64,000 bases of DNA from Flavobacterium sp. N2038 (GTDB lineage Bacteria; Bacteroidota; Bacteroidia; Flavobacteriales; Flavobacteriaceae): NCBI RefSeq assembly GCF_025947185.1, contig NZ_CP110001.1, forward strand, positions 1,364,001-1,428,000, in the 5' to 3' direction. This document shows positions 1 through 64,000 of this stretch, piece by piece. The notes under the pieces are model-generated. The model did not search any database and was not told the DNA's origin. It saw only the letters and a list, made by a program, of their open reading frames with translations. Numbering within the stretch: the first letter of the stretch is position 1; each line of letters starts with the position of its first letter. The translations under genes and the position numbers were made by a program.

Positions 1-390
1 AAGGACCGTTTAGGAGGTAGAGAGGCTGTTATAGATTCAGATTTAAAAATGTTTTTTGATAATCCTATACTCGGTATTGGTCCTGGATTGGGAAAAGAAG
101 TGAGAAAAGAGACAATTGGTCACGCTGTTGCAGCACATAGCGAGATCTCGCGTATGTTAAGCGAGCATGGTTTATTTGGTATTTTTGGTTTACTTATACT
201 TTTAATAACCCCATTTACAATATATATAAACAACCCTCAACATTTGTATTTTTTGTCTTTTTACTTTTTTTGGCTGCTTACCATAAACCATGCAGCCATG
301 CGGATCGCTGCACCGGCATTTGTATATGCTTTAACATTACTTTCTGTTCAGGTAAAAATTCCGGATAAAGCAGAAAATTCTCTCGATTAA
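1..390 (+). CDS. O-antigen ligase/polymerase family protein, C-terminal part (gene enters from upstream)
   Basis: The reading frame is open from base 1, so only about 129 C-terminal residues are present. The segment has a short periplasmic-type stretch with the motif NPILGIGPGLG, then AHSEISRMLSEHGLFG, followed by two or three hydrophobic helices. NP-hGhGxG and a later H-x-E-hhRhhxExGhhG are typical of the Wzy_C domain of O-antigen ligases and polymerases in the inner membrane. The next gene, 13 bases downstream, is a polyprenyl-phosphate sugar transferase, which supports a role in surface polysaccharide assembly. Whether it ligates (WaaL-like) or polymerises (Wzy-like) cannot be told from this fragment. 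Confidence 0.75.
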   Translation, partial: KDRLGGREAVIDSDLKMFFDNPILGIGPGLGKEVRKETIGHAVAAHSEISRMLSEHGLFGIFGLLILLITPFTIYINNPQHLYFLSFYFFWLLTINHAAMRIAAPAFVYALTLLSVQVKIPDKAENSLD

Positions 391-403
391 TATCTTTTTT
401 TTT

Positions 404-1843
404 ATGATACATTTGCCCCCAATCAAAGAGCTTAAAAAAACAGACTACATGGTTTCCAATAAAAAAATGCACTTCGAAATTTCGGAAAGAAAAATACTAC
501 TTCGTGTTTTTGATGCTGCTTTTATTTTGTCGGGACTGTATTTGTTAAGCACCCTGTTTAATTATCAGTATTTTGTTTTAGATTACGCTCACTTTTTTAG
601 ACCTCTTTTGTTAATTGCCTATATTCTTGTGTTTGGTGTAATTTTCGAGATGTATAATCTTCAGGTTTCGAGTAATCAGTTTCAGATTCTTCGAAGTGTG
701 ATTTTTACAGTGACGACGTCGATTTTGGTTTACTTATTTACTCCGATTTTATCTCCTGAATTGCCTAAGCAACGTTTAGTTATTTTAATTTTTTACTTTA
801 CTGTTTTAAGCACACTTCTTTTTTGGCGGTTTTTTTATGCAATTTTTCTTGCTTCACATCGGTTTTCTCAAAGTGTGGTTTTGATTTGTGATCAGGATCA
901 GGTAGAAGAGTTAGTCTTAGGACTTGAAAATGTAGACCCACATTATAAAATAATTGGCTTTGTAAATTCAGATTCTGTTTCTGTAGAGGATTCTAAGTTT
1001 CATTATGTAAAAGAAATAAAAAAGGATGATTTGGAAGCATTCGTAAGAAAAAATTACGTTTCAGAAATTGTAATTGCTTCTCAAAAAACGGAAGGAATCA
1101 CTGCCGATTTGTATCAGCAACTATTACATTTACTGGAATCCGGAAATATAATTAGAGAATATACTCAGGTTTATGAAAATAAAACACAACGTATTCCTGT
1201 ACATCATATAGAACGTGACTTTTATCGTTTTTTTCCATTCAGTCGCAGTAATAGTAATAAGTTATATTTGATTTTAATACGTTTTTTTGAATTGGTTTTT
1301 TGCTCTGTAGGTTTGTTCTTAGGGGCACTTTTTATTCCGGTTATTTTGATTGGAAATCTTATAGGTAACAAAGGAAGTTTGTTTTACACTCAGGAACGTG
1401 TGGGGAAGCACGGAGCTCTTTTTAAGATCTATAAGTTTAGAACTATGGTTGAAAACTCTGAAGCTAACGGAATTGTTTTTGCAACCACAAATGATAAACG
1501 AGTAACACCTTTTGGAAAATTTATGCGTAAATCAAGATTAGACGAGTTTCCGCAGTTTATCAATATTGTAAAAGGCGATATGGCAATTATTGGCCCAAGA
1601 CCAGAGAGACCATTTTTTGTGGAAGAAATTGCACAGATCATGCCTTTTTATGAAACCCGTCATGTTATTAAACCAGGTCTTACAGGTTGGGCTCAGGTTA
1701 ATTATTCTTATGGAGAATCTATAGCAGAAAGTTTGGTAAAACTTCAGTATGATTTATACTATATTAAACATCGTAGTGTTTTTCTTGATTTAAATATTGT
1801 TTTCAAAACCTTTACAACTGTTTTGTTTTATCGCGGACAGTAA
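404..1843 (+). CDS. Exopolysaccharide biosynthesis polyprenyl glycosylphosphotransferase (WcaJ/WbaP type)
   Basis: This should be the initiating enzyme of surface polysaccharide synthesis, moving a sugar-1-phosphate from a nucleotide sugar to undecaprenyl phosphate in the inner membrane. The N-terminal third has about four transmembrane helices and a middle CoA-binding-like segment. The C-terminal 190 residues form the bacterial sugar-transferase domain, with a membrane helix and the motifs YKFRTM, RKSRLDEFPQ, GPRPERP and KPGLTGWAQ. The arginine, aspartate and glutamate residues expected of the family are present, and 479 residues is the usual length. ATG at 404 follows the upstream gene by 13 bases; an internal ATG at 449 is a possible alternative start. 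The sugar cannot be predicted. Confidence 0.88.
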   Translation: MIHLPPIKELKKTDYMVSNKKMHFEISERKILLRVFDAAFILSGLYLLSTLFNYQYFVLDYAHFFRPLLLIAYILVFGVIFEMYNLQVSSNQFQILRSVIFTVTTSILVYLFTPILSPELPKQRLVILIFYFTVLSTLLFWRFFYAIFLASHRFSQSVVLICDQDQVEELVLGLENVDPHYKIIGFVNSDSVSVEDSKFHYVKEIKKDDLEAFVRKNYVSEIVIASQKTEGITADLYQQLLHLLESGNIIREYTQVYENKTQRIPVHHIERDFYRFFPFSRSNSNKLYLILIRFFELVFCSVGLFLGALFIPVILIGNLIGNKGSLFYTQERVGKHGALFKIYKFRTMVENSEANGIVFATTNDKRVTPFGKFMRKSRLDEFPQFINIVKGDMAIIGPRPERPFFVEEIAQIMPFYETRHVIKPGLTGWAQVNYSYGESIAESLVKLQYDLYYIKHRSVFLDLNIVFKTFTTVLFYRGQ

Positions 1844-2980
1844 TTAGATAATAATTGGAATACGCTTTTTGTTTCTAAGAGCTACTCTTACTAAAACAAA
1901 TCCGCTTGTAATTATCATTGGTAATACAATAAAGAAGTGCGCTTTGTTGATTAAGATAAAAATATAAATAATCAGGAATAATAAATGTAAAACGGCAAAT
2001 CTATATGTCCATCTTTTATTTTTAAGAAGCGAAAAAACAATCAAAATCAATAATAGCGGGCTAAACAATAATATGTTATAATTCATTGCCAATTCGTGGT
2101 GAAAGGAATAAAATCCAACCGTAACAAAAAAGATTCCCATTAAGGATAAGATTAAAAGATAGATTTTATCTGCAATTTTATTATGTACTAGTATTATAAA
2201 ACCCAATATCACAATATAAGTGTAAATGTTATTCCACCATGAAGTTGGTGTTTCTTTTTCAAAACTTAACAGAGTTGTACTTTTTTCTGCTAACGGATGA
2301 TTTTGAAAAGTAGTTTTTTCTAAACTGTTTTTCAATTCAAAAGGCAAAAATATCTTCGTACCCAATTGATCAACTTTTGTTCCGAATATTATACTAGTTC
2401 CTAATTGATCATAGAAATGTCCATTAAAATAAGGGAAAAGTATAGAGCGGTAAGTTTTATCAGTATCTCCAACTTTAGTAATTACACTTCCATTTAGAGT
2501 TTTATTAATAATGTCTACCACCATTGAGGTACAGTTTTTATCAATAAATTTATATGTATAGTAGCGATCTTCAGTAAGTAAAGTGGCATTTAAATTATCA
2601 AAAAGTTTTTGTTTTAAATCTTGCGAAATAACAAGTTCTTGTTCAAAGACACTTCTTTTCTCATAAGTATATTCATTCATGAAATCTGCAAATGGATGAA
2701 CGACTACAAAATATTGTAGATCTCCTTTTGCAAATTTGGCAACAAAATTTGGAGTTCTAAAATCGAAAGCACCATAATTATATACCAAATCAATATTGTT
2801 TGCGGTATCTGCGACGCGTATAGCGGTATGCCCAAAATAAGAATAAGTCTCATTGCCAAGCCCACAAGTAATAACGCTTATTTTAGCATCTTTCGATAGG
2901 GGCAAATTTTGGCCAAAACCAATGAAACTTAGTAATAATAGTAAACAAAAAAGTGTTTTTTTGAAAAGGACATTTTTCAT
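1844..2980 (-). CDS. DUF4105 / Lnb-domain protein (possible lipoprotein N-acyltransferase)
   Basis: This 378-residue protein has a signal peptide ending near FGFGQ, a periplasmic domain of about 230 residues, and about five C-terminal transmembrane helices. The periplasmic part carries SYFGHTAIRV and KNCTSMVVDI, placing a conserved His and Cys as in papain-like thiol enzymes of the DUF4105 family. Members of that family in Bacteroides were recently described as Lnb, which adds the third acyl chain to lipoproteins in species lacking the classical Lnt. The family assignment is firm, but acylation by this copy is inference. It lies 37 bases downstream of the PorV-like gene on the same strand and converges with the sugar transferase; the two stop codons abut. 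Confidence 0.75.
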   Translation of the reverse strand: MKNVLFKKTLFCLLLLLSFIGFGQNLPLSKDAKISVITCGLGNETYSYFGHTAIRVADTANNIDLVYNYGAFDFRTPNFVAKFAKGDLQYFVVVHPFADFMNEYTYEKRSVFEQELVISQDLKQKLFDNLNATLLTEDRYYTYKFIDKNCTSMVVDIINKTLNGSVITKVGDTDKTYRSILFPYFNGHFYDQLGTSIIFGTKVDQLGTKIFLPFELKNSLEKTTFQNHPLAEKSTTLLSFEKETPTSWWNNIYTYIVILGFIILVHNKIADKIYLLILSLMGIFFVTVGFYSFHHELAMNYNILLFSPLLLILIVFSLLKNKRWTYRFAVLHLLFLIIYIFILINKAHFFIVLPMIITSGFVLVRVALRNKKRIPIII

Positions 2981-3017
2981 AATTTAAAATTTTAAGAAGT
3001 TTAATCGGGTTGTAATA

Positions 3018-4085
3018 TTATCTAAAGATACCTAAATCTACTTTTAAAGAAAAAATATTAGAGTAAAGGGCTGTACTTTGATTTCCTAAATCAGTCAAAG
3101 CATAATCAACCTGAATACCTTTATATTTAAAACCCAGTCCAATATTAGGCTGAAAATTTACTTTTTCGGTATTATCAAGTTGTGTTACATTCTGGAAATT
3201 TCCTGCTCCTGCTCTCAAAAAGACAAGATCGGTATATCCAAATTCAAAGCCAATTGCAGGATCAATACTTACAGCTTTTGTAGAAATAATATCATTTGTT
3301 TGTTCAAAACGCATATTTAGATTTGTGGCAACCAAAAGACTGTAATCATAATGAAAATCAAACTTTTTTGAAACTCCTAATTGTGCTTTTGGCAGTGTTA
3401 TTTCGGTACTTTCAGGGAGTTCATTATTTTCTCCCGGAATAGCATTGGCAATTTTTGCATATTCCTTCTCATCAATATTCCAGACATTATAAGTTGTGGT
3501 AATATCACGAAGCATCAAGCCAAATTTCCAGTCATTTCGCTCAAACTGAAGGCCAAAATCAAATCCAAAACCCCATGAGTTAGCAAATTTCCCGATAATT
3601 CTTCGGATTACTTTGGCATTTATACCATATTGAAAACCTTCTACAGGCAGTTTTCTGGCATATGAAAAAGTAAAGCCATAATCTGCGGTAGAGAATAAAC
3701 TTATCCGGTTATAATCGATATTACCTTGACTATCGATTAATTGAGTGGTATCCATAATATCATCAACACCAAATCGTATCATAGAGATTCCCCAGGCACT
3801 GCGATCATCAATAGGGCTGGCATATCCTATGTAATCATATTGCGCAATATTGGCAAAATAATTGGCGTGCATTAGTGAAATTTGATGATCTTCAAGATGG
3901 GTTAAACCAGCCGGATTCCAATATACAGAATTGACATCGTTTGTAGAAGCAACAACGGCGCTGGACATTCCTAATGCTGCCGCATCAACACCAATATTCA
4001 TAAACTCATTCGAATACTTTCGAACGGTTTGTGCATACTGTGCAGTAAAACTCCAAAATAATAATAACGTAAAAAGTTTCTTCAA
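3018..4085 (-). CDS. PorV/PorQ-family outer-membrane barrel protein
   Basis: A 355-residue protein with a signal peptide (cleavage after about residue 18, AQYAQ). It opens with the family hallmark of a mature N-terminus rich in small residues: GVDAAALGMSSAVVA followed by NDVNSVYWNPAGL. The rest alternates short aromatic-ended beta strands, as in an FadL-like barrel, and ends in phenylalanine-arginine. PorV shuttles type IX secretion cargo and PorQ helps anchor it, but flavobacteria hold several paralogues with unknown clients, so a secretion role here is inferred only from the family. It is probably co-transcribed with the DUF4105 gene that follows. Start: the ATG directly before a good signal peptide. 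Confidence 0.72.
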   Translation of the reverse strand: MKKLFTLLLFWSFTAQYAQTVRKYSNEFMNIGVDAAALGMSSAVVASTNDVNSVYWNPAGLTHLEDHQISLMHANYFANIAQYDYIGYASPIDDRSAWGISMIRFGVDDIMDTTQLIDSQGNIDYNRISLFSTADYGFTFSYARKLPVEGFQYGINAKVIRRIIGKFANSWGFGFDFGLQFERNDWKFGLMLRDITTTYNVWNIDEKEYAKIANAIPGENNELPESTEITLPKAQLGVSKKFDFHYDYSLLVATNLNMRFEQTNDIISTKAVSIDPAIGFEFGYTDLVFLRAGAGNFQNVTQLDNTEKVNFQPNIGLGFKYKGIQVDYALTDLGNQSTALYSNIFSLKVDLGIFR

Positions 4086-4318
4086 CGGTTATTTTTTTGC
4101 AGACTGAGGCCTGTTTTTAATTTTCATCAAAAATATAATATTTTACTCAGCAAATTTATTCCTTTTGAGAAATATTGCGAAAGATCCTTTTTTATGAGGC
4201 TGGCTTTTATGAGTAATAATATTGTGTTCAAACTTTAGTAACAATTTTTGTTACGAATAGTAATAAATGTTGTTTTTTATGCGAAATTTGCTGTTCATTA
4301 TATATCAAAATCAAAAAC

Positions 4319-5050
4319 ATGAATATCAAAAAGCACATTCCGAATTTAATTACTTTAATTAATCTTTTTTGTGGCTGCGTTGCAATAGTTTTTATTTCTA
4401 AGGCTGTCGAAACAGGAGATTCTTTTAACTACGAAATGGCTTTTTACATGGTTTGTCTTGGAATCTTTTTCGATTTTTTTGATGGTTTTTTCGCCAGGTT
4501 ATTCAAAGTTTCAAGCCCGCTTGGCCTGCAGCTGGATTCTTTGGCAGATATGGTAACAAGCGGAGTTGCTCCTGGGTACGTAATGTATACCATGTTTGCG
4601 AATAGCGGACATCAAATAGGTACAAATGCTTTTATTCCGTTTTTAGGATTTATAGTAACATTAGGTTCTTGTTATAGATTGGCTAATTTTAATATTGATA
4701 CACGTCAGACAGATTCATTTATTGGTTTACCAACACCAGCATGTTCATTATTTATGTTGAGTTTGCCTTTGGTTTTGAAGTTTTCAGATTCTTTAATGTT
4801 GCTTGAAATTTTAACTAATCAATGGGTTTTATTAGTAATCACTTTATGCAGTGCTTATATCATGAATGCTGAAATTCCGTTATTTTCTTTAAAATTTAAA
4901 AAGTTTACTTTTAAGGATAATATATTGCAGATTGTGTTTCTTGCTATTTCTTTTGTTTGTCTTCTATTACTTCAATTCGGTGCAATTCCTGTGATAATTA
5001 TTATTTATATATTGTTGTCGATCATAAATAATATCTTTCTGAAAAAGTAG
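4319..5050 (+). CDS. pssA: CDP-alcohol phosphatidyltransferase, probable phosphatidylserine synthase
   Basis: The enzyme joins CDP-diacylglycerol to serine in the inner membrane, feeding phosphatidylethanolamine synthesis. The CDP-alcohol signature DG-x2-AR-x8-G-x3-D-x3-D is complete (DGFFAR ... GLQLDSLAD, about residues 56-78). About seven hydrophobic helices follow, and the 243-residue length fits type II PssA. The N-terminus KHIPNLITLINLFCG is typical of Bacteroidetes PssA. The preceding 230 bases separate it from the divergent PorV-like gene and hold no gene. Other CDP-alcohol enzymes, such as PgsA, share the signature, but the overall form favours PssA. Confidence 0.85.
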   Translation: MNIKKHIPNLITLINLFCGCVAIVFISKAVETGDSFNYEMAFYMVCLGIFFDFFDGFFARLFKVSSPLGLQLDSLADMVTSGVAPGYVMYTMFANSGHQIGTNAFIPFLGFIVTLGSCYRLANFNIDTRQTDSFIGLPTPACSLFMLSLPLVLKFSDSLMLLEILTNQWVLLVITLCSAYIMNAEIPLFSLKFKKFTFKDNILQIVFLAISFVCLLLLQFGAIPVIIIIYILLSIINNIFLKK

Positions 5051-5060
5051 TTGTATTCGA

Positions 5061-5910
5061 ATGGCAAGAAAAACCACAAGACGAACTTCATATTCTCGAA
5101 AATCAGAGCCTTCTTTTTTTAGAAAAGTTATCCGATTTATTGTATTCTCTTTTTTCGCGGTGCTTATTTTAGGAATGTTTTATCACTATCGCGCTGGATT
5201 AGCTTACTATCTGGGTTTTAAATCAGAGAAAGTTCTTGATGAAGATGAGGTAGATAAACATCTTTCGGATGTTAGAAACATTAGAGTTCTCGAAAATCAT
5301 AAAGGAAAAGTAGTCGGAATTGATGTTTCTGAATTTCAAGGAAAAGTAGATTGGGATGAGGTAGAAGTTCTTGATGAGAAATACCCTGTGCAATTTGTTT
5401 TTATTCGGGCTACCGCTGGAAACGATCGTGTTGACAGACAATTTAAAAAAACTGGGAAGGAGCAAGAGAGAATAAAATTATTCGGGGCGCTTATCATTAT
5501 TATCGCCCAAATGAAAATTCTATAGAACAAGCTGATCTTTTTATTAAAACAGTAAAACTGCAAAAAGGAGATTTACCACCGGTTTTAGATATCGAAAAAT
5601 TACCCAAAAATCAACCTTTAGACAGTTTGAAGAAAGGATTAAAACGCTGGTTGACTAAAGTTGAAAAACATTATCAGGTGCGCCCAATCATTTATTCGGG
5701 AGAAAGATATTATTCTGATTTCTTAAAAGAAGAGTTTGGGGAATATTTATTCTGGATTGCCAACTATAATTTTTATAGAGAAAAAATTGAGGACGACTGG
5801 TTGTTTTGGCAGTTTACAGAAAAGGCTTCCTTGCCGGAATAAAACACCGTGTAGATGTTAATATTTATAATGGAGATTTAGAGCAACTGCAATTTATTAC
5901 GGTTGAGTAG
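5061..5910 (+). pseudogene. Glycoside hydrolase family 25 (lysozyme-like) gene with two -1 frameshifts
   Basis: The first frame gives a basic N-terminus, one membrane anchor (about residues 25-45) and the GH25 start GIDVSEFQGKVDW. Coding then continues in two other frames: NWEGARENKIIRGAYHYYRP through VLDIEK (catalytic acidic pair) and the YSGERYYSDF region, and finally a third frame ending HRVDVNIYNGDLEQ and TAG at 5908-5910. Each break lies in an adenine run, A7 at 5445-5451 and A4 at 5820-5823, and each is repaired by one extra A. The intact protein would be about 283 residues, membrane-anchored, cleaving peptidoglycan. Either the gene is recently inactivated or both breaks are homopolymer sequencing errors; two in one gene leave both options open. 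Confidence 0.8.
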
Positions 5911-5949
5911 GGTGTAAGTCTCGTAATTTAATTGCGGCAAGTTTTTAAT

Positions 5950-6168
5950 TTATTTTGATAAAATGAGAGCAATTATTATAACTAAAGGCAATAGCAGTAA
6001 TACAGAATAAGGATTGGCAAAATTTATAGTATAACCCATCCATTGAATCTTTTTGGGAGGAAGCAATCTTTTGTCTTTTGGATTATAATAAATGAAACCT
6101 AAATACCAATTTTTTGGGTCTTTATGCCAATTATCGTAATCTTCCTGAGTTGGTTTTTCTGATTTCAT
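5950..6168 (-). CDS. Small DUF5808-like membrane protein
   Basis: 72 residues. The N-terminal half is soluble, with NWYLGFIYYNPKDKRLLPPK and then GYTINFANPYS, followed by one C-terminal transmembrane helix rich in Leu, Ile and Val. The pattern W-x-hGxhYYNPxDxRhhhPK ... G-hThNFAxP matches what I recall of the DUF5808 family, whose function is unknown. It stands alone between the broken GH25 gene and the lptB terminator. The start is the ATG giving MKSEKPTQEDY; nothing shorter keeps the motif whole. Confidence 0.65.
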   Translation of the reverse strand: MKSEKPTQEDYDNWHKDPKNWYLGFIYYNPKDKRLLPPKKIQWMGYTINFANPYSVLLLLPLVIIIALILSK

Positions 6169-6212
6169 TCGAGAGTTTTTGTATGAAAATTGTAACCTGT
6201 AAGATGAAAAAA

Positions 6213-6251
6213 AATGGTAAAAAGTAATTTTATATTTTACTTTTTACCATT
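6213..6251 (-). terminator. Rho-independent terminator after lptB
   Basis: A perfect 15-bp stem (AATGGTAAAAAGTAA and its complement), followed on the minus strand by a run of eight Ts. It lies 16 bases beyond the lptB stop. Confidence 0.8.
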
Positions 6252-6266
6252 CATAATATAACTTTT

Positions 6267-7007
6267 TTAAAATTCCAATTTCTTCTTACGAAGTTCGAAG
6301 TTTTGACCAAGATAAACACGGCGTACCATTTCATCTTCTACTAATTCTTCGGGAACTCCTGCTTTTAGAATTCCTCCTTCAAACATTAGATAAGTTTTGT
6401 CAGTAATGGCCAAAGTTTCCTGAACGTTGTGATCTGTAATCAGGATTCCGATATTTTTGTTTTTAAGCTGAGCTACAATTCTTTGGATATCCTCAACCGC
6501 AACAGGGTCAACTCCGGCAAAAGGTTCGTCCAATAAGATGAATTTTGGATCTGTAGCCAATGCACGCGCAATCTCGGTACGACGACGTTCTCCTCCGGAA
6601 AGTAAATCCCCACGGTTAGTGCGAATATGTTCTAAGCTAAATTCCTCGATTAAACTTTCCATTTTAGCGATTTGGGCTTCTTTAGAAAGTTTTGTCAATT
6701 GTAATACACTTAAAATATTGTCTTCAATACTTAATTTTCTAAAAACAGAAGCTTCTTGTGCCAGATATCCAATTCCTTGCTGTGCACGTTTGTACATTGG
6801 GTAATCGGTAATATTCAGGTCGTCAAGATAAATGTTTCCTTGATTTGGTTTTACCAATCCTACAATCATATAAAAAGAGGTAGTTTTTCCGGCACCATTT
6901 GGTCCTAGAAGTCCAACGATTTCTCCTTGGTTTACTTCAACAGAAATTCCTTTTACAACACTTCGGCCTTTATAGGTTTTGATTAAATTATCGGCTCTTA
7001 GCTTCAT
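6267..7007 (-). CDS. lptB: LPS export ABC transporter ATP-binding protein LptB
   Basis: The ATPase that powers extraction of lipopolysaccharide from the inner membrane by LptFG. All ABC motifs are present: Walker A GPNGAGKTT (about residues 35-43), signature LSGGERRR (about 138), Walker B FILLDEPFAGVDP and switch histidine ITDHN. The 246-residue length and the C-terminal FELRKKKLEF tail fit LptB. It is the last gene of the kdsD-tatC-CMD-lptB minus-strand cluster but is separated from the gene before it by about 140 bases of AT-rich repeat, so it may have its own promoter. kdsD in the same cluster also serves lipopolysaccharide synthesis. Confidence 0.93.
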   Translation of the reverse strand: MKLRADNLIKTYKGRSVVKGISVEVNQGEIVGLLGPNGAGKTTSFYMIVGLVKPNQGNIYLDDLNITDYPMYKRAQQGIGYLAQEASVFRKLSIEDNILSVLQLTKLSKEAQIAKMESLIEEFSLEHIRTNRGDLLSGGERRRTEIARALATDPKFILLDEPFAGVDPVAVEDIQRIVAQLKNKNIGILITDHNVQETLAITDKTYLMFEGGILKAGVPEELVEDEMVRRVYLGQNFELRKKKLEF

Positions 7008-7148
7008 TTTTTTTAATTAGATAATGTCAATTTGATAATGAGATAATTATATCTGCTTGGGCAAAATAAATGAAAATAAATCAACGAGATAAATGAATTA
7101 ACATATTGTCAAGAAATTATCTAATTGACTAATTATTAAATTTTCTAA

Positions 7149-7499
7149 TTATTTCCCCGCTTCTTCAAGAGCTTCCCAGAACTCATAAGCTCTTCTTAAA
7201 TGAGGGATTACAATTGTTCCTCCAACCAAAGTGGCGATTCCCATTGCTTCCATCATTTCTTCTTTAGTAACGCCTTCTTTGTGGCTTGTTTCTAAGTGAT
7301 ATTTTACACAGTCATCACATCTTAAAACTGCCGATGCTACTAATCCTAAAAGTTCTTTTGTTTTTACATCAAGAGCTCCGGGTGCGTAAGCATTGGTGTC
7401 AAGATTAAAAATTCGCTTTACAATTTTGTTATTGTCAGCTAATAATTTCTCGTTCATTTTAGAACGATAGTCGTTAAATTCTTGTATGATATCAGACAT
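7149..7499 (-). CDS. Carboxymuconolactone decarboxylase (AhpD-like) family protein
   Basis: 116 residues forming one CMD domain. The redox-type motif CDDCVKYHLETSHKEG (C-x2-C-x3-H) sits mid-protein, and the C-terminal helices contain MEAMGIATLVGG. This motif marks AhpD-like members that act as thiol-based peroxidase partners or disulfide reductants rather than true decarboxylases. Its ATG lies within the end of tatC (8-base overlap), so the two are translated together. In flavobacteria this small gene commonly sits between tatC and lptB; why is not known. The physiological substrate cannot be read from the sequence. Confidence 0.85.
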   Translation of the reverse strand: MSDIIQEFNDYRSKMNEKLLADNNKIVKRIFNLDTNAYAPGALDVKTKELLGLVASAVLRCDDCVKYHLETSHKEGVTKEEMMEAMGIATLVGGTIVIPHLRRAYEFWEALEEAGK

Positions 7500-8307
7500 T
7501 TTCTTTCATTTTATTTCTGTAAACAATCTTTGAAATCAGGATACTCACTTCGTAGATTATTAACATCGGGATTGCTACAATAGTTTGACTTACTACATCT
7601 GGAGGGGTTACAATTGCAGCAATAATTAAAATAATTATTACCGCGTATTTCCAGTATTTTCTTAAGAAGGTCGGAGTAACCAGACCTAATTTGGTTAAGA
7701 AATAGATAGCGATTGGTAATTCGAAAAATATGGCACTACCAAGAATACTCGTTTTTACCATTCCCATATAAGATTCAAGTGTAAATTGATTTTTTACAAC
7801 ATCGCTCACGGAGAAAGTTGCAACGAAATTTACAGACATCGGAATCACAACATAATATCCAAACAATACTCCTAAAAAGAAAAGTAATGAAGAAGTGAAA
7901 ATAAAAGTTTTTGCATTTTTACGTTCTTTCTCATATAAGGCAGGACTAATAAACTTCCAGATTTCCCATAAAATATAAGGAAAACTCAAAATGAAACCAG
8001 CCAAAAGACACATCCACACAAATATGTTAACCTGTCCTTCCATTTCGGTATTCTGAATAATGAAATTCAGTTCGGTGATACAAATACTGTCAGCAAATCC
8101 TAGTTGGTGTGATAAATCACAAAACCATACATAAGTAAAAAATGTAGGTCTTATTGGGCCCAAAATAATTTGATCAAACAAATAATCACTCACAAAATAA
8201 GTAACAAATGCCATAATGCATATAGCAATTGTACTTCTAACTAATAACCATCTTAATTCTTCAAGATGATCTAAAAATGACATTTCGCCAAGATTTTTCT
8301 TTGCCAT
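7492..8307 (-). CDS. tatC: Sec-independent protein translocase subunit TatC
   Basis: TatC recognises twin-arginine signal peptides and forms the core of the Tat translocase in the inner membrane. The N-terminus has the family motif SFLDHLEELRWLL (about residues 9-21). Six transmembrane helices follow, with FPYILWEIWKFISPALYEKE between them. The 271-residue length is normal for Bacteroidetes, which carry an extra loop near residues 60-95. The start codon overlaps the kdsD stop by one base (TAATG), indicating translational coupling. No tatA is in this window. Confidence 0.95.
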   Translation of the reverse strand: MAKKNLGEMSFLDHLEELRWLLVRSTIAICIMAFVTYFVSDYLFDQIILGPIRPTFFTYVWFCDLSHQLGFADSICITELNFIIQNTEMEGQVNIFVWMCLLAGFILSFPYILWEIWKFISPALYEKERKNAKTFIFTSSLLFFLGVLFGYYVVIPMSVNFVATFSVSDVVKNQFTLESYMGMVKTSILGSAIFFELPIAIYFLTKLGLVTPTFLRKYWKYAVIIILIIAAIVTPPDVVSQTIVAIPMLIIYEVSILISKIVYRNKMKENV

Positions 8308-9272
8308 TATACGATTCCTTCTTTTAAAATGTCATGTAAATGTAATACTCCTTTATATTCGCCATTGTCCGCAACAATAAGCTGTGTTATTGAGAAATCT
8401 TCTAAAATATTCAAAGCTTCAACCGCCATGGTTTCAGAAGACACTAATTTAGGGTTTTTAGACATAATGTCTTTTGCGGTTAAATCTGCGATAGAATCTC
8501 TATCGTTCAGCATTCGTCTGATATCTCCATCGGTAATAATACCTACTATTTTCTCATTTTCGATAACAGCGGTAACTCCTAATCTTTTTTCAGAAATTTC
8601 AAAAATAGCTTTCTTGATTGAGGTGTCAGGGCTAACAGCTGGTTTTAGTGAATGTTCGATCATATCTTTTACACGAAGCAATAATTTTTTGCCCAATGCA
8701 CCTCCAGGATGATAAATAGCAAAATCTTCGGGTTTAAAATCACGCATTTCCATTAAACAAACGGCTAATGCATCACCCATTACAAGTTGTGCAGTAGTGC
8801 TGTTTGTTGGGGCAAGATTTATAGGGCAAGCTTCTATTTCAACAGTGGTATTCAAAACATAGTCCGAACCTTTGGCTAAAAATGAAGTTATGTTTCCGGT
8901 CATTCCAATTAAAATGTTTCCAAACCGTTTTAATAACGGAACTAAAACTTTTATTTCAGGGCTGTTTCCGCTTTTTGAAATGCAGATAATGATATCGTCA
9001 TTTTGTATCATTCCCAAATCTCCATGAATTGCTTCTGAAGCATGCAGGAACATCGATGGGGTTCCTGTCGAGTTAAAAGTGGCAACCATTTTTTGTGCAA
9101 TGATGGCGCTTTTTCCTATCCCTGTAACGATCAATCGGCCTTTGGTTTCGTAGATGCGCTGTGTGGCTTCGTAGAAATTTTCGTCAAGAAAATCAATTAA
9201 TTTTGTAATCGCCTCACTTTCAGATAGTATTGTTTTTTTGGCGATCGCCAATATATTTTCTTTTGTGATCAA
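8307..9272 (-). CDS. kdsD: D-arabinose-5-phosphate isomerase, KpsF/GutQ family
   Basis: Converts ribulose-5-phosphate to arabinose-5-phosphate, the first step of Kdo synthesis for lipopolysaccharide. An N-terminal SIS domain has GIGKSAIIAQKM, the STGTPSMFLHASEAIHGDLG block and CISKSGNSPE. Two CBS domains follow. The reading frame stays open upstream into recQ, but the family alignment begins at ITKENILAIAKK, so I place the start at the TTG at 9272-9270, giving 321 residues, the usual size. A longer start would run through the recQ promoter and coding region. The stop overlaps the tatC start by one base. Confidence 0.88.
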   Translation of the reverse strand: MITKENILAIAKKTILSESEAITKLIDFLDENFYEATQRIYETKGRLIVTGIGKSAIIAQKMVATFNSTGTPSMFLHASEAIHGDLGMIQNDDIIICISKSGNSPEIKVLVPLLKRFGNILIGMTGNITSFLAKGSDYVLNTTVEIEACPINLAPTNSTTAQLVMGDALAVCLMEMRDFKPEDFAIYHPGGALGKKLLLRVKDMIEHSLKPAVSPDTSIKKAIFEISEKRLGVTAVIENEKIVGIITDGDIRRMLNDRDSIADLTAKDIMSKNPKLVSSETMAVEALNILEDFSITQLIVADNGEYKGVLHLHDILKEGIV

Positions 9273-9288
9273 AACAGAATATTTAAAA

Positions 9289-9319
9289 TTTGTATGTATA
9301 AAAGAAAGTTGTATCTTTA
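9289..9319 (+). promoter_or_regulatory. Predicted recQ promoter (TTTG-N19-TATCTTTA)
   Basis: TTTG at 9289-9292 and a -7-like TATCTTTA at 9312-9319, 19 bases apart, fit the Bacteroidetes consensus TTTG/TAnnTTTG. They lie 42 bases before the recQ ATG. Confidence 0.5.
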
Positions 9320-9360
9320 TGTGTTGCAAATTTATACAAAAATATCCATTAAAATAAAGA

Positions 9361-11556
9361 ATGAATTCAAACGAAATTGAAATACACAAGGAATTAAAGA
9401 AGTATTTCGGCTTTAGCCAATTTAAGGGCTTGCAGGAGCAAGTCATTACGAGTATTTTAGGTAAGAATAATACTTTTGTAATTATGCCTACTGGCGGTGG
9501 AAAGTCTCTTTGTTATCAATTACCCGCTTTAATTCAGGACGGAACAGCAATTGTTGTTTCGCCTTTGATTGCTTTGATGAAAAATCAGGTTGATGCAATT
9601 CGAAGCCTCTCGTCTGAAAATGGAATTGCGCATGTGCTCAATTCTTCTCTCACAAAAACAGAAATTGCTCAGGTAAAAAAAGACATTAGTTCTGGTTTAA
9701 CGAAGCTTTTATATGTAGCTCCCGAATCTTTGACCAAAGAAGAGTATGTTGCTTTTCTTCAAAGTGTACCTATTTCTTTCGTTGCAATAGACGAAGCCCA
9801 CTGTATTTCAGAATGGGGTCATGATTTTAGACCGGAATACAGGAATCTTAGAAATATTATTAAACAATTAGGTCAGGTGCCTATTATAGGACTTACCGCG
9901 ACTGCAACTCCAAAAGTTCAGGAAGATATTTTAAAAAACCTGGATATGTCTGATGCAAATACTTTTAAAGCATCATTCAACAGACCGAACTTGTACTACG
10001 AAGTTCGTACAAAAACTAAAAATATAGAGTCGGATATTATCCGTTTTATTAAACAACATAAAGGCAAGTCTGGAATTATTTACTGCCTGAGCCGTAAAAA
10101 AGTAGAATCGATTGCCGAAGTTTTACAAGTTAACGGAATCAGTGCTGTTCCATATCACGCAGGTTTAGATGCGAAAACACGAGCGAAACATCAGGATATG
10201 TTTTTGATGGAGGATGTAGATGTGGTTGTGGCTACTATCGCTTTCGGGATGGGTATTGATAAACCAGATGTTCGATTTGTAATTCATCATGATATTCCAA
10301 AATCTCTTGAAAGTTATTATCAGGAAACAGGTCGTGCCGGACGAGATGGTGGTGAAGGACATTGTTTAGCTTACTACTCTTATAAAGATGTAGAAAAATT
10401 AGAGAAATTCATGTCCGGGAAACCAGTTGCAGAACAGGAAATTGGGTTTGCTCTTTTGCAGGAAGTTGTGGCTTATGCCGAAACTTCGATGTCGCGCAGA
10501 AAGTTCCTTCTTCATTATTTCGGTGAAGAGTTTGACAGCGAGACAGGAGAAGGTGCAGATATGGATGACAATGTTCGTAATCCGAAGAATAAAATTGAAG
10601 CAAAAGACCAAGTGGTTAAATTGCTCGAAATTGTTCGGGATACCAAACATATTTATAAATCAAAAGAGATTGTATTTACTTTAATTGGGCGCATAAATGC
10701 AGTAATTAAAGCGCATAAAACAGATTCGCAATCCTTTTTTGGATCGGGTGCAGATCATGACGAAAAGTACTGGATGGCCTTGCTTCGCCAGGTTTTAGTA
10801 ACAGGTTATTTGTCAAAAGATATTGAAACTTATGGTGTTGTAAAAATTACCAAAGAAGGTTTAGATTTTATCAAAAAACCAGTTTCGTTTATGATGTCTG
10901 AGGATCATGAATATAGCGAATCTGAAGACGAAGCAATTGTGACCGGAGCAAAATCATCCGGAACTGCAGATGAAGTTTTGATGGGAATGCTTCGTGAATT
11001 ACGTAAAAAAGTGGCCAAAAAATTAGGAGTTCCTCCATTTGTTGTTTTTCAGGATCCTTCTCTTGAAGACATGGCTTTAAAATATCCGATTACTTTAACT
11101 GAGCTATTCAATATTCATGGAGTAGGTGAAGGAAAGGCTAAAAAATATGGTGGCGAATTTGTAGCATTGATCAGTCGTTATGTTGAAGATAATGATATTA
11201 TTCGTCCAGATGACTTAGTTGTAAAATCTACAGGAGTTAACTCTGCTAATAAATTATACATTATTCAGAATATCGATCGAAAATTATCGCTGAATGATAT
11301 TGCTTCTGCGAAAGGTTTAACAATGGATGCTTTGATTAAAGAAATGGAGCAAATCGTTTATTCCGGAACAAAACTAAATATCAAATATTGGGTCGATGAT
11401 ATGCTTGATGATGATCAGCAAGAAGAAATTCACGATTACTTTATGGAATCAGAATCGGATAAAATCGAAGATGCTCTTAAAGAATTTGATGGCGATTATG
11501 ATATTGATGAATTGCGTTTGATGCGTATTAAATTTATTAGCGAAGTGGCTAATTAA
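9361..11556 (+). CDS. recQ: ATP-dependent DNA helicase RecQ
   Basis: A 3'-5' superfamily 2 helicase for recombination and fork repair. Walker A PTGGGKS is at about residues 43-49, DEAH at 144-147 within the RecQ loop CISEWGHDFRPEYR, and helicase C motifs include GIIYCLSRKK and QETGRAGRDG. The RQC winged-helix region follows, but its zinc site looks degenerate: the usual cysteine quartet is not visible where QEVVAYAETSMSRRKFLLHYFGE lies (this piece is given only to locate it). An HRDC-like domain (FQDPSLEDMALKYP) ends the protein. At 731 residues it is the long flavobacterial form. It is divergent from kdsD. Confidence 0.93.
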   Translation: MNSNEIEIHKELKKYFGFSQFKGLQEQVITSILGKNNTFVIMPTGGGKSLCYQLPALIQDGTAIVVSPLIALMKNQVDAIRSLSSENGIAHVLNSSLTKTEIAQVKKDISSGLTKLLYVAPESLTKEEYVAFLQSVPISFVAIDEAHCISEWGHDFRPEYRNLRNIIKQLGQVPIIGLTATATPKVQEDILKNLDMSDANTFKASFNRPNLYYEVRTKTKNIESDIIRFIKQHKGKSGIIYCLSRKKVESIAEVLQVNGISAVPYHAGLDAKTRAKHQDMFLMEDVDVVVATIAFGMGIDKPDVRFVIHHDIPKSLESYYQETGRAGRDGGEGHCLAYYSYKDVEKLEKFMSGKPVAEQEIGFALLQEVVAYAETSMSRRKFLLHYFGEEFDSETGEGADMDDNVRNPKNKIEAKDQVVKLLEIVRDTKHIYKSKEIVFTLIGRINAVIKAHKTDSQSFFGSGADHDEKYWMALLRQVLVTGYLSKDIETYGVVKITKEGLDFIKKPVSFMMSEDHEYSESEDEAIVTGAKSSGTADEVLMGMLRELRKKVAKKLGVPPFVVFQDPSLEDMALKYPITLTELFNIHGVGEGKAKKYGGEFVALISRYVEDNDIIRPDDLVVKSTGVNSANKLYIIQNIDRKLSLNDIASAKGLTMDALIKEMEQIVYSGTKLNIKYWVDDMLDDDQQEEIHDYFMESESDKIEDALKEFDGDYDIDELRLMRIKFISEVAN

Positions 11557-11573
11557 ATTCCAACCCTTTGGGA

Positions 11574-11692
11574 AATTCCAAATAAAAAATTCCAAATAAA
11601 AAATTCCAAATTCCAATGCTACAGATTGCTTGGAATTTGGAATTTATTTTTTTTGATTGTTTTTGGAATTTGGAATTTCAAATATTGGAATT
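11574..11692. repeat. AATTCCAAA/TTTGGAATT repeat block, with terminator 11601-11653
   Basis: Several copies of AAATTCCAAAT and its complement fill the gap after recQ. Arms at 11601-11615 and 11631-11645 form a perfect 15-bp stem followed by eight Ts, so the block ends recQ transcription. A related block lies at 24361-24418. Confidence 0.7.
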
Positions 11693-11932
11693 TTACTCCG
11701 TATAAACTTCCCCTCGATGCGGTTTCAAAGCATCTCTTACCTGAATCATATTTTCATCGGTTACAACCATAAATGCAGTTGCATACATGTCGTTTATGAT
11801 TTTATATCCAGTGATATTCAAGGGTAGTTTTTCAATTGCGATATATTCTTTTAAATGAATTTCATGATGCTCGGCTGTCTTTGCAGAAGCCGGACCGCGA
11901 AAATCCCAAATCAGTTTTATTTTTCTAGACAT
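11693..11932 (-). CDS. Conserved small protein of unknown function (79 aa)
   Basis: I do not recognise a named family. The protein starts MSRKIKLIWDFRGPAS and contains AEHHEIHLKEY and TGYKIINDMYATAFMVV, ending HRGEVYTE. It looks like a small alpha/beta fold, with no signal peptide, membrane helix or cysteines. Codon use and amino-acid composition match its neighbours, and it is convergent with recQ, so it is likely a real gene. The TGYKI ... ATAFMVV alternation suggests a ferredoxin-like beta-alpha-beta unit, but that is only an impression. It has no operon partner. Confidence 0.65.
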   Translation of the reverse strand: MSRKIKLIWDFRGPASAKTAEHHEIHLKEYIAIEKLPLNITGYKIINDMYATAFMVVTDENMIQVRDALKPHRGEVYTE

Positions 11933-12236
11933 TCTTTTTTAAGGTGCAAAGGTTCAGAGAGGCAAAGGTACAAAGTCTATTTTGAAAAAAGATTCTGAGG
12001 TTCTGAGTTTTTTTCTGTAGTGACGCACTGAAGTGTGTCTAACTGTTCTAAAAGAAATCTTTTTAATCATGATAATCTGTGGCTAAAAAGAAATTAGAAA
12101 GATCGTAAAGCTTTGTGGGTAGGTAAATGTAAAATCTGCATGCAAATTCTATAGTAAAGATAAAATCTCATTTCAAAATAGTACTTTTGCATGTTCTTTT
12201 CATAGAAAGAAAAGCTAATAGAATAAAAAAGATACA
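11933..12236. other. Intergenic gap with degraded GCAAAGG-type repeat
   Basis: About 300 bases without a convincing gene. The left part holds degenerate GTGCAAAGGTTC/GGCAAAGGTAC copies (11943-11975) and the pair GATTCTGAG/GTTCTGAG, relatives of the repeats near 15.7 and 58.0 kb. TACTTTTG at 12182-12189 is a plausible -7 element for the next gene. Confidence 0.5.
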
Positions 12237-13796
12237 ATGCCAAGAGAACTTTTACTTCAGGTAACTCCGGAAATAGCTGCAAACGAATTGTTGCTAAAAG
12301 ACTATTTGTCTAAACAAATAAAGGTTTCTCCTAAAGAAATTCAACACATTTCTATTTTAAAACGTTCGATTGATGCGCGTCAAAAAGCGATTAAAATCAA
12401 TCTGAAAGTTATTATTTATTTGCAGGGAGAACCTTTTCAGGAGACTAAAATAGAGCTACCTATATATAAGGACGTTTTTTCGGCACAAGAAGTGATTGTT
12501 GTTGGAGCTGGTCCTGCGGGACTTTTTGCTGCTTTGCAATTAATAGAGCTAGGTTTAAAACCAATTTTGCTTGAACGTGGAAAAGATGTTCGCGGACGCA
12601 GACGTGATCTAAAAGCAATAAATGTTGAACATATCGTAAACGAAGATTCTAACTATTGTTTTGGTGAAGGCGGAGCCGGAACGTATTCTGATGGGAAATT
12701 ATATACACGTTCTAAAAAACGTGGAGATGTAACTAGAATCTTAGAGCTTTTAGTAGCCTTTGGAGCTTCAGAAGATATTTTGATAGAAGCGCATCCACAT
12801 ATTGGAACGAATAAACTGCCGAAAATTATTGAAGATATCCGAAACAAAATTATCGAGTTTGGTGGTCAGGTTTTGTTTGAAACCCGTGTAACGGATATTT
12901 TGGTTAAGAACAATGAAGTTGAGGGAATCGTTACTCAAAAAGGAGACAAAATTCTGGCGAATAAAATAATTCTGGCAACGGGACATTCTGCTCGCGATAT
13001 TTTTGAATTATTAGATAAAAAGAAAATTTTTATAGAAGCAAAACCTTTTGCTTTAGGAGTTCGTGCGGAACATTCACAGGAATTAATTGATAGCATTCAA
13101 TACAGTTGTGATTATCGCGGGGAGCATTTACCGCCGGCACCGTATTCTATCGTAAAACAAGTAAACGGTCGCGGAATGTATTCATTCTGTATGTGTCCGG
13201 GTGGGGTAATTGCCCCTTGTGCGACAAGTCCGGGAGAAGTAGTTACAAATGGTTGGTCGCCATCAAAACGTGATCAGGCGACGGCAAATTCAGGAATTGT
13301 AATCGAATTGAAATTAGAAGATTTTAAACCGTTTGCAAAATTTGGAGCTTTGGCGGGAATGGAATTTCAAAAAAGCATCGAGCAGAAAGCATGGCATCTG
13401 GCGGGAAGAACTCAAAAAGTACCGGCACAAAGAATGATCGATTTTACACAAAACAAAGTTTCATCAGATATTCCGAAAACATCTTATGTTCCCGGAACAA
13501 CTTCAGTTGAAATGGGGCAGGTTTTTCCGGGATTTTTATCTCAGATTTTACGTCAGGGATTTCAGGAATTTGGAAAATCAATGCGCGGTTATTTGACCAA
13601 TGAAGCCATTTTGCACGCTCCGGAAAGCAGAACGTCATCACCAGTAAGAATTCCGAGAGATCCAATGAGTTTAGAACATTTGCAAATCAAAGGTTTGTAT
13701 CCGTGCGGAGAAGGAGCAGGGTATGCGGGCGGAATTATCTCTGCTGCTATCGATGGTGAAAAATGCGCATTGATGATTGCGGAATCCTTGAAATAA
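12237..13796 (+). CDS. FAD-dependent dehydrogenase (COG2509 type)
   Basis: 519 residues. A roughly 80-residue N-terminal domain precedes a Rossmann FAD-binding site, VIVVGAGPAGLFAALQL (about residues 86-102), with the acidic end of the second strand at LLERGKDVRGRRRD. Later come FGEGGAGTYSDGKLYTR, ILATGHSARD and a C-terminal YPCGEGAGYAGGIISAA. This layout is the uncharacterised FAD-dependent dehydrogenase family COG2509, widespread in bacteria and plastid lineages. The substrate is unknown. It stands alone between intergenic gaps and is cytoplasmic by sequence. The start is the ATG in MPRELLLQV, placed correctly for the family. Confidence 0.85.
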   Translation: MPRELLLQVTPEIAANELLLKDYLSKQIKVSPKEIQHISILKRSIDARQKAIKINLKVIIYLQGEPFQETKIELPIYKDVFSAQEVIVVGAGPAGLFAALQLIELGLKPILLERGKDVRGRRRDLKAINVEHIVNEDSNYCFGEGGAGTYSDGKLYTRSKKRGDVTRILELLVAFGASEDILIEAHPHIGTNKLPKIIEDIRNKIIEFGGQVLFETRVTDILVKNNEVEGIVTQKGDKILANKIILATGHSARDIFELLDKKKIFIEAKPFALGVRAEHSQELIDSIQYSCDYRGEHLPPAPYSIVKQVNGRGMYSFCMCPGGVIAPCATSPGEVVTNGWSPSKRDQATANSGIVIELKLEDFKPFAKFGALAGMEFQKSIEQKAWHLAGRTQKVPAQRMIDFTQNKVSSDIPKTSYVPGTTSVEMGQVFPGFLSQILRQGFQEFGKSMRGYLTNEAILHAPESRTSSPVRIPRDPMSLEHLQIKGLYPCGEGAGYAGGIISAAIDGEKCALMIAESLK

Positions 13797-13870
13797 TTGG
13801 CACAGGACTTTTCATGTAGTTAAAAGATTATTATCTTGGTCATTTGATTCTAATAGAATATTCCCCAAAT

Positions 13871-14572
13871 ATGACCATACAAGAAATTGAAACAAAACAC
13901 AGCTTTAAATTCCCCAATTTATACAAACAACTAGCTGCCGATGGTATGCTTGATGTTGGAGAATATGGGCCAAATTGGTTCACCGAAGTTTATCCAACTT
14001 TAAGAGATAATCCGCCTTTACTATTACATTCGTATGATTTTGAATCTCTGAATTTAAAATCAGTTGCTGAAGAAATTGAAGAGCTTAAAGATCCTGAAGA
14101 TTATCGTAATATAAACCCGGAATTTAGATTTATTCCCTTTGCAAAAAGTGGAGGCGGCGATCATTATTGCTTTTTTCTAAATGAAGAAAATAATGGCGAT
14201 GTGCCCATTGTTTTTGTATGGCATGATATGAATGAAGTTGATTATCTGGCTAAAAACCTGCAGGAGTTTATTTTTAAAGTTTTATTGATCGACATGTCAA
14301 AGCAGGATCTTTACAATGAACTCAGTGATGAAGAATTTAGAAATGATATCGAATCGGTACTTAAATCTCATAAAAAGTATTTAACAGATCGTCAAAATGA
14401 AATTTTGTCGGCTATTTTAAAACGTGAAATTATTGATTACGAAATAAACGTATCGCCAAAAATAAAAGAATCTGCAAGAGGATTGTTAACTGATGTTGAA
14501 TTGGAATCAATTGTAAATGAGGTTATCCCTTTTGATAAAATGAATCAAAGTTTTAAATATTCAATGGAGTAA
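13871..14572 (+). CDS. SMI1/KNR4 family protein
   Basis: Likely 233 residues from the ATG at 13871; a longer start at 13844 adds nine residues that do not look part of the domain. The N-terminal 150 residues have the SMI1/KNR4 plan: FPNLYKQLAADGML, GPNWFTEVYPTL, and FIPFAKSGGGDHYCFFLNE followed by VFVWHDM. In bacteria this superfamily is often an immunity protein against contact-dependent or other polymorphic toxins. No toxin gene is adjacent, so that role is not supported here. The next gene, 31 bases on, is also acidic and uncharacterised and is probably co-transcribed. Confidence 0.8.
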   Translation: MTIQEIETKHSFKFPNLYKQLAADGMLDVGEYGPNWFTEVYPTLRDNPPLLLHSYDFESLNLKSVAEEIEELKDPEDYRNINPEFRFIPFAKSGGGDHYCFFLNEENNGDVPIVFVWHDMNEVDYLAKNLQEFIFKVLLIDMSKQDLYNELSDEEFRNDIESVLKSHKKYLTDRQNEILSAILKREIIDYEINVSPKIKESARGLLTDVELESIVNEVIPFDKMNQSFKYSME

Positions 14573-14603
14573 ATCTGTAGTCTAAAACCGCTAAATATCA
14601 TTT

Positions 14604-15692
14604 ATGAAAAATTTCTTTTCAAACTTATTTAATAGAAATAATGACCCAAAATCGATAATTTCTTTTGATGTTATTGACCCGATTTATGGTTATTTGTATC
14701 ATGAAGCTAATAGTTTTGAATTCAAGATGAAAGGGATTCAGGATTCCGTTTTGGTTAATTTATATGCTTTTCCGACTTCATTAGATCATGAAGAGGGTAG
14801 AGCAGAAATTAAAAAAGCGGGTTTTAATACTGCTTATGAGGTTTTAAATGAACTCTACAAAAAGATTGATATCGGACCTTTGTCTGAAGAAATAATGCAG
14901 CAGGATTTAGAGTATGATTTTATTCATATTCAGTTTTACTCGAAACCAGATCCGGAAATGAAAACGCATTTTAAACGCGTTTTGAATAATTTTATAATCT
15001 TTTTTTGTTGTACTAATAGTCTCGAAACAAATGATTTTAAGATTTTGTATACAAATAGTTATTTTGAGGATTATACAAAAGGATTGCTGGGGGCTGAATC
15101 TCTTGATTTTAAGAATCCTAAAAATGAAACTGAGGAAATTGGAATTCAGGATTTAAAAGTTGTTTTGCAGGGAATTTGTCAGTATTTAAATATTGAAATT
15201 CCACAAACCGTTGAGCTTCCTTCCTCTGAAAATTTGTTAGAAAGTGAAGAAGTGACAGCAGAAACTTTTGAAGAATTTATACACTTGGTTTCTAGAGGTA
15301 ATATTGAAGAAAAAGAACTTAAAGGGAAATCTAAGAAACTATTTAAAAACTTTAAGAGACCAGCAGAGGATTATTGCGAAATAGTCGAAGATCATTTTGA
15401 GTTTTTTGAAAGTATTGATGCCTGGAACAGCGATTGGAAATTTGATCCTGAAGATGCTGAATATTTTATTTCTGAAATGATTGGCGAAGATCTTAATTTC
15501 GATTATCCGGAAGAAACCTATAGTCATGATTTGTTCCCTTATATTCAATCGGCTTTAGAGAAATATAATCTTGAGCTAATGACGTATGATACGTATGGAG
15601 ATAATTATTTGTTTTTTGTAGCAAATAAAAATGATGTAGACAGAATCTTAGAATTGTCCGAGGTAACAAAGATTGAGATTAATCAGTTGTAA
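14604..15692 (+). CDS. Uncharacterised acidic protein (362 aa), C-terminus perhaps DUF6630-like
   Basis: A cytoplasmic, strongly acidic protein with no signal peptide. The first 200 residues look like one alpha/beta domain (VDPIYGYLYHEANSFEF and a FIIFFCCTNS strand). The last 120 residues start at a lysine-rich hinge and contain YCEIVEDHFEFFESI, WNSDWKFDPEDAEYFI and YDTYGDNYLFFV, which resembles the DUF6630 plan, though I hold that loosely. It follows the SMI1/KNR4 gene closely, and such pairs are frequent in immunity-type gene clusters. Function unknown; coding status is secure from length and composition. Confidence 0.6.
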   Translation: MKNFFSNLFNRNNDPKSIISFDVIDPIYGYLYHEANSFEFKMKGIQDSVLVNLYAFPTSLDHEEGRAEIKKAGFNTAYEVLNELYKKIDIGPLSEEIMQQDLEYDFIHIQFYSKPDPEMKTHFKRVLNNFIIFFCCTNSLETNDFKILYTNSYFEDYTKGLLGAESLDFKNPKNETEEIGIQDLKVVLQGICQYLNIEIPQTVELPSSENLLESEEVTAETFEEFIHLVSRGNIEEKELKGKSKKLFKNFKRPAEDYCEIVEDHFEFFESIDAWNSDWKFDPEDAEYFISEMIGEDLNFDYPEETYSHDLFPYIQSALEKYNLELMTYDTYGDNYLFFVANKNDVDRILELSEVTKIEINQL

Positions 15693-15900
15693 AATGGACT
15701 GAGTTTTACCGCAAAGGTTGCAAAGTTAGTTAGGCTTTATTTTTATTTGCTTTTGTAAAGATCACAAAGGGATTACAGAAAAGAAAGTACGCGGATAAAA
15801 CGGATTCGCTAAGTGAAGACACAGATAAGAACGGATTTTATATGATTTCTCATTCCTTGAAATGACAAGATTACGGTGAAAACTGAGACTGAAAACTGAT
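15693..15900. other. Intergenic stretch with degraded dispersed repeats
   Basis: Contains ACCGCAAAGGTTGCAAAG near 15709 and AAGATCACAAAGGGATTACAG near 15755, decayed members of the GCAAAGG / CACAGATTA family seen better near 58.0 kb. No gene is visible. The structured element at 15903 follows directly. Confidence 0.5.
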
Positions 15901-15902
15901 TA

Positions 15903-16017
15903 TGCGTGAGGGATAGGAGCCGGCTACCGAAGTAGCGCGGATAGCCCGACAGCAATATAAAAAGGGGCGACTAAGCGATTGCAATAGTCAGCCCCTTTTT
16001 ATATTGGTGGCACGCCC
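15903..16017 (-). repeat. Structured dispersed element, copy 1 (three-way-junction fold, minus-strand orientation)
   Basis: Read on the minus strand it starts GGGCGTG and ends TCACGCA, whose GCGTG/CACGC can pair as a closing stem. Inside are a long hairpin (arms 15985-16006 and 15953-15973, about 21 bp with one bulge), the conserved linker GGGCTATCC, a short hairpin GCTAC-TTCG-GTAGC, and the linker TCCTATCC. Copy 2 at 61936-62049 on the plus strand keeps every part. The long arm alone could end transcription arriving from either side. Confidence 0.75.
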
Positions 16018-16027
16018 AGATTATTAT

Positions 16028-16987
16028 TTACGGAATCAAAATTATTTTCCCTGTACTTTTTCGGCTTTCCAGATAATCATGTGCCAGTTTTCCTTCAGAT
16101 AATTTAAAGGATGTTGGTTCAGAAAGTTTGATTTTGCCTTCAGTAATCCAGTTGAATAATTGATTAGCTCTTTTGATTCTTTCTTCTTTTGAGTTTAAGT
16201 AACTCCATAAATCGCCACCGGTTAAAGTTTTTGAAGTATCCATTAACATTCTTGGGTCTACATATTCAGGATCGCCGCCTGCCATTCCGAAGAAAACAAC
16301 CTGACCACATTCTTTAGTCACTTCGAAGCTTTCTGTTAAAGTGCTTCCGATACTGTCATAAACAACATCAACTCCTTTTGGAGTTACATTAAAAACTTGT
16401 GATTTCCAATCTTCATTGTAAAGAAAAACATGATCTGCACCTTGCTCAGTTGCCACTTTGGCTTTGTCTGCAGATGAGGTTAAGCCTATGATTTTTGCAC
16501 CTAAAAATTTACTGATTTGGGTTAAGATCTGACCAACTCCGCCAGCAACGGCGTGAATTAATACTGTTTCACCTTTTTGAGTTTTATGACTATCGGTGGC
16601 TAAATAATGTGCGGTTAAACCTTGTAATAATATAGAAGCTGCGGTTTCAAACGAAATCGCTTCTGGCAGAGGTAAAATATGATTGGTGTTTACAGCAACC
16701 AGTTCGGCATTTGCAAAAGGAGCGTCGGCAAAAGCCACACGATCGCCCACTTTGTATTCAGGATGATTATTGGCATCGATTACAATTCCGGCACCTTCGT
16801 AACCCGCAATAAAAGGTGGATTTCCTTTTAAATGATAATTTCCCTTTCGTCTGTAAACATCGGCAAAATTTAATCCGATAGCTTTCATTTCGATTAAAAT
16901 CTCATCGCTTTTTAGTTGTGGATTTGGGATTTCGATATATTCTAAAACATCTGAATTCCCAAAAGAAGAGAAGGTAAGTGCTTTCAT
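16028..16987 (-). CDS. NADPH:quinone oxidoreductase-like zinc-type alcohol dehydrogenase family protein
   Basis: 319 residues of the medium-chain dehydrogenase/reductase family. The N-terminal GroES-like domain has GLNFADVYRRKGNY and FIAGYEGAGIV, matching quinone oxidoreductase. The zinc-binding cysteines of true alcohol dehydrogenases are absent. The Rossmann part shows ILLQGLTAHYL and VLIHAVAGGVGQILTQ (about residues 145-160), and the C-terminal end matches the family. It probably reduces quinones or other enones with NADPH in the cytoplasm. It is monocistronic, with the cupin gene upstream on the same strand behind its own terminator. Confidence 0.88.
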   Translation of the reverse strand: MKALTFSSFGNSDVLEYIEIPNPQLKSDEILIEMKAIGLNFADVYRRKGNYHLKGNPPFIAGYEGAGIVIDANNHPEYKVGDRVAFADAPFANAELVAVNTNHILPLPEAISFETAASILLQGLTAHYLATDSHKTQKGETVLIHAVAGGVGQILTQISKFLGAKIIGLTSSADKAKVATEQGADHVFLYNEDWKSQVFNVTPKGVDVVYDSIGSTLTESFEVTKECGQVVFFGMAGGDPEYVDPRMLMDTSKTLTGGDLWSYLNSKEERIKRANQLFNWITEGKIKLSEPTSFKLSEGKLAHDYLESRKSTGKIILIP

Positions 16988-17052
16988 TTTTAGTTTTTTG
17001 AGGTTACAAATAACGGAAAATATATTGGCTCCATTTTAAAGATGCTCTTAAA

Positions 17053-17092
17053 AATAAAAAAAAGTAACAACTTGAATTCAGGTTGTTACTTT
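17053..17092 (-). terminator. Terminator after the cupin gene
   Basis: AAAGTAACAAC and GTTGTTACTTT pair around a short TGAATTCA-type loop. On the minus strand a long T tract follows, fitting the end of the cupin transcript. Confidence 0.75.
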
Positions 17093-17129
17093 GAGTTAAA
17101 AACTAAAAGGTTATGATACCCGTAATATC

Positions 17130-17513
17130 CTATTTTTTAGTTCTGGGTTTTATTTCTGTTACAACTAAATTCACAGTTGTATCCCCTAAATTTTTTGCCA
17201 TATGTGTCACTGTAGGTATGTACATGGCATCCCCGGCTTTAATATCCATAATAACAGGTGCTTTGCCTTTATCGGTTATTTCAATTTTTCCATCAGTCAA
17301 TGCATAGATGGTGTGATCAGGATGATGATGCCATGGGATTGTTTCTCCCGGAGTAATCTCAACTTGCATTATTCTTACTCTTTCATTCTCAAGAAGTACT
17401 TTTTTATACGCGTTAGGCGCTACTTTTATAGGGTCTTGCGCATAGATATTCACACTTAATAGTAAAAGTAATAGTATGAACAGAGACATTAAATTCTTTT
17501 TAATTGTTTTCAT
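17130..17513 (-). CDS. Exported cupin-domain protein
   Basis: 127 residues from the ATG at 17513, which sits just before a clear signal peptide (MKTIKKNLMSLFILLLLLLS ending VNIYAQ). Earlier in-frame codons would put a basic non-signal extension before it. The mature part is a single cupin barrel with PGETIPWHHHPDHTIYALTDG (key residues His, His, His and, further on, Glu/His) and MYIPTVTHMAKNLG. The three-histidine cluster suggests a bound metal. It is presumably periplasmic. Substrate unknown; similar small cupins range from dioxygenases to simple sugar or metabolite binders. It has its own terminator. Confidence 0.82.
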   Translation of the reverse strand: MKTIKKNLMSLFILLLLLLSVNIYAQDPIKVAPNAYKKVLLENERVRIMQVEITPGETIPWHHHPDHTIYALTDGKIEITDKGKAPVIMDIKAGDAMYIPTVTHMAKNLGDTTVNLVVTEIKPRTKK

Positions 17514-17859
17514 TTCTTTTTTATTGATTAAATTTTTCCAGAATTGTTTATTGCGTATTCGTTTTGAGAATTTTATCATGGTTGCGTTATGAAAAAGACA
17601 AAGTTCTCTTGCAATGCATTTTTTTAAATTAATACAAAGAGGCAAATTTTTTCTGATTCGAAAAATTACGGTTAGGATATTTAGCTAGAAAAATTGGATT
17701 TCATTTTGCGGTTGTGAGATCCTTAGATTTAGGTAATAGATCCTTATGCCGCTTGTTTAAATCCATTGTTTTTTTTCGGCTTATCTTCACTGGTTTGGGA
17801 AATTGAAGTGCGATAAATAGCTTCTATTTTGGGACTACTAATTTACAAAAAAAAGAGAC

Positions 17860-17976
17860 GTGAAATGTTTTAAAACTAAATTATTAGTCTTGTTTATTGT
17901 TGTAAATAGCTTGTTGTTAGTTGTTTGTGTTTGTTTTGATCCGAATATTTGTGAAATTGTAAGAAGAAACCATTAG
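17860..17976 (+). CDS. Possible 38-residue small hydrophobic protein (GTG start)
   Basis: The frame begins GTG and reads as KCFKTKLLVLFIVV, then NSLLLVVCVCFDPNICEIVRR, and stops at TAG. A basic N-terminus, a hydrophobic core and cysteines look like a short membrane or exported peptide. Its stop lies inside the left arm of a hairpin. AT-rich DNA easily yields hydrophobic frames and no clear promoter or ribosome site is present, so this is a weak call. Confidence 0.25.
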   Translation: MKCFKTKLLVLFIVVNSLLLVVCVCFDPNICEIVRRNH

Positions 17977-18004
17977 TAAAAACTTTTTATTTACTAATGG
18001 TTTT
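17967..18004. terminator. Hairpin, probable terminator downstream of the aminopeptidase gene
   Basis: AAACCATTAGTAAA pairs with TTTACTAATGGTTT over 14 bases around a nine-base loop. T-rich sequence follows on both strands. Confidence 0.6.
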
Positions 18005-18056
18005 ATAGTTATTTTTAGGTTTTATTTTTAGTTTGCTTTTAAAAACTTTTCAGGAT

Positions 18057-19469
18057 TTATATTTTCGGAAGTTTCATATCATTAAAAGTACTTTTTTGTT
18101 TGGCTAAAGCTTCGATATCCTGCCATTTTCTAGGAGATTCTGCTGATAAGTTTTCGTAAGAATCTTTAAGCATTAAAATGTCATCTTCGATACGAACACC
18201 AATATTCCACCATTTTTTATCGCATTTGCTGTTGGCAGGAATATAAATTCCAGGTTCAACGGTCAGAATCATATTTTCTTTTATAACTGTCTGTGGTCCT
18301 TTGTAAGTTCCTTTGTCGTGAACATCTAAACCAAGAAAGTGAGAGCAGGTATGCGGATAGTATAATTTTACCTCTTTTGGATCTGTGATGATACCTAATT
18401 TGATAAGTCCTTTTGCGATAACATCTTTTGCAGCTTCGTTTAGGGCAACAAGAGGAGTTCCTGCCTTACAGATTTTGAAAACAGCTTCCTGAGCATCATA
18501 AACAATTTGATAAATCGCTTTTTGTTCCTCGGTAAATTTTCCGTTTGCCGGAATTGTTCTGGTAACATCTGCAGAATAACCGTGATACTCAGAGCCAACA
18601 TCCATTAATAATAGTTGATTGTCCATTTTTGTGGCGTTGTTTTCCCAATAATGTAATATGCATCCGTTTGCTCCGGCACCTACTATCGGGCCATAGCCTT
18701 CGCCTTCGGCGCCATAGTGCTTGTGTATATAAGCATGAATTCCATCAGCTTCGTTTTCGCTCATATCTGGGCCAACTGCTTTCATTACTTCGTTGTGGGC
18801 AACACAGGATAATTTTACAGTTTTGCGCATTAGAACAAGTTCTTCGGGAGTTTTTATTTCTCTAAGAGAACTCGTAATATCTGCAAAAGATTCAATAGGT
18901 GCTTTATCGTCAGTATTTATTGCGGCCTTGGTTTTAAAGTTTTCCAAAAGTCCAAAAAGATCAAATCCGCTTTTGTCATTACGAATGTCTGTTGGGATCG
19001 CATCATAAATTACTTTATCGAATTTTTTAAAATCAATGGCAAAATCTTTAAAGTCTTTTCCGTTATAAACAGTAGTAAAACCTAGTTTCGATTTTGCGCC
19101 TTCAATTCCTAAACGTCTTCCTGTCCACATTTCATGAGCTGTATTTCTTTCTCTAACAAAAAGGACTTCATTGTATTTCTCAGTTCCTTGAGCTTCTTTG
19201 AAAATTAACAGTACAGCATCAGGTTCTTTGTATCCCGTTAAGTAATACATATCGGGATTTGCGTGATAATTGTAGTTGATGTCTTTTGAAAAAACTCTTT
19301 CAGGGTAAGCAAATACAACCGCTACAGAATTGGCAGGCATCAAAGCCCTAAAAGCTTCACGACGGCCTTTGTGGAATTCTTTAGTGAGATAATCTGTCGG
19401 AAGGTTTTCTTGTGATTTTACTTGATTTACAGTGAATAAAAAAACAAATAATAAGAATAATTGCTTCAT
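18057..19469 (-). CDS. Exported Xaa-Pro aminopeptidase (aminopeptidase P, M24B family)
   Basis: 470 residues from the ATG at 19469, chosen because it directly precedes a signal peptide (MKQLFLLFVFLFTVNQVKSQ); an ATG 42 bases earlier adds only a polar extension. The N-terminal domain has FYxxxPDMYYLTGYKEPDA-type sequence. The pita-bread catalytic domain follows with LLMDVGSEYHGYSADVTRTI (two metal Asp), HTCSHFLGLDVHD (metal His) and ILTVEPGIYIP (Glu), then a last Glu near VRIEDD. These are the five metal ligands of M24. It removes N-terminal residues preceding proline, here in the periplasm or outside. Confidence 0.9.
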   Translation of the reverse strand: MKQLFLLFVFLFTVNQVKSQENLPTDYLTKEFHKGRREAFRALMPANSVAVVFAYPERVFSKDINYNYHANPDMYYLTGYKEPDAVLLIFKEAQGTEKYNEVLFVRERNTAHEMWTGRRLGIEGAKSKLGFTTVYNGKDFKDFAIDFKKFDKVIYDAIPTDIRNDKSGFDLFGLLENFKTKAAINTDDKAPIESFADITSSLREIKTPEELVLMRKTVKLSCVAHNEVMKAVGPDMSENEADGIHAYIHKHYGAEGEGYGPIVGAGANGCILHYWENNATKMDNQLLLMDVGSEYHGYSADVTRTIPANGKFTEEQKAIYQIVYDAQEAVFKICKAGTPLVALNEAAKDVIAKGLIKLGIITDPKEVKLYYPHTCSHFLGLDVHDKGTYKGPQTVIKENMILTVEPGIYIPANSKCDKKWWNIGVRIEDDILMLKDSYENLSAESPRKWQDIEALAKQKSTFNDMKLPKI

Positions 19470-19593
19470 TTTTTGTGGTTTTTGATGATTGGTTTTAGTT
19501 TTTTGATTCATGCAAATTACAAAAATTATGAATTGCTATTGTAGAAAAGAAGTTGTCTCGAATTGTACTAATTCTCACGAATTATATTCTTGA

Positions 19594-19664
19594 TTTTTTT
19601 GCCACAGATTAAAGGATTATTTGGATTTTAAATCTGTGAAAATCTTTTAATCTGTGGCAAAAAA
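19594..19664. repeat. Inverted repeat of the TTTGCCACAGATTA type
   Basis: Arms at 19594-19618 and 19641-19664 (TTTTTTGCCACAGATTAAA and its complement, one mismatch) enclose 22 bases that repeat part of the theme (AAATCTGTGAAA). A related GCCACAGATTA copy lies at 58037. It sits upstream of the aminopeptidase gene. Confidence 0.75.
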
Positions 19665-19703
19665 TATTCCCGATTTTAGAGAATAAAAATTAGTGGCAAA
19701 AAA

Positions 19704-19733
19704 AAAGACCACTCATTTTCATTAGTGGTCTTT
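19704..19733 (-). terminator. Terminator of msrB-msrA
   Basis: AAAGACCACT and AGTGGTCTTT pair around a ten-base loop. On the minus strand seven further Ts follow, 15 bases beyond the msrA stop. Confidence 0.85.
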
Positions 19734-19747
19734 GATTGAATTAATAA

Positions 19748-20356
19748 TTATTTCTTTTTGAGTTTGTCTTTAAAGACTTTTTCAAATTTTTCAATTTTAG
19801 GCTGAATTACCATTTTACAATACGGCTGATTTTTGTTGTTTGCGTAATAATTCTGATGATAATCTTCGGCTTTATAAAATGTTTTAAAGGGTTCTACTTT
19901 AGTTACAATTGGATTGTTGTAGACTTTTGCTTTATTGAGTTCTGCAATAATGCTCTGAGCGGCTTTTTTCTGTTCTTCGTTTTTATAAAAAATTACAGAA
20001 CGATATTGAGTTCCAACATCTGCTCCCTGACGATTTAGAGTTGTTGGGTCATGTACAGTAAAAAACACCTTGAAGATTTCATTAATATCAGTTATGTTTT
20101 TATCATAAGTGATCTGAACAACCTCGGCATGTCCTGTTGTTCCGGTACAAACTTCTTCGTAAGTGGGATTTGCAACTTTGCCCCCGGAGAATCCTGAAAC
20201 GACAGATTTTACTCCGTCTAAATTCTCATAAACGGCCTCTACACACCAATAGCAACCACCACCAAGTGTAATGGTTTCAAGATTTGATGCTTTTTTATTC
20301 TGTGCAAAACCCTTTAGTGATAAAGCAAGAAAACAGATTAAAAGTATATTTTTCAT
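19748..20356 (-). CDS. msrA: Peptide-methionine (S)-S-oxide reductase MsrA, exported
   Basis: Repairs S-methionine sulfoxide in oxidised proteins. A signal peptide ends near KGFAQ. The catalytic motif GGCYWCVEAVYENLDGV gives the nucleophilic Cys at about residue 36. Later motifs are SGFSGG, YEEVCTGTTGHAEVVQ and FFTVHDPTTLNRQGADVGTQYRS (key Asp, Tyr). The 202-residue length is a full domain plus leader and a lysine-rich tail. It follows msrB by eight bases on the same strand and they form an operon, so both sulfoxide epimers would be repaired outside the cytoplasm. Confidence 0.95.
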   Translation of the reverse strand: MKNILLICFLALSLKGFAQNKKASNLETITLGGGCYWCVEAVYENLDGVKSVVSGFSGGKVANPTYEEVCTGTTGHAEVVQITYDKNITDINEIFKVFFTVHDPTTLNRQGADVGTQYRSVIFYKNEEQKKAAQSIIAELNKAKVYNNPIVTKVEPFKTFYKAEDYHQNYYANNKNQPYCKMVIQPKIEKFEKVFKDKLKKK

Positions 20357-20364
20357 AAAATTAA

Positions 20365-20919
20365 TTATTTGTTATCAGGGATAAAATCAAGAGCAATTGA
20401 ATTCATACAATAACGCTTTCCGGTTGGTTCGGGGCCGTCATCAAATAAATGACCTAAATGCCCGCCACAACGTCCGCAAAGGGCTTCGATTCTTTCCATG
20501 CCAAGCGAGTTATCATTTTTGTAAACCACACTTTTTTTACTGTCCTGTTCAAAAAAACTTGGCCAGCCGCAGCTACTCGAAAATTTTGCAGTTGATCTAA
20601 AAAGCTTGTTACCGCAGGAAGCGCAGTAGTAAGTTCCTTTTTCGTCTGTATTCCAATATTTTCCTGTAAAAGGTCTTTCGGTATCTGCTTCGCGCATTAC
20701 AGCATAAACATCTTCAGGAAGGACTTTCTTCCATTCGGCATTGCTTACGTTTAATTTTGTAGTGTCGGTATTAGAATAATAAGGATTTTCCGGTTTGCTT
20801 ATTTTATTTTCCATAGTAACCGTACTTGTAGTTTGCTTTTTCGTGTTTTGCCCACAGGCTTGTAAAATGAAAAGTGGTATTAAAAAGCAAATAGTGTAAA
20901 TTAAGTTATTCGTTTTCAT
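20365..20919 (-). CDS. msrB: Peptide-methionine (R)-S-oxide reductase MsrB, predicted lipoprotein
   Basis: Repairs R-methionine sulfoxide. The start at 20919 gives a lipoprotein signal with lipobox LQAC near residue 22; an earlier ATG ten codons upstream would precede it with a charged stretch. The MsrB domain has two CxxC zinc sites, CASCGNKLF and CGRCGGHLGH, the motif SSCGWPSFFE, and the catalytic end RYCMNSIALDF with the nucleophilic Cys. The 184-residue protein would be membrane-tethered in the periplasm next to exported MsrA. It is the first gene of the pair. Confidence 0.93.
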   Translation of the reverse strand: MKTNNLIYTICFLIPLFILQACGQNTKKQTTSTVTMENKISKPENPYYSNTDTTKLNVSNAEWKKVLPEDVYAVMREADTERPFTGKYWNTDEKGTYYCASCGNKLFRSTAKFSSSCGWPSFFEQDSKKSVVYKNDNSLGMERIEALCGRCGGHLGHLFDDGPEPTGKRYCMNSIALDFIPDNK

Positions 20920-21215
20920 GAATCTTAGGTGAATTAGTCTGAATATCAAAGATACGATGACATGCTGTTCAGAAATAGTACAATAATTAGAATTCAGATA
21001 TATTTAAGTATGTTTTAACTTTTTATTATTTACGTAAAATAAACATAAGTAGTTTTTATAGTTTGTTTTTAAAAGGATTTTTAAAGTTTGATGATGTGCA
21101 GTGTACTGTGAATCAGTATTTTGTTTTGTTTTCAAACAAGTTAAACTTTTCATAATGTTTTCTGAGATTTTATAGCCATTTCTTTTTTCGTATTTTTGTT
21201 TGTTCAATAAGCCCT
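20920..21215. other. Divergent intergenic region msrB / idi
   Basis: About 300 bases, AT-rich, without a convincing gene. The only clear signal is the idi -7 element at 21191-21198. Confidence 0.5.
21191..21198 (+). promoter_or_regulatory. Predicted -7 element of idi (TATTTTTG)
   Basis: TATTTTTG matches TAnnTTTG and lies 17 bases before the idi ATG. No clear -33 TTTG is seen. Confidence 0.45.
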
Positions 21216-21743
21216 ATGATAGAAGAAAACGTAATACTAGTTAATCAAAAAGATGAGCAGATTGGCTTAATGCCAAAATTAGAAGCGCATGAAAAAGCAC
21301 TTTTGCATCGCGCCTTTTCTGTTTTTATTTTAAATAGTAAAAATGAAATAATGCTACAGCAACGTGCTCATCACAAATACCACTCACCTTTACTCTGGAC
21401 CAATACTTGTTGCAGTCACCAACGTGAAGGCGAGACCAATATCGAGGCTGGGAGCCGAAGATTGTACGAAGAAATGGGGTTTAAGGCTGATTTGAAAGAA
21501 TTGTTTCATTTTATCTACAAAGCTCCTTTTGATAATGGATTAACAGAGCACGAGCTTGATCATGTTATGATTGGTCGTTATAATGATGAACCGGCAATAA
21601 ATCCCGAAGAAGTTGAAGCATGGAAATGGATGAGTATTGAGGATGTAAAAGCTGATATTGAAAAACAGCCAGAAATTTATACCGTATGGTTTAAGATAAT
21701 TTTTGATGAATTTGATCATTATCTCGAAGACCATAAATTATAA
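21216..21743 (+). CDS. idi: Isopentenyl-diphosphate delta-isomerase, type 1
   Basis: Interconverts isopentenyl and dimethylallyl diphosphate, supplying precursors for menaquinone, undecaprenyl phosphate and carotenoids. It is a Nudix-fold enzyme of 175 residues. Catalytic motifs are WTNTCCSHQREGE (catalytic Cys and metal His), the Nudix-like EAGSRRLYEEMGF, and EHELDHVMIGRY with catalytic Glu. An HMG-CoA reductase gene 3 kb away shows the mevalonate route, in which this isomerase is essential. It heads a plus-strand run of five genes. Confidence 0.94.
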   Translation: MIEENVILVNQKDEQIGLMPKLEAHEKALLHRAFSVFILNSKNEIMLQQRAHHKYHSPLLWTNTCCSHQREGETNIEAGSRRLYEEMGFKADLKELFHFIYKAPFDNGLTEHELDHVMIGRYNDEPAINPEEVEAWKWMSIEDVKADIEKQPEIYTVWFKIIFDEFDHYLEDHKL

Positions 21744-21765
21744 CCAAAAGTAACCAAAAACCTAA

Positions 21766-22179
21766 ATGAGAGTAACCATATCAAGAAAAGCACATTTTAA
21801 TGCTGCACATCGATTGTACAGAAAGGACTGGACATTTGAGAAAAACGATGCTGTTTTTGGCAAATGTAATAACCCTAATTTTCATGGTCACAACTATGGT
21901 TTAACAGTAAGTGTTACAGGAAAAATTGACCCGGAAACAGGCTTTGTTTTAGATGTGAAAGTATTAGCGGATATTATACGCGAAGAAGTAGAAATACCGT
22001 TTGATCACAAAAATCTGAATCTGGATGTTCCGGAATTTCAGGATTTGAATCCAACAGCCGAAAATATTGCTGTTGTGATATGGAATAAAATTAAAAAAAG
22101 AATTCAGCCTGATTTTGATTTGGAAATCATTTTGAATGAAACAGACCGCAATTTTGTAACCTATAAAGGAGAAAGTTAA
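21766..22179 (+). CDS. 6-pyruvoyl-tetrahydropterin synthase / QueD family enzyme, PTPS-II-like motif
   Basis: 137 residues of the COG0720 fold that acts on dihydroneopterin triphosphate. Zinc ligands are the His in HFNAAHRL and the two in HGHNY; the catalytic Cys is in FGKCNNPNFHGHNYG. The Cys-to-HGH spacing is five residues (C-x5-HGH), which in my knowledge of this family marks the tetrahydrobiopterin-type PTPS-II (CNNPNGHGHNY in animals), whereas QueD for queuosine has C-x3-HGH. Standard annotation would read 6-carboxytetrahydropterin synthase. Its stop is immediately followed by the peroxiredoxin ATG, so they are co-translated. Confidence 0.85.
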   Translation: MRVTISRKAHFNAAHRLYRKDWTFEKNDAVFGKCNNPNFHGHNYGLTVSVTGKIDPETGFVLDVKVLADIIREEVEIPFDHKNLNLDVPEFQDLNPTAENIAVVIWNKIKKRIQPDFDLEIILNETDRNFVTYKGES

Positions 22180-22638
22180 ATGTCATTAAAAATAGGAGAT
22201 ATAGTTCCGAATTTTACTGCAAAGGATAGTCACGGAGAAACTTTTGAAAGCCAAAGTGTTTTAGGAAGAAAACCGTTGGTAATCTATTTTTACCCCAAAG
22301 ATAATACGCCGGGCTGTACAACCGAAGCTTGTAGTTTTCGTGATCAATACGAAGATTTTAAGGATCTGGGAGCCGAAGTCATTGGTGTAAGTAGTGATAG
22401 CGTAAAGTCGCATCAGAAATTTGCCAATAAGTATAAATTGCCTTTTATTTTATTATCAGATAAAGATAAAAGACTCAGACAGCTTTTTGGTGTTCGTAAC
22501 AACCTGTTTGGTCTTTTACCTGGAAGGGTAACTTATATTATTGATAGAAACGGGGTTGTTATTTATATTTTTGATAGTATGAATGCTGAAAAACATATTT
22601 CGGCAGCACTTGAGACTATTAAAGAATTAGTATTATAG
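22180..22638 (+). CDS. bcp: Thioredoxin-dependent peroxiredoxin, BCP type
   Basis: Reduces hydrogen peroxide and organic peroxides. The peroxidatic site is YPKDNTPGCTTEACSFRD, with the peroxidatic Cys in PGCT and the resolving Cys five residues on, as in atypical 2-Cys BCP. The 152-residue length is typical, and there is no signal peptide, so it is cytoplasmic. The ATG directly abuts the stop of the pterin gene. Confidence 0.93.
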   Translation: MSLKIGDIVPNFTAKDSHGETFESQSVLGRKPLVIYFYPKDNTPGCTTEACSFRDQYEDFKDLGAEVIGVSSDSVKSHQKFANKYKLPFILLSDKDKRLRQLFGVRNNLFGLLPGRVTYIIDRNGVVIYIFDSMNAEKHISAALETIKELVL

Positions 22639-22689
22639 ATTTAGAAAAAATATTGCAATATCATAAATAGATATTAGTACAAAAAAAAG

Positions 22690-23658
22690 ATGAGTACACA
22701 ATTATATCCTTTACAGTTTGAACCAATTCTAAAAGAAAGAATCTGGGGAGGAGAAAAACTAAAAACAGTTTTAAACAAACCAATTTCATCAAAAATTACA
22801 GGTGAGAGCTGGGAGTTGTCTACCGTAGAAGGAGATGTGAGTGTTATTGCAAACGGAGTTTTAAAAGGGAAATCCTTAATGCAGCTTATTGATGAGGCTC
22901 CAGACGAAGTTTTAGGAACAAAAGTATATGAGCGATTTGGCAAACAATTTCCACTTCTTTTTAAATATTTAGATGCTCGTGAAGATCTTTCTATTCAGGT
23001 GCATCCAAATGATCAATTGGCAAAAGAACGTCATAATTCATTTGGGAAAACAGAAATGTGGTATGTAATGCAAGCCGACGCTGATTCCAGAATTATTGTT
23101 GGTTTTAAAGAAAATTCAAGTAAAGAAGAATATGTAAAACATTTAAATGACAATACACTTGTCTCTATTTTGGATGATGTAAAAGCAAAACCAGGAGATG
23201 TTTTCTTTTTAGAAACAGGAACCGTTCATGCTATTGGTGCCGGATTGGTGGTGGCAGAAATTCAGCAAACATCGGATATTACATATCGTTTATACGATTT
23301 TGATCGTGTAGATGCGCAAGGAAATAAGAGAGAGCTTCATGTAGATTTAGCACTAGATGCTATAAACTATAATAAGGTTAATACGCAAAAAAAATATGAG
23401 ACAAAAGCAAATGCATCAAATGTGGTGGTTGATTGTCCTTATTTTACGACCAATTTTATTCCGTTAGAAAGTACAGTTGAGGTTTCTAGGACCGGAGAAA
23501 CATTTACAGTATATATGTGCATTGAAGGAAGTTTCGAAATCGAATTTGATGGGTTTAAACAAACTTATACCAAAGGGGATACTGTTTTAATTCCGGCTGC
23601 GATAAATACATTTGTTTTGAGCGGAAAAGCTTCAATTTTAGAAATTTACATTTCATAG
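22690..23658 (+). CDS. manA: Mannose-6-phosphate isomerase, class I
   Basis: Interconverts mannose-6-phosphate and fructose-6-phosphate, feeding GDP-mannose and surface glycans. 322 residues form the short bacterial cupin form: N-terminal FEPILKERIWGGEKL, zinc-site motifs LSIQVHPND (His) and GKTEMWYVM (Glu), then ETGTVHAIGAGLVVAEIQ (His), and the YRLYDFDRVD block. The C-terminal 80 residues are the second cupin. It is spaced 51 bases from the peroxiredoxin and may have its own promoter. Confidence 0.93.
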   Translation: MSTQLYPLQFEPILKERIWGGEKLKTVLNKPISSKITGESWELSTVEGDVSVIANGVLKGKSLMQLIDEAPDEVLGTKVYERFGKQFPLLFKYLDAREDLSIQVHPNDQLAKERHNSFGKTEMWYVMQADADSRIIVGFKENSSKEEYVKHLNDNTLVSILDDVKAKPGDVFFLETGTVHAIGAGLVVAEIQQTSDITYRLYDFDRVDAQGNKRELHVDLALDAINYNKVNTQKKYETKANASNVVVDCPYFTTNFIPLESTVEVSRTGETFTVYMCIEGSFEIEFDGFKQTYTKGDTVLIPAAINTFVLSGKASILEIYIS

Positions 23659-23680
23659 CACTTAATATAAAGATTATGTG

Positions 23681-23688
23681 TATTTTTG
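23681..23688 (+). promoter_or_regulatory. -7 element TATTTTTG for the 88-residue protein gene
   Basis: TATTTTTG overlaps any start at 23686 and therefore supports the ATG at 23716, 27 bases downstream. Confidence 0.5.
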
Positions 23689-23715
23689 CAGACGCAAATT
23701 AAAATTATAATAAAA

Positions 23716-23982
23716 ATGGCAAACGTTAAAAATTTAAAGAAAGACATCAATTTCGTATTAGGAGATATTATTGAAGCGGTTTACTTGTTTGAGATGTCAA
23801 CAACAGGAAATCCAACTCCGGAAACGAATGCTTTAGTTGACGAAGCTATCAATGCTTTTGATACTTTGATTACAAAAGTGAACGCAAAAAACGTTGAAAA
23901 CAAAAAAGCACATTTCAAACAAATAAATGTTGAATTGGAAGAAACTGCTAATCAATTGATTGCAAAAATCAACGAATTATAA
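23716..23982 (+). CDS. Small helical protein of unknown function (88 aa)
   Basis: I place the start at the ATG at 23716; an upstream in-frame codon lies inside the promoter. The protein is acidic and almost entirely helical: NVKNLKKDINFVLGDIIEAV, TPETNALVDEAINAFDTLI and a C-terminal LEETANQLIAKINEL. There is no signal, membrane helix, cysteine or named motif. I have the impression it is conserved among flavobacteria, but I cannot name a family. The dedicated promoter and position just before two tRNA genes suggest strong independent expression. It could be a small structural or regulatory protein; nothing more is supported. Confidence 0.7.
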   Translation: MANVKNLKKDINFVLGDIIEAVYLFEMSTTGNPTPETNALVDEAINAFDTLITKVNAKNVENKKAHFKQINVELEETANQLIAKINEL

Positions 23983-24014
23983 GCAAAAAAAAGCATAAAA
24001 AAGTGCAAATTTAT

Positions 24015-24045
24015 TTTGGGAAAACGAAAAACCGCTTTATATTTG
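24015..24045 (+). promoter_or_regulatory. tRNA-Thr promoter, copy 1
   Basis: TTTG at 24015-24018 and TATATTTG at 24038-24045 are 19 bases apart. The block TTATTTTGG-N19-TATnTTTGCACCCG is repeated before the second tRNA. Confidence 0.7.
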
Positions 24046-24058
24046 CACCCGTAATGAG

Positions 24059-24132
24059 GCCGATGTAGCTCAGCTGGCTAGAGCAGCTGATTTGTAATCA
24101 GCAGGTCGTGGGTTCGAGTCCCTCTATCGGCT
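24059..24132 (+). tRNA. tRNA-Thr (anticodon TGT)
   Basis: A 74-base cloverleaf. The acceptor stem GCCGATG pairs with TATCGGC, the D arm is GCTCAGCTGGCTAGAGC, and the anticodon stem-loop GCTGA-TTTGTAA-TCAGC puts TGT at positions 34-36. The T arm carries GGTTCGAGTCC, and T is the discriminator. CCA is not encoded. A terminator hairpin follows within five bases. Confidence 0.97.
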
Positions 24133-24136
24133 CAAC

Positions 24137-24165
24137 AAAACCATCACAATAGTGGTGGTTTTTTT
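24137..24165 (+). terminator. Terminator after tRNA-Thr copy 1
   Basis: AACCATCAC and GTGGTGGTT pair around a short loop, followed by seven Ts. The same design follows copy 2. Confidence 0.8.
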
Positions 24166-24188
24166 ATAAAAAAATAGTGTGAATTTAT

Positions 24189-24219
24189 TTTGGAATTATA
24201 AAAAACAATTCTATCTTTG
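24189..24219 (+). promoter_or_regulatory. tRNA-Thr promoter, copy 2
   Basis: TTTG at 24189-24192 and TATCTTTG at 24212-24219, again 19 bases apart and followed by CACCCG as in copy 1. Confidence 0.7.
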
Positions 24220-24233
24220 CACCCGGAAAAAAG

Positions 24234-24307
24234 GCCGATGTAGCTCAGCTGGCTAGAGCAGCTGATTTGTAATCAGCAGGTCGTGGGTTCGAGTCCCTCT
24301 ATCGGCT
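24234..24307 (+). tRNA. tRNA-Thr (anticodon TGT), second identical copy
   Basis: Identical base for base to the copy at 24059, 175 bases downstream. It has its own promoter and terminator, so the two are separate transcription units made by tandem duplication. CCA is not encoded. Confidence 0.97.
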
Positions 24308-24309
24308 CC

Positions 24310-24342
24310 AAAAACCATCACAGAAATGTGGTGGTTTTTTTT
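24310..24342 (+). terminator. Terminator after tRNA-Thr copy 2
   Basis: AAAACCATCACA and TGTGGTGGTTTT pair around GAAA, followed by Ts. Confidence 0.8.
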
Positions 24343-24360
24343 ATGTTTAAAAAAAAAAAT

Positions 24361-24418
24361 CCAAATTCTAAGCTCCATATTAAAGCTTGGAATTTGGAAT
24401 TTAAATTTTGGAGTTTAA
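24361..24418. repeat. TTGGAATTTGG repeat, second block
   Basis: CCAAATTCTAAGCT and AGCTTGGAATTTGG form a stem with one mismatch, followed by further AATTT/AAATT copies. It is the same theme as the block after recQ and lies at the 3' end of the HMG-CoA reductase gene, where it may end transcription. Confidence 0.6.
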
Positions 24419-24423
24419 ATAGT

Positions 24424-25683
24424 TTATCTTCCTAGTGTTTGATGTGCAGTTGTAAATTGGCCTGAAGACATTGCTGCCAAAATCGAAAGCTCGCCTGTTA
24501 AGCATAAGGCAATAGCGATTTCTGCAAATTTACCGCTTTTGCCAGGGCCGTAGCAGTCCATTAATTGAAGACATTCTTTTTGCGTAGGAAATGAAGTTCC
24601 GCCACCAACAGTTCCAATAATTATGTTTGACATTGTTATAGCATAATAAACATCGTTGTTTTCATTGATCTCCATTCTTGTCGTTGCTATCGAAGCTTCA
24701 CCTGTACAGGCTACATCCTGTCCGCAGGCAATAAACAAAGCGGCAAGGCCATTAGAAGGATGCATGCCGTTTCCTACAACACCAGCTTTTTGGGCTCCTG
24801 AAACTGATATTTTCCATTGTTCATGTAATAATGACGGAGTAGTCTTTAGAACAGATTTAATAATTTCTTTTTTTAAGATTATTTCTGCTGTAATTTTTCT
24901 TCCACGAGCTCTTGTGTTAATTGGTCCTGTTTTTTTATCTCCGGAATAATTACCTTCTATTGTCCAAAAGATGGGTTTTACGGGGCAGTTTTCAAGTATA
25001 TAGTGGCATATTTTATCCGAGCATATAGTGACCATGTTTTGACCAGATGCGTCGCCCGATGTGTATTCTAATCTTAAAATTAAAATATTGCCTTCAATAT
25101 TGATGTTTAAATCATTTAGAATGGCATAATTGCTTGTTTCTTTGGTTAATAATGAAAATGTTTCGGTATGATTCATAATCCATGAAGCAAATTTTCCTAA
25201 ATCAATTAGATTTTTAAATTTAAAAGTTGGAGTTCTTTGTACGCCTTGCTGAAGTGTAATAACGGTAATTGCTCCGCTTTCTTTACATGCTTTTGCGCCT
25301 CTGCTATATGAGGCAAGTAAAGCGCCTTCTGTTGTTGCCAGAGGAACATAAAAACCTCCCTGAGCATGAGTACCATTAATTACTAATGGTCCAATAATTC
25401 CTGTTGGAATTTGCGACATGCCAATGTAGTTTTCAATATTTCCTTTTAAGCTTTCATTGTTGCTGAATACTTTTTCTCCTGATAGATAATCGGTGTTTGT
25501 GCCTAATTGCTTTTGAATAAAGTTTAAACGCAATTTTTGACCTTCTAAAGTGTAGGGGTCTTGTTTTGGAATTGAGGCTAATTCCTGATCAGGTTGTGGA
25601 TTATAAGATTCTAATTTTTCAATAACTGCTGAATTAATTAAATCAAATTTTGCACGAGTAATGTTGCTAGGTGGATTTTTCAT
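24424..25683 (-). CDS. Hydroxymethylglutaryl-CoA reductase (class I-like)
   Basis: Makes mevalonate from HMG-CoA with NAD(P)H, the committed step of the mevalonate pathway. 419 residues. Motifs are ENYIGMSQIPTGIIGPL, the catalytic Glu in LATTEGALLASYSRG, the Asp in SGDASGQNM (class I consensus GDAMGMNM), MHPSNGLAALFIACGQD, and GTVGGGTSFPTQ. The C-terminal TTAHQTLGR holds the expected catalytic His. The lysine of the catalytic set is probably in RARGRKITAE. There are no membrane helices, so it is a soluble bacterial form. It works upstream of idi (21216). Confidence 0.9.
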   Translation of the reverse strand: MKNPPSNITRAKFDLINSAVIEKLESYNPQPDQELASIPKQDPYTLEGQKLRLNFIQKQLGTNTDYLSGEKVFSNNESLKGNIENYIGMSQIPTGIIGPLVINGTHAQGGFYVPLATTEGALLASYSRGAKACKESGAITVITLQQGVQRTPTFKFKNLIDLGKFASWIMNHTETFSLLTKETSNYAILNDLNINIEGNILILRLEYTSGDASGQNMVTICSDKICHYILENCPVKPIFWTIEGNYSGDKKTGPINTRARGRKITAEIILKKEIIKSVLKTTPSLLHEQWKISVSGAQKAGVVGNGMHPSNGLAALFIACGQDVACTGEASIATTRMEINENNDVYYAITMSNIIIGTVGGGTSFPTQKECLQLMDCYGPGKSGKFAEIAIALCLTGELSILAAMSSGQFTTAHQTLGR

Positions 25684-25822
25684 AATTTTTAGTTTTTTAA
25701 ATTATGAAGCTAAGTTATTACAAAATCAAAATATATTTGTGTAATTTCTGACTTTTAAAAATGTTAATTATTTAATTATCAGATATTTATGATAATTTTA
25801 TTGGAGGCTTTAAAAAAAGGCA

Positions 25823-25856
25823 ATAAAAAATCCTGTTCTAATAAAAAAACAGGATT
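25823..25856 (-). terminator. Terminator of the DUF4369 lipoprotein gene
   Basis: AATCCTGTT and AACAGGATT pair around ten bases. On the minus strand six Ts follow. Confidence 0.8.
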
Positions 25857-25902
25857 AGTAATTTGTAAATATGTGACTTTTTAAGTTGTAACTTGTTGTT
25901 TT

Positions 25903-26634
25903 TTACTGTTTTATGTTGCTTATTGTGTCTTGCTTTTTAATTTCGGCTACATATTTGGTTAGTTTTTTTCCGTAAAGTGATTGTGCTACTTTTGGAGTCA
26001 TTGACTTTTGAATTGTATCCAGGAATTTAACGTTTATGTCATAAATCTCGGCTAAAGCAATATAAGGTGCGATTTCCTGATCTTTGTGATTAATAGCAAA
26101 GTTGGTAGCAAACAAATATTTTCTTTTAATGTTTGAATCATGTTTTGCGTTGATGCTGTCAAGTGCCTTTTGGTCCTTTCTTTTTATGGCTTTAAATCTT
26201 GCTTCAAGCATAGAAAGGTTTTCATCGTTAAAACGAGAATTTATCTTTTGATACTCCTGGTATAAATCCTGATTTTTAGATCCTGTAATTTTAGCATTGT
26301 AAATAAAATTATCCAGATTTGTATCGATATTTATGTTTCCAGGTTCAGCAAAAAATAAAATATTGTTGTCTAATGAGTTTGTTACTCCACGATCTAAAAA
26401 CAAATAAAGCATTTCTGGAGATTCTAATTTAATGTCGCTCTCAAAAGCTGAGTTTCCGTCGATTTTAATACTGTCGATTGCTACAAGAGAGGTGTCAACA
26501 ATTCTTTGAATATATAAAGTTCCGTTTTTTAATCCTTTAATGTTTCCTGTAATATGTAGGTTGTTTGTAGATTCTTTTTTGCTGCATGAAGCTAATAGTG
26601 CAAGTGCAACAAAAGCAATAATTGATTTTTTCAT
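25903..26634 (-). CDS. DUF4369-domain lipoprotein
   Basis: 243 residues with a lipoprotein signal (lipobox LLASC, Cys at about residue 17). The N-terminal half is the DUF4369 beta-rich domain: HITGNIKGLKNGTLYIQRI, VAIDSIKIDGNSAFE and ILFFAEPGNINID. The C-terminal half is helical and lysine-rich. In Bacteroidetes the domain often precedes a thioredoxin (AhpC/TSA) domain in thiol-disulfide lipoproteins; here no CxxC follows, so this is a stand-alone version. Function unknown. Flanking terminators indicate a single-gene transcript. Confidence 0.82.
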   Translation of the reverse strand: MKKSIIAFVALALLASCSKKESTNNLHITGNIKGLKNGTLYIQRIVDTSLVAIDSIKIDGNSAFESDIKLESPEMLYLFLDRGVTNSLDNNILFFAEPGNINIDTNLDNFIYNAKITGSKNQDLYQEYQKINSRFNDENLSMLEARFKAIKRKDQKALDSINAKHDSNIKRKYLFATNFAINHKDQEIAPYIALAEIYDINVKFLDTIQKSMTPKVAQSLYGKKLTKYVAEIKKQDTISNIKQ

Positions 26635-26710
26635 TAGTTTTTAGATTTTGGTGCAAAATAAAGAAAATAGTTTGAATGTGGTGAGTGGGATTTAAATTTT
26701 AATAAAAAAT

Positions 26711-26740
26711 AAATCCCAATTTATTTCTAAATTGGGATTT
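26711..26740 (-). terminator. Terminator of the 268-aa lipoprotein gene
   Basis: AAATCCCAATTTA and TAAATTGGGATTT form a perfect 13-bp stem, followed by a T-rich tract on the minus strand. Confidence 0.8.
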
Positions 26741-26765
26741 GTATAGTTTTTTTAAAATGAGACTC

Positions 26766-27572
26766 TTACAAATTTAAATTGTAGCTTACTCCGCTATCGT
26801 TTGTGTAAGTGAATTTGTTGTCACATTCATTGTCTCCATAGTCAATAACTCCTTTAAGTAATCCGCCTTCAATTTTTAATTTGCCCTGAGAAATAAAGTT
26901 ACATGAATATTTTTTCACCAATGTTTGCTGAACAGTCAAGGTTAGTTTTGTGCCTTTTTCTGTGGTTATATTATGGGTTCCTTCCGTCATTTCGTAAACA
27001 TTGTCCTCTAAAACATAAGGAGTGTCCACACCAGCAGTTTGTCTCACGGTATGAATTCCTGAATTTAGATAAACTCTGCCTTCTAAATCTGTAAATTTTC
27101 CATTGCTTACTTTTCTGCTCCATTGTGGGATAGTCGGAACAGTTGTTGTGTTTGTGTATTCAATAGTTCCTTCTAGTTTTATGCCGTTAAAAGAATAATC
27201 AATTCTTTCAATAGTAAGTTTGCTTCCTGTGTTAATGATTGGTTCTGAAAGCGTGATTTTTAATTTTCCCTTTCTTACAATTTGATTGTCTGTACAGCCT
27301 GCTGTTCCATAGTCTACCAAATATACTTTTGGATAAGATTGTCCTTCAACTGTAACAGTAGCACAAATAGCAGCTGCAGATTTTCCAGCTGGTGAACCGG
27401 TTGTTACGATTAATCCGGTATTAATGTCCATTTGGTTTATGGCGTCAATTGTTATTGAAGCTCCAATAACTGTAGTGTCAGTTTGAGTTGCAGTATCACT
27501 GTCGCTTGAACAAGAGATGTAAGTTAGTGCTGTTGCACAAAGGGTTAAGAATGAAATAGCAATTTTTTTCAT
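26766..27572 (-). CDS. Uncharacterised lipoprotein (268 aa)
   Basis: The signal ends in the lipobox YISC (Cys at about residue 21) and is followed by a Ser/Asp/Thr-rich linker. The mature part is beta-rich. It contains CATVTVEGQSYPKVYLVDYG, then CTDNQIVRKGKLKITL and IDYSFNGIKLEGTIEYTN, and later GKLKIEGGLLKGVIDYGDNECD. The GKLKI ... G-hIDYG theme occurs twice, suggesting two related beta units. Four cysteines in the mature region may form disulfides. I know no family name. It is monocistronic and probably cell-envelope. Confidence 0.75.
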   Translation of the reverse strand: MKKIAISFLTLCATALTYISCSSDSDTATQTDTTVIGASITIDAINQMDINTGLIVTTGSPAGKSAAAICATVTVEGQSYPKVYLVDYGTAGCTDNQIVRKGKLKITLSEPIINTGSKLTIERIDYSFNGIKLEGTIEYTNTTTVPTIPQWSRKVSNGKFTDLEGRVYLNSGIHTVRQTAGVDTPYVLEDNVYEMTEGTHNITTEKGTKLTLTVQQTLVKKYSCNFISQGKLKIEGGLLKGVIDYGDNECDNKFTYTNDSGVSYNLNL

Positions 27573-27640
27573 AGTAGTTTTTTTTAAGGGTTAGATTAAA
27601 AGGCATTCAAATGTAATAAAAAAAACGAATTACAATAAAA

Positions 27641-27671
27641 AAATCCTGTAAGCATCGCCTACAGGGTTTTT
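27641..27671 (-). terminator. htpG terminator
   Basis: AATCCTGTA and TACAGGGTT form the stem. On the minus strand a seven-T tract follows, 24 bases beyond the htpG stop. Confidence 0.8.
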
Positions 27672-27694
27672 GTTGGTATTTAATGAATAAAAAA

Positions 27695-29578
27695 TTACTT
27701 AATCATCTCAAAGCTTCTTTTTACAAAAGCAGTCAAGGCTTCACCTTTTAATAGGTTTTGCGATAATTTAGCCAGGTCTAAAGCTTGTTTTACTAAGTGC
27801 TCCTGATGTGTTTTGTCTTCAGTATTTAATATACTTGAAGCTAAGTCAGAATTTGTGTTTACTACCAAATTGTACATTTCTGGCATATTTCCCATTCCAA
27901 ACATTCCGCCACCGCCTGATTGGCTCATTTCTTTCATTCTACGCATAAATTCTGGTTGCGTAATAATAAATGGTGCAGCCTGGCTGTCCATTGCTTCCAG
28001 TTGTACGCTGTATGCTTTTGGAATATAAGCTTCTAAAGAAGTTTTTAAAGTTGCTTTTTCTTCATCAGATAATTTAGAAATCGTGTTTTCATCTTTTTTA
28101 ATCAAGTTGTCAATATGATCAGAATCGACACGAACAAAAGTTACTCCGCTATTATCATTTTCAATTTTTTGAATTAAATGAGAGATAATTGGAGAATCTA
28201 AAAGCAATACTTCGTAACCTTTGTCTTTTGCAGCTTCTATATAAGAGTGTTGTGCATCTTTATTTCCTGCATAAAGAACAACAAGTTTACCGTCTTTATC
28301 TGTTTGATTTTCTTTTAGTTTTTCTTTTAATTCTTCTAAAGTAAAATAAGTATTATCAACAGTTGGATACAAAACAAATGCACCAGCTTTTTCGTAGAAT
28401 TTATCTTCAGAAAGCATTCCGTACTCCAGAACAATTTTAATATCGTTCCATTTTTCTTCAAAATCAGCACGGTTCTCGTTGAATAAAGCTTTTAATTTAT
28501 CCGCAACTTTACGGGTAATGTAGTTTGAGATTTTCTTAACTGCACCATCAGCCTGTAAGCCTGAACGAGAAACATTCAGTGGAATGTCTGGTGAATCAAT
28601 AACTCCTTTTAGCATTGTTAAAAATTCAGGTACAATTCCTTCTACGTTATCTGTAACGTAAACCTGGTTTTGGTACAACTGAATTTTATCTTTCTGGATT
28701 TGCATATCGGTGCCCAGTTTTGGGAAATACAAAATACCAGTTAAGTTAAATGGGTAATCTACATTTAAATGAATGTTAAATAAAGGATCTTCGAACTGCA
28801 TTGGGTACAACTCTCTGTAGAAGTTCTTATAATCTTCTTCAGATAATTCAGATGGTTGTTTTGTCCATGCCGGATTTGGGTTGTTGATGATATTATCGAT
28901 CTCAACAGTTTCGTTTACATAATCTTCCGGAGCATCTTCTGGTTTTGGAAGTGTTTCTGTTCTTGTTCCAAATTTAATTGGAATAGGCATAAACTTATTG
29001 TACTTGCTCAATAAACCACTAATTTTTGAATCGTCTAAGAATTCAAGAGAATCCTCAGCGATATGAAGAATGATTTCAGTCCCACGTGAAGTTTTGTCAG
29101 CAGGCTCTAAAGTAAATTCAGGGCTTCCGTCACATGTCCAGTGTGCTGCCGGTTCGTCTTTGTATGATTTAGTGATAATTTCAACTTTTTCTGCAACCAT
29201 AAAAGCAGAATAGAAACCAAGACCAAAGTGTCCGATAATTCCAGAGTCTTTTGCAGAATCTTTGTATTTGTCCAGGAATTCCTCGGCTCCTGAAAAAGCA
29301 ACCTGATTAATGTATTTTTCTACTTCATCAGCAGTCATACCTAAACCTTGGTCAATTATATGGATTTTTTTTCCGTCTTTATCTACTTTAATTTCGATAA
29401 CCGGATTTCCATATTCAACTTTAGCTTCGCCAATGCTGATAAGGTGTTTTAATTTTAAAGTAGCATCAGTTCCGTTTGAAACGAGCTCACGCAAGAAAAT
29501 TTCATGGTCGCTGTATAAGAACTTTTTGATTAAGGGAAAGATGTTTTCAACCGAAACATTAATTTTACCTGTTGTCAT
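27695..29578 (-). CDS. htpG: Molecular chaperone HtpG (Hsp90 family)
   Basis: The ATP-dependent bacterial Hsp90. N-terminal GHKL ATPase motifs are LRELVSNGTDATLKL (Glu and Asn), IDQGLGMTADEV, and GIIGHFGLGFYSAFMVA. The middle domain has the catalytic-loop arginine region (LNVSRSGLQ). The C-terminal dimerisation region ends in SFEMIK with a glycine/methionine-rich stretch before it. 627 residues is the common size. The position of the usual second Asp (NGTDA versus NASDA) is a normal Bacteroidetes variant. Its own terminator follows; the upstream 190 bases separate it from a divergent lipoprotein gene. Confidence 0.97.
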   Translation of the reverse strand: MTTGKINVSVENIFPLIKKFLYSDHEIFLRELVSNGTDATLKLKHLISIGEAKVEYGNPVIEIKVDKDGKKIHIIDQGLGMTADEVEKYINQVAFSGAEEFLDKYKDSAKDSGIIGHFGLGFYSAFMVAEKVEIITKSYKDEPAAHWTCDGSPEFTLEPADKTSRGTEIILHIAEDSLEFLDDSKISGLLSKYNKFMPIPIKFGTRTETLPKPEDAPEDYVNETVEIDNIINNPNPAWTKQPSELSEEDYKNFYRELYPMQFEDPLFNIHLNVDYPFNLTGILYFPKLGTDMQIQKDKIQLYQNQVYVTDNVEGIVPEFLTMLKGVIDSPDIPLNVSRSGLQADGAVKKISNYITRKVADKLKALFNENRADFEEKWNDIKIVLEYGMLSEDKFYEKAGAFVLYPTVDNTYFTLEELKEKLKENQTDKDGKLVVLYAGNKDAQHSYIEAAKDKGYEVLLLDSPIISHLIQKIENDNSGVTFVRVDSDHIDNLIKKDENTISKLSDEEKATLKTSLEAYIPKAYSVQLEAMDSQAAPFIITQPEFMRRMKEMSQSGGGGMFGMGNMPEMYNLVVNTNSDLASSILNTEDKTHQEHLVKQALDLAKLSQNLLKGEALTAFVKRSFEMIK

Positions 29579-29722
29579 ATTTTTTAATTTTTTGAGTTTA
29601 ATGTGATGATTTTCATTTCTTCAAATAGAATACCAATTGTTTTTTGGATGACAAAATGGCGCAAGTGTTAATTTTGAAAGAAAATAAATGGATTCTAAAA
29701 CAAATTTTATCACAACGTATCG

Positions 29723-29730
29723 TATATTTG
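29723..29730 (+). promoter_or_regulatory. -7 element TATATTTG for the lipocalin-like/OmpA operon
   Basis: TATATTTG matches the consensus and lies about 50 bases before the first ATG; no convincing -33 is seen. Confidence 0.4.
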
Positions 29731-29779
29731 TGGTATAATAATTGTTAAACGGGTAAGTATTAACTTAAAAATGTACAAA

Positions 29780-30283
29780 ATGAAGAAAATTATTTTCATT
29801 TGCATGATCTCCGCAATGTTCTTTGCGTGTAAATCATCTTCGTCTACAACTGCTTCTACAGAAGCGCCAACGCTTTCAACAAAACTTGATAAATCTACTC
29901 AGGTGGCGATAAAGGGAAATTGGGTTCTTACCAATGTAACTTATCCGGGATCTGATTATATCAAAGTAAATTCTTTTGATCTTGCAGATTCAAAATGCTT
30001 TATTGGCAGTACCTGGAATTTTATTTCAAATAATAACAAAGGGACAATGACTTTAAATGCGCCAAGTTGTACTGCATTTACGTCTCCAATTGTATGGAGC
30101 ATTAACAGCCAGGGACTTTTTGTACTAAAAATTGTTAACCCGGGAACAAAATCTAAAAACGTTAAAGAAGGATACTTGCTTAAAGTTGCAGGATTAACAG
30201 ATAATTCATTTCAGTTAATTGACAACATTAATGTGGGCGGACAGGTTAAGGATGTGACTTACCAGTTTCAGAGAGCTAATTAA
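29780..30283 (+). CDS. Lipocalin-like lipoprotein
   Basis: 167 residues from ATG 29780 (an ATG three codons earlier is possible). The lipobox MFFAC places the lipid-modified Cys near residue 17, and a serine/threonine linker follows. The mature domain has IKGNWVLTNVTYPG, CFIGSTWNFISNNNKGTM, CTAFTSPIVWSI and YLLKVAGLTDNSFQL, the plan of flavobacterial lipocalin-like proteins (GxW near the start, alternating strands). It probably faces the periplasm. It lies 19 bases before the OmpA-like gene and likely shares its transcript. The ligand is unknown. Confidence 0.78.
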   Translation: MKKIIFICMISAMFFACKSSSSTTASTEAPTLSTKLDKSTQVAIKGNWVLTNVTYPGSDYIKVNSFDLADSKCFIGSTWNFISNNNKGTMTLNAPSCTAFTSPIVWSINSQGLFVLKIVNPGTKSKNVKEGYLLKVAGLTDNSFQLIDNINVGGQVKDVTYQFQRAN

Positions 30284-30302
30284 TATTAAAAAATAGATAC
30301 AA

Positions 30303-30998
30303 ATGAGAAAGATAACCGTTTTAGGATTGAGTAGTTTACTTATATTAACTAGTTTTTTTGTAAGCTGTGATTCAGTACAAAATGCAAATAATACACAAAA
30401 AGGTGCCGGAATTGGAGTTGTTGCCGGTGGTCTTATTGGTGGTATTTTAGGAAATAATTTAGGGCATGGCGGAAACGCTGCTTTAGGAGCTGCAATTGGA
30501 GCTGCTGTAGGTGGTGGAACCGGAGCTCTTATTGGAAATAAAATGGACAAACAAGCTCGTGAAATCGACCAGGCACTTCCAGGTGCAGATGTTGAAAGAG
30601 TAGGTGAAGGAATTCACTTAACTTTAAATGAGAATTCTGTTCGTTTTGATACTAACAAATCTACATTAACTGCTCAGGCAAAAGCTAATTTAGATAAATT
30701 GATTCCTGTATTTACAGATTACGGAGATACAGATATTCAGATTTTTGGTTATACAGATAATACTGGTAAACCAGAATATAATTTAACATTATCTGGACAA
30801 AGAGCTGCTTCTGTACAAGCTTATTTAGTTTCAAAAGGATTAAAATCAAGCCGTTTTAAAACTTCAGGTTTAGGTATTGCAGATCCAATTGCAACAAATG
30901 ATACACCGGAAGGAAGATCACAAAATCGTCGTGTAGAGTTTTCAATCACTGCAAACGACAAAATGGTAAATGATGCAAAAGCTGAATCTGGAAAATAA
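30303..30998 (+). CDS. OmpA-family lipoprotein with glycine-zipper domain
   Basis: 231 residues. The lipobox FFVSC is at about residue 22. A glycine-zipper region follows (GAGIGVVAGGLIGGILGNN, then ALGAAIGAAVGGGTGALIGN), suggesting two short membrane-embedded helices. The C-terminal 110 residues are the OmpA/MotB peptidoglycan-binding domain: VRFDTNKSTLTAQAKANL, IFGYTDNTGKPEYN, LSGQRAASVQAYL and EGRSQNRRVEF, with the diaminopimelate-contacting Asp and Arg in place. It anchors the outer membrane to peptidoglycan. An IS element begins 18 bases after its stop, so its natural downstream context is lost. Confidence 0.9.
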   Translation: MRKITVLGLSSLLILTSFFVSCDSVQNANNTQKGAGIGVVAGGLIGGILGNNLGHGGNAALGAAIGAAVGGGTGALIGNKMDKQAREIDQALPGADVERVGEGIHLTLNENSVRFDTNKSTLTAQAKANLDKLIPVFTDYGDTDIQIFGYTDNTGKPEYNLTLSGQRAASVQAYLVSKGLKSSRFKTSGLGIADPIATNDTPEGRSQNRRVEFSITANDKMVNDAKAESGK

Positions 30999-31060
30999 TT
31001 TCAGAACAAAATAAATGAGTCGTCCTAAAATAGGTTGACAGTTTACAATAAAAATTTATA

Positions 31061-31873
31061 TTAACCAGTCAGGTTTTCTTGGCTGGTTTTTTCATGTATA
31101 AAGTTAGGAGTTTTCATCATCAAACTTAGATGTGGTCTTTTTGTATTATATATAATTATTGACTCCTTTACAAGCTTTTCCAATGTGGCTCCATCCTTGC
31201 ATTTATAAATTAAAAACTCGTTTTTTAAGATTCCATTAATTCTTTCCGCTAATGCATTTTGATAGCAGTCATATCCATCTGTCATTGATGGTTTAATATT
31301 GTGTTTAGCTAATACATTTTGATAAACCTTTGAACAATATTGCAAACCCCTATCAGAATGATGTATTAGCGGCAGTATCGATTTTCTACTCTTCACTGCC
31401 ATTTTTAAAGCCTGAACTACACTTTCTGCGTTCATATCATCACTAAGTTTATAACCAACTATTTTTCTACTGTAAGCATCAGTGACCAAGGAGAGATAAT
31501 GAGTTTTTTGCTGTGATTTTATATAAGTGATATCACTTACGTATACTTGTTCAGGACGTTCAATTTTACATTCTTTCAAAAGATTATCATATTTGTGCAG
31601 CCAATGTTTTGAAAAAGTAGTTTTTGTATAACTCTTTATTGGTTTTACAAGTAATTTTTCTCTTCTTAAATAATCAAAAAATGCATCTCGACCTATCTTA
31701 ATCCCCTTTTGTGAAAATTGATCACAAAGAATATGATATAATTTACGAGTGCCAATACGAGGCATTTCCATTCTTATGCCGATAACCAAATCTCTAACTT
31801 TGAGTAGTTCAGATTCTCTTAAGGTAATTCTGTTCTGCCCTTGATAGAAAGCTTGCCTGCTGATCCCAAACAA
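31061..31873 (-). CDS. IS3-family transposase OrfB (DDE integrase domain)
   Basis: The catalytic half of the transposase. The N-terminal HTH_21-like part has GISRQAFYQGQ and RIGTRKLYHIL. The rve integrase core shows the three acids: Asp in YVSDITYI, Asp in IHHSDRGLQYCS, and Glu in NALAERINGILKNEF, with about 35 residues between the last two (DD35E). The stand-alone frame starts at TTG, but the frame is open for 22 more codons upstream into orfA (…RLRQEAGISLCKSCRLFG), so the active enzyme is expected as an OrfAB fusion made by -1 frameshifting. No inactivating change is seen. Confidence 0.93.
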   Translation of the reverse strand: MFGISRQAFYQGQNRITLRESELLKVRDLVIGIRMEMPRIGTRKLYHILCDQFSQKGIKIGRDAFFDYLRREKLLVKPIKSYTKTTFSKHWLHKYDNLLKECKIERPEQVYVSDITYIKSQQKTHYLSLVTDAYSRKIVGYKLSDDMNAESVVQALKMAVKSRKSILPLIHHSDRGLQYCSKVYQNVLAKHNIKPSMTDGYDCYQNALAERINGILKNEFLIYKCKDGATLEKLVKESIIIYNTKRPHLSLMMKTPNFIHEKTSQENLTG

Positions 31874-31893
31874 TCGGCAACTTTTACATAAAC

Positions 31894-32286
31894 TTATTCC
31901 TGCTTCTTGCCTGAGGCGGAAGATGGTTTGGGAGAAAACTTTTTTCGAATCTGAGTACCGTACTGACTATCAGAGATGTCAATCATGGTATTAAGTATCT
32001 TATTCTTTAGCTGTTCATCTGCTAATTCTTTTTCAAGCCTTTTAATGGTTTGTGCCGGAGTTTCTTTAGATTTAGACATAAATAACAAGTTTGGTTTGCT
32101 CCAGTCTAAGTTACCAAATTTTCTGAGCCACACCAAAACTGTACTTCTTCCTTGTATTCCATAGTTTTTTTGAGCTTGTCTATAGGTCATTTCTCCTTTT
32201 TCAACTTGGGAAATTACAGCTAATTTAAAAGCCATGTTATAATCCCGCTGGGAACGCCTGCCCCCTTTGTTTTCTTTGTCTTTCAT
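31894..32286 (-). CDS. IS3-family transposase OrfA (helix-turn-helix)
   Basis: 130 residues from the ATG at 32286; an in-frame TTG at 32307 lies within the terminal inverted repeat and is less likely. The HTH_28-type DNA-binding domain has NMAFKLAVISQVEKGEMTY, RQAQKNYGIQGRSTVLVWL and the RKFG turn. A heptad coiled coil follows (TIKRLEKELADEQLKNKIL), typical for OrfA multimerisation. The slippery heptamer A-AAA-AAG lies in zero frame at 31945-31939, 15 codons before the stop, allowing -1 shifting into orfB. Confidence 0.92.
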   Translation of the reverse strand: MKDKENKGGRRSQRDYNMAFKLAVISQVEKGEMTYRQAQKNYGIQGRSTVLVWLRKFGNLDWSKPNLLFMSKSKETPAQTIKRLEKELADEQLKNKILNTMIDISDSQYGTQIRKKFSPKPSSASGKKQE

Positions 32287-32392
32287 TATAAGTCGATTTA
32301 GTGTCAACTTATTTTAGGACGAGACAAAAATTTAAAAAAAGCTGTTTCTTAATTGAAGCAGCTTTTTTTTTGACTTTAGAAATTAAACATTG

Positions 32393-32400
32393 TAAATTTG
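32393..32400 (+). promoter_or_regulatory. -7 element TAAATTTG of the ABC ATPase gene
   Basis: TAAATTTG overlaps the in-frame TTG at 32398, which argues for ATG 32419 as the real start, 18 bases downstream. Confidence 0.5.
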
Positions 32401-32418
32401 AACTCTCAAATAGAACAC

Positions 32419-33369
32419 ATGCTCGACATTCAAAATATTTCTTTTTCATATACTGATACACCTGTTATTAAAAACGTTTCTTTTACGATCAATAAGGGAG
32501 ATAATATCTCTATTATTGGTGAGAGTGGTTGCGGGAAAAGTACACTTCTAAAACTTTTGTACGGTTTGTATGATTTAGATGAAGGTAAAATATTTTATAA
32601 CGAAAAACCTATTCTGGGACCAAAGTATAATTTGATTCCCGGTATGCCATTTATGAAATATCTGGCTCAGGATTTTGATTTATCTCCTTACGAAACTGTA
32701 GCAGAAAATGTTGGGAAGTTTTTGTCAAACGGTTTTGCTAATATGAAAAAACTACGTGTTCAGGAATTGTTGGAGATGGTAGAAATGGAACAGTTTTCTA
32801 ATGTAAAAGCAAAATTTTTGAGCGGTGGTCAGCAGCAAAGAGTAGCATTGGTTCGGGTTTTGGCATTAGAACCGGAAATAATTTTGCTGGACGAACCTTT
32901 TAGTCAGATTGATGCATTTAGAAAAAATGCATTACGCCGAAATTTATTCAGATACTTAAAGCAAAAAGGGATTACTTGTATTATAGCAACTCACGACAGT
33001 ACAGATGCTTTGTCTTTTGCAGATGAAACCATCGTAATGCGAAATGGTGAAATCATCACAAAAGGGGATCCTATAAAAATATATGAAGATCCTGAAACTA
33101 AATATGTGGCTTCTTTGTTTGGAGAAGTAAATGAAGTGCCAACACATTTATTACTTTCTTATGAAGATGAAAATCATAAAACACTGGTTTATCCACATCA
33201 GTTTAAAATGGTAACAGAATCAAATTTACCGGTAAAAATCAGACGAACTTATTTTAGGGGAAATCATTACCTGATCGAAACTATATTTAAAAGACAATTA
33301 ATCTTTTTTGAAAGTGAAATCGATTTACCATTAGAACAGGAAATTTTCTTGGCATTGAATTATTTATAA
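32419..33369 (+). CDS. ABC transporter ATP-binding protein, solitary
   Basis: 316 residues from ATG 32419. The ATPase domain is complete: Walker A GESGCGKSTLL, Q-loop MKYLAQDFDLSPYETV, signature LSGGQQQRVALVR, Walker B IILLDEPFSQID and switch ATHDSTDAL. After about residue 215 comes a 95-residue extension (VPTHLLLSYEDENHK, KIRRTYFRGNHYLIE), laid out like the regulatory TOBE region of sugar, polyamine and iron importers. No permease or binding protein is adjacent, so the partner and substrate are unknown. The IS element lies 71 bases upstream of the -7 element and could affect expression. Confidence 0.85.
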   Translation: MLDIQNISFSYTDTPVIKNVSFTINKGDNISIIGESGCGKSTLLKLLYGLYDLDEGKIFYNEKPILGPKYNLIPGMPFMKYLAQDFDLSPYETVAENVGKFLSNGFANMKKLRVQELLEMVEMEQFSNVKAKFLSGGQQQRVALVRVLALEPEIILLDEPFSQIDAFRKNALRRNLFRYLKQKGITCIIATHDSTDALSFADETIVMRNGEIITKGDPIKIYEDPETKYVASLFGEVNEVPTHLLLSYEDENHKTLVYPHQFKMVTESNLPVKIRRTYFRGNHYLIETIFKRQLIFFESEIDLPLEQEIFLALNYL

Positions 33370-33424
33370 TTAGCTAATTTGTCAATTAGAAAATTAGATA
33401 TTTTTTTTAGCGCCATAAAATAGC

Positions 33425-33457
33425 AAACCCGACAGGTTTTTAAAACCTGTCGGGTTT
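33425..33457. terminator. Perfect palindromic bidirectional terminator (16-bp arms)
   Basis: AAACCCGACAGGTTTT, one T, then its exact complement. It sits between convergent genes (ABC ATPase and S9 peptidase) and can end both transcripts. The layout CC-n-ACAGGTTTT…AAAACCTGT-n-GG resembles the repeat pair at 62.1 kb. Confidence 0.8.
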
Positions 33458-33474
33458 ATTACTTAAATCGAAAT

Positions 33475-35886
33475 CTAGTTTTTTAAATATTTTTCTAGAA
33501 ACTGATCTTGTTCCCAAAGTAGGTGAAGGATGTTTTCTTTGGCAACATAACTATGAGATTCTTTTGGCAGAATCACCATTCTTGCAGGGGCTCCCAAACC
33601 TTTTAGAGCCTGAAAATAACGTTCTGTCTGCAAAGTAAAAGTCCCGGGATTATTATCGGCTTCACCATGAACTAATAAAATTGGCGTTTTCATCTTTTCT
33701 GCATTCATAAAAGGCGACATGGTATTGTAAACTTCAGGCACTTCCCAGTAGTTACGCTGTTCTGTCTGAAATCCAAAAGGAGTTAAAGTTCTGTTGTATG
33801 CGCCGCTTCTTGCAATTCCGCAGGCAAAAAGATTAGAATGCGTTAATAAATTTGCAGTCATAAATGCTCCATATGAATGTCCGCCAACGGCTACTTTTTT
33901 GCGATTGATATATCCTAAAGCATCAACGGCATCAATTGCGGCTGCTGCATTATCTACTAATTGCGAAATGAAGTTGTCATTTGGTTCAGTAGTTCCTTCT
34001 CCGATAATAGGAAACGCTGCATCATCAAGAACCACATATCCTTTTGTTACCCAATAAACAAATGACCCGTAATAAGGAAATGTAAATTCATTTGGATTTT
34101 GAGTCGTTTGCGATGCGCTGTTCCTGTCTTTGTATTCCGCAGGATAAGCCCAGATCAATAAAGGGAGTTTTTCTTTCTTTACTTTGTCATAACCAGCAGG
34201 AAGGTATAATGTTCCTGAAAGTTCCAGTCCGTCTTTACGTTTGTATTTAATGACTTCTTTGCTTACATCTTTGATGCTTTCAAACGGATTTCTAAAAGTA
34301 GTAATAGGTGTTAAGCTGTTTTGTTTTTTAATGTTTCTAAAATAATAATTTGGATATTCGCTTTTAGACTGAATCTGAACTAAAACTTTACCGGACTTAA
34401 AATCTTCAATTTCTATTAAATCTTCTTTTTTGTCTTTGTAGGCAGAAGTGTAAATACGTTTTGATTTAAATGTTTTAAAATTGAATTCATCTATAAAAGG
34501 AAATTGTCCTTCTTTGGTATATCCTTCACCAATTCTAAAAAGATTATCTTTTTCAATAGCCAGAATGTATTTGTTATATTGGTTTTTTCTGGTTTCAAAA
34601 ATTCCCGGATCTGAGTAAACGTCCTGCGAATTTCTGTCGGTAATTACCTTTGGCTGCTGGCCAGGATTTGATGGGTTTATTAAGTAAGTTTTGGTGTTTC
34701 GGGTATCATACCATTCATCAGTAATAACGGCCAGATTATCATTCCCCCAGGTAACATCACTAAAACGTTGCGGTATTTTTAATAATGAAGATGCATTCTG
34801 ATCAAAAGGGGCATCCCAAAGGAAAACTTCATCTCTAAAATCGACTTTGATTTCAGGATCTCCTTCGTCCAGAGCAGTTACATAAAATAATGTACCCGGT
34901 TTATCATTTCTCCATGCCATTTCTCTTTTTCCTTTTCTAACGGCCATAAAACCTTTCGGTATAACCTCGTTTAAAGGGACTTCATTGACAGTTTTGATTT
35001 CTTTACCTCTTATATCATAAACGATTGTTTTAAAAGGAAACCTGCTAAGTGGCACAACATAAGAAAATGGCTTATGAATAGTAGTTAGCATGATATAGTT
35101 ACCATCTGGCGAAATTTTCTCTCCGGCAAACATGGCAGCTTCTTTAAATAAAACAGCTTCACCGTTTAGTTTTACTTTATATAATTCAGACGTAATACTG
35201 TTTTCAAAATTTGCTTCATCATTTTTGTTTTTCAACATATCCGGATAGGTTCTGTTTTGAGATTTCTCACCAGAAGTATTCGAAATGATTGGTCCGGTTG
35301 GCAAATCTTTTTTAGAATCTAAAAGAGGTTGTCTATTCTTAGGAAGCATTTTTACCAGAATTGTTTCATTGTCTGAAAACCAGTTAAACGGATTTCCAAG
35401 ATTAGCATTAACCGTTGCTTCTGTAAGTTTTGTAGCCTGCGCAGAGGCAATATCTAAAACCCATAGTTCTACACCGGAACTTGTAGTATGAGAAAACAAA
35501 ACTTTCTTGTCATTTGGTGACCATAGAATGTTGGCTATTTTTGGATTGTCAGGAAGCCCGGTAATCTGAATTTCCTGCTTTCCGTTTGTTTTTTGAAGTT
35601 TAATATTGGTCACATAAGTTACCGTACTTGAAATATTGGTAACGGGATTTATTCTTAGACCAGCAAGACGGAGTTCATCCTGATTTAAATCATCGAGGGT
35701 TTTGTATGTATTGCGATACAATAAGAGCATGTTTTCTTTCTTTGTATCCATTGATGCAGTAGGAGCCTTTTGATAATCGGCAAGATCCAGAATAGATTTA
35801 GAGGGTTTTTGGTACGTTAAATTTTCCTGAGCGGAAGAATAAAAGCCAAAAGTTAGAAACAAGAATAAAGTAACCTTTAATTTCAT
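33475..35886 (-). CDS. Exported S9-family serine peptidase (prolyl oligopeptidase fold)
   Basis: 803 residues with a signal peptide ending FYSSAQ. About 500 residues of beta-propeller-like repeats follow (NILWSPNDKKVLFSHTT, ISPDGNYIMLTT, DVTWGNDNLAVITDE). The C-terminal alpha/beta-hydrolase has the nucleophile elbow AVGGHSYGAFM (Ser), the Asp in LLVHGEADNNPG and the His in LPKESHSYV. This is the dipeptidyl-peptidase/acylaminoacyl-peptidase type seen in glutamyl endopeptidase-like flavobacterial enzymes. It likely processes peptides in the periplasm. It is monocistronic, ending at the palindrome. Confidence 0.9.
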   Translation of the reverse strand: MKLKVTLFLFLTFGFYSSAQENLTYQKPSKSILDLADYQKAPTASMDTKKENMLLLYRNTYKTLDDLNQDELRLAGLRINPVTNISSTVTYVTNIKLQKTNGKQEIQITGLPDNPKIANILWSPNDKKVLFSHTTSSGVELWVLDIASAQATKLTEATVNANLGNPFNWFSDNETILVKMLPKNRQPLLDSKKDLPTGPIISNTSGEKSQNRTYPDMLKNKNDEANFENSITSELYKVKLNGEAVLFKEAAMFAGEKISPDGNYIMLTTIHKPFSYVVPLSRFPFKTIVYDIRGKEIKTVNEVPLNEVIPKGFMAVRKGKREMAWRNDKPGTLFYVTALDEGDPEIKVDFRDEVFLWDAPFDQNASSLLKIPQRFSDVTWGNDNLAVITDEWYDTRNTKTYLINPSNPGQQPKVITDRNSQDVYSDPGIFETRKNQYNKYILAIEKDNLFRIGEGYTKEGQFPFIDEFNFKTFKSKRIYTSAYKDKKEDLIEIEDFKSGKVLVQIQSKSEYPNYYFRNIKKQNSLTPITTFRNPFESIKDVSKEVIKYKRKDGLELSGTLYLPAGYDKVKKEKLPLLIWAYPAEYKDRNSASQTTQNPNEFTFPYYGSFVYWVTKGYVVLDDAAFPIIGEGTTEPNDNFISQLVDNAAAAIDAVDALGYINRKKVAVGGHSYGAFMTANLLTHSNLFACGIARSGAYNRTLTPFGFQTEQRNYWEVPEVYNTMSPFMNAEKMKTPILLVHGEADNNPGTFTLQTERYFQALKGLGAPARMVILPKESHSYVAKENILHLLWEQDQFLEKYLKN

Positions 35887-36112
35887 AATTAGAATTTTGT
35901 GGGGTTAAAAAAGAAAGTATTCAGAAATGTTTGTCTAAGATACTTGGGTCTTGTTACATTTTTGACCTTATATTTAATTTTTTTCAGTGTTTGTGTCTAA
36001 AAACTGTTTTTTAAAGAAGTAAATGATTTTAAATAGTCTTATAATTAAAGTAAATTAAATTGATAATAACGAAAAAAATAGTAATTTGGGTGCTTATGTT
36101 TTAAAGTATACG

Positions 36113-36120
36113 TAAATTTG
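36113..36120 (+). promoter_or_regulatory. -7 element TAAATTTG of fabH
   Basis: TAAATTTG lies 32 bases before the ATG. A TTTG 24 bases upstream (36085-36088) is at slightly long spacing. Confidence 0.45.
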
Positions 36121-36152
36121 CAATCCAATTTTTTAACAAATAATAAAAGAAT

Positions 36153-37160
36153 ATGTATCATTCAAAAATAGCGGGCTTAGGATATTATGTTCCTTCTAAT
36201 GTTGTAACCAATGATGATTTGTCTAAGATAATGGACACTAATGACGAATGGATCCAGGAGAGAACAGGGATTCAGGAGAGAAGACATATCATTCGTGGAG
36301 AAGATACAACAACTTCGATGGGAGTAAAAGCAGCTAAAATTGCGATAGAGCGTTCTGGTGTAGCCAAAGAAGATATCGATTTTGTAGTTTTTGCAACCTT
36401 AAGTCCGGACTATTATTTTCCAGGACCAGGAGTTTTAGTTCAACGTGATTTAGGATTAAGAACTGTTGGAGCTCTGGATGTTAGAAATCAATGTTCAGGT
36501 TTTGTTTATGCGATTTCGGTTGCAGATCAATATATTAAAACCGGAATGTATAAAAATATTCTGGTAATTGGTTCAGAGGTTCATTCAACAGGTTTAGATA
36601 TGACAACTCGTGGACGTGGAGTTTCGGTTATTTTTGGTGATGGAGCAGGAGCGGCAGTTTTAAGTCGTGAAGAAGATTTAACAAAAGGAATTTTATCTAC
36701 ACATTTACATTCAGAAGGGCAACATGCTGAGGAATTAGCTTTGCAGGCTCCGGGTATGGGTGCACGCTGGGTTACCGATATTTTAGCAGATAATGATCCT
36801 AATGATGAGAGTTATTATCCTTATATGAACGGACAATTTGTATTCAAAAATGCAGTAGTTCGTTTTGCTGAGGTAATCAATGAAGGTCTTGAAGCAAATG
36901 GTTTACAGGTTTCAGATATAGATATGCTGATTCCACATCAGGCAAATCTGAGAATTTCGCAATTCATTCAAAATAAATTCAAATTATCAGATGATCAGGT
37001 ACATAATAATATCCAGAAATTTGGTAATACAACTGCGGCATCTATTCCAATTGCTTTGACTGAAGCTTGGGAACAAGGAAAAATTAAATCTGGTGATACA
37101 GTTGTTTTAGCTGCTTTTGGTAGTGGATTTACCTGGGCGAGCGCTATTATTAAATGGTAA
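36153..37160 (+). CDS. fabH: Beta-ketoacyl-ACP synthase III
   Basis: Starts fatty-acid synthesis by condensing acyl-CoA with malonyl-ACP. The KAS III triad is complete: Cys in VRNQCSGFVYA (about residue 114), His in IPHQANLRI, and Asn in FGNTTAASIPIAL. The N-terminal NDEWIQERTGIQERR is typical. At 335 residues it is a normal FabH. In Bacteroidetes several FabH paralogues exist and branched primers are common, so this could be the housekeeping enzyme or a secondary one. A terminator follows within 27 bases. Confidence 0.92.
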   Translation: MYHSKIAGLGYYVPSNVVTNDDLSKIMDTNDEWIQERTGIQERRHIIRGEDTTTSMGVKAAKIAIERSGVAKEDIDFVVFATLSPDYYFPGPGVLVQRDLGLRTVGALDVRNQCSGFVYAISVADQYIKTGMYKNILVIGSEVHSTGLDMTTRGRGVSVIFGDGAGAAVLSREEDLTKGILSTHLHSEGQHAEELALQAPGMGARWVTDILADNDPNDESYYPYMNGQFVFKNAVVRFAEVINEGLEANGLQVSDIDMLIPHQANLRISQFIQNKFKLSDDQVHNNIQKFGNTTAASIPIALTEAWEQGKIKSGDTVVLAAFGSGFTWASAIIKW

Positions 37161-37186
37161 ATTAATTCATCTTGCATTATATTTAA

Positions 37187-37218
37187 AACCTGCTTCGTTT
37201 TGGAGCAGGTTTTTTTTA
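37187..37218 (+). terminator. fabH terminator
   Basis: AAACCTGCT and AGCAGGTTT pair around a TCGTTTTGG loop, followed by eight Ts. Confidence 0.85.
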
Positions 37219-37226
37219 TATCGGGT

Positions 37227-37295
37227 TGTCAGGCTGAGCGGAGTCGAAGCCTTCGTGTCAATTGGAACGCCCTTCGACTCCGCTCAGGGTGACAA
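37227..37295. repeat. Long palindromic repeat G1
   Basis: Left arm 37227-37250 (TTGTCAGGCTGAGCGGAGTC, then GAAG) and right arm 37272-37295 are complementary over 24 bases with two mismatches. The loop contains CGTGTCAATTGGAACG. A near-identical copy starts 99 bases later. Confidence 0.9.
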
Positions 37296-37325
37296 GCAGG
37301 GTATGAAAATTGTAAAAGAACAGAT

Positions 37326-37395
37326 TTGTCAGGCTGAGCGGAGTCGAAGCCCACGTGCCAATTGGAACGTCCTTCGACTCCGCTCAGGGTGACAA
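37326..37395. repeat. Long palindromic repeat G2, tandem copy of G1
   Basis: Arms 37326-37349 and 37372-37395, identical to those of G1; the loop differs at about four positions (CGTGCCAATTGGAACGT). Even the loop is conserved, so the whole 70-base unit has been copied. Confidence 0.9.
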
Positions 37396-37472
37396 TTGGA
37401 ATGTTGAAGTAATAATAAAAAGAAATATTTTTCTTGCTTTTATTTGAGATTAATTTAACTTTTTTAAGTAAG

Positions 37473-37796
37473 ATGAAACTATATTACGTCTATATATTAA
37501 AATGCTCTGATAATAGTTATTATACAGGATTTACAAACAATATTGAAAGAAGATTAAACGAACACAATTACGGCTTAAATATTGAGTGCTATACATTTAA
37601 TAAAAGGCCACTACATTTAGTTTTTTGTACTGAATTTAATGATGTTAATCAGGCTATTGCGTTTGAGAAACAAGTAAAAGGCTGGAGTCGTAAAAAGAAA
37701 GAAGCAATAATAAATGATAAATGGGAAGATTTGAAAAAATTATCGGAATGTTTAAACGAATCAACACATAAAAAATTTAATAAAAATGAACTTTAA
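37473..37796 (+). CDS. Single-domain GIY-YIG nuclease family protein
   Basis: 107 residues from the ATG at 37473; an upstream in-frame codon adds 13 poorly conserved residues. The GIY-YIG motif is YYVYILKCSDNSYYTGFT, with the next conserved elements RRLNEHNYG (catalytic-type Arg and His) and IAFEKQVKGWSRKKKEAII (Glu and the KGWSR block of the UPF0213/YhbQ group). The protein is basic at the C-terminus. It has the size of a free-standing YhbQ-like nuclease, whose role is unsettled. It is bracketed by palindromic repeats at 37227-37395 and a decayed pair at 37808-37882. Confidence 0.9.
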   Translation: MKLYYVYILKCSDNSYYTGFTNNIERRLNEHNYGLNIECYTFNKRPLHLVFCTEFNDVNQAIAFEKQVKGWSRKKKEAIINDKWEDLKKLSECLNESTHKKFNKNEL

Positions 37797-37807
37797 TTGT
37801 AACTTAG

Positions 37808-37882
37808 CTTTCTACTTTGCTCAGGATGATATCGGATTAAAGTTACATAGAAATTATTGTCTGGCTAAGCGAAATCAAAGCC
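37808..37882. repeat. Decayed palindromic repeat, arms in reversed order (G3)
   Basis: CTTTCTACTTTGCTCAGGATGA resembles the right arm of G1/G2, and ATTGTCTGGCTAAGCGAAAT with CAAAGCC resembles the left arm. They are separated by 24 bases and each is about 75 percent identical to G1. They close the GIY-YIG gene on its other side. Confidence 0.6.
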
Positions 37883-37898
37883 TTTTTTGATATTTACA

Positions 37899-38570
37899 AT
37901 GAAAAAAAATCAATTAGAAATAGCGTGTTTTAATTACAATTCAGCAATTATCGCTCAGGAAAGTGGAGCCGATAGAATTGAATTATGTGAAAACATGAAA
38001 CTAGGAGGTACAACACCAAATTCTATTTTGGTTGTGAAAGTGCGTGAAAGCATTAGTATAAAAATGCATGTTATTATAAGACCCCGCGGAGGCGACTTTG
38101 TTTATAACGATGATGAGCTTACAGAAATGAAGCAAGATATTAAACAGTATAAAAAACTGGGTGTCGATGGTTTTGTTTTTGGAATCTTAAAACCTAACGG
38201 AAAAGTGAATAAGAAACAAAACAAAGAGTTAGTACATTTAGCACATCCGCTTTCATGTACTTTTCATAGAGCATTTGATGTTGTTGATTCATTCGAAAAA
38301 GGACTTGAGGATGTTATTGAGTGTGGTTTTGAGACTATTTTAACTTCAGGAAGGAGTACGAATGTTGAAGATGGAATATTTGATTTAGAAATGATTCAAA
38401 AATTAGCCAAAGACCGAATCGAAATTATGCCGGGCGGAGGTTTGAGATCGTCAAATATTAAATTATTGCAGGAAAAACTAACTCCTACTTTTTATCACTC
38501 ATCTGCAATTACAGATTCTGGAGAAACGGCAAATCCCGAAGAAATAAAAGAATTAAAGAATTTTTTATAA
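37899..38570 (+). CDS. cutC: CutC family protein
   Basis: 223 residues from ATG 37899. A TIM-barrel protein with LEIACFNYNSAIIAQESGAD, RIELCENMKLGGTTPN, MHVIIRPRGGDFVYND, TFHRAFDVV and LTSGRSTNVEDG, ending in the phosphate-binding-like MPGGGLRSSNI. All these are CutC family blocks. It was named for copper homeostasis from Escherichia coli mutants, but the biochemical role is unproven and later work doubted the copper link. It starts 16 bases after the decayed repeat, so its promoter, if separate, would lie in or upstream of that repeat. Confidence 0.9.
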   Translation: MKKNQLEIACFNYNSAIIAQESGADRIELCENMKLGGTTPNSILVVKVRESISIKMHVIIRPRGGDFVYNDDELTEMKQDIKQYKKLGVDGFVFGILKPNGKVNKKQNKELVHLAHPLSCTFHRAFDVVDSFEKGLEDVIECGFETILTSGRSTNVEDGIFDLEMIQKLAKDRIEIMPGGGLRSSNIKLLQEKLTPTFYHSSAITDSGETANPEEIKELKNFL

Positions 38571-38584
38571 AGCATTCTTAAAAT

Positions 38585-38620
38585 AAAAAAGCCTGGAGTT
38601 GGCATACTCCAGGCTTTTCT
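38585..38620. terminator. Bidirectional terminator between cutC and the TonB-type barrel gene
   Basis: AAAAAAGCCTGGAGT and ACTCCAGGCTTTTCTTTT form a stem of at least 13 bp between convergent genes. Confidence 0.8.
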
Positions 38621-38661
38621 TTTCTACAAGAACTATTAAAATCTGCTAATAAAAGCGGGAC

Positions 38662-41079
38662 TTAGAACATTCCGCCACCACCTTTGTTAGTGTTATCTTC
38701 TCTTTGTTTACGTTGTAAATTTTTAATTTTTCCTCCACCAAAGTTATAAGTTAAACCTAAATAAACGGTTTGGCTTTCCCATGTAAATTCTCCGGTTTGA
38801 GGATAAGGATAAATTCCGTCAAAAGCGTATCTCATTGTATTGAAAACGTCATTGAAACGTACACTTATGTTCATTTTGTTATCTAATAATGAATAACGGG
38901 AACCAATATCCATTTTATACATTTCTTTTCTTTGTTGTTGTACATCTTCAACTGGTCCTCTGTAAAAACCAAATAATAAGAAACTTAAACGTTTTGTTGG
39001 TTTAAAGTTTGAGTTCATACGGGCATTAAATGCAGAAGTTGTTACACTGCGTTCCAGAGGAGAACTAGTCTTTGTTGCCGGATCAAAAACAAATACAACA
39101 CCGTGTTGTTTTATACTTGAAAAATCGATAGAAGGCTGAATATCCCACCATTTAGTAAGTTTATAGTTTAATGAAACATCAAAGCCATAAGAGTTGCTAT
39201 TGTCATAATTAGTATAACTTAGAATTTGTTTGTATCCAGATGGGTCATTCGGGTCAGGACTTAAAGTTCTGCTAATTTGGTCATGTATGCTTCTTGCAAA
39301 AACACCAGCAGTAACGCTTCCTTTTTCAAGAGTTTTGGTGTAGTTTACTTCAACAGAATTAGTAAACTGAGGTCTTAATTCAGGATTTCCATATGAAGTT
39401 ACCAGTGGAGTAGAAAACTCACGAATAGGTTTTGTCTGCTCTAAACTTGGACGGTCAACACGACGGCTGTAGCTTAATTGCAATACGTTTTTCTCATTTA
39501 AGTTATAAGTCAGATAAGCTGATGGATAAAGTGTGATATAATCATCAGTAAATTTATCCTGACCATGATTCAGATTAGCAATCACTTTGTAGCTCTCAAA
39601 ACGAGTTCCTAACTGATAGCTAAATTTTTTGAATTTTTGACCGAACGTTACATACGCAGAATAAATATCTGTATCATAAGTATAGTTAGAGATTCTTTCG
39701 TCAACAGGAACTACAGGATTACCAGTAATGTAATCGTTATTTGTTCTTGTAATTCTGGCTTCGGCACCTGCTTCAAGAGTCGTTTTGTCATTTAACGGAT
39801 TTACATAATCAACGTTTATTGTACTAAGTTTTCTTCTATCAGCAACATTATCTGTATAGATAATATTGTTAGCAGTATTATCTGGTTTTGTCGTCAGAGT
39901 TTCAAAATTTGCATCCTGGGTTACTTTAGTATCACTATAATTTCCTTCAAAATCTAAGGTATGTCCTTCTTTTTCAAAGATATGTTTGTACGCTAAATTA
40001 TATGTTCCGGTTGTACTCGGGCTGTCATATTGTGCTTTTTGAAAGATACTTAAAATGTCCGGATCTCCATTGTTGTAATCAATGTCTGTGTTAACAATTC
40101 CAACTCCTGTAGATTTGTTTTGATTAGTATAGATAGATAAAGTGTTTTTGTCATTGATCAAATAATCCATTCCAAGTTTGTACAAGTAGTTATCATTATC
40201 GTTTGAGATTTCTAATTTTTGCTGTACATCCTGATCTAATCTTAAAATTTTTCCATCATTATGGTAAACACCAAAATTTTGACCTGCATTTCCAAAGAAA
40301 TTTACTTTACCGGTTTTGTAATTTAAATCTAAAGACTGGTTGTATTTTGCTGTTTCTCCAAATGTAATACCACCACTATAAGTTCCATTAAAACCTGTGT
40401 TGGCATTTTTATGCAATACGATATTAATAATTCCCGACATTCCTTCCGGATTGTATTTTGCACTAGGGTTTGTAATCAACTCAATTTTTTTGATTGAAGT
40501 TGATGGAATTTGTTTTAGTAACTGAGCAGGATCAATATTAGATGGTCTTCCGTCAATTAATACACGAACATTATCATTTCCGCGAAGCGAAAGTTTTCCG
40601 TCCTGATCTACATTTACCGATGGAATATTACTCATAATATCAGAAGCTGAGGCTCCTGCAGTGGTTAAATCTTTTCCAACATTAATTACTTTACGGTCAA
40701 TTTTTTGCTCAATAGTCGAACGTTCAGCCACAATATTTACACCTTTTAATTGTGTTGCTTCTTCTTCAAGAGACACATTAACTGTTGATGTTTTTTTGTT
40801 GTCGCTTAAAAGTACAGATCCAATATATTTTCTAAAACCAATGTATTGAATTTCGATTGTATAACTTTTTAAAGCCAGGTTTTTAATTGTAAAATCTCCA
40901 TTATCATCGGTATTTACACCAGAAACAACTTTTCCGTTGTCTTTGATAGAAACGGTAGCATAAGAAATGGGAGCGTTATTGGATTTTTCGGTAATTTTTC
41001 CCGAGACAGTCCCCGTGTTCTGGGCCTGCGTTGTCGCAATTACACCAAGTAACGCGAACAGAAAGAATTTTAATTTCAT
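38662..41079 (-). CDS. TonB-dependent-type outer-membrane beta-barrel protein
   Basis: 805 residues with a signal peptide ending TTQAQ. A carboxypeptidase-D-like regulatory domain follows (GKITEKSNNAPISYATVSI, NGDFTIKNLALKSYTIEI). The plug region includes LTTAGASASDIMSNIPSVNVD, LRGNDNVRVLIDGRPSN and NPSAKYNPEGMSGIINI. A barrel of about 550 residues ends in a glycine-rich, asparagine-rich tail. This is the outer-membrane beta-barrel (OMP_b-brl_3) class of TonB receptors common in Flavobacterium, whose substrates are mostly unknown. A terminator is shared with cutC. It is not accompanied by SusD or hydrolases, so the ligand cannot be inferred. Confidence 0.88.
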   Translation of the reverse strand: MKLKFFLFALLGVIATTQAQNTGTVSGKITEKSNNAPISYATVSIKDNGKVVSGVNTDDNGDFTIKNLALKSYTIEIQYIGFRKYIGSVLLSDNKKTSTVNVSLEEEATQLKGVNIVAERSTIEQKIDRKVINVGKDLTTAGASASDIMSNIPSVNVDQDGKLSLRGNDNVRVLIDGRPSNIDPAQLLKQIPSTSIKKIELITNPSAKYNPEGMSGIINIVLHKNANTGFNGTYSGGITFGETAKYNQSLDLNYKTGKVNFFGNAGQNFGVYHNDGKILRLDQDVQQKLEISNDNDNYLYKLGMDYLINDKNTLSIYTNQNKSTGVGIVNTDIDYNNGDPDILSIFQKAQYDSPSTTGTYNLAYKHIFEKEGHTLDFEGNYSDTKVTQDANFETLTTKPDNTANNIIYTDNVADRRKLSTINVDYVNPLNDKTTLEAGAEARITRTNNDYITGNPVVPVDERISNYTYDTDIYSAYVTFGQKFKKFSYQLGTRFESYKVIANLNHGQDKFTDDYITLYPSAYLTYNLNEKNVLQLSYSRRVDRPSLEQTKPIREFSTPLVTSYGNPELRPQFTNSVEVNYTKTLEKGSVTAGVFARSIHDQISRTLSPDPNDPSGYKQILSYTNYDNSNSYGFDVSLNYKLTKWWDIQPSIDFSSIKQHGVVFVFDPATKTSSPLERSVTTSAFNARMNSNFKPTKRLSFLLFGFYRGPVEDVQQQRKEMYKMDIGSRYSLLDNKMNISVRFNDVFNTMRYAFDGIYPYPQTGEFTWESQTVYLGLTYNFGGGKIKNLQRKQREDNTNKGGGGMF

Positions 41080-41402
41080 AATAATAAAAATGATTATTTG
41101 ATTTGATTGATGATGATTGTTTTTTGTTTTTGTTAGATTTTTTTAAACTTCAGATAAAATCGAAGTCCCTATTAAGACTCTTTAGTTATAGATATGTTAC
41201 ATGAAAAAATGAAAAAAATAATTTTTCAGATGTAGATGTTCTGTTTAGTAAGAGATTAGCATTTTGATTTTTTGATAATTTTAACATTCAAAACAAAATG
41301 CTTATTAAGAATTTCTAAACGTTTTGTTTTATTTTATATGTTTTTCATTTTCTCTAATTGATGAATAAGCAGTATCTTTGCTCACTTTAAAACAAGTTTT
41401 AC
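41080..41402. other. Divergent region, TonB-type barrel gene / argS
   Basis: About 320 AT-rich bases without a gene. TATCTTTG at 41373-41380 is a plausible argS -7 element, 22 bases before its ATG. Confidence 0.5.
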
Positions 41403-43181
41403 ATGTCATTATCACAAATTCTTACTCCTTCTATACAAAAAGCAATACAGACATTATTTGATGTTACTGTTGATAAAATCGAATTTCAAACTACCAGAAA
41501 AGAGTTTGAAGGCGATATTACGATGGTGATATTTCCTTTGCTAAAAGTGATTAAAAGTAATCCTGCCGAGTTAGGAAATAAAATTGGAAATTATTTAGTA
41601 GAAAATGTTTCCGAAGTTGCGCGCTTTAATGTGGTATCCGGCTTTTTGAATATTGTAATTGCAGATAGTTACTATTTGAATTTCTTTAATGGAATTAAAG
41701 ACAATACTAAATTTGGTTATGTAACTCCAAACCCGGAAGAAAAAGCTATAATGGTTGAATATTCTTCGCCAAATACCAATAAACCTTTGCACTTAGGTCA
41801 CGTTCGTAACAATTTGTTAGGGTATTCTGTAGCCGAAATTATTAAAGCTTCTGGTAAAAAAGTTTATAAAACTCAAATCATCAATGACCGCGGAATCCAT
41901 ATTTGCAAGTCGATGCTGGCCTGGGAAAAATTTGGAAATGGTGAAACTCCTGAAAGTTCAAATTTAAAAGGAGATAAATTAGTTGGAAAATATTATGTAG
42001 AGTTTGATAAAGCTTATAAAGCAGAAATCAACCAATTAATTGAAACCGGAAAAACAGAGGAAGAAGCTAAAAAACTTGCACCAATTATCGTTGAAGCACA
42101 AGAGATGCTTAAGAAATGGGAAGCTGGTGATGAAGCTGTTATTGCACTTTGGAAAAAAATGAACCAATGGGTTTATGATGGTTTTGCTACAACCTACAGC
42201 AATCTTGGAGTTAATTTTGATAAATACTACTACGAAAGCAATACCTACTTATTAGGAAAAGATGTTGTTCAGGTAGGTCTTGATAAGGGTGTTTTTGAAA
42301 AAGATCCTGATGGTTCCGTTTGGATTGATTTGACAGACGAAGGTTTGGATCGTAAAATTGTTTTGCGTTCTGACGGAACTGCGGTTTATATGACTCAGGA
42401 TATCGGAACTGCAATTCAGCGTGTAAAAGATATGCCAGATGTGGGCGGAATGGTTTACACAGTTGGTAACGAACAGGATTATCATTTTAAAGTGTTATTC
42501 TTAATCCTGAAAAAACTTGGTTTTGACTGGGCTTCAAGTCTATATCACTTGTCATACGGAATGGTTGATTTACCTTCCGGAAAAATGAAAAGCCGTGAGG
42601 GAACTGTTGTTGATGCTGATGATTTGATGCAGGATATGACAGATACAGCGAAACAAATTTCTGAAGATCTGGGAAAATTAGACAGCTATTCTGCCGAAGA
42701 AAAAGCAAAATTATATAAAACAATAGGTCTTGGAGCCTTGAAATATTATATTTTAAAAGTAGATCCAAAGAAACGTATTTTATTTAATCCTGAAGAATCG
42801 GTTGATTTTGCCGGAAATACAGGTCCGTTTATTCAATATACTTATGCGAGAATTCAATCCATTATCCGTAAAGCCGATTTTGATTTCGCTGCAATAACAA
42901 CGATCGAAGAGTTGCATGAAAAAGAAAAAGAATTGATAAAACAAATAGAACTTTTCCCGGAAATAATCCAGAATGCAGCGCAAAATCACAGTCCGGCACT
43001 AATTGCTAATTATACATACGACTTAGTAAAAGAGTATAATTCATTCTATCAGTCCGTTCATATTTTAGGAGAAGTTGATTTAACAAAGAAGATTTTCAGA
43101 GTACAGCTTTCTCAAAAAGTTGCCGAGGTAATAAAAGCTACATTAAGTTTGTTAGGAATTGAGGTTCCGGAGAGAATGTAA
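41403..43181 (+). CDS. argS: Arginine-tRNA ligase
   Basis: Charges tRNA-Arg. The class I catalytic motif appears as KPLHLGHVRNN (HIGH variant), with EYSSPNTNKPLHLGH preceding it. The second signature is a KMSKS variant, GKMKSREGTVVDADDL. An N-terminal additional domain and a C-terminal DALR anticodon-binding domain (ALIANYTYDLVKEYNSFYQ) are both present. 592 residues is the flavobacterial size. Start: ATG after a TATCTTTG promoter element. Confidence 0.96.
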   Translation: MSLSQILTPSIQKAIQTLFDVTVDKIEFQTTRKEFEGDITMVIFPLLKVIKSNPAELGNKIGNYLVENVSEVARFNVVSGFLNIVIADSYYLNFFNGIKDNTKFGYVTPNPEEKAIMVEYSSPNTNKPLHLGHVRNNLLGYSVAEIIKASGKKVYKTQIINDRGIHICKSMLAWEKFGNGETPESSNLKGDKLVGKYYVEFDKAYKAEINQLIETGKTEEEAKKLAPIIVEAQEMLKKWEAGDEAVIALWKKMNQWVYDGFATTYSNLGVNFDKYYYESNTYLLGKDVVQVGLDKGVFEKDPDGSVWIDLTDEGLDRKIVLRSDGTAVYMTQDIGTAIQRVKDMPDVGGMVYTVGNEQDYHFKVLFLILKKLGFDWASSLYHLSYGMVDLPSGKMKSREGTVVDADDLMQDMTDTAKQISEDLGKLDSYSAEEKAKLYKTIGLGALKYYILKVDPKKRILFNPEESVDFAGNTGPFIQYTYARIQSIIRKADFDFAAITTIEELHEKEKELIKQIELFPEIIQNAAQNHSPALIANYTYDLVKEYNSFYQSVHILGEVDLTKKIFRVQLSQKVAEVIKATLSLLGIEVPERM

Positions 43182-43214
43182 GAATTGTAAAAACAAATCG
43201 TATATTAAGATATG

Positions 43215-43247
43215 AAGCCAATAGTTGAAAGACTATTGGCTTTTTTT
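43215..43247 (+). terminator. argS terminator
   Basis: AAGCCAATAGT and ACTATTGGCTT pair around TGAAAG, followed by seven Ts. Confidence 0.85.
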
Positions 43248-43293
43248 ATTGCTTTTAAGACTTATAGGTCTTATTTGTAGTCTAATTCTGTAA

Positions 43294-43461
43294 TATATTT
43301 GTATTAAATAATTGTAACAACAACTTTCAACCAAACGAAATTGGTTATTGTTTTAAGATACCTTCTTATATTTATTTTTGACTATTTTGAATTAGTAAGC
43401 TTTTAGCAGAAATTATTTAAGAGGATTAAACCGTCTAGACAGGATCTGGGCGGTTTTTTTA
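43294..43461 (+). ncRNA. Candidate small RNA between argS and susC
   Basis: A -7 element TATATTTG (43294-43301) with TTTG 16 bases upstream, a hairpin CAACCAA-ACGAAA-TTGGTTATTG, and a strong terminator at 43428-43456 (12-bp stem with two G-U pairs, then seven Ts). It contains no ATG-led frame of note. argS already has its own terminator upstream, so this second terminator needs another transcript to explain it. The expected RNA is about 150 bases. Confidence 0.4.
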
Positions 43462-43795
43462 TTTTCAGTTCCCAAACCAATAGGAAAGAAATTTGGTTTA
43501 TGAATAACAACAATCGGGCGCAAAGACTCTGAGTGAGATTAATTAGCGAAACTTTAAAATTATAACATTTTTAGTTTTTTTTTAAGATTACAATCTTTAA
43601 AAGGATTCTTACAGAGAATCTATTCTACTTCTTTTTAAAGTTGTTGAAAATCAGGCTTATTGTAGGTCTGTTAACAATGAAAATATATTATTTGTAATAC
43701 AAAGACTATATTTTGTAATGTTAAATACAGTATATTTCTTGTTAAAATTATTATTTATTAATAAGTTGCACCCCTAAATCAAAAAAATCAAAATA
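43462..43795. other. susC upstream region
   Basis: About 330 AT-rich bases with no gene. TATATTTC near 43731 and TATATTTTG near 43710 resemble -7 elements, but none is convincing. It presumably holds susC control sequences. Confidence 0.4.
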
Positions 43796-46700
43796 ATGAA
43801 ACAAAAATTAAAAGGATTTGCAGTACTTTTTTTTCTATTTGCTTTGCAAGTCACATTTGCACAAGAAAAAAAAATTACTGGAACGGTTTCGGATAATGCC
43901 GGAATACCTTTACCAGGGGTTAGTATTTTAGTCAAAGGAACGAAATCTGGAGCACAAACAGATTTTGATGGCAAGTATTCTATCAAAGCAAAAACGGGAG
44001 ATATTCTTATGTTTTCTTATATGGGAATGGAAGATGTTAAGATTACAGTAGGAACTTCTTCTGTAATAAATGCTAAAATGAAAGAAGGAGGAAAAGAATT
44101 AGATGAGGTAGTTGTGGTGGCTTTTGGTACTCAAAAAAAACAAGAAATTACTGGAGCAGTAAGTAAAATAGATTCAAAAATCTTAGAAAATACTCAATCG
44201 TCTAATGCCGTTCAATCTTTAACAGGTAAAGTGGCTGGTGTGCAAATTAGTGCAAATTCAGGACAACCAGGCGATCCTCCACAGGTAAGATTTAGAGGTA
44301 TTGGTTCTATATCATCTTCAAATGCGCCTTTATACGTAGTTGATGGAATACCATTTAATGGAGATATTAATTCAATAGCAACTCAAGATATTGAATCAAT
44401 TAGTTTTTTAAAGGACGCATCATCTAATGCGCTATATGGTAGCAGAGGAGCCAATGGAGTAATCATTGTTACGACTAAAAAAGGAAAAAAAGGACAATTG
44501 ACAGTTACTTATGAAACTAAAATTGGGGTTAACTCACGTGCTGTGCCTGAATATGATATGATTAAAAATCCAGCCGATTATTACAAAACGGTATACAATA
44601 GAATTAGAAATGGTTTAATTTATCAAGGACAAACGCCGACTAATGCTTCAAATATTGCAGCTCAAAACTTAATAACGGGAGATACTTATTCTCTTGGATA
44701 TAATAATTATAATGTAGCCAATAATCAGGTTATAAATCCAGCAACTGGCGAAATAAATGCGGATGCTAAATTGCTGTATCACGATGATTGGTCAAAAGCA
44801 TTATTTAGAGATGCTATTAGACAAGAGCAGTATTTAAGTCTGTCAGGTAGTACAGATAACCTTAACTCTTATTTATCTATTGGTTATTTATCAGATGATG
44901 GGTATACGATTAATTCAAATTTTGAACGTGTAACGTTGAGAGCCAATGTTGATTATAATGTTTCTAGTAAAGTAAAAATTGGAACAAATGTAAATTATGC
45001 ACATTCAAACCAAAATGCTCCAATTTCAAAAACAGCATCTTCAACTTATAGCAATTTATTTAGCTGGGCTCGAAATATTGCTCCTATATATACTATTTGG
45101 CAAAGAGATGACAATGGTAATATGATTTATAATCAAGATGGTACTAAATCTTATGATTTTAACCAAAAAGGAGATCGACCTTATGGTTCAAATTTGAACC
45201 CTTATGCAACTACATTATTAAACATTAAATCAAATGAAGAAAATAAATTTGGTGCCAGAGCTTATGTTTCTGTCGATTTTCTAAAAGATTTTAATTTTAG
45301 ATATAATATTGGATATGATTTATTATCAGGTTATTATCTAACAAGTACAACTGGTGAAGGTGGCGATGATATGGGGGTTAATGGTAGAATAGGAACGGCT
45401 ACTAAAAATGAATATACATTAACTAATCAGCAATTATTATCCTGGAAAAAAACTTTTGGAGAGCATTCACTTGATGTATTAATTGGTCATGAATCATCTG
45501 ATTTTACTTCAAAAATGCTAGCAGGACAAAAAAGTAATGTTGTTATATCTGATTTGCCAATTATTAGCAACGCAACCAAATATGGCTATCTAGATGGTTA
45601 TAATGATTTATACAAAGTTGAAGGTTATTTTTCTAGACTAAACTATAGTTATAAAAATAAATATTTTGTGAATGGTAGTTTTAGAAGAGATGGCTCGTCA
45701 GTATTTGCTCCAGAAAATAGATGGGGTAATTTTTATGGTTTTGGAGCTGCATGGTCTGTGATTAAAGAATCATTCTTTCCTAAAACAAAATGGATTACAG
45801 ATTTTAGAATAAAAGGAAGTTATGGAGAACAAGGTAATGACAATATAAATTATCCAGCTACTTCACAAATTAGTCATCGCAGTTATTTTGGCAGTTTAAG
45901 AAACTATTATGCTTACGAAACCCAATATGAAGTCGTGCCAGATTCTGAAGGCAACGCAAGTGTTTTAAATGTTTTTGAAGCAGATAAAAGTGTCAAATGG
46001 GAAAAGTCTAAAAATTTAAATGTTGGATTTGATATTACATTGTTTGATAGGATTTCTTTTGAAGCTGAATACTTTGAGAGAAATGTTAGTGATTTGATAT
46101 ACAATTTCCCTATTGCTTTATCTACAGGAACATCATTTGTTTCTAAAAATATTGGAGATATGGGAAATAAAGGGATTGAGATAAATTTAGGAATTGATAT
46201 TGTTAAAAATAAAAATGTAGATTTTAATATTTGGGGTAACGCAACAAGTTATAAAAATAAGATAACATCGTTGCCTAAAGCATTTACAGATGGGATTTAC
46301 CGTTTCGAAGTCGGAGCTCCTGCTTATTCATACTTTTTAAGAGAGTATGCTGGAGTAGATAAAACAAATGGAGACGCATTATGGTATAAAGATGAGAAAG
46401 ACGCTAGTGGAAATTTAACAGGAAATAAAGTAACCACAAATGTCTTTGGAGAAGCTAATCCATATTTGAGTAAAAAGGATGCCAATCCAGATGTATATGG
46501 TGGATTTGGAACTTTATTTAGATACAAAAATATTACTTTTCAAGCAAGTTTTGCTTATCAATTTGGAGGTTATATGTATGACGGAGTTTATCAATCTGCG
46601 ATGTATTCAGGATCAGATAACATAGGTCAGAATTATCATAAAGATGTAACAAAAGGATGGACAATTGATAACCCAAATTCTGACATACCTAGAATTGATC

Positions 46701-46990
46701 ATGTATCAATTTATCAAATGGCGAATTCAGATTATTTCTTAATAAAATCTGATTATATAAGTCTTCAGGATGTTTCGATTGGATATAACTATAATGACGC
46801 ATGGCTTAAGGATTTAGGTATCCAATGTACAAAGTTTACTTTGATGGGATCAAATTTAGCATTATGGTCTGAAAGAAAAGGAATGGATCCAAGATTAAAT
46901 AGACTAGGAGAAAGGGTAAATAATGGGCAGTCGCTTAATGTGTATGGTGTGATGAGAAGTATTTCATTTGGTTTAACAGTAAATTTTTAA
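43796..46990 (+). CDS. SusC/RagA-family TonB-linked outer-membrane protein
   Basis: 1064 residues. A signal peptide ends QVTFAQ. The carboxypeptidase-like domain has GTVSDNAGIPLPGVSILVKG and DFDGKYSIKAKTGDILMFSY. The SusC box region includes ELDEVVVVAFGTQKKQEITG, then the plug motifs VAGVQISANSGQPGDPP, FRGIGSISSSNAPLYVVDG and SSNALYGSRGANGVIIVTTK. A large barrel ends VNF. SusC forms the TonB-driven importer for oligosaccharides or peptides, capped by SusD, which is encoded three bases downstream. No hydrolase or regulator accompanies the pair, so the substrate is open. Confidence 0.95.
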   Translation: MKQKLKGFAVLFFLFALQVTFAQEKKITGTVSDNAGIPLPGVSILVKGTKSGAQTDFDGKYSIKAKTGDILMFSYMGMEDVKITVGTSSVINAKMKEGGKELDEVVVVAFGTQKKQEITGAVSKIDSKILENTQSSNAVQSLTGKVAGVQISANSGQPGDPPQVRFRGIGSISSSNAPLYVVDGIPFNGDINSIATQDIESISFLKDASSNALYGSRGANGVIIVTTKKGKKGQLTVTYETKIGVNSRAVPEYDMIKNPADYYKTVYNRIRNGLIYQGQTPTNASNIAAQNLITGDTYSLGYNNYNVANNQVINPATGEINADAKLLYHDDWSKALFRDAIRQEQYLSLSGSTDNLNSYLSIGYLSDDGYTINSNFERVTLRANVDYNVSSKVKIGTNVNYAHSNQNAPISKTASSTYSNLFSWARNIAPIYTIWQRDDNGNMIYNQDGTKSYDFNQKGDRPYGSNLNPYATTLLNIKSNEENKFGARAYVSVDFLKDFNFRYNIGYDLLSGYYLTSTTGEGGDDMGVNGRIGTATKNEYTLTNQQLLSWKKTFGEHSLDVLIGHESSDFTSKMLAGQKSNVVISDLPIISNATKYGYLDGYNDLYKVEGYFSRLNYSYKNKYFVNGSFRRDGSSVFAPENRWGNFYGFGAAWSVIKESFFPKTKWITDFRIKGSYGEQGNDNINYPATSQISHRSYFGSLRNYYAYETQYEVVPDSEGNASVLNVFEADKSVKWEKSKNLNVGFDITLFDRISFEAEYFERNVSDLIYNFPIALSTGTSFVSKNIGDMGNKGIEINLGIDIVKNKNVDFNIWGNATSYKNKITSLPKAFTDGIYRFEVGAPAYSYFLREYAGVDKTNGDALWYKDEKDASGNLTGNKVTTNVFGEANPYLSKKDANPDVYGGFGTLFRYKNITFQASFAYQFGGYMYDGVYQSAMYSGSDNIGQNYHKDVTKGWTIDNPNSDIPRIDHVSIYQMANSDYFLIKSDYISLQDVSIGYNYNDAWLKDLGIQCTKFTLMGSNLALWSERKGMDPRLNRLGERVNNGQSLNVYGVMRSISFGLTVNF

Positions 46991-46993
46991 GAC

Positions 46994-48436
46994 ATGAAAA
47001 AGGTAATAATTGCAATTGTATTTTTATTGGCACTCACAAGTTGTGATAAAGAGTTTCTTGATACAGTACCTGAATCAACAATTAATAAAGAACAATTAGC
47101 AACTTCTGCATCGGCAAATCAAGCTATTGTAAGTGGGGTTTATTCTGCATTAAGATCTTATGGATTAGCAATTGGAGGTAATCATGAAGATTATGGTCAT
47201 AAATCCGTGCTTTCAGCAATGGATATGATGTCTAATGATATGTTGATGACGAAATCAAGCTGGTATCAGTCTTTTTATACTTACATTGGTAGACAGCAAA
47301 CGAATTCAAGATCTAGATTAGTATGGAATACTTATTATCCTCAGATTAAATCTACAAATATTGTACTTGGTGGTATTCCATCAAATGCTACTGATGAAAA
47401 TTTAAAATCAATTAGAGGACAGGCTCTGGCTTTAAGGGGGTATTTTTATTTTATGCTGGCACGTACTTATGGTCCTACATATATTGGCAATGAAACTAAA
47501 TTATGCGTGCCACTTTATACAGAGCCTACATTAGAAGGCAAAGCCAGATCTACTGTGGGTGAGGTGTATACTTTAGTAGAAAGTGATTTGAAAGAATCTA
47601 TCGAATTGTTGACATCTTATAAACGCTTAAATAATGATTCTGTAGATAAAACAGTAGCTCAAGCTTTTTTAGCTGAAGTATATTTAGAGATGGGTAAGTA
47701 TACAGAGGCAGCTTCAATGGCTCATTTAGCAAGACAGGGTTATACCTTGCTTAATGAAGCGGAATGGATGAATGGGTTTTATATTACGAAATCTAATGAA
47801 ACAATGTGGGGAGCAACATTAAACTCTTCAATTAGTACTTTTGTTGCAAACTTCTTTGGACATTTTGATAATACAAATCAATCAGGATATGCAGGAGGAA
47901 TGGGAGTTTATAAAAATATGGACAAAAAATTGTACAATAGTATTTCAGAAACTGATTTTAGAAAGAAAGCTTTTGTTTCTCCATCTGGTAATACAACATA
48001 TCCATCTTTACCAGCTTATGCAAATATAAAATTTAGAGATCCAACTATAGATTCTGGTAGTTATATTTATTTGAGATCTTCTGAAATGTATTATATAGAG
48101 GCTGAAGCTCTTGCGAGATCAGGAAATGAAGCTTCAGCTAAACAAGTATTATATGAAATAACTATAACTAGGGATCCTGCTTATATGTTATCTACAAATT
48201 CAGGATTGGCTTTGATTAATGAAATAATTCTTCAAAAAAGAATTGAATTGTGGGGAGAAGGTTGTGCTTGGTACGACATGAAACGTCTAGGCATTGGTTT
48301 ATCTCGAAATTACCCAGATACAAATCACCCTGCCTTTGGTAGATTCGATATTCCAGCAGATGATAATAGATTTATTTTTCAAATCCCGCAAGCTGAAATC
48401 GATGCAAATCCATTAATTATTCAAAACCCATTATAA
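46994..48436 (+). CDS. RagB/SusD-family nutrient-binding lipoprotein
   Basis: 480 residues. The lipoprotein signal ends LALTSC (Cys at about residue 17). The N-terminal DKEFLDTVPESTINKEQL and the TPR-like helices QALALRGYFYFMLARTYGP are SusD hallmarks. The C-terminal part has IYLRSSEMYYIEAEALARSG and RIELWGEGCAWYDMKRLG, both classical SusD motifs. It caps the SusC channel at the cell surface and binds the incoming glycan or peptide. Three bases separate it from susC, so they form an operon. A bidirectional terminator follows. Confidence 0.95.
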   Translation: MKKVIIAIVFLLALTSCDKEFLDTVPESTINKEQLATSASANQAIVSGVYSALRSYGLAIGGNHEDYGHKSVLSAMDMMSNDMLMTKSSWYQSFYTYIGRQQTNSRSRLVWNTYYPQIKSTNIVLGGIPSNATDENLKSIRGQALALRGYFYFMLARTYGPTYIGNETKLCVPLYTEPTLEGKARSTVGEVYTLVESDLKESIELLTSYKRLNNDSVDKTVAQAFLAEVYLEMGKYTEAASMAHLARQGYTLLNEAEWMNGFYITKSNETMWGATLNSSISTFVANFFGHFDNTNQSGYAGGMGVYKNMDKKLYNSISETDFRKKAFVSPSGNTTYPSLPAYANIKFRDPTIDSGSYIYLRSSEMYYIEAEALARSGNEASAKQVLYEITITRDPAYMLSTNSGLALINEIILQKRIELWGEGCAWYDMKRLGIGLSRNYPDTNHPAFGRFDIPADDNRFIFQIPQAEIDANPLIIQNPL

Positions 48437-48452
48437 ATTAAAATGTAACCAT

Positions 48453-48489
48453 AAAAAAAGCCGATAGTTCTAAAAACTATCGGCTTTTT
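48453..48489. terminator. Bidirectional terminator between susD and the DUF6607 gene
   Basis: AAAAAAAGCCGATAGTT and AACTATCGGCTTTTT form a perfect stem of at least 12 bp with T runs in both directions. Confidence 0.85.
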
Positions 48490-48510
48490 CACAACTAACA
48501 CAAACCATTT

Positions 48511-49413
48511 TTATTTTACAAACTTGTCGATAATCGCATCTGATTCTGCTTTTGTAGCGTCTGGTTTTAAATCAAACAAAAGAGAATAAAGAGCTTTTCT
48601 GTCTACTTTAGCTTCTAAGTTTAAGTCTTTATGTCTGTCAAAAAGTGTTTGCCATTTATCGCGAACATTTTTCCAAAGTGCATTGTTTGCAACCCACCAT
48701 TTTTGACCAGCGATACATTTACTGTCTGCCACTTTTGTATAAACGTCAAAGCCTTTTTCCTGCGCTAACATAACGTCTTTCCCGCTGTCATCTCTAATCA
48801 GTTTATCATTATCCTGCTCATGATTCCATCCAGTTGCCGTGATTTCGTGAATGTTTCTTCTTTTCAAAACATTGTAATCATTACGGTGTGTCTGCTCTCT
48901 TCTAGGAAGTGGTGCGTCAGCAACATTTGCCCAGTAATCTTTTCCGTCAACATGTACCCAAGTAGAAGATCCTTCATATCTAGGGCTGTCATCTACCTGA
49001 TAGACTTTTTGAGTCCATTGACCTTTAACAGCTTTTTTATCTAATTTTTTATATTTCCAGGAAGTTCCTTTATCAAAAGAATATAAATCTGTGTTTTCAT
49101 ACATCCAGTCTTGTCTCCAGTGCTTAATGATCATATCATCACTTACAATCAATAAATGTTGCATTACGATTTTGTTTGGAGTGTCCTCTAATAATTCTAC
49201 CCATTCTAAAGCAGATTCATGCTTGGTTTCTGATGGTTTATAAGTAAGAGAATCTTTTGGATATGAAAATGTTTCTGTGAAGTTGAATTTTACTTCGTAG
49301 CAACCACACATTGATTTTATTGACTTAATGTCTTGTTGCTTTTTGTCCTGACTGAAACCAAGGCTGCAAGTCAAAGCCATAACAGCTGAAAAATAGAGAC
49401 TTTTTGAAATCAT
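48511..49413 (-). CDS. DUF6607-family exported protein, linked to haem uptake
   Basis: 300 residues with a signal peptide ending LGFSQ. The mature start IKSMCGCYEVKFNFTETFSY and ALEWVELLED with HWRQDWMYEN match what I know as DUF6607. Tryptophan and tyrosine are abundant, including HVDGKDYWANVADAPLPRRE. The C-terminal helices end IDKFVK. It is divergent from a TonB receptor and a HmuY lipoprotein, sharing a 105-base control region with a palindrome. This position implies co-regulation and a role in iron or haem acquisition, but the biochemical function is unknown. Confidence 0.75.
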   Translation of the reverse strand: MISKSLYFSAVMALTCSLGFSQDKKQQDIKSIKSMCGCYEVKFNFTETFSYPKDSLTYKPSETKHESALEWVELLEDTPNKIVMQHLLIVSDDMIIKHWRQDWMYENTDLYSFDKGTSWKYKKLDKKAVKGQWTQKVYQVDDSPRYEGSSTWVHVDGKDYWANVADAPLPRREQTHRNDYNVLKRRNIHEITATGWNHEQDNDKLIRDDSGKDVMLAQEKGFDVYTKVADSKCIAGQKWWVANNALWKNVRDKWQTLFDRHKDLNLEAKVDRKALYSLLFDLKPDATKAESDAIIDKFVK

Positions 49414-49442
49414 AACTTATTATTTTGTTTTTAAATTTTTTG

Positions 49443-49491
49443 CAAATATATACATTTTATTTAGAACAAATAAAAATAGTTTATATATTTG
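49443..49491. promoter_or_regulatory. Divergent promoters with central palindrome (DUF6607 / TonB receptor)
   Basis: Plus-strand -7 TATATTTG is at 49484-49491; minus-strand -7 TATATTTG is at 49450-49443 with TTTG at 49470-49467. Between them, ATTTTATTT-AGAAC-AAATAAAAAT (49454-49477) is almost palindromic and could be an operator for an iron-responsive regulator. The two -7 elements are mirror images of each other around it. Confidence 0.55.
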
Positions 49492-49518
49492 CGGCATTAT
49501 TAAGATTGAATAAAAATA

Positions 49519-51672
49519 ATGAAAATTAAAATTACCCTTTTTGCTGGACTTCTTTTTTGTACCTATTCTTTTGCTCAGCAGAAAGATAGTATTGTCTCTC
49601 AGGAAAAACTTTCTGAGGTTGTTGTAACAGGACAATTAAGTCCGCAATCAATTAAGAAATCGGTTTTTAATGTACGTGTAATCTCTAAAGAAGATATCAA
49701 GCAACTAGCAGCAAATAATCTTTCAGATGTTTTAAATCAATACTTAAACATTACAGTTCAGAATAGCGGGAGCGATGGACGCTCGACGGTTTCAATGTTC
49801 GGATTAGATGCGCAGTATTTTAAAATTTTAGTAGATAATATACCATTAGTAAGTGATACAGGTATGGGAACTAATGTTGATTTAACGCAGGTAAATCTTG
49901 ATGATGTAGAACGTATTGAGATTATTGAAGGCTCAATGGGAGTTACACATGGAGCGAATGCTGTGACCGGAATCTTAAATATTATTACAAAGAAAGGCGG
50001 GTCTAATAAATGGGATATCAGCGCAACTATTCAGGAAGAGACGGTTGGTAATGAATATTCACTTACTGATAAAGGAAGACATATTCAGTCAGCTAAAGTA
50101 GGGCATAATTTTAATGATAACTGGTATATTAATATTGGTGGGAATCATAATAATTTTGAAGGTTTTTATGACGATAAACAAGGAAAAGATTATGCTGTTA
50201 ATGATGGTTTAAGAGGGTATTCGTGGCTGCCAAAAGAACAATGGGTTGGAAATGCAATACTTGGATATCAGAAGGATAACTTTAAGATTTTTTACAAATT
50301 TGATTACTATGGAGAAAATGTAGATTTTTATAGTCCAGTGTTAGTTCCTCAAGACAATTACCCTTTTCCGGAAACTTTTTTTGCAAGAGATAAACGGTAT
50401 TTAACAAATCGTTTTTACCATCATTTGAATGCAAATGGAAAACTTTTTTCTAAATTAAATTATAATGTTTCTGTATCACACCAAAAACAAGAACGTGATG
50501 CTGAATTGTTTGACTATCAATTAGAAACAGAAAAAGAGTCTAACAATAACAGATTTACGTATCAATCTAAAGAAGTACTTTATTCTACCGGAACATTAAG
50601 TAATTTCTTCAACAATAAAAAAGTAGATTTTCAATTGGGATATGAAATCACAAATGAAAATGGTTTTTACAGCGGTGCAGCGGGAACTTTTCTAGATAAC
50701 GCACTGCAGTCTGTAGATGTTAGAAAGAGATTAGAGAATTATGACATCTTTACAGTTGCTGAAATTAGTTTATCAGATAAACTTTCAATTCGTCCGGGAC
50801 TTCGTTACTCCATTCAAAATACTTTTAAGGATCAATATGCTAGTTCGTTAGGCTTAAGATATCTTTTCAAAAAAGGATTAGAAGTAAGAGCTTCATTAGG
50901 TAAATCATATCGTACTCCAAATTTTGATGAGCTATATACTTATTTTGTTGACTCTAATCATAATGTACAGGGTAATCCTAATTTGGTTCCGGAAAACAGT
51001 ACATCGTACGAAGTAAGTTTTAAGAGAATCTGTGATTTAAAATCGGGTGGACAGATTGCTAATAATGTGGCAGTGACTTTTTTAGATGTTGATGACAGAA
51101 TTGATTTGGTGTTGACAGAAATTACACCTTCAAAATATAAGTACATCAATATCAACAAATATAAAATGTGGAACATTTCTACCACAGAGCAATATGCATA
51201 TAAAAATTGGAATGTAAAAGTTGGAGCTGCTTTAGTTGGAATTTCTCAAAAACTTGATTTAGCAGAACTGGGTATTAGCTCAGATGATAAATTTTTGTAT
51301 TCTTTACAGTTGAACTCCAGCATCTCATACAACGTTCCAAAATGGAATACTTTGTTTGCACTTTATTATAAATACAACGGACAACAACAGCAATTTGCAA
51401 CAGGAACCGATGAAAATGGTAATGCTAAATTTTATCTAAACAAAATTAATCCGTACAGCTGGATGGATGCTTCTGTTCGAAAATCATTCTTTAAAAATCA
51501 ATTTGAAGTTACGGTTGGAGCTCGTAATTTATTCAATATTACAAATGTGCAAATTACTCAGGGTAACGGAGGTTCAGGCGGAGGAACTCATGCCGCTGGT
51601 CCACAAGCCTTGATGCTTGGGTATGGACGCTCTTACTTTCTTAAACTTACTTATAACTTAAATTTTAATTAA
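49519..51672 (+). CDS. TonB-dependent receptor, probably for haem (HmuR-like)
   Basis: 717 residues with a signal peptide ending YSFAQQ. The TonB box region is EKLSEVVVTGQLSPQSI. The plug follows with NLSDVLNQYLNITVQNSGS, VSMFGLDAQYFKILVDNIPL and RIEIIEGSMGVTHGANAVTG, a classical TonB-receptor plug. The barrel includes GLEVRASLGKSYRTPNFDEL (typical) and ends TYNLNFN. The gene next to it encodes a HmuY protein, so haem or porphyrin is the likely ligand. 22 bases separate the two. A histidine residue pair typical of haem receptors could not be fixed from sequence alone. Confidence 0.88.
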   Translation: MKIKITLFAGLLFCTYSFAQQKDSIVSQEKLSEVVVTGQLSPQSIKKSVFNVRVISKEDIKQLAANNLSDVLNQYLNITVQNSGSDGRSTVSMFGLDAQYFKILVDNIPLVSDTGMGTNVDLTQVNLDDVERIEIIEGSMGVTHGANAVTGILNIITKKGGSNKWDISATIQEETVGNEYSLTDKGRHIQSAKVGHNFNDNWYINIGGNHNNFEGFYDDKQGKDYAVNDGLRGYSWLPKEQWVGNAILGYQKDNFKIFYKFDYYGENVDFYSPVLVPQDNYPFPETFFARDKRYLTNRFYHHLNANGKLFSKLNYNVSVSHQKQERDAELFDYQLETEKESNNNRFTYQSKEVLYSTGTLSNFFNNKKVDFQLGYEITNENGFYSGAAGTFLDNALQSVDVRKRLENYDIFTVAEISLSDKLSIRPGLRYSIQNTFKDQYASSLGLRYLFKKGLEVRASLGKSYRTPNFDELYTYFVDSNHNVQGNPNLVPENSTSYEVSFKRICDLKSGGQIANNVAVTFLDVDDRIDLVLTEITPSKYKYININKYKMWNISTTEQYAYKNWNVKVGAALVGISQKLDLAELGISSDDKFLYSLQLNSSISYNVPKWNTLFALYYKYNGQQQQFATGTDENGNAKFYLNKINPYSWMDASVRKSFFKNQFEVTVGARNLFNITNVQITQGNGGSGGGTHAAGPQALMLGYGRSYFLKLTYNLNFN

Positions 51673-51694
51673 ATATATAAATACCTTAAATACT

Positions 51695-53110
51695 ATGAAA
51701 AAGAACTTTGTCTTAATTCTTACTTTCGTCTTTCTTGCTTTTACGGCATGTAATAGTGACGATAATGCTCCACAGTCAGATGTTGCTGTTGCGTTTGCTG
51801 AAACTTCGTATAATTTGACAAGTGATGCAACTCCAGTTCAAATAAAATTCTCTAAGCCAGCTCCTGTTGCTGGAACGATTACTCTTGATATTACTGAAAC
51901 AGCAGTAGCTTATACTACTGATTATACTACAAGTCCTGCAGCAGCGACTAAAAAAGTAGTTATACCTTTTGCACAAAATGCAACTTCAGTTGAGTTTACT
52001 TTTAATAAAGTAAAAAATGCAACTGCAACTGAGGTTAAAAATGTAGTTTTCACTATTTCAGGAACTTCTTTTGGAGCTCAAATTTCAGGAAACAAAACAA
52101 TTCAATTAAACTTTAATGAGGCAGCATCTTTAGGAACAGCTTTGTCACCACTAGTTGGAGGTCCATTAGAACCAAACCAGATTTATATTGATTTGAGCAG
52201 TGGAAAAATGACAAGTGTAGTTAGAAATTCTTGGGATTTAGGATTTTATTCTGGTGCTGACTTTAGAGTAGTATTGAACAGTTCTGTAAAAATGGCTGTA
52301 AAACAATTAAAAAGTACTAACATTGATGAAGTTCAGGTTGCTGACGAAACTATGATTATTGGGCAGGGAACAGGTTTTCCTGAACAAGTTGATGATTCAG
52401 CAGGAGATATTACAAAAACGGCTATCGCTGCAGTTTCATCTACAGATTCTGATAACAAAGTATATTTACTTTATTTAGGTAATAAACCAGCTGCTGCTGC
52501 TCCGGTTTTAGGAAAAGAAGGAGCTGCAGGAGGAGACACAAGAGGATGGAAAAAAATCAGAGTTTTAAGAAGCGGAAGCGACTATAAAGTTCAATATGCT
52601 GATCTTGCTTCGACTACTCACGAAGAAATTGTAATTTCTAAAAATAGTGCATATAATTTTACGTTTTTAAGCCTAATCGATAAAAAAGTAGTAAATGTTG
52701 AACCGCAAAAAAATCAATGGGATATTAACTTTACAACCTTTGTAAATGTTATTCCTAATGGAGCAACAATGTCACCATATTTCTACCCGGATTATGTTAC
52801 TAACAACTTAAACGGTAATGCAAAAGCTTATCAAGTTTTAACTTCAGCGTTTACTTATGATGCATTTACATTAGCAAATGTTGACAATACTAAATTTGCT
52901 GCAGATCAAAGAAGCATTGGGTCAAACTGGAGAAGTACTAGTGCTCCTGGTCCTGATGGAAATCCAATGACTCAATTTGTATTGAAAACAGATCGTTTCT
53001 TTGTAGTTAAAGATCCTGCTGGAAATGTTTATAAATTGAAATTTACAGCTGGTGCTAAAGCTGATTTAGAAAGAGGTCACCCAACATTCCAATATGCACT
53101 CTTAAAATAA
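51695..53110 (+). CDS. HmuY-family haem-binding lipoprotein
   Basis: 471 residues, larger than the classical HmuY of Porphyromonas (about 216). The lipobox FTAC gives Cys at about residue 19. An N-terminal 130-residue Ig-like or Calx-beta-type domain (SYNLTSDATPVQIKFSKPAP, VKNVVFTISG) precedes the HmuY-like part: NQIYIDLSSGKMTSVVRNSW, DLGFYSGADFRVVLNSS and KNQWDINFTTFVNV, ending in HPTFQYALLK. HmuY is secreted or surface-exposed and scavenges haem for the receptor. Axial ligands cannot be assigned here. Confidence 0.85.
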   Translation: MKKNFVLILTFVFLAFTACNSDDNAPQSDVAVAFAETSYNLTSDATPVQIKFSKPAPVAGTITLDITETAVAYTTDYTTSPAAATKKVVIPFAQNATSVEFTFNKVKNATATEVKNVVFTISGTSFGAQISGNKTIQLNFNEAASLGTALSPLVGGPLEPNQIYIDLSSGKMTSVVRNSWDLGFYSGADFRVVLNSSVKMAVKQLKSTNIDEVQVADETMIIGQGTGFPEQVDDSAGDITKTAIAAVSSTDSDNKVYLLYLGNKPAAAAPVLGKEGAAGGDTRGWKKIRVLRSGSDYKVQYADLASTTHEEIVISKNSAYNFTFLSLIDKKVVNVEPQKNQWDINFTTFVNVIPNGATMSPYFYPDYVTNNLNGNAKAYQVLTSAFTYDAFTLANVDNTKFAADQRSIGSNWRSTSAPGPDGNPMTQFVLKTDRFFVVKDPAGNVYKLKFTAGAKADLERGHPTFQYALLK

Positions 53111-53221
53111 TTTAAGATTTAAAAAAATTAAGATTATAGAGATTATCTCATTTTAACTTGCGCTGCGCTGGCATCGATATTTAGTTAATCATTGGCTTTG
53201 TTTTTTTTATTTTTTTTTGAT

Positions 53222-53253
53222 AAAGAGGTTAGATTCGTCTGGCCTCTTTTTTT
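53222..53253 (+). terminator. Terminator after the HmuY gene
   Basis: AAAGAGG and CCTCTTT pair around a loop of 14 bases, followed by further Ts. It lies 112 bases after the stop. Confidence 0.7.
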
Positions 53254-53301
53254 GTTTTTAGATTATTGTTAAAAAACAATTATTAATTAATTGTTTAATT
53301 C

Positions 53302-53309
53302 TATCTTTG
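53302..53309 (+). promoter_or_regulatory. -7 element TATCTTTG of the O-acetylation operon
   Basis: TATCTTTG matches the consensus and lies about 80 bases before the GTG start. Confidence 0.5.
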
Positions 53310-53390
53310 CGCATATTTTTTTTACAAGGAATTAACAGGAATTTTAGAGATTTAATTTCTGTAGCCATACTTTAAAGTTTTAAATCACAA

Positions 53391-54872
53391 GTGAATACAA
53401 AATCCTATTTTTTTCAGTCTTTTGCTATTGTAGCATTAGCATTTGTTGCTTTTATTGGATTCAAGCAAATTTTGCCGGATAAAATTTTTTCTGAAAGCAA
53501 AATAAATTCCAAAAATGTACTTATCGACAGCTTGCTTTTAGAAGCCGTAGCTAAAGATTCGTTAAGCGAAAATGACAGTATCAGCTCAATAGAAGATGCT
53601 CAGGGGAAAGAAGAAATCGTTTATAATAACATCGAAGGAATTGAATTTCCATCGGAGACTTTTGATAATTATAAAGGATATCAATACCTGCTTTCGTTTT
53701 ACGAGAAATTATATCAACTGGAGAAAAATCCGGAATCTAATGTCAGAATCGCGTATTACGGAGATTCAATGACAGATGGTGATTTAATTGTTCAGGATGT
53801 AAGAACAAATTATCAGGAACGTTTTGGAGGAAATGGAGTTGGTTTTGTTTCTATAACCTCAGAATCGGCAGCATCGCGTGGGTCTGTTAAATCTACCTAT
53901 TCTAAAAACTGGAAAACGCAGTCTTACTTAAATGTAAAACATCCTTCAAGTCCTTTTGGAGTAAACGGTCATGTATTTTTTGCAAATGATAAAGCAAATA
54001 CAACATGGGTGCAGTATGAAGCAGGAACAAATAAATATTCAACAACTTTAGATAATCCGACTTTATTTTACGGAAGATCTTCTAAAAAAGGAAAAGTGAA
54101 TTTTATTATCGGAAAAGATACTTTAAAGAAAAGTCTTAGTCCTAATAATTTAATCAATACCCTAAAAGTAAGTTCAGGACATCTGAAAGCATTTAAAGCT
54201 AATTTTATAAATGCAGATTCTATCCCGATTTATGGTTTCAATTTTGATAACGGAAGTGGTGTACACGTGGATAACTTCTCTCAGAGAGGAAATTCCGGAT
54301 TGCCAATTTCAACTTTCAACGCGAGTGTAATGCAGGGATTTAATAATAATCTGAAATACGATTTGATTATTTTGCATTACGGAACTAACGTACTGAATTA
54401 TGGAACAAAAAACTATTCATGGTACGAAAGAGGGATGACCAAAACGGTCAATAAAATAAAAGAATCTTTTCCGGGAGTTTCTATCCTAATTGTTTCAACG
54501 GCCGATAAATCGACCAAATATGACCAGGAAATGAAAACCGATTCGGCTGTAGTGCCTTTGGTAAAGTCACAAAAGAGATATGCACTCGATACAGAATCTG
54601 GTTTTGTGAATTTGTATACCTTAATGGGAGGAGACGGATCGATGGTAAAATGGGTTGACGAATCGCCGGCAAGAGCCAATAAAGATTATACACACTTTAA
54701 TCAGCGTGGTGCAAAAGCAATTGGAAATTTATTATACAGTCAATTAAATAAAGGCTACGAAGAATATAAAATATTGCGTGAAAAACGTGATGCCGTCTCT
54801 CATCAGCAAAGAGCGGCTCGAAAAACAAATACAGATTCCGTTTCTGTAAAAAAAGATAGTGTAAATGAATAA
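53391..54872 (+). CDS. SGNH/GDSL-hydrolase-fold protein, membrane-anchored (operon gene 1)
   Basis: 493 residues with a GTG start; the N-terminus has one membrane segment (about residues 9-27). The SGNH domain, from about residue 115, has block I RIAYYGDSMTDGDLI, with the nucleophilic Ser in GDS, the Gly block GGNGVGF, and the Asn block ILHYGTNVLNYG. The last block, DYTHFN, gives Asp and His. This is the periplasmic acyl-transfer or esterase partner expected with MBOAT proteins. The C-terminus is basic and low in complexity. It overlaps the next gene by eight bases. Confidence 0.85.
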   Translation: MNTKSYFFQSFAIVALAFVAFIGFKQILPDKIFSESKINSKNVLIDSLLLEAVAKDSLSENDSISSIEDAQGKEEIVYNNIEGIEFPSETFDNYKGYQYLLSFYEKLYQLEKNPESNVRIAYYGDSMTDGDLIVQDVRTNYQERFGGNGVGFVSITSESAASRGSVKSTYSKNWKTQSYLNVKHPSSPFGVNGHVFFANDKANTTWVQYEAGTNKYSTTLDNPTLFYGRSSKKGKVNFIIGKDTLKKSLSPNNLINTLKVSSGHLKAFKANFINADSIPIYGFNFDNGSGVHVDNFSQRGNSGLPISTFNASVMQGFNNNLKYDLIILHYGTNVLNYGTKNYSWYERGMTKTVNKIKESFPGVSILIVSTADKSTKYDQEMKTDSAVVPLVKSQKRYALDTESGFVNLYTLMGGDGSMVKWVDESPARANKDYTHFNQRGAKAIGNLLYSQLNKGYEEYKILREKRDAVSHQQRAARKTNTDSVSVKKDSVNE

Positions 54873-56283
54873 ACTAATTATTTTTTTCTGTTGTCTTTTT
54901 TTCTCAACAAATGATAAGACGCAAAAAACAGATCCACTTCCAATAACAAAAAGTATGATTCACAAAGTCGATTCAGTAGTAATTGATCCCGTTTCTGATG
55001 ATCCCATTTATAATGCGAAAGTATTAGAAGATTTTTTTGAAAAGTTAAAGAAAAACGAAAATCAGAATAATCAGAAAATAAATATTGTTCATATAGGGGA
55101 TTCTCATATTCAGAGTGATTTAATGACCAATGAAATTAGGAAAAAATTACAGCAAAACTTTGGTAATGGTGGTCGTGGTCTTGTTTTTCCTTATCAGCTT
55201 GCTAAAACAAATGGTTCCTACAACGAACGATTTTATTCGAATAGAGGCTGGGAAAGTTATAGAAATATCTATCCCGAAAAAAATCACCCTGTTGGGTTAT
55301 GCGGTATAGGACTTTGGAGAGATACTGGAGGATTTGCTGTAGAATTGCGAGTAAAAGATCCGGCTTATAAATTCAATACAATTCATATTATCACGCCTCA
55401 AAATCAGAATATGTTTGATTTGGCTACTTCATCTCAGGTCAATCTGATTCAGTCAACAGAGAAAAAAGTAATCACGCATAAAATAAAAAAAGGAGAAGCT
55501 ATTTCGACGATTGCAGATAAATATAATATTTCTGTTTCAGAGATTAAGAGAGTAAATGGATTAAAGTCAAATAACATTCGTGCCGGGAGAATGCTGAAAA
55601 TTCCAACAAATGAGACAAAGCCAAAAACAATTAAAAGTTCAGAATTTGTTTCGTTAAATATAGAATCGGATTCTTTTTCACATTATTATAAATCGGATAA
55701 AGCTTTAGAAAAAATCTATTTGATTCCGAATAAAGAAGCCTCAAAATACGAATTGAACGGAATTGTTTTAGAGAAAGATACTTCGGGACTAATTTATAAT
55801 TCAATTGGAGTAAATGGTGCAAAATATTCAGATTACAATAAATACCCATTGTTTTTTGAGCAGCTAAAAGCTTTGCATCCGGATTTACTGGTTTTTTCGT
55901 TGGGAACAAATGAAAGTTATGAAAAACTGGAAGCCAGAGATTATATTAAACATCTTAGAGAGTTTATAAGTAATATAAAAGCGCAAAATATAAATGTTCC
56001 TATAATTGTGATGACGCCGCCGCCGTCCTTACTTAGAAGAAAGCCCAATACCTACATTCGTGATTATACCAGGGAGCTTTTGGAAACAGCGAAAAACGAT
56101 GGATTTGCTGTTTGGGATTTATATGATGAATTGGGAGGCATGGATGGAATAAGAGGCTTAAAAACTCAGGGATTAATTGGTCCGGATTGGGTTCATTATT
56201 CTAAAAAAGGATACGAGAAACAAGGAAACATGTTTTCGGCAGCATTTTTAAAAGCATACGATAATTTTAAATTAAGAAAGTAA
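54865..56283 (+). CDS. LysM-containing SGNH/GDSL-hydrolase-fold protein (operon gene 2)
   Basis: 472 residues. A signal peptide or anchor is at the N-terminus. The first half of the SGNH domain has NIVHIGDSHIQSDLMTNEI (Ser in GDS) and FGNGGRGLVFPYQL. A LysM domain is inserted near residues 205-255: THKIKKGEAISTIADKYNIS, VSEIKRVNGLKSNNIRAGRM and LKIPTN. The SGNH domain then resumes with VFSLGTNESYEKLEARD (Asn), VIVMTPPPSLLRRKP, and GPDWVHYSKKGY (Asp, His). LysM binds peptidoglycan, so the enzyme probably acts at the wall. It is coupled to genes 1 and 3. Confidence 0.88.
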   Translation: MNKLIIFFCCLFFSTNDKTQKTDPLPITKSMIHKVDSVVIDPVSDDPIYNAKVLEDFFEKLKKNENQNNQKINIVHIGDSHIQSDLMTNEIRKKLQQNFGNGGRGLVFPYQLAKTNGSYNERFYSNRGWESYRNIYPEKNHPVGLCGIGLWRDTGGFAVELRVKDPAYKFNTIHIITPQNQNMFDLATSSQVNLIQSTEKKVITHKIKKGEAISTIADKYNISVSEIKRVNGLKSNNIRAGRMLKIPTNETKPKTIKSSEFVSLNIESDSFSHYYKSDKALEKIYLIPNKEASKYELNGIVLEKDTSGLIYNSIGVNGAKYSDYNKYPLFFEQLKALHPDLLVFSLGTNESYEKLEARDYIKHLREFISNIKAQNINVPIIVMTPPPSLLRRKPNTYIRDYTRELLETAKNDGFAVWDLYDELGGMDGIRGLKTQGLIGPDWVHYSKKGYEKQGNMFSAAFLKAYDNFKLRK

Positions 56284-56284
56284 A

Positions 56285-57967
56285 TTGATAACAATAGATA
56301 GCATTAATGATTGGTTCATTCAAAATTTTGGTGCAATTTCAATAGAACAAGTTAAAGGTTGGTTTATATATAATCCAGACGAAAAATTATTATTTAATAC
56401 CGGTTTATTCCTTGGATTATTTCTGGTTTTCTATTTTGTGTATGCCTTTTTGCGCAAAACATTTTATTTGAGATTAACCTACGTTATTCTCTTCTCGCTT
56501 TTCTTTTATTACAAGTCAAGCGGTATTTATTTTCTGTTGCTTTTGCTTTCGTCTGTTGTAGATTACGGGCTAAGTCAGATTATTTTCAGAGCAACTAAAG
56601 ACACTACTAAGAAAGTATATCTAGTTATAAGTGTGATCCTGAACTTAGGATTGCTGGGGTATTTTAAGTACATGAACTTTATGATTGTGACATTCAATGA
56701 TATGTTTCATGGTAATTACCAGCTACACGATATTTTTCTTCCTGTCGGAATTTCATTCTATACTTTTCAGTCAATGAGTTATATTATTGAAATTTATCGT
56801 GAAGAAATTAAACCGACAAAAAACTATATCGAATATTTATTTTTCGTTTCGTTTTTTCCACAATTAGTTGCCGGGCCAATTGTACGTGCAAAAGACTTTC
56901 TTCCGCAGATTTATCAAAAACTAAATCTGACACAACAAGATGTAAACAATGCTTTGTTTTTGATTATTGGAGGATTAATAAAGAAAACGGTAATCTCAAA
57001 TTACATTTCAGTAAATTTTGTCGACCGTGTTTTTGATACGCCTTTAACCTATACTTCTTTTGAAAATTTAATGGCATCATACGGATATGCGATTCAAATC
57101 TATTGTGATTTTTCCGGATACTCAGATATGGCAATCGGAATTGCTTTGTTACTTGGATTCAAATTACCGGTCAATTTTAGAACACCATATAAATCAACTT
57201 CGATTACAGATTTCTGGAGAAGATGGCATATTTCACTTTCAACCTGGTTAAAAGATTTCTTATACATTTCGATGGGAGGAAACCGTGAAGGCTCATTTGC
57301 AGGATTTTTATTCCCAAGCTTATTTTTCTTCGGATTATTAGTCTGGGGAATTACAAGTTACAGTACAAGTATAATCCCACTAATTGTTGCTTCAGTTTCA
57401 ATTTTACTTTTTTGTTTGTCATTCCTTCTTTCAAGTAAAAGAAAACAAACCTTAGTGACCAATTTAAATTTGTTTACTACTATGCTTTTAGGTGGATTAT
57501 GGCACGGAGCAGGAGCACAATTTATTGTTTGGGGAGCTTTACACGGATTAGCTTTGGCAGTTCATAAGATTTTTGTTGAATTCTTTCCTTCAAAAAAAGA
57601 TAAAAAACCGAACTTCTTATGGAGATTCTTTTCCATCCTGATTACATTTCATTTTGTAGTTTTCTGTTGGATATTTTTCCGTGCAAGAGATTTCGAAACA
57701 GCGTTACAGGTAATAAATAATATCGGACAGTTAACATTTGAACCAGAGCTTTGGCAGACGGTTATTATAGGGTACAAAAATGTATTCTTATTAATGTTGT
57801 TCGGATACGTTTGGCATTTCCTTCCGGAAGTTATCACAGACAAAATGAAGTTTGTTTTCGACAAAACACCATTACTATTAAAAGCTGTAATTCTGGGCTT
57901 CGTTTACTGGATTGTTTACGCAACATCAGTGGCAGGTTCACAACCTTTTATTTACTTTCAATTTTAA
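56285..57967 (+). CDS. MBOAT-family O-acyltransferase (AlgI-like; operon gene 3)
   Basis: 560 residues starting at a TTG directly after the previous stop (one base between); no ATG is available without losing the N-terminal helices. About 11 transmembrane helices are visible. MBOAT motifs are IFLPVGISFYTFQSMSYIIE, VAGPIVRAKDFLPQI, IQIYCDFSGYSDMAIGI, NFRTPYKSTSITDFWRRWHI and the catalytic His in GGLWHGAGAQFIVWGALHG. It moves acyl groups from a cytoplasmic donor to a periplasmic carrier. With two SGNH proteins it forms an O-acetylation system similar to AlgI/J/X or PatA/PatB. Confidence 0.93.
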   Translation: MITIDSINDWFIQNFGAISIEQVKGWFIYNPDEKLLFNTGLFLGLFLVFYFVYAFLRKTFYLRLTYVILFSLFFYYKSSGIYFLLLLLSSVVDYGLSQIIFRATKDTTKKVYLVISVILNLGLLGYFKYMNFMIVTFNDMFHGNYQLHDIFLPVGISFYTFQSMSYIIEIYREEIKPTKNYIEYLFFVSFFPQLVAGPIVRAKDFLPQIYQKLNLTQQDVNNALFLIIGGLIKKTVISNYISVNFVDRVFDTPLTYTSFENLMASYGYAIQIYCDFSGYSDMAIGIALLLGFKLPVNFRTPYKSTSITDFWRRWHISLSTWLKDFLYISMGGNREGSFAGFLFPSLFFFGLLVWGITSYSTSIIPLIVASVSILLFCLSFLLSSKRKQTLVTNLNLFTTMLLGGLWHGAGAQFIVWGALHGLALAVHKIFVEFFPSKKDKKPNFLWRFFSILITFHFVVFCWIFFRARDFETALQVINNIGQLTFEPELWQTVIIGYKNVFLLMLFGYVWHFLPEVITDKMKFVFDKTPLLLKAVILGFVYWIVYATSVAGSQPFIYFQF

Positions 57968-57982
57968 ATTTAAAGGTTTATA

Positions 57983-58207
57983 GCCGCAAAGGCACTAAGG
58001 CGCAAAGGTTTTATTCTTTGCGCCTTTTTTTCTTTTGCCACAGATTAGAAGGATTAAAATGATTTTTCTCACGCAGATTTTGCAGATATTGGTGATTTTT
58101 TTCATACTCTATCTAAAAAATGATCTGCAAAATCTGCGAGAGAAAAATAATTAGAGAAATTAGCGTAATTCGTGGCAAAAAACTTTGCGCCTTAGTGCCT
58201 TCGTGGC
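57983..58207. repeat. Nested inverted-repeat element (GGCACTAAGGCGCAAAG type)
   Basis: Outer arms 57983-58007 (GCCGCAAAGGCACTAAGGCG, then CAAAG) and 58183-58207 match over 25 bases with two mismatches. Inner arms 58063-58087 (TTTTTCTCACGCAGATTTTG, then CAGAT) and 58123-58147 match with one. GCCACAGATTA lies between. It fills the gap between the MBOAT gene and ffh; no gene is visible inside. Confidence 0.85.
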
Positions 58208-58230
58208 AAAAAATTGCGCATAAATAAAAA

Positions 58231-58261
58231 TTGCCTGAAATGTCTAATTAGATTATCTTTG
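58231..58261 (+). promoter_or_regulatory. ffh promoter
   Basis: TTG at 58231-58233 and TATCTTTG at 58254-58261, 20 bases apart, 22 bases before the ffh ATG. Confidence 0.6.
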
Positions 58262-58283
58262 CACTTCAAATAAAGAAAATAGT

Positions 58284-59636
58284 ATGTTTGATAATTTAAG
58301 TGATAAGTTAGATAAAGCGTTCCATATATTAAAAGGACACGGTAAAATTACAGAAGTAAACGTTGCCGATACTTTAAAAGAAGTTCGTCGTGCATTACTT
58401 GATGCCGATGTTAACTTTAAAATTGCTAAAGATTTTACAACCAAAGTAAAAGAAAAAGCAATTGGTCAGGATGTATTAACTACGCTTCAGCCAGGACAAT
58501 TGTTGGTGAAGTTAGTTAAAGACGAACTGACTGAATTAATGGGAGGTGATGTAGCAGGTGTAAATCTTTCCGGGAATCCAAGCGTTATTTTAATGTCGGG
58601 ACTTCAGGGTTCTGGTAAAACTACTTTCTCAGGAAAATTAGCTAATTTCTTAAAAACAAAGAAAAACAAAAAACCACTTCTTGTAGCGTGTGATATCTAC
58701 CGTCCGGCGGCGATCAATCAGTTACATGTTGTTGGAGATCAAATAGGTGTTGAGGTTTACTCAGAGCCAGAAAATAAAAATCCTGTTGAGATTGCTCAAA
58801 ATGCAATTAAACATGCAAAAGCAAACGGTTTCAATGTAGTTATCGTCGATACTGCAGGTCGTTTGGCGGTAGATCAGGAAATGATGGACGAAATTGCACG
58901 TGTACACAAAGCAATTCAACCACAAGAAACATTGTTCGTTGTCGACTCTATGACAGGACAAGATGCTGTAAACACAGCAAAAGCTTTCAACGATATCCTG
59001 AATTTTGATGGAGTTATCTTAACGAAATTAGATGGTGATACTCGTGGTGGAGCTGCAATTTCGATTAAATCGGTTGTAAACAAACCAATTAAATTTGTTG
59101 GTACAGGCGAGAAGATGGAAGCAATTGATGTTTTCTATCCAGATCGTATGGCTGAGCGTATTCTTGGTATGGGAGACGTTGTGTCACTTGTAGAAAGAGC
59201 TCAGGAACAATTTGACGAAGAAGAAGCAAGAAAACTTCAAAAGAAAATCGCTAAAAACGAATTTGGTTTTGATGATTTCTTAACGCAGATTCAGCAAGTA
59301 AAGAAAATGGGTAATATGAAAGACCTGGTTGGAATGATACCTGGAGCTTCAAAAGCCATGAAAGATGTAGAAATAGAAGATGACGCTTTTAAACATATAG
59401 AAGCAATCATTCACTCGATGACGCCAATCGAAAGAAGCAAACCGGCCATAATCGACGTAAAAAGAAAAGCCAGAATCGCTAAAGGTTCAGGAACTAAAGT
59501 CGAGCAGGTAAATCAGTTAATGAAGCAGTTTGACCAAATGAGTAAAATGATGAAGATGATGCAAGGTCCGGGCGGAAAAAACCTGATGAAAATGATGGGA
59601 GGCATGAAAGGAATGCCAGGAGGAATGCCGAGATAA
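58284..59636 (+). CDS. ffh: Signal recognition particle protein (SRP54 homologue)
   Basis: A GTPase that binds signal sequences and 4.5S RNA for co-translational targeting. The N domain (MFDNLSDKLDKAFHILKGHG) precedes the G domain with GLQGSGKTTFSGKLANFL, DTAGRLAVDQ, TKLDGDTRGGAA and VGTGEKMEAIDVF. The methionine-rich M domain ends the protein: MKQFDQMSKMMKMMQGPGG and the final MGGMKGMPGG. 450 residues is normal. The 4.5S RNA gene is not in this window. Confidence 0.97.
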   Translation: MFDNLSDKLDKAFHILKGHGKITEVNVADTLKEVRRALLDADVNFKIAKDFTTKVKEKAIGQDVLTTLQPGQLLVKLVKDELTELMGGDVAGVNLSGNPSVILMSGLQGSGKTTFSGKLANFLKTKKNKKPLLVACDIYRPAAINQLHVVGDQIGVEVYSEPENKNPVEIAQNAIKHAKANGFNVVIVDTAGRLAVDQEMMDEIARVHKAIQPQETLFVVDSMTGQDAVNTAKAFNDILNFDGVILTKLDGDTRGGAAISIKSVVNKPIKFVGTGEKMEAIDVFYPDRMAERILGMGDVVSLVERAQEQFDEEEARKLQKKIAKNEFGFDDFLTQIQQVKKMGNMKDLVGMIPGASKAMKDVEIEDDAFKHIEAIIHSMTPIERSKPAIIDVKRKARIAKGSGTKVEQVNQLMKQFDQMSKMMKMMQGPGGKNLMKMMGGMKGMPGGMPR

Positions 59637-59645
59637 TAAAAAATA

Positions 59646-59698
59646 AAAGTTTCAAGTTTCAGGTTTCAAGTTAGGAGACTGAAATTTGAAACTTTTTT
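59646..59698 (+). terminator. ffh terminator within a TTTCAAGTTTC repeat
   Basis: AAAGTTTCAAGTTTCAG and CTGAAATTTGAAACTTT pair with one mismatch, followed by more Ts. The neighbourhood repeats GTTTCAAG, GGTTTCAAG and GAAACATGAAAC up to the folD ATG, like the GGAATTTGG blocks. Confidence 0.75.
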
Positions 59699-59762
59699 AA
59701 TTCAATAAATATTAGTTTCGCAAATATCGTGAAACATGAAACTTTAAACCTGAAACAACACA

Positions 59763-60650
59763 ATGCAACTACTAGACGGTAAAAAAACATCTGAAGACAT
59801 TAAAAACGAAATCGCAGCTGAAGTTCAAGCTATAAAAGACGCTGGGGGAAAAGTTCCTCATCTGGCAGCTGTCTTAGTGGGCAACAACGGCGCAAGTTTA
59901 ACTTACGTAGGAAGTAAAGTAAAATCTTGCCAGCAAATTGGTTTTGATTCTACTTTGGTTGCTTTGCCTGAAACTATTACCGAGGCTGAATTACTGGATA
60001 AAATCAAAGAATTAAACGAAGATGATAATCTTGACGGATACATTGTTCAATTGCCTTTACCAAAACACATCGACGAGCAAAAAATCTTATTAGCAATCGA
60101 TCCTGATAAGGACGTAGACGGATTTCATCCAACAAACTTTGGAAGAATGGCGCTGGAAATGGAAAGTTTTATTCCTGCAACACCATTTGGAATTATGGAA
60201 TTGTTAGAGCGTTACAAAGTAGAAACTTCAGGAAAACATACTGTTGTAATTGGAAGAAGCCATATCGTTGGGAGACCAATGAGTATATTAATGAGCCGTA
60301 AAGGTAATCCCGGAGATTCAACTGTTACTTTAACGCACAGCCGTACTAAAAACTTAGCAGAATTTACTAAAAATGCAGATATCATTATTACCGCTTTAGG
60401 AGTTCCTGAATTTTTAAAAGGTGATATGGTAAAAGACGGAGTAGTAATTATAGACGTTGGAATTACTCGTGTAGATGATGCATCGAACTCAAAAGGTTAC
60501 GTTATTAAAGGTGACGTTGACTTTGACGGAGTAAGCAAAAAAGCATCTTACATTACGCCAGTTCCTGGTGGAGTAGGGCCAATGACAATTGCAATGCTGC
60601 TTAAAAATACACTTTTAGCACGTAAAATGAGAAGTGCAAGAAATCAATAA
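59763..60650 (+). CDS. folD: Bifunctional methylenetetrahydrofolate dehydrogenase / methenyltetrahydrofolate cyclohydrolase
   Basis: Interconverts 5,10-methylene-, 5,10-methenyl- and 10-formyl-tetrahydrofolate. Motifs are [13 protein letters not shown] (catalytic Lys in the YVxxK motif), [38 protein letters not shown], the NADP-binding [14 protein letters not shown], and the C-terminal [16 protein letters not shown]. 295 residues. It starts 126 bases after ffh and has its own terminator. Confidence 0.96.
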
Positions 60651-60668
60651 TTTCTTCTCAAAATACTT

Positions 60669-60699
60669 AAAAAGCCTGTTCGTTTGAACAGGCTTTTTT
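60669..60699 (+). terminator. folD terminator
   Basis: AAAAAGCCTGTTC and GAACAGGCTTTTT form a perfect stem around GTTT. Confidence 0.88.
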
Positions 60700-60720
60700 A
60701 TTGCATAACTATTTTTTTTT

Positions 60721-60758
60721 AAACATATAGCCCCAATAGCTATCGGGGCTACGTGTTT
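60721..60758. repeat. Palindromic repeat with CCCCAATAGCTATCGGGG core
   Basis: AAACATATAGCCCC and GGGGCTACGTGTTT pair with one mismatch and one G-U; the loop contains the palindrome ATAGCTAT. It is a second, non-terminator-like hairpin just after the folD terminator. Confidence 0.7.
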
Positions 60759-60807
60759 AAAAAACTGCCCAAAGTGCCATTTTAATATTTAATTAATATT
60801 TTAAAGT

Positions 60808-60837
60808 TTTGGTTCTTAAAAATAAAGGATACTTTTG
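60808..60837 (+). promoter_or_regulatory. corA promoter
   Basis: TTTG at 60808-60811 and TACTTTTG at 60830-60837, 18 bases apart. The expected start of transcription is near 60844, leaving a leader of about 100 bases. Confidence 0.6.
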
Positions 60838-60862
60838 CACCACTTAAAAAACACTTCTCCAA

Positions 60863-60925
60863 ATGGACGATTATTATTCGTTAGTACTTAATTAAAAGCA
60901 GCTTTTGAAAATTTCAAAATGCTGC
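60863..60925 (+). promoter_or_regulatory. corA leader: ten-codon frame followed by hairpin
   Basis: ATG at 60863 opens MDDYYSLVLN and stops at 60893-60895. Three bases on, GCAGC-TTTTGAAA and TTTCAAAA-T-GCTGC form a long hairpin (60898-60925). The corA ATG is at 60947. The arrangement looks like a leader-peptide/attenuation or occlusion device, but this is a guess. Confidence 0.35.
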
Positions 60926-60946
60926 GATAAAACCCTGTATTTTGAA

Positions 60947-61873
60947 ATGAAAGCCTTTTACACAAACGACAACGGATTACTACAAATACCAAAATGGATT
61001 CCAAACTGCTGGATAAGTATCGAGGATCCCACAGAAACAGAAAAAAAATATTTACTGGAAGAACTTCAAATTCCCGAAGCATTCTACAATGATATCGAAG
61101 ATATCGATGAAAGACCCCGTATAGAAATTGAAGATGGCTGGACGCTTATCATCATGCGTGTTCCTATAAAAAGTAATGATATTAAACTTCCTTTTCAGAC
61201 CATTCCGATGGGGATAATTTTCAAAGACGATGTCTGCGTAACCATCACTTTTTACAAAACAGAAGTTATCTATGATTTTATGTTGTATTCACGACGCAAA
61301 AACATTCAGGTAAAAGATAATTTCGACTGGGTTTTGAGATTGCTCCTTTCATCAAGTGTTTGGTACTTAAAATATTTAAAACAAGTCAATCAGAAAATAA
61401 AACTGGCAGAGGATAATTTAGAGAAATCCATCAAAAATGAAGAATTGCAGGCCCTGCTTCAAATCGAAAAATGTTTAGTGTTCTTTATTACCTCATTAAA
61501 AGCAAATGATGTCTTATTTCAACGCATTAAAAATCTAAAAGCACATAAAGCAAATTACGATCCAGACTTATTAGAAGATGTCGAAATCGAATTAAGCCAG
61601 GCACAGGATACGGCCAATATTTACAGTAATATCCTCACTGGAATGATGGACGCTTATGCATCGGTCATTTCCAATAATATGAATAACATCATGAAGCAAA
61701 TGACTTCAATTTCGATCATATTGATGATTCCGACATTAATTGCCAGTTTGTACGGAATGAACGTACCAAATGGTCTGGAAGAAAGTAAATATGGTATCTG
61801 GATACTGCTTTTAGTTTCTATAGTGCTATCAACTTTCGGAGTCTTTTTATTCAAAAGAAGAAGATGGTTTTAA
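60947..61873 (+). CDS. corA: CorA-family divalent cation (Mg2+/Co2+) transporter
   Basis: 308 residues from ATG 60947; an in-frame TTG at 60905 lies inside the leader hairpin and is rejected. The N-terminal cytoplasmic funnel has WISIEDPTETEKKYLLEEL and IIMRVPIK. A long helix follows, and the C-terminal pair of transmembrane helices carries the selectivity motif YGMNVPNG (GMN) with the conserved MTSISIILMIPTLIASLYG before it. It ends in a basic KRRRWF. CorA normally imports magnesium; CorA-like zinc exporters also exist. It probably forms a pentamer in the inner membrane. Confidence 0.92.
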   Translation: MKAFYTNDNGLLQIPKWIPNCWISIEDPTETEKKYLLEELQIPEAFYNDIEDIDERPRIEIEDGWTLIIMRVPIKSNDIKLPFQTIPMGIIFKDDVCVTITFYKTEVIYDFMLYSRRKNIQVKDNFDWVLRLLLSSSVWYLKYLKQVNQKIKLAEDNLEKSIKNEELQALLQIEKCLVFFITSLKANDVLFQRIKNLKAHKANYDPDLLEDVEIELSQAQDTANIYSNILTGMMDAYASVISNNMNNIMKQMTSISIILMIPTLIASLYGMNVPNGLEESKYGIWILLLVSIVLSTFGVFLFKRRRWF

Positions 61874-61894
61874 TTTAAAAATTTAAAATAGTAA

Positions 61895-61923
61895 GAGCCT
61901 GTTCGTTAAGAATGGGCTTTTTC
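61895..61923 (+). terminator. corA terminator
   Basis: AGCCTGTTC and GAATGGGCT pair with two G-U pairs around GTTAA, followed by Ts. Confidence 0.7.
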
Positions 61924-61935
61924 GTTTTGTAATTT

Positions 61936-62049
61936 GGGCGTGACCGTGTTTGCAAAAAGGCGCATCAATCTTTGTGCGTATGCGCGCCTTTTTCAAACAC
62001 GGTCAGGCTATCCATGCTGCTTCGGCAGCTTATTCCTATCCTTCACGCA
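61936..62049 (+). repeat. Structured dispersed element, copy 2 (three-way-junction fold)
   Basis: Starts GGGCGTG and ends TCACGCA (closing stem GCGTG/CACGC). The long hairpin has arms 61942-61963 and 61984-62004 (GACCGTGTTTG…AAAAAGGCGC, one bulge). Next come the linker AGGCTATCC, the short hairpin GCTGC-TTCG-GCAGC, and TCCTATCC. Same plan as copy 1 at 15903-16017, but the long arm is different in sequence and the short stem has a compensatory change. Confidence 0.78.
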
Positions 62050-62072
62050 GCTCTTAGGGAATAATAAATCTA

Positions 62073-62187
62073 ATTCCTGCAAGGTTTTCAAAACCTTGTA
62101 GGTATACTTAGATGACTAAAATAGAATTTATTTTTCGGCTCAAATAGAGAGCAGAGACCTACAAGGTTTTGAAAACCTTGCAGGAAT
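62073..62187. repeat. Pair of exact inverted 31-base palindromic repeats
   Basis: 62073-62103 (ATTCCTGCAAGGTTTTCAAA…) and 62157-62187 are exact reverse complements, and each is itself nearly palindromic (CCTGCAAGGTTTT/AAAACCTTGTAGG). 53 bases separate them. They follow copy 2 of the structured element. Confidence 0.9.
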
Positions 62188-62233
62188 CGTAAAAATATTT
62201 TATACTTTTTATTTGTCAATTCAAAATAAATAA

Positions 62234-62252
62234 TAACTTTGTACTGCAAAGT
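62234..62252 (+). promoter_or_regulatory. Promoter -7 TAACTTTG overlapped by operator ACTTTG-N5-CAAAGT (site 1)
   Basis: TAACTTTG (62234-62241) is a -7 element. ACTTTG-TACTG-CAAAGT (62236-62252) is a perfect 6-bp dyad across it and the likely start of transcription, ten bases before the ATG at 62262. The same arrangement recurs at 63193. Confidence 0.7.
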
Positions 62253-62261
62253 ATTTTAATT

Positions 62262-62876
62262 ATGAATCAAAAGCACCAAGAAGATTTAGCACACATTCGT
62301 TCCATGATGGAGCGTTCTTCAAGATTTATATCATTAAGCGGACTTTCGGGAGTCTTCGCTGGTCTTTCAGCTTTAATTGGCGGAATTTATGTTTATCAGC
62401 TTTTCAAAGTAAACGGTATCGATTATCTAAATGATGGGCATAGGTTATATTCTACCAATCTAGTTTCAGAATTATTCTGGATCGGCATCATAATTATGGT
62501 CGTTGCATTAGTATTTGCTGCTTTCTTTACAATTAGAAAAAGCCGAAAATACAATTTGCCAATTTGGACTTCAGCAACAAAAAAGATGCTTCTTCATTTG
62601 GCAGTACCGCTTTTAACTGGCGGGATATTTTGTCTGGCATTAATATATTATGGGCACTTTGGTTTAGTGGCTCCTGCAACATTAATTTTTTACGGACTTG
62701 CTGTTGTAAACGCAGAAAAATATACATTTTCGGACATAAAATATCTTGGTTTCTCGGAACTGATTTTAGGATGTATTGCACTTTTTAATATAGGATATGG
62801 TTTGATCTTTTGGATTATCGGATTCGGAATCCTGCATATCGTATACGGATTAGTGATGTTCAAAAAATACAAATAA
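62262..62876 (+). CDS. Small integral membrane protein with HTH-regulator partner (204 aa)
   Basis: A cytoplasmic N-terminus (NQKHQEDLAHIRSMMERSSR) is followed by about six transmembrane helices: LSGVFAGLSALIGGIYVYQL, ELFWIGIIIMVVALVFAAFF, a third near KKMLLHLAVPLLTGGIFCLA, then three more ending GLVMFKKYK. I do not know a family name. It lies four bases before a winged-helix regulator gene, and in Bacteroidetes such pairs are common, suggesting that the membrane protein is controlled by, or modulates, the regulator. It starts ten bases after the shared operator. Confidence 0.75.
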   Translation: MNQKHQEDLAHIRSMMERSSRFISLSGLSGVFAGLSALIGGIYVYQLFKVNGIDYLNDGHRLYSTNLVSELFWIGIIIMVVALVFAAFFTIRKSRKYNLPIWTSATKKMLLHLAVPLLTGGIFCLALIYYGHFGLVAPATLIFYGLAVVNAEKYTFSDIKYLGFSELILGCIALFNIGYGLIFWIIGFGILHIVYGLVMFKKYK

Positions 62877-62880
62877 CCCA

Positions 62881-63171
62881 ATGGGAATTATTGATAAACT
62901 AAATAAAGATTTTGAAAGCCGTGTCAGATTGGGTATTATGTCCGTTCTGATGGTTAACGACTGGGTGGATTTTACCGAGATGAAAACCCTTTTAAATATC
63001 ACAGATGGAAATTTAGCAAGTCATTCCTCAGCATTAGAAAAATCACAATATATCGAAGTTAAGAAAGAATTTGTGGGCAAAAAACCTAAAACATCTTATC
63101 AGGTAACACCACTTGGCCGCGTGGCGTTTAAAGAGCACCTTTCGTACCTCGAAAAATTGATGAAATCTTAA
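62881..63171 (+). CDS. Winged-helix transcriptional regulator (HTH_34 / MarR-like, 96 aa)
   Basis: A single winged-helix domain: FESRVRLGIMSVLMVNDWVD, FTEMKTLLNITDGNLASHSS, ALEKSQYIEVKKEFVGKKP and TSYQVTPLGRVAFKEHLSYL. The recognition helix is TDGNLASHSSALEKS, and the wing is KKEFVGKKPKTSYQV. Small one-domain regulators of this type usually act as dimers on palindromes. The ACTTTG-N5-CAAAGT dyads at 62236 and 63195, one before its operon and one before the next gene, are the obvious candidate sites, implying autoregulation. Confidence 0.88.
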   Translation: MGIIDKLNKDFESRVRLGIMSVLMVNDWVDFTEMKTLLNITDGNLASHSSALEKSQYIEVKKEFVGKKPKTSYQVTPLGRVAFKEHLSYLEKLMKS

Positions 63172-63192
63172 TAACTATATTTTTTTGTCCAA

Positions 63193-63211
63193 TAACTTTG
63201 AAATACAAAGT
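63193..63211 (+). promoter_or_regulatory. Promoter -7 TAACTTTG overlapped by operator ACTTTG-N5-CAAAGT (site 2)
   Basis: TAACTTTG (63193-63200) and ACTTTG-AAATA-CAAAGT (63195-63211) repeat the arrangement of site 1 with a different spacer sequence but identical half-sites and N5. Both are followed by TTTTAAT. The ATG is at 63230. Confidence 0.7.
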
Positions 63212-63229
63212 ACTTTTAATTTAATAAAA

Positions 63230-64000
63230 ATGAAAAAACATCAAATTATTTTAGCTTGTACAGTACTGTTTGCAGTGCTTTTTTACAATCAGTCTCCTGG
63301 AGTTAATCTTAGCATTTTTGGCGTATTATTAACGCTATTAGTTAGTTATTTTTTTCAGGAAAAGTTTGTCGACAGATCGCATTTGGTTCTGGTGGTAACT
63401 TCTATCTTATCTTGTTTTGCTTTTGCATGGTATGGCGATGCTGCTTCGTTTTTTGCTTTAGCAATGTCAATTCTGTTTTTACAACTTAAAACTCAGGATG
63501 GCGAACTCAAAATTATACAGATATTTCCAATTGTATTCCTGAACGCATTCACTTCGGTAGGACGTATCTTTATTTTTAGTCAATGGCTGCCCGAGCGAAA
63601 AATTCATAATGATTTTGCTAAGAAATTAGTGGCTTTTGTGGTAATTCCTGTCATCTTTCTGGGATTGTTTTTTATCGTGTACTCTTTCGGAAGTAATCAT
63701 TTTTCTTCATTGTTCACAGATTATACTTTAGATATTAATATTTTTCAGTTAATCTTAATTACCATATTGGGGTTTTATATTTCGTTTAGCTTTTGGAATT
63801 ATTGGATTCCCGATGCTTGTTATGAGTTTAATCCAAAATTGGATAATGAATTCAGCAACATTTCGGAAATTAAAAATCAAAGCACATTTTCATTTCTTGA
63901 TCTTGATTTTGAAAGAAAAAGTGGCGCAATAACATTATTTCTATTAAATATTATGCTTCTGGTTTTTATAGGAACTTACAACTACGAGCAGTTTTTTGAA
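63230..64000 (+). CDS. DUF4153/DUF4173-like integral membrane protein, N-terminal part (runs off the window)
   Basis: The frame is open from ATG 63230 to the window end (257 residues so far, no stop). At least six transmembrane helices are visible, with a polar loop RIFIFSQWLPERKIHNDFAK between the third and fourth. After a helix pair comes the loop FSFWNYWIPDACYEFNPKLD. The hydrophobic layout and the loop fit the DUF4153/DUF4173 proteins of Bacteroidetes, which often follow a small winged-helix regulator. Function unknown. Control by the regulator at 62881 is likely through the operator in its promoter. Confidence 0.75.
   Translation, partial: MKKHQIILACTVLFAVLFYNQSPGVNLSIFGVLLTLLVSYFFQEKFVDRSHLVLVVTSILSCFAFAWYGDAASFFALAMSILFLQLKTQDGELKIIQIFPIVFLNAFTSVGRIFIFSQWLPERKIHNDFAKKLVAFVVIPVIFLGLFFIVYSFGSNHFSSLFTDYTLDINIFQLILITILGFYISFSFWNYWIPDACYEFNPKLDNEFSNISEIKNQSTFSFLDLDFERKSGAITLFLLNIMLLVFIGTYNYEQFFE

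Follow-up and report, generated by a model that had tools for sequence, protein, structure and literature searches.

A dispersed three-way-junction element of Flavobacterium, kin to Flavo-1, with hairpin arms that change type at a fixed locus

Results

Two copies of a three-way-junction element in the window

The window, i.e., the whole 64,000-nucleotide stretch of Flavobacterium sp. N2038 DNA that we analyzed, carries two copies of a short element whose conserved frame, TTTGGGCGTG ... TCGGGCTATCC ... CTATCCCTCACGCAAA, folds as a three-way junction made of a closing stem (P1) and two variable hairpins (P2 and P3). The element is dispersed, its structure is conserved, and the type of its long arm changes at a fixed locus. 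It is kin of the Rfam family Flavo-1 (RF01705), with an additional hairpin and a closing stem absent from the Rfam model, which covers the P3 half only. On balance, we lean toward reading it as a dispersed, non-autonomous, DNA-level element of a Flavo-1 superfamily, in which copy-to-copy conversion or template switching would replace each arm as a unit and new copies would arise via an enzyme acting in trans.

On the strand in which the element was originally read (the reader's strand), the order of its parts is P1 (GCGTG/CACGC), the long arm P2, the linker GGGCTATCC, the UUCG hairpin P3, and the linker CTATCCC. The features of the two copies, taken from the sequence unless another basis is named, are as follows.

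15903..16017, minus strand: copy 1 of the element (model limits 15901-16020; R1 67.0 bits, E 1.7e-16; fold z -6.73 as RNA against 200 shuffles)
16011..16017, minus strand: 5' end of copy 1, GGGCGTG, of which GCGTG is the 5' strand of P1
15949..16010, minus strand: long arm P2 of copy 1, AATATAAAAAGGGGC...GCCCCTTTTTATATT (sequence and fold)
15939..15947, minus strand: linker GGGCTATCC of copy 1, its GGG pairing with CCC at 15910-15912 (covariation GGG/CCC, AGG/CCT, GTG/CAC)
15923..15936, minus strand: short hairpin P3 of copy 1, GCTAC(TTCG)GTAGC
15903..15916, minus strand: 3' end of copy 1, CTATCCCTCACGCA, with CACGC (15904-15908) as the 3' strand of P1 (sequence and motif search)
16028..16987, minus strand: zinc-binding dehydrogenase gene ending 11 nt before copy 1 on the same strand (ORF, Pfam PF00107)
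61936..62049, plus strand: copy 2 of the element (model limits 61933-62051; R1 63.6 bits, E 1.5e-15; fold z -8.00 as DNA against 200 shuffles)
61938..61942, plus strand: 5' strand of P1 of copy 2, GCGTG, with its partner CACGC at 62044-62048
61943..62003, plus strand: long arm P2 of copy 2, of a type that differs among species
62005..62013, plus strand: linker AGGCTATCC of copy 2, its AGG pairing with CCT at 62040-62042 (compensatory relative to GGG/CCC)
62016..62029, plus strand: short hairpin P3 of copy 2, GCTGC(TTCG)GCAGC (helix 4, paired in 98.5% of cells)
61894..61928, plus strand: terminator-like hairpin of corA with a T run, immediately 5' of copy 2 (limits set by eye; sequence and fold of the spacer at this locus, L014)
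60905..61873, plus strand: corA-like gene with copy 2 on its 3' side, the anchor of the survey of 80 named orthologous loci (Pfam PF01544)

Both copies lie where an earlier note on this DNA had placed them, as judged by sequence, folds, and a covariance model, and the compensatory change that it reported in the short stem, from GCTAC/GTAGC to GCTGC/GCAGC, is real. Its statement that copy 2 keeps both linkers holds for the most part; one pair is altered on both sides, from GGGCTATCC...TATCCCT in copy 1 to AGGCTATCC...TATCCTT in copy 2, which turns GGG/CCC into AGG/CCT by a compensatory G-C to A-T change. The pairing of the long arms is nearly complete, but calling it perfect was slightly too strong, because C.C and C.T mismatches interrupt copy 1 close to the base and a C is bulged out in copy 2 (by eye). 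Likewise, the AAAAAGG core ascribed to the long arm occurs in some arm types and is missing from others. Directly behind copy 2, at 62066-62180, lies an inverted pair of CCTGCAAGGTTTTCAAAACCTTGTAGG-type palindromes, and similar palindromes adjoin several copies at the corA locus of other species.

The element is dispersed across Flavobacterium and beyond

A covariance model built from 12 copies read out of the N2038 genome matched the window exactly twice, at copies 1 and 2, although these matches are not independent support, since both copies are among the 12. The same genome (4.67 Mb) gave 13 model matches and, in a motif search, 10 exact CTATCCNTCACGCA ends. When 61 Flavobacterium genomes were scanned, 55 were positive, with at least 842 matches in total and 0 to 47 per genome; these counts are lower bounds because the first look scored part of its candidates. 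Across Bacteroidota, matches were found in 53 of 345 genomes and 27 of 154 genera, and of the same-genus genomes among those listed in this phylum scan, 22 of 23 matched. The copies read from other families keep the frame. A model scan of the kind proposed in the earlier note found many further copies in genus and phylum, in line with its picture of a spreading element, although spreading itself is what the presence and absence between species suggest rather than what was seen.

We fetched 100 copies with their flanks, and the model found one copy in each; they were drawn from about 150 listed of the at least 842 genus matches, so that this sample favors well-kept copies. The element is mostly about 85 to 125 bp long and extragenic, with 8 of 112 copies overlapping a mechanically called ORF of at least 90 aa. 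With copy 1 as the sole query, blastn gave no match in a phage or plasmid collection. In open-licence PMC full text, no paper on the element was found, and a search there for frame strings of 12 to 13 letters returned a single match, in an Akkermansia paper. Partial model matches had been considered as a hint of a gene-carrying element; the seven that were read are ordinary copies with other versions of P1 or P2.

Pairing is maintained in all three stems

P1 was fully Watson-Crick in 110 of 112 copies (the 100 fetched and 12 from the N2038 genome), in five versions, and two further versions, GCATG/CATGC and GCATT/AATGC, were seen outside the genus. In the same 112 copies, the linker stem occurs as GGG/CCC, AGG/CCT, and GTG/CAC, and the inner A-T pair is also seen as G-C and T-A. 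In an alignment of copy 2 with 48 orthologues, 96.9% of 1,833 cells pair, compared with 36 to 47% for slid partners, and the changes comprise 308 double-sided and 6 one-sided cells. The covariation score was 0.410, against a mean of 0.132 in shuffled alignments and at most 0.083 in slid versions. The shuffles alone would be no proof, because the copies are related; the slid control keeps that relatedness. One of the five covariation measures, that of further pair types, showed no excess (45 versus 48.3 in shuffles). The arms of further copies pair as well, and the view that structure, not just sequence, is maintained is borne out by these counts.

Such pairing could in principle reflect mutational symmetry only, with template switching keeping the palindrome perfect, the pairing showing no function, and the element being an inert relic. 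Compensatory changes of several bases in one step, for which a passage of PMC8794818 proposes template switching during DNA replication, are what this explanation predicts, and decayed and P2-deleted copies do exist. However, the P1 and linker pairs are short, lie about 30 to 100 nt apart, and still covary in several versions; the frame sequence is kept outside the genus; and arm types recur across loci and species. We therefore consider this explanation very improbable.

Two variants stood out among the copies. A second common palindrome, TCCCGAT..ATCGGGA, lies inside P2 or replaces the linker GGGCTATCC in three of them (L018, L242, and L244). Two genomes show, at different loci (L322 and L250), the same clean loss of P2, with TTTGG joined to GTCGGGC, as expected of a hairpin deletion.

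Sister copies match Flavo-1 on the opposite strand

Flavo-1 was listed as a candidate RNA in 2010 (PMC2864571), and Rfam types it as an sRNA. In alignments, the part common to Flavo-1 and the element is the P3 domain, GATAG.AGC...hairpin...GCGGATAGC, which has a 3-bp stem at its base and a step of two pairs further in, and Flavo-1 is likewise dispersed in the same genomes; it differs in that its P3 is read from the opposite strand and that the Rfam model is without P1 and P2. The GGG/CCC stem and inner TA step, which we had found by covariation, are the basal pairs of the Rfam structure. By eye, the basal stem is GGG/CCC in the element and CYG/CRG in ten Flavo-1 matches of the N2038 genome.

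Of 17 sister loci, most of them picked for a long P3, 11 reached the Flavo-1 gathering cut-off of 42 bits, with each match lying over the P3 domain on the opposite strand, and the other six (L141, L142, L146, L195, L198, and L203) stayed below it. Three sister-copy alignments span the whole Flavo-1 consensus, again on the opposite strand. The N2038 genome has 38 Flavo-1 matches, five of which overlap 5 of its 13 element copies on the opposite strand (at 70276, 1609696, 2169280, 2659001, and 4462691), three of them above the cut-off. Because the sister copies match Flavo-1 over P3 with the same basal pairs, we read Flavo-1 and the element as one superfamily. The window as a whole gave no Flavo-1 match at the gathering cut-off; copy 1 gave none up to E 10, nor did the loci of copies 1 and 2 (L013 and L014) in a scan of 16 loci. 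The window copies fall below the Rfam threshold because their P3 is reduced to the UUCG hairpin and a long P2 is added. The earlier note, which could not make this comparison, had held that a match to a described terminator family would remove the novelty; the element is indeed kin of a described family, but one that is an RNA motif rather than a terminator and that is read from the opposite strand.

The long arm changes type behind corA

Among 80 named Flavobacterium-group genomes retrieved via CorA, 52 carry the element behind corA, with its start, wherever this could be parsed, 51 to 84 nt past the end of the CorA match, and a few (L357, L369, and L378) hold remnants of it. Setting aside one copy with P2 deleted (L322), one whose start was not parsed (L359), and two with N inside (L333 and L375) left 48 copies, to which the window copy was added. 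On a quick tree of corA, in which 13 of 46 inner branches are open, the P2 types require at least 15 changes with five types (0.80 identity) and at least 19 with eight types (0.85 identity). At 0.75 identity, all 48 arms chain into one type, so the types depend on the cut-off. They are nevertheless still clustered on the tree, with none of 200 shuffles as low. The earlier proposal that the element exchanges its long arm thus finds support at an orthologous site.

Close pairs of genomes illustrate the change. In L351 and L355, the gene is 0.96 identical and the upstream 60 nt 0.97, yet P2 is 0.71 identical, when P2 arms at unrelated loci and genomes are 0.66 identical. Among F. tagetis, F. tyrosinilyticum, and strain ACN2, the identities are 0.94 to 0.96 for the gene, 0.93 to 0.97 upstream, and 0.71 to 0.79 for P2, and the first 60 nt downstream have also diverged (0.62 to 0.72). 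Over 33 close pairs, mean identity was 0.86 upstream, 0.79 in P2, and 0.69 in the downstream 60 nt; P2 is therefore not the fastest-changing stretch. Its hallmark is the switch from one recurring, fully paired type to another. Well-kept flanks on both sides together with a P2 below 0.7 were seen in one of the 33 pairs, and recombination of an entire locus between species could give the same picture as arm exchange. In F. aquidurense DSM 18293 and LC2016-12, the downstream flanks are identical and the bases of P3 different.

Arms are also alike between loci of one genome. The identity of P3 was 0.818 within a genome between loci and 0.788 at the same locus between genomes, with none of 1,000 label permutations, which ignore phylogeny, as high. 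In one genome (G003), four loci have a common P3 that is absent from their mates at those loci. For P2, identity within a genome (0.698) beat all permutations but was below that at the same locus (0.745), and the best P2 match of the 58 long copies was at the same locus in 20, in the same genome in 11, and elsewhere in 27.

Copies tend to sit behind genes, after a stop codon or terminator

To describe surroundings, we used mechanically called ORFs of at least 90 aa as neighbor genes and grouped loci by single linkage on flank similarity. Twenty-five of the 58 long copies (15 locus groups) lie 1 to 30 nt from a same-strand ORF end; another 14, in five locus groups and with the corA locus accounting for 8, lie at 40 to 120 nt, and 12 of these 14 come after a terminator-like hairpin with a T run (by eye). 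The long copies lean toward the strand of the surrounding genes (16 versus 5 tandem locus groups, p 0.027), and this lean counts against a DNA-level reading because RNA could also explain it. Short copies have no clear strand preference (21 in +,+ and 17 in -,- settings of 54).

A placement directly behind genes, together with arms such as that of copy 1 in the window that consist of an A-tract, a GC stem, and a T-tract, would suit an intrinsic, possibly bidirectional, terminator cassette. Most arms, unlike intrinsic terminators, are without a T-tract: a run of at least four T after the GC stem was found in 8 of 25 near copies, 6 of 14 far copies, and 6 of 11 long copies without a same-strand gene on the left, so that it was not more common near an ORF end (p 0.51), and in 10 of 48 arms at the corA locus. 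Moreover, most of the far copies, including those at the corA site, already follow the gene's own terminator-like hairpin. A terminator role, for which T runs and distance to the ORF end show no association, is therefore not supported, and we rate it as quite improbable.

At the site of copy 1, in seven relatives with both flanking genes, unrelated palindromes take the place of the element. This contrast of a filled site here and sites without the element elsewhere agrees with a spreading element, although the intergenic DNA is too diverged for a base-exact empty site to have been obtained. The long palindromes between this convergent gene pair differ among the relatives (L051 to L058; GTCATCCTGACGAAGGAAGGATC..., GCCACGAATTCACGAATT...), as though entire hairpins were repeatedly swapped here, and one relative (L058) has kept a remnant of the element's 5' end. 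At another locus (L011), the element lies, by eye, close behind the stop codon in a species group, decayed in some members and absent in others, with an independent reversed copy in one relative. A search for target-site duplications left 82 of 86 copies without a flanking direct repeat, against 81.6 in shuffled sequences.

The pairing leans toward DNA rather than RNA

By the common view, compensatory changes in RNA go through a G.U step. In the dispersed long P2 arms, with one fixed mismatch position excluded, we counted 1,041 Watson-Crick, 5 G.T, 17 A.C, and 12 other cells. In the 48 corA loci, G.U made up 2.5% of the P2 pairs versus 14.6% in the adjacent terminators folded with the same program, although these control terminators share ancestry. 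When the whole element was folded freely, G.U amounted to 7.4%, and to 6.7% on the other strand. The near-strict Watson-Crick pairing leans toward DNA rather than RNA, and would tip the earlier suggestion of a structured RNA or single-stranded DNA element, which our results as a whole support, toward the latter.

The principal alternative is that the element is a functional structured RNA, either an sRNA or a 3'-UTR element as the Rfam filing of Flavo-1 would have it, with selection on the transcript keeping the fold. The very strong covariation, the sRNA typing, the lean of long copies toward the strand of the upstream gene, and a purine-rich internal loop read in the sequence of the Flavo-1 strand all fit this explanation. 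So does a bias in the P2 mismatches, of which 17 could form G.U on the Flavo-1 strand versus 5 on the reader's strand; read on the Flavo-1 strand, the excess A.C mismatches would become G.U, a weak lean toward that strand, with 9 of the 17 at one position. When folded, the dispersed long P2 arms likewise have a G.U content of 4.8% for the Flavo-1 strand, compared with 3.1% for the reader's strand. In F. psychrophilum, several 5' transcribed regions coincide with Flavo-1 matches, according to passages of the one transcriptome study mentioning Flavo-1 that our searches turned up (PMC9723704); however, the same passages describe the matches as seemingly falling sense or antisense of transcribed regions indistinctly and many in none, and state that the function of Flavo-1 could not be placed. 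Also against an RNA are the 6 one-sided changes beside 308 double-sided ones, the rarity of G.U in P2 relative to the neighboring terminator, the short copies without a clear strand preference, and the corA-site copies that sit after a terminator. Taken together, we regard a functional RNA as unlikely.

A DNA-level element with exchangeable arms

Under the DNA-level reading, which we prefer, the arms would be replaced as units, by conversion from other copies, by template switching during replication through the hairpin, or by both, and new copies would arise via a putative trans-acting enzyme whose substrate would be the folded single strand or a cruciform. The element tends to sit just behind genes, after the stop codon or the terminator, and its transcription would not be required.

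That this is a widespread, structurally odd relative of Flavo-1 with arms behaving as exchangeable modules is well supported, and there is a real chance that it is a distinct class of element. Our results suggest that the enigmatic "Flavo-1 RNA" in fact belongs to a mobile-like DNA element family. A bolder proposal, which we think possible but doubtful, is a phylum-wide class of DNA elements with a three-way-junction chassis and two plug-in hairpin arms, in which a dedicated host or element enzyme would recognize the folded single strand and swap or re-template arms between copies, so that the Flavo-1 "RNA" would be one arm module and not an RNA gene. Once Flavo-1 is seen as a portion of a bigger dispersed element, with arms that change while the site stays fixed, the question of its function becomes testable at the DNA level. 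The arm changes at the corA site form a natural series that allows conversion, template switching, interspecies recombination, and mobilization to be distinguished. The case also carries a warning that strong covariation alone need not mean RNA.

Comparison with REP sequences, MITEs, and their enzymes

Our analysis found no mobilizing enzyme and no autonomous relative of the element. A RAYT (Y1 transposase) is a natural candidate partner because a passage of PMC6006769 describes Bacteroidetes RAYTs of subclass 2.6 with atypical flanking secondary structures that have copies elsewhere, which would make the element a REP-like repeat mobilized by such an enzyme. A RAYT-like gene is present in the N2038 genome, and Y1 matches were found in 8 of 9 high-copy versus 3 of 6 zero-copy genomes. 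Against this, 30 RAYT loci, each taken with flanks of up to 1.5 kb, and three other Y1 loci of the N2038 genome gave no significant match to the element (one reached 10.2 bits, E 1.8), and one genome (G030) with 47 copies gave no Y1 match. The eight closest Flavobacterium RAYT genes (L079 to L086) carry a different hairpin, of the AAAGTCGGGAGACTT type and located 3' of the gene, perhaps their cognate REP (by eye). Nor was there an overall replication-direction bias. Although the Y1 presence counts alone do not exclude it, a RAYT partner is not supported by the flanks, the RAYTs' own hairpin, or G030, and we judge it the most improbable of the alternatives.

Like REP, BIME, and REPIN sequences, the element is short, palindromic, and extragenic, occurs in many copies, and keeps its end motifs as its stems and loops vary. 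It differs from REP sequences in having no GT[AG]G foot at its ends, where base frequencies over 86 rows give TNNTTTGGGCG at the 5' end and CGCAAA at the 3' end; GTAG is found inside P3, not at an end. It further differs in having no RAYT beside it in the loci tested, in forming a three-way junction with two exchangeable arms, and in numbering tens of copies, as opposed to the more than 100 usual for REP according to the abstract of PMC2817692. With MITEs, it has in common a small size and non-autonomy. Its short imperfect inverted ends (GGGCGTG/CACGC) recall those of MITEs, but the 5 bp that pair and covary are very short for a MITE. Unlike MITEs, it has no detected target-site duplication, no parent transposon was found, and its internal structure is conserved.

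Relative to replication, copies in eight genomes were split 62 to 79 by direction (p 0.18), with the origin taken from the position of dnaA only. Two of the genomes together (G042 and G057) have 12 copies co-directional with and 34 opposed to replication. In the N2038 genome, dnaA (G000:C1:1660294-1661687) appears in four pieces and contains in-frame stops, pointing to frameshift errors in the assembly or to a broken gene.
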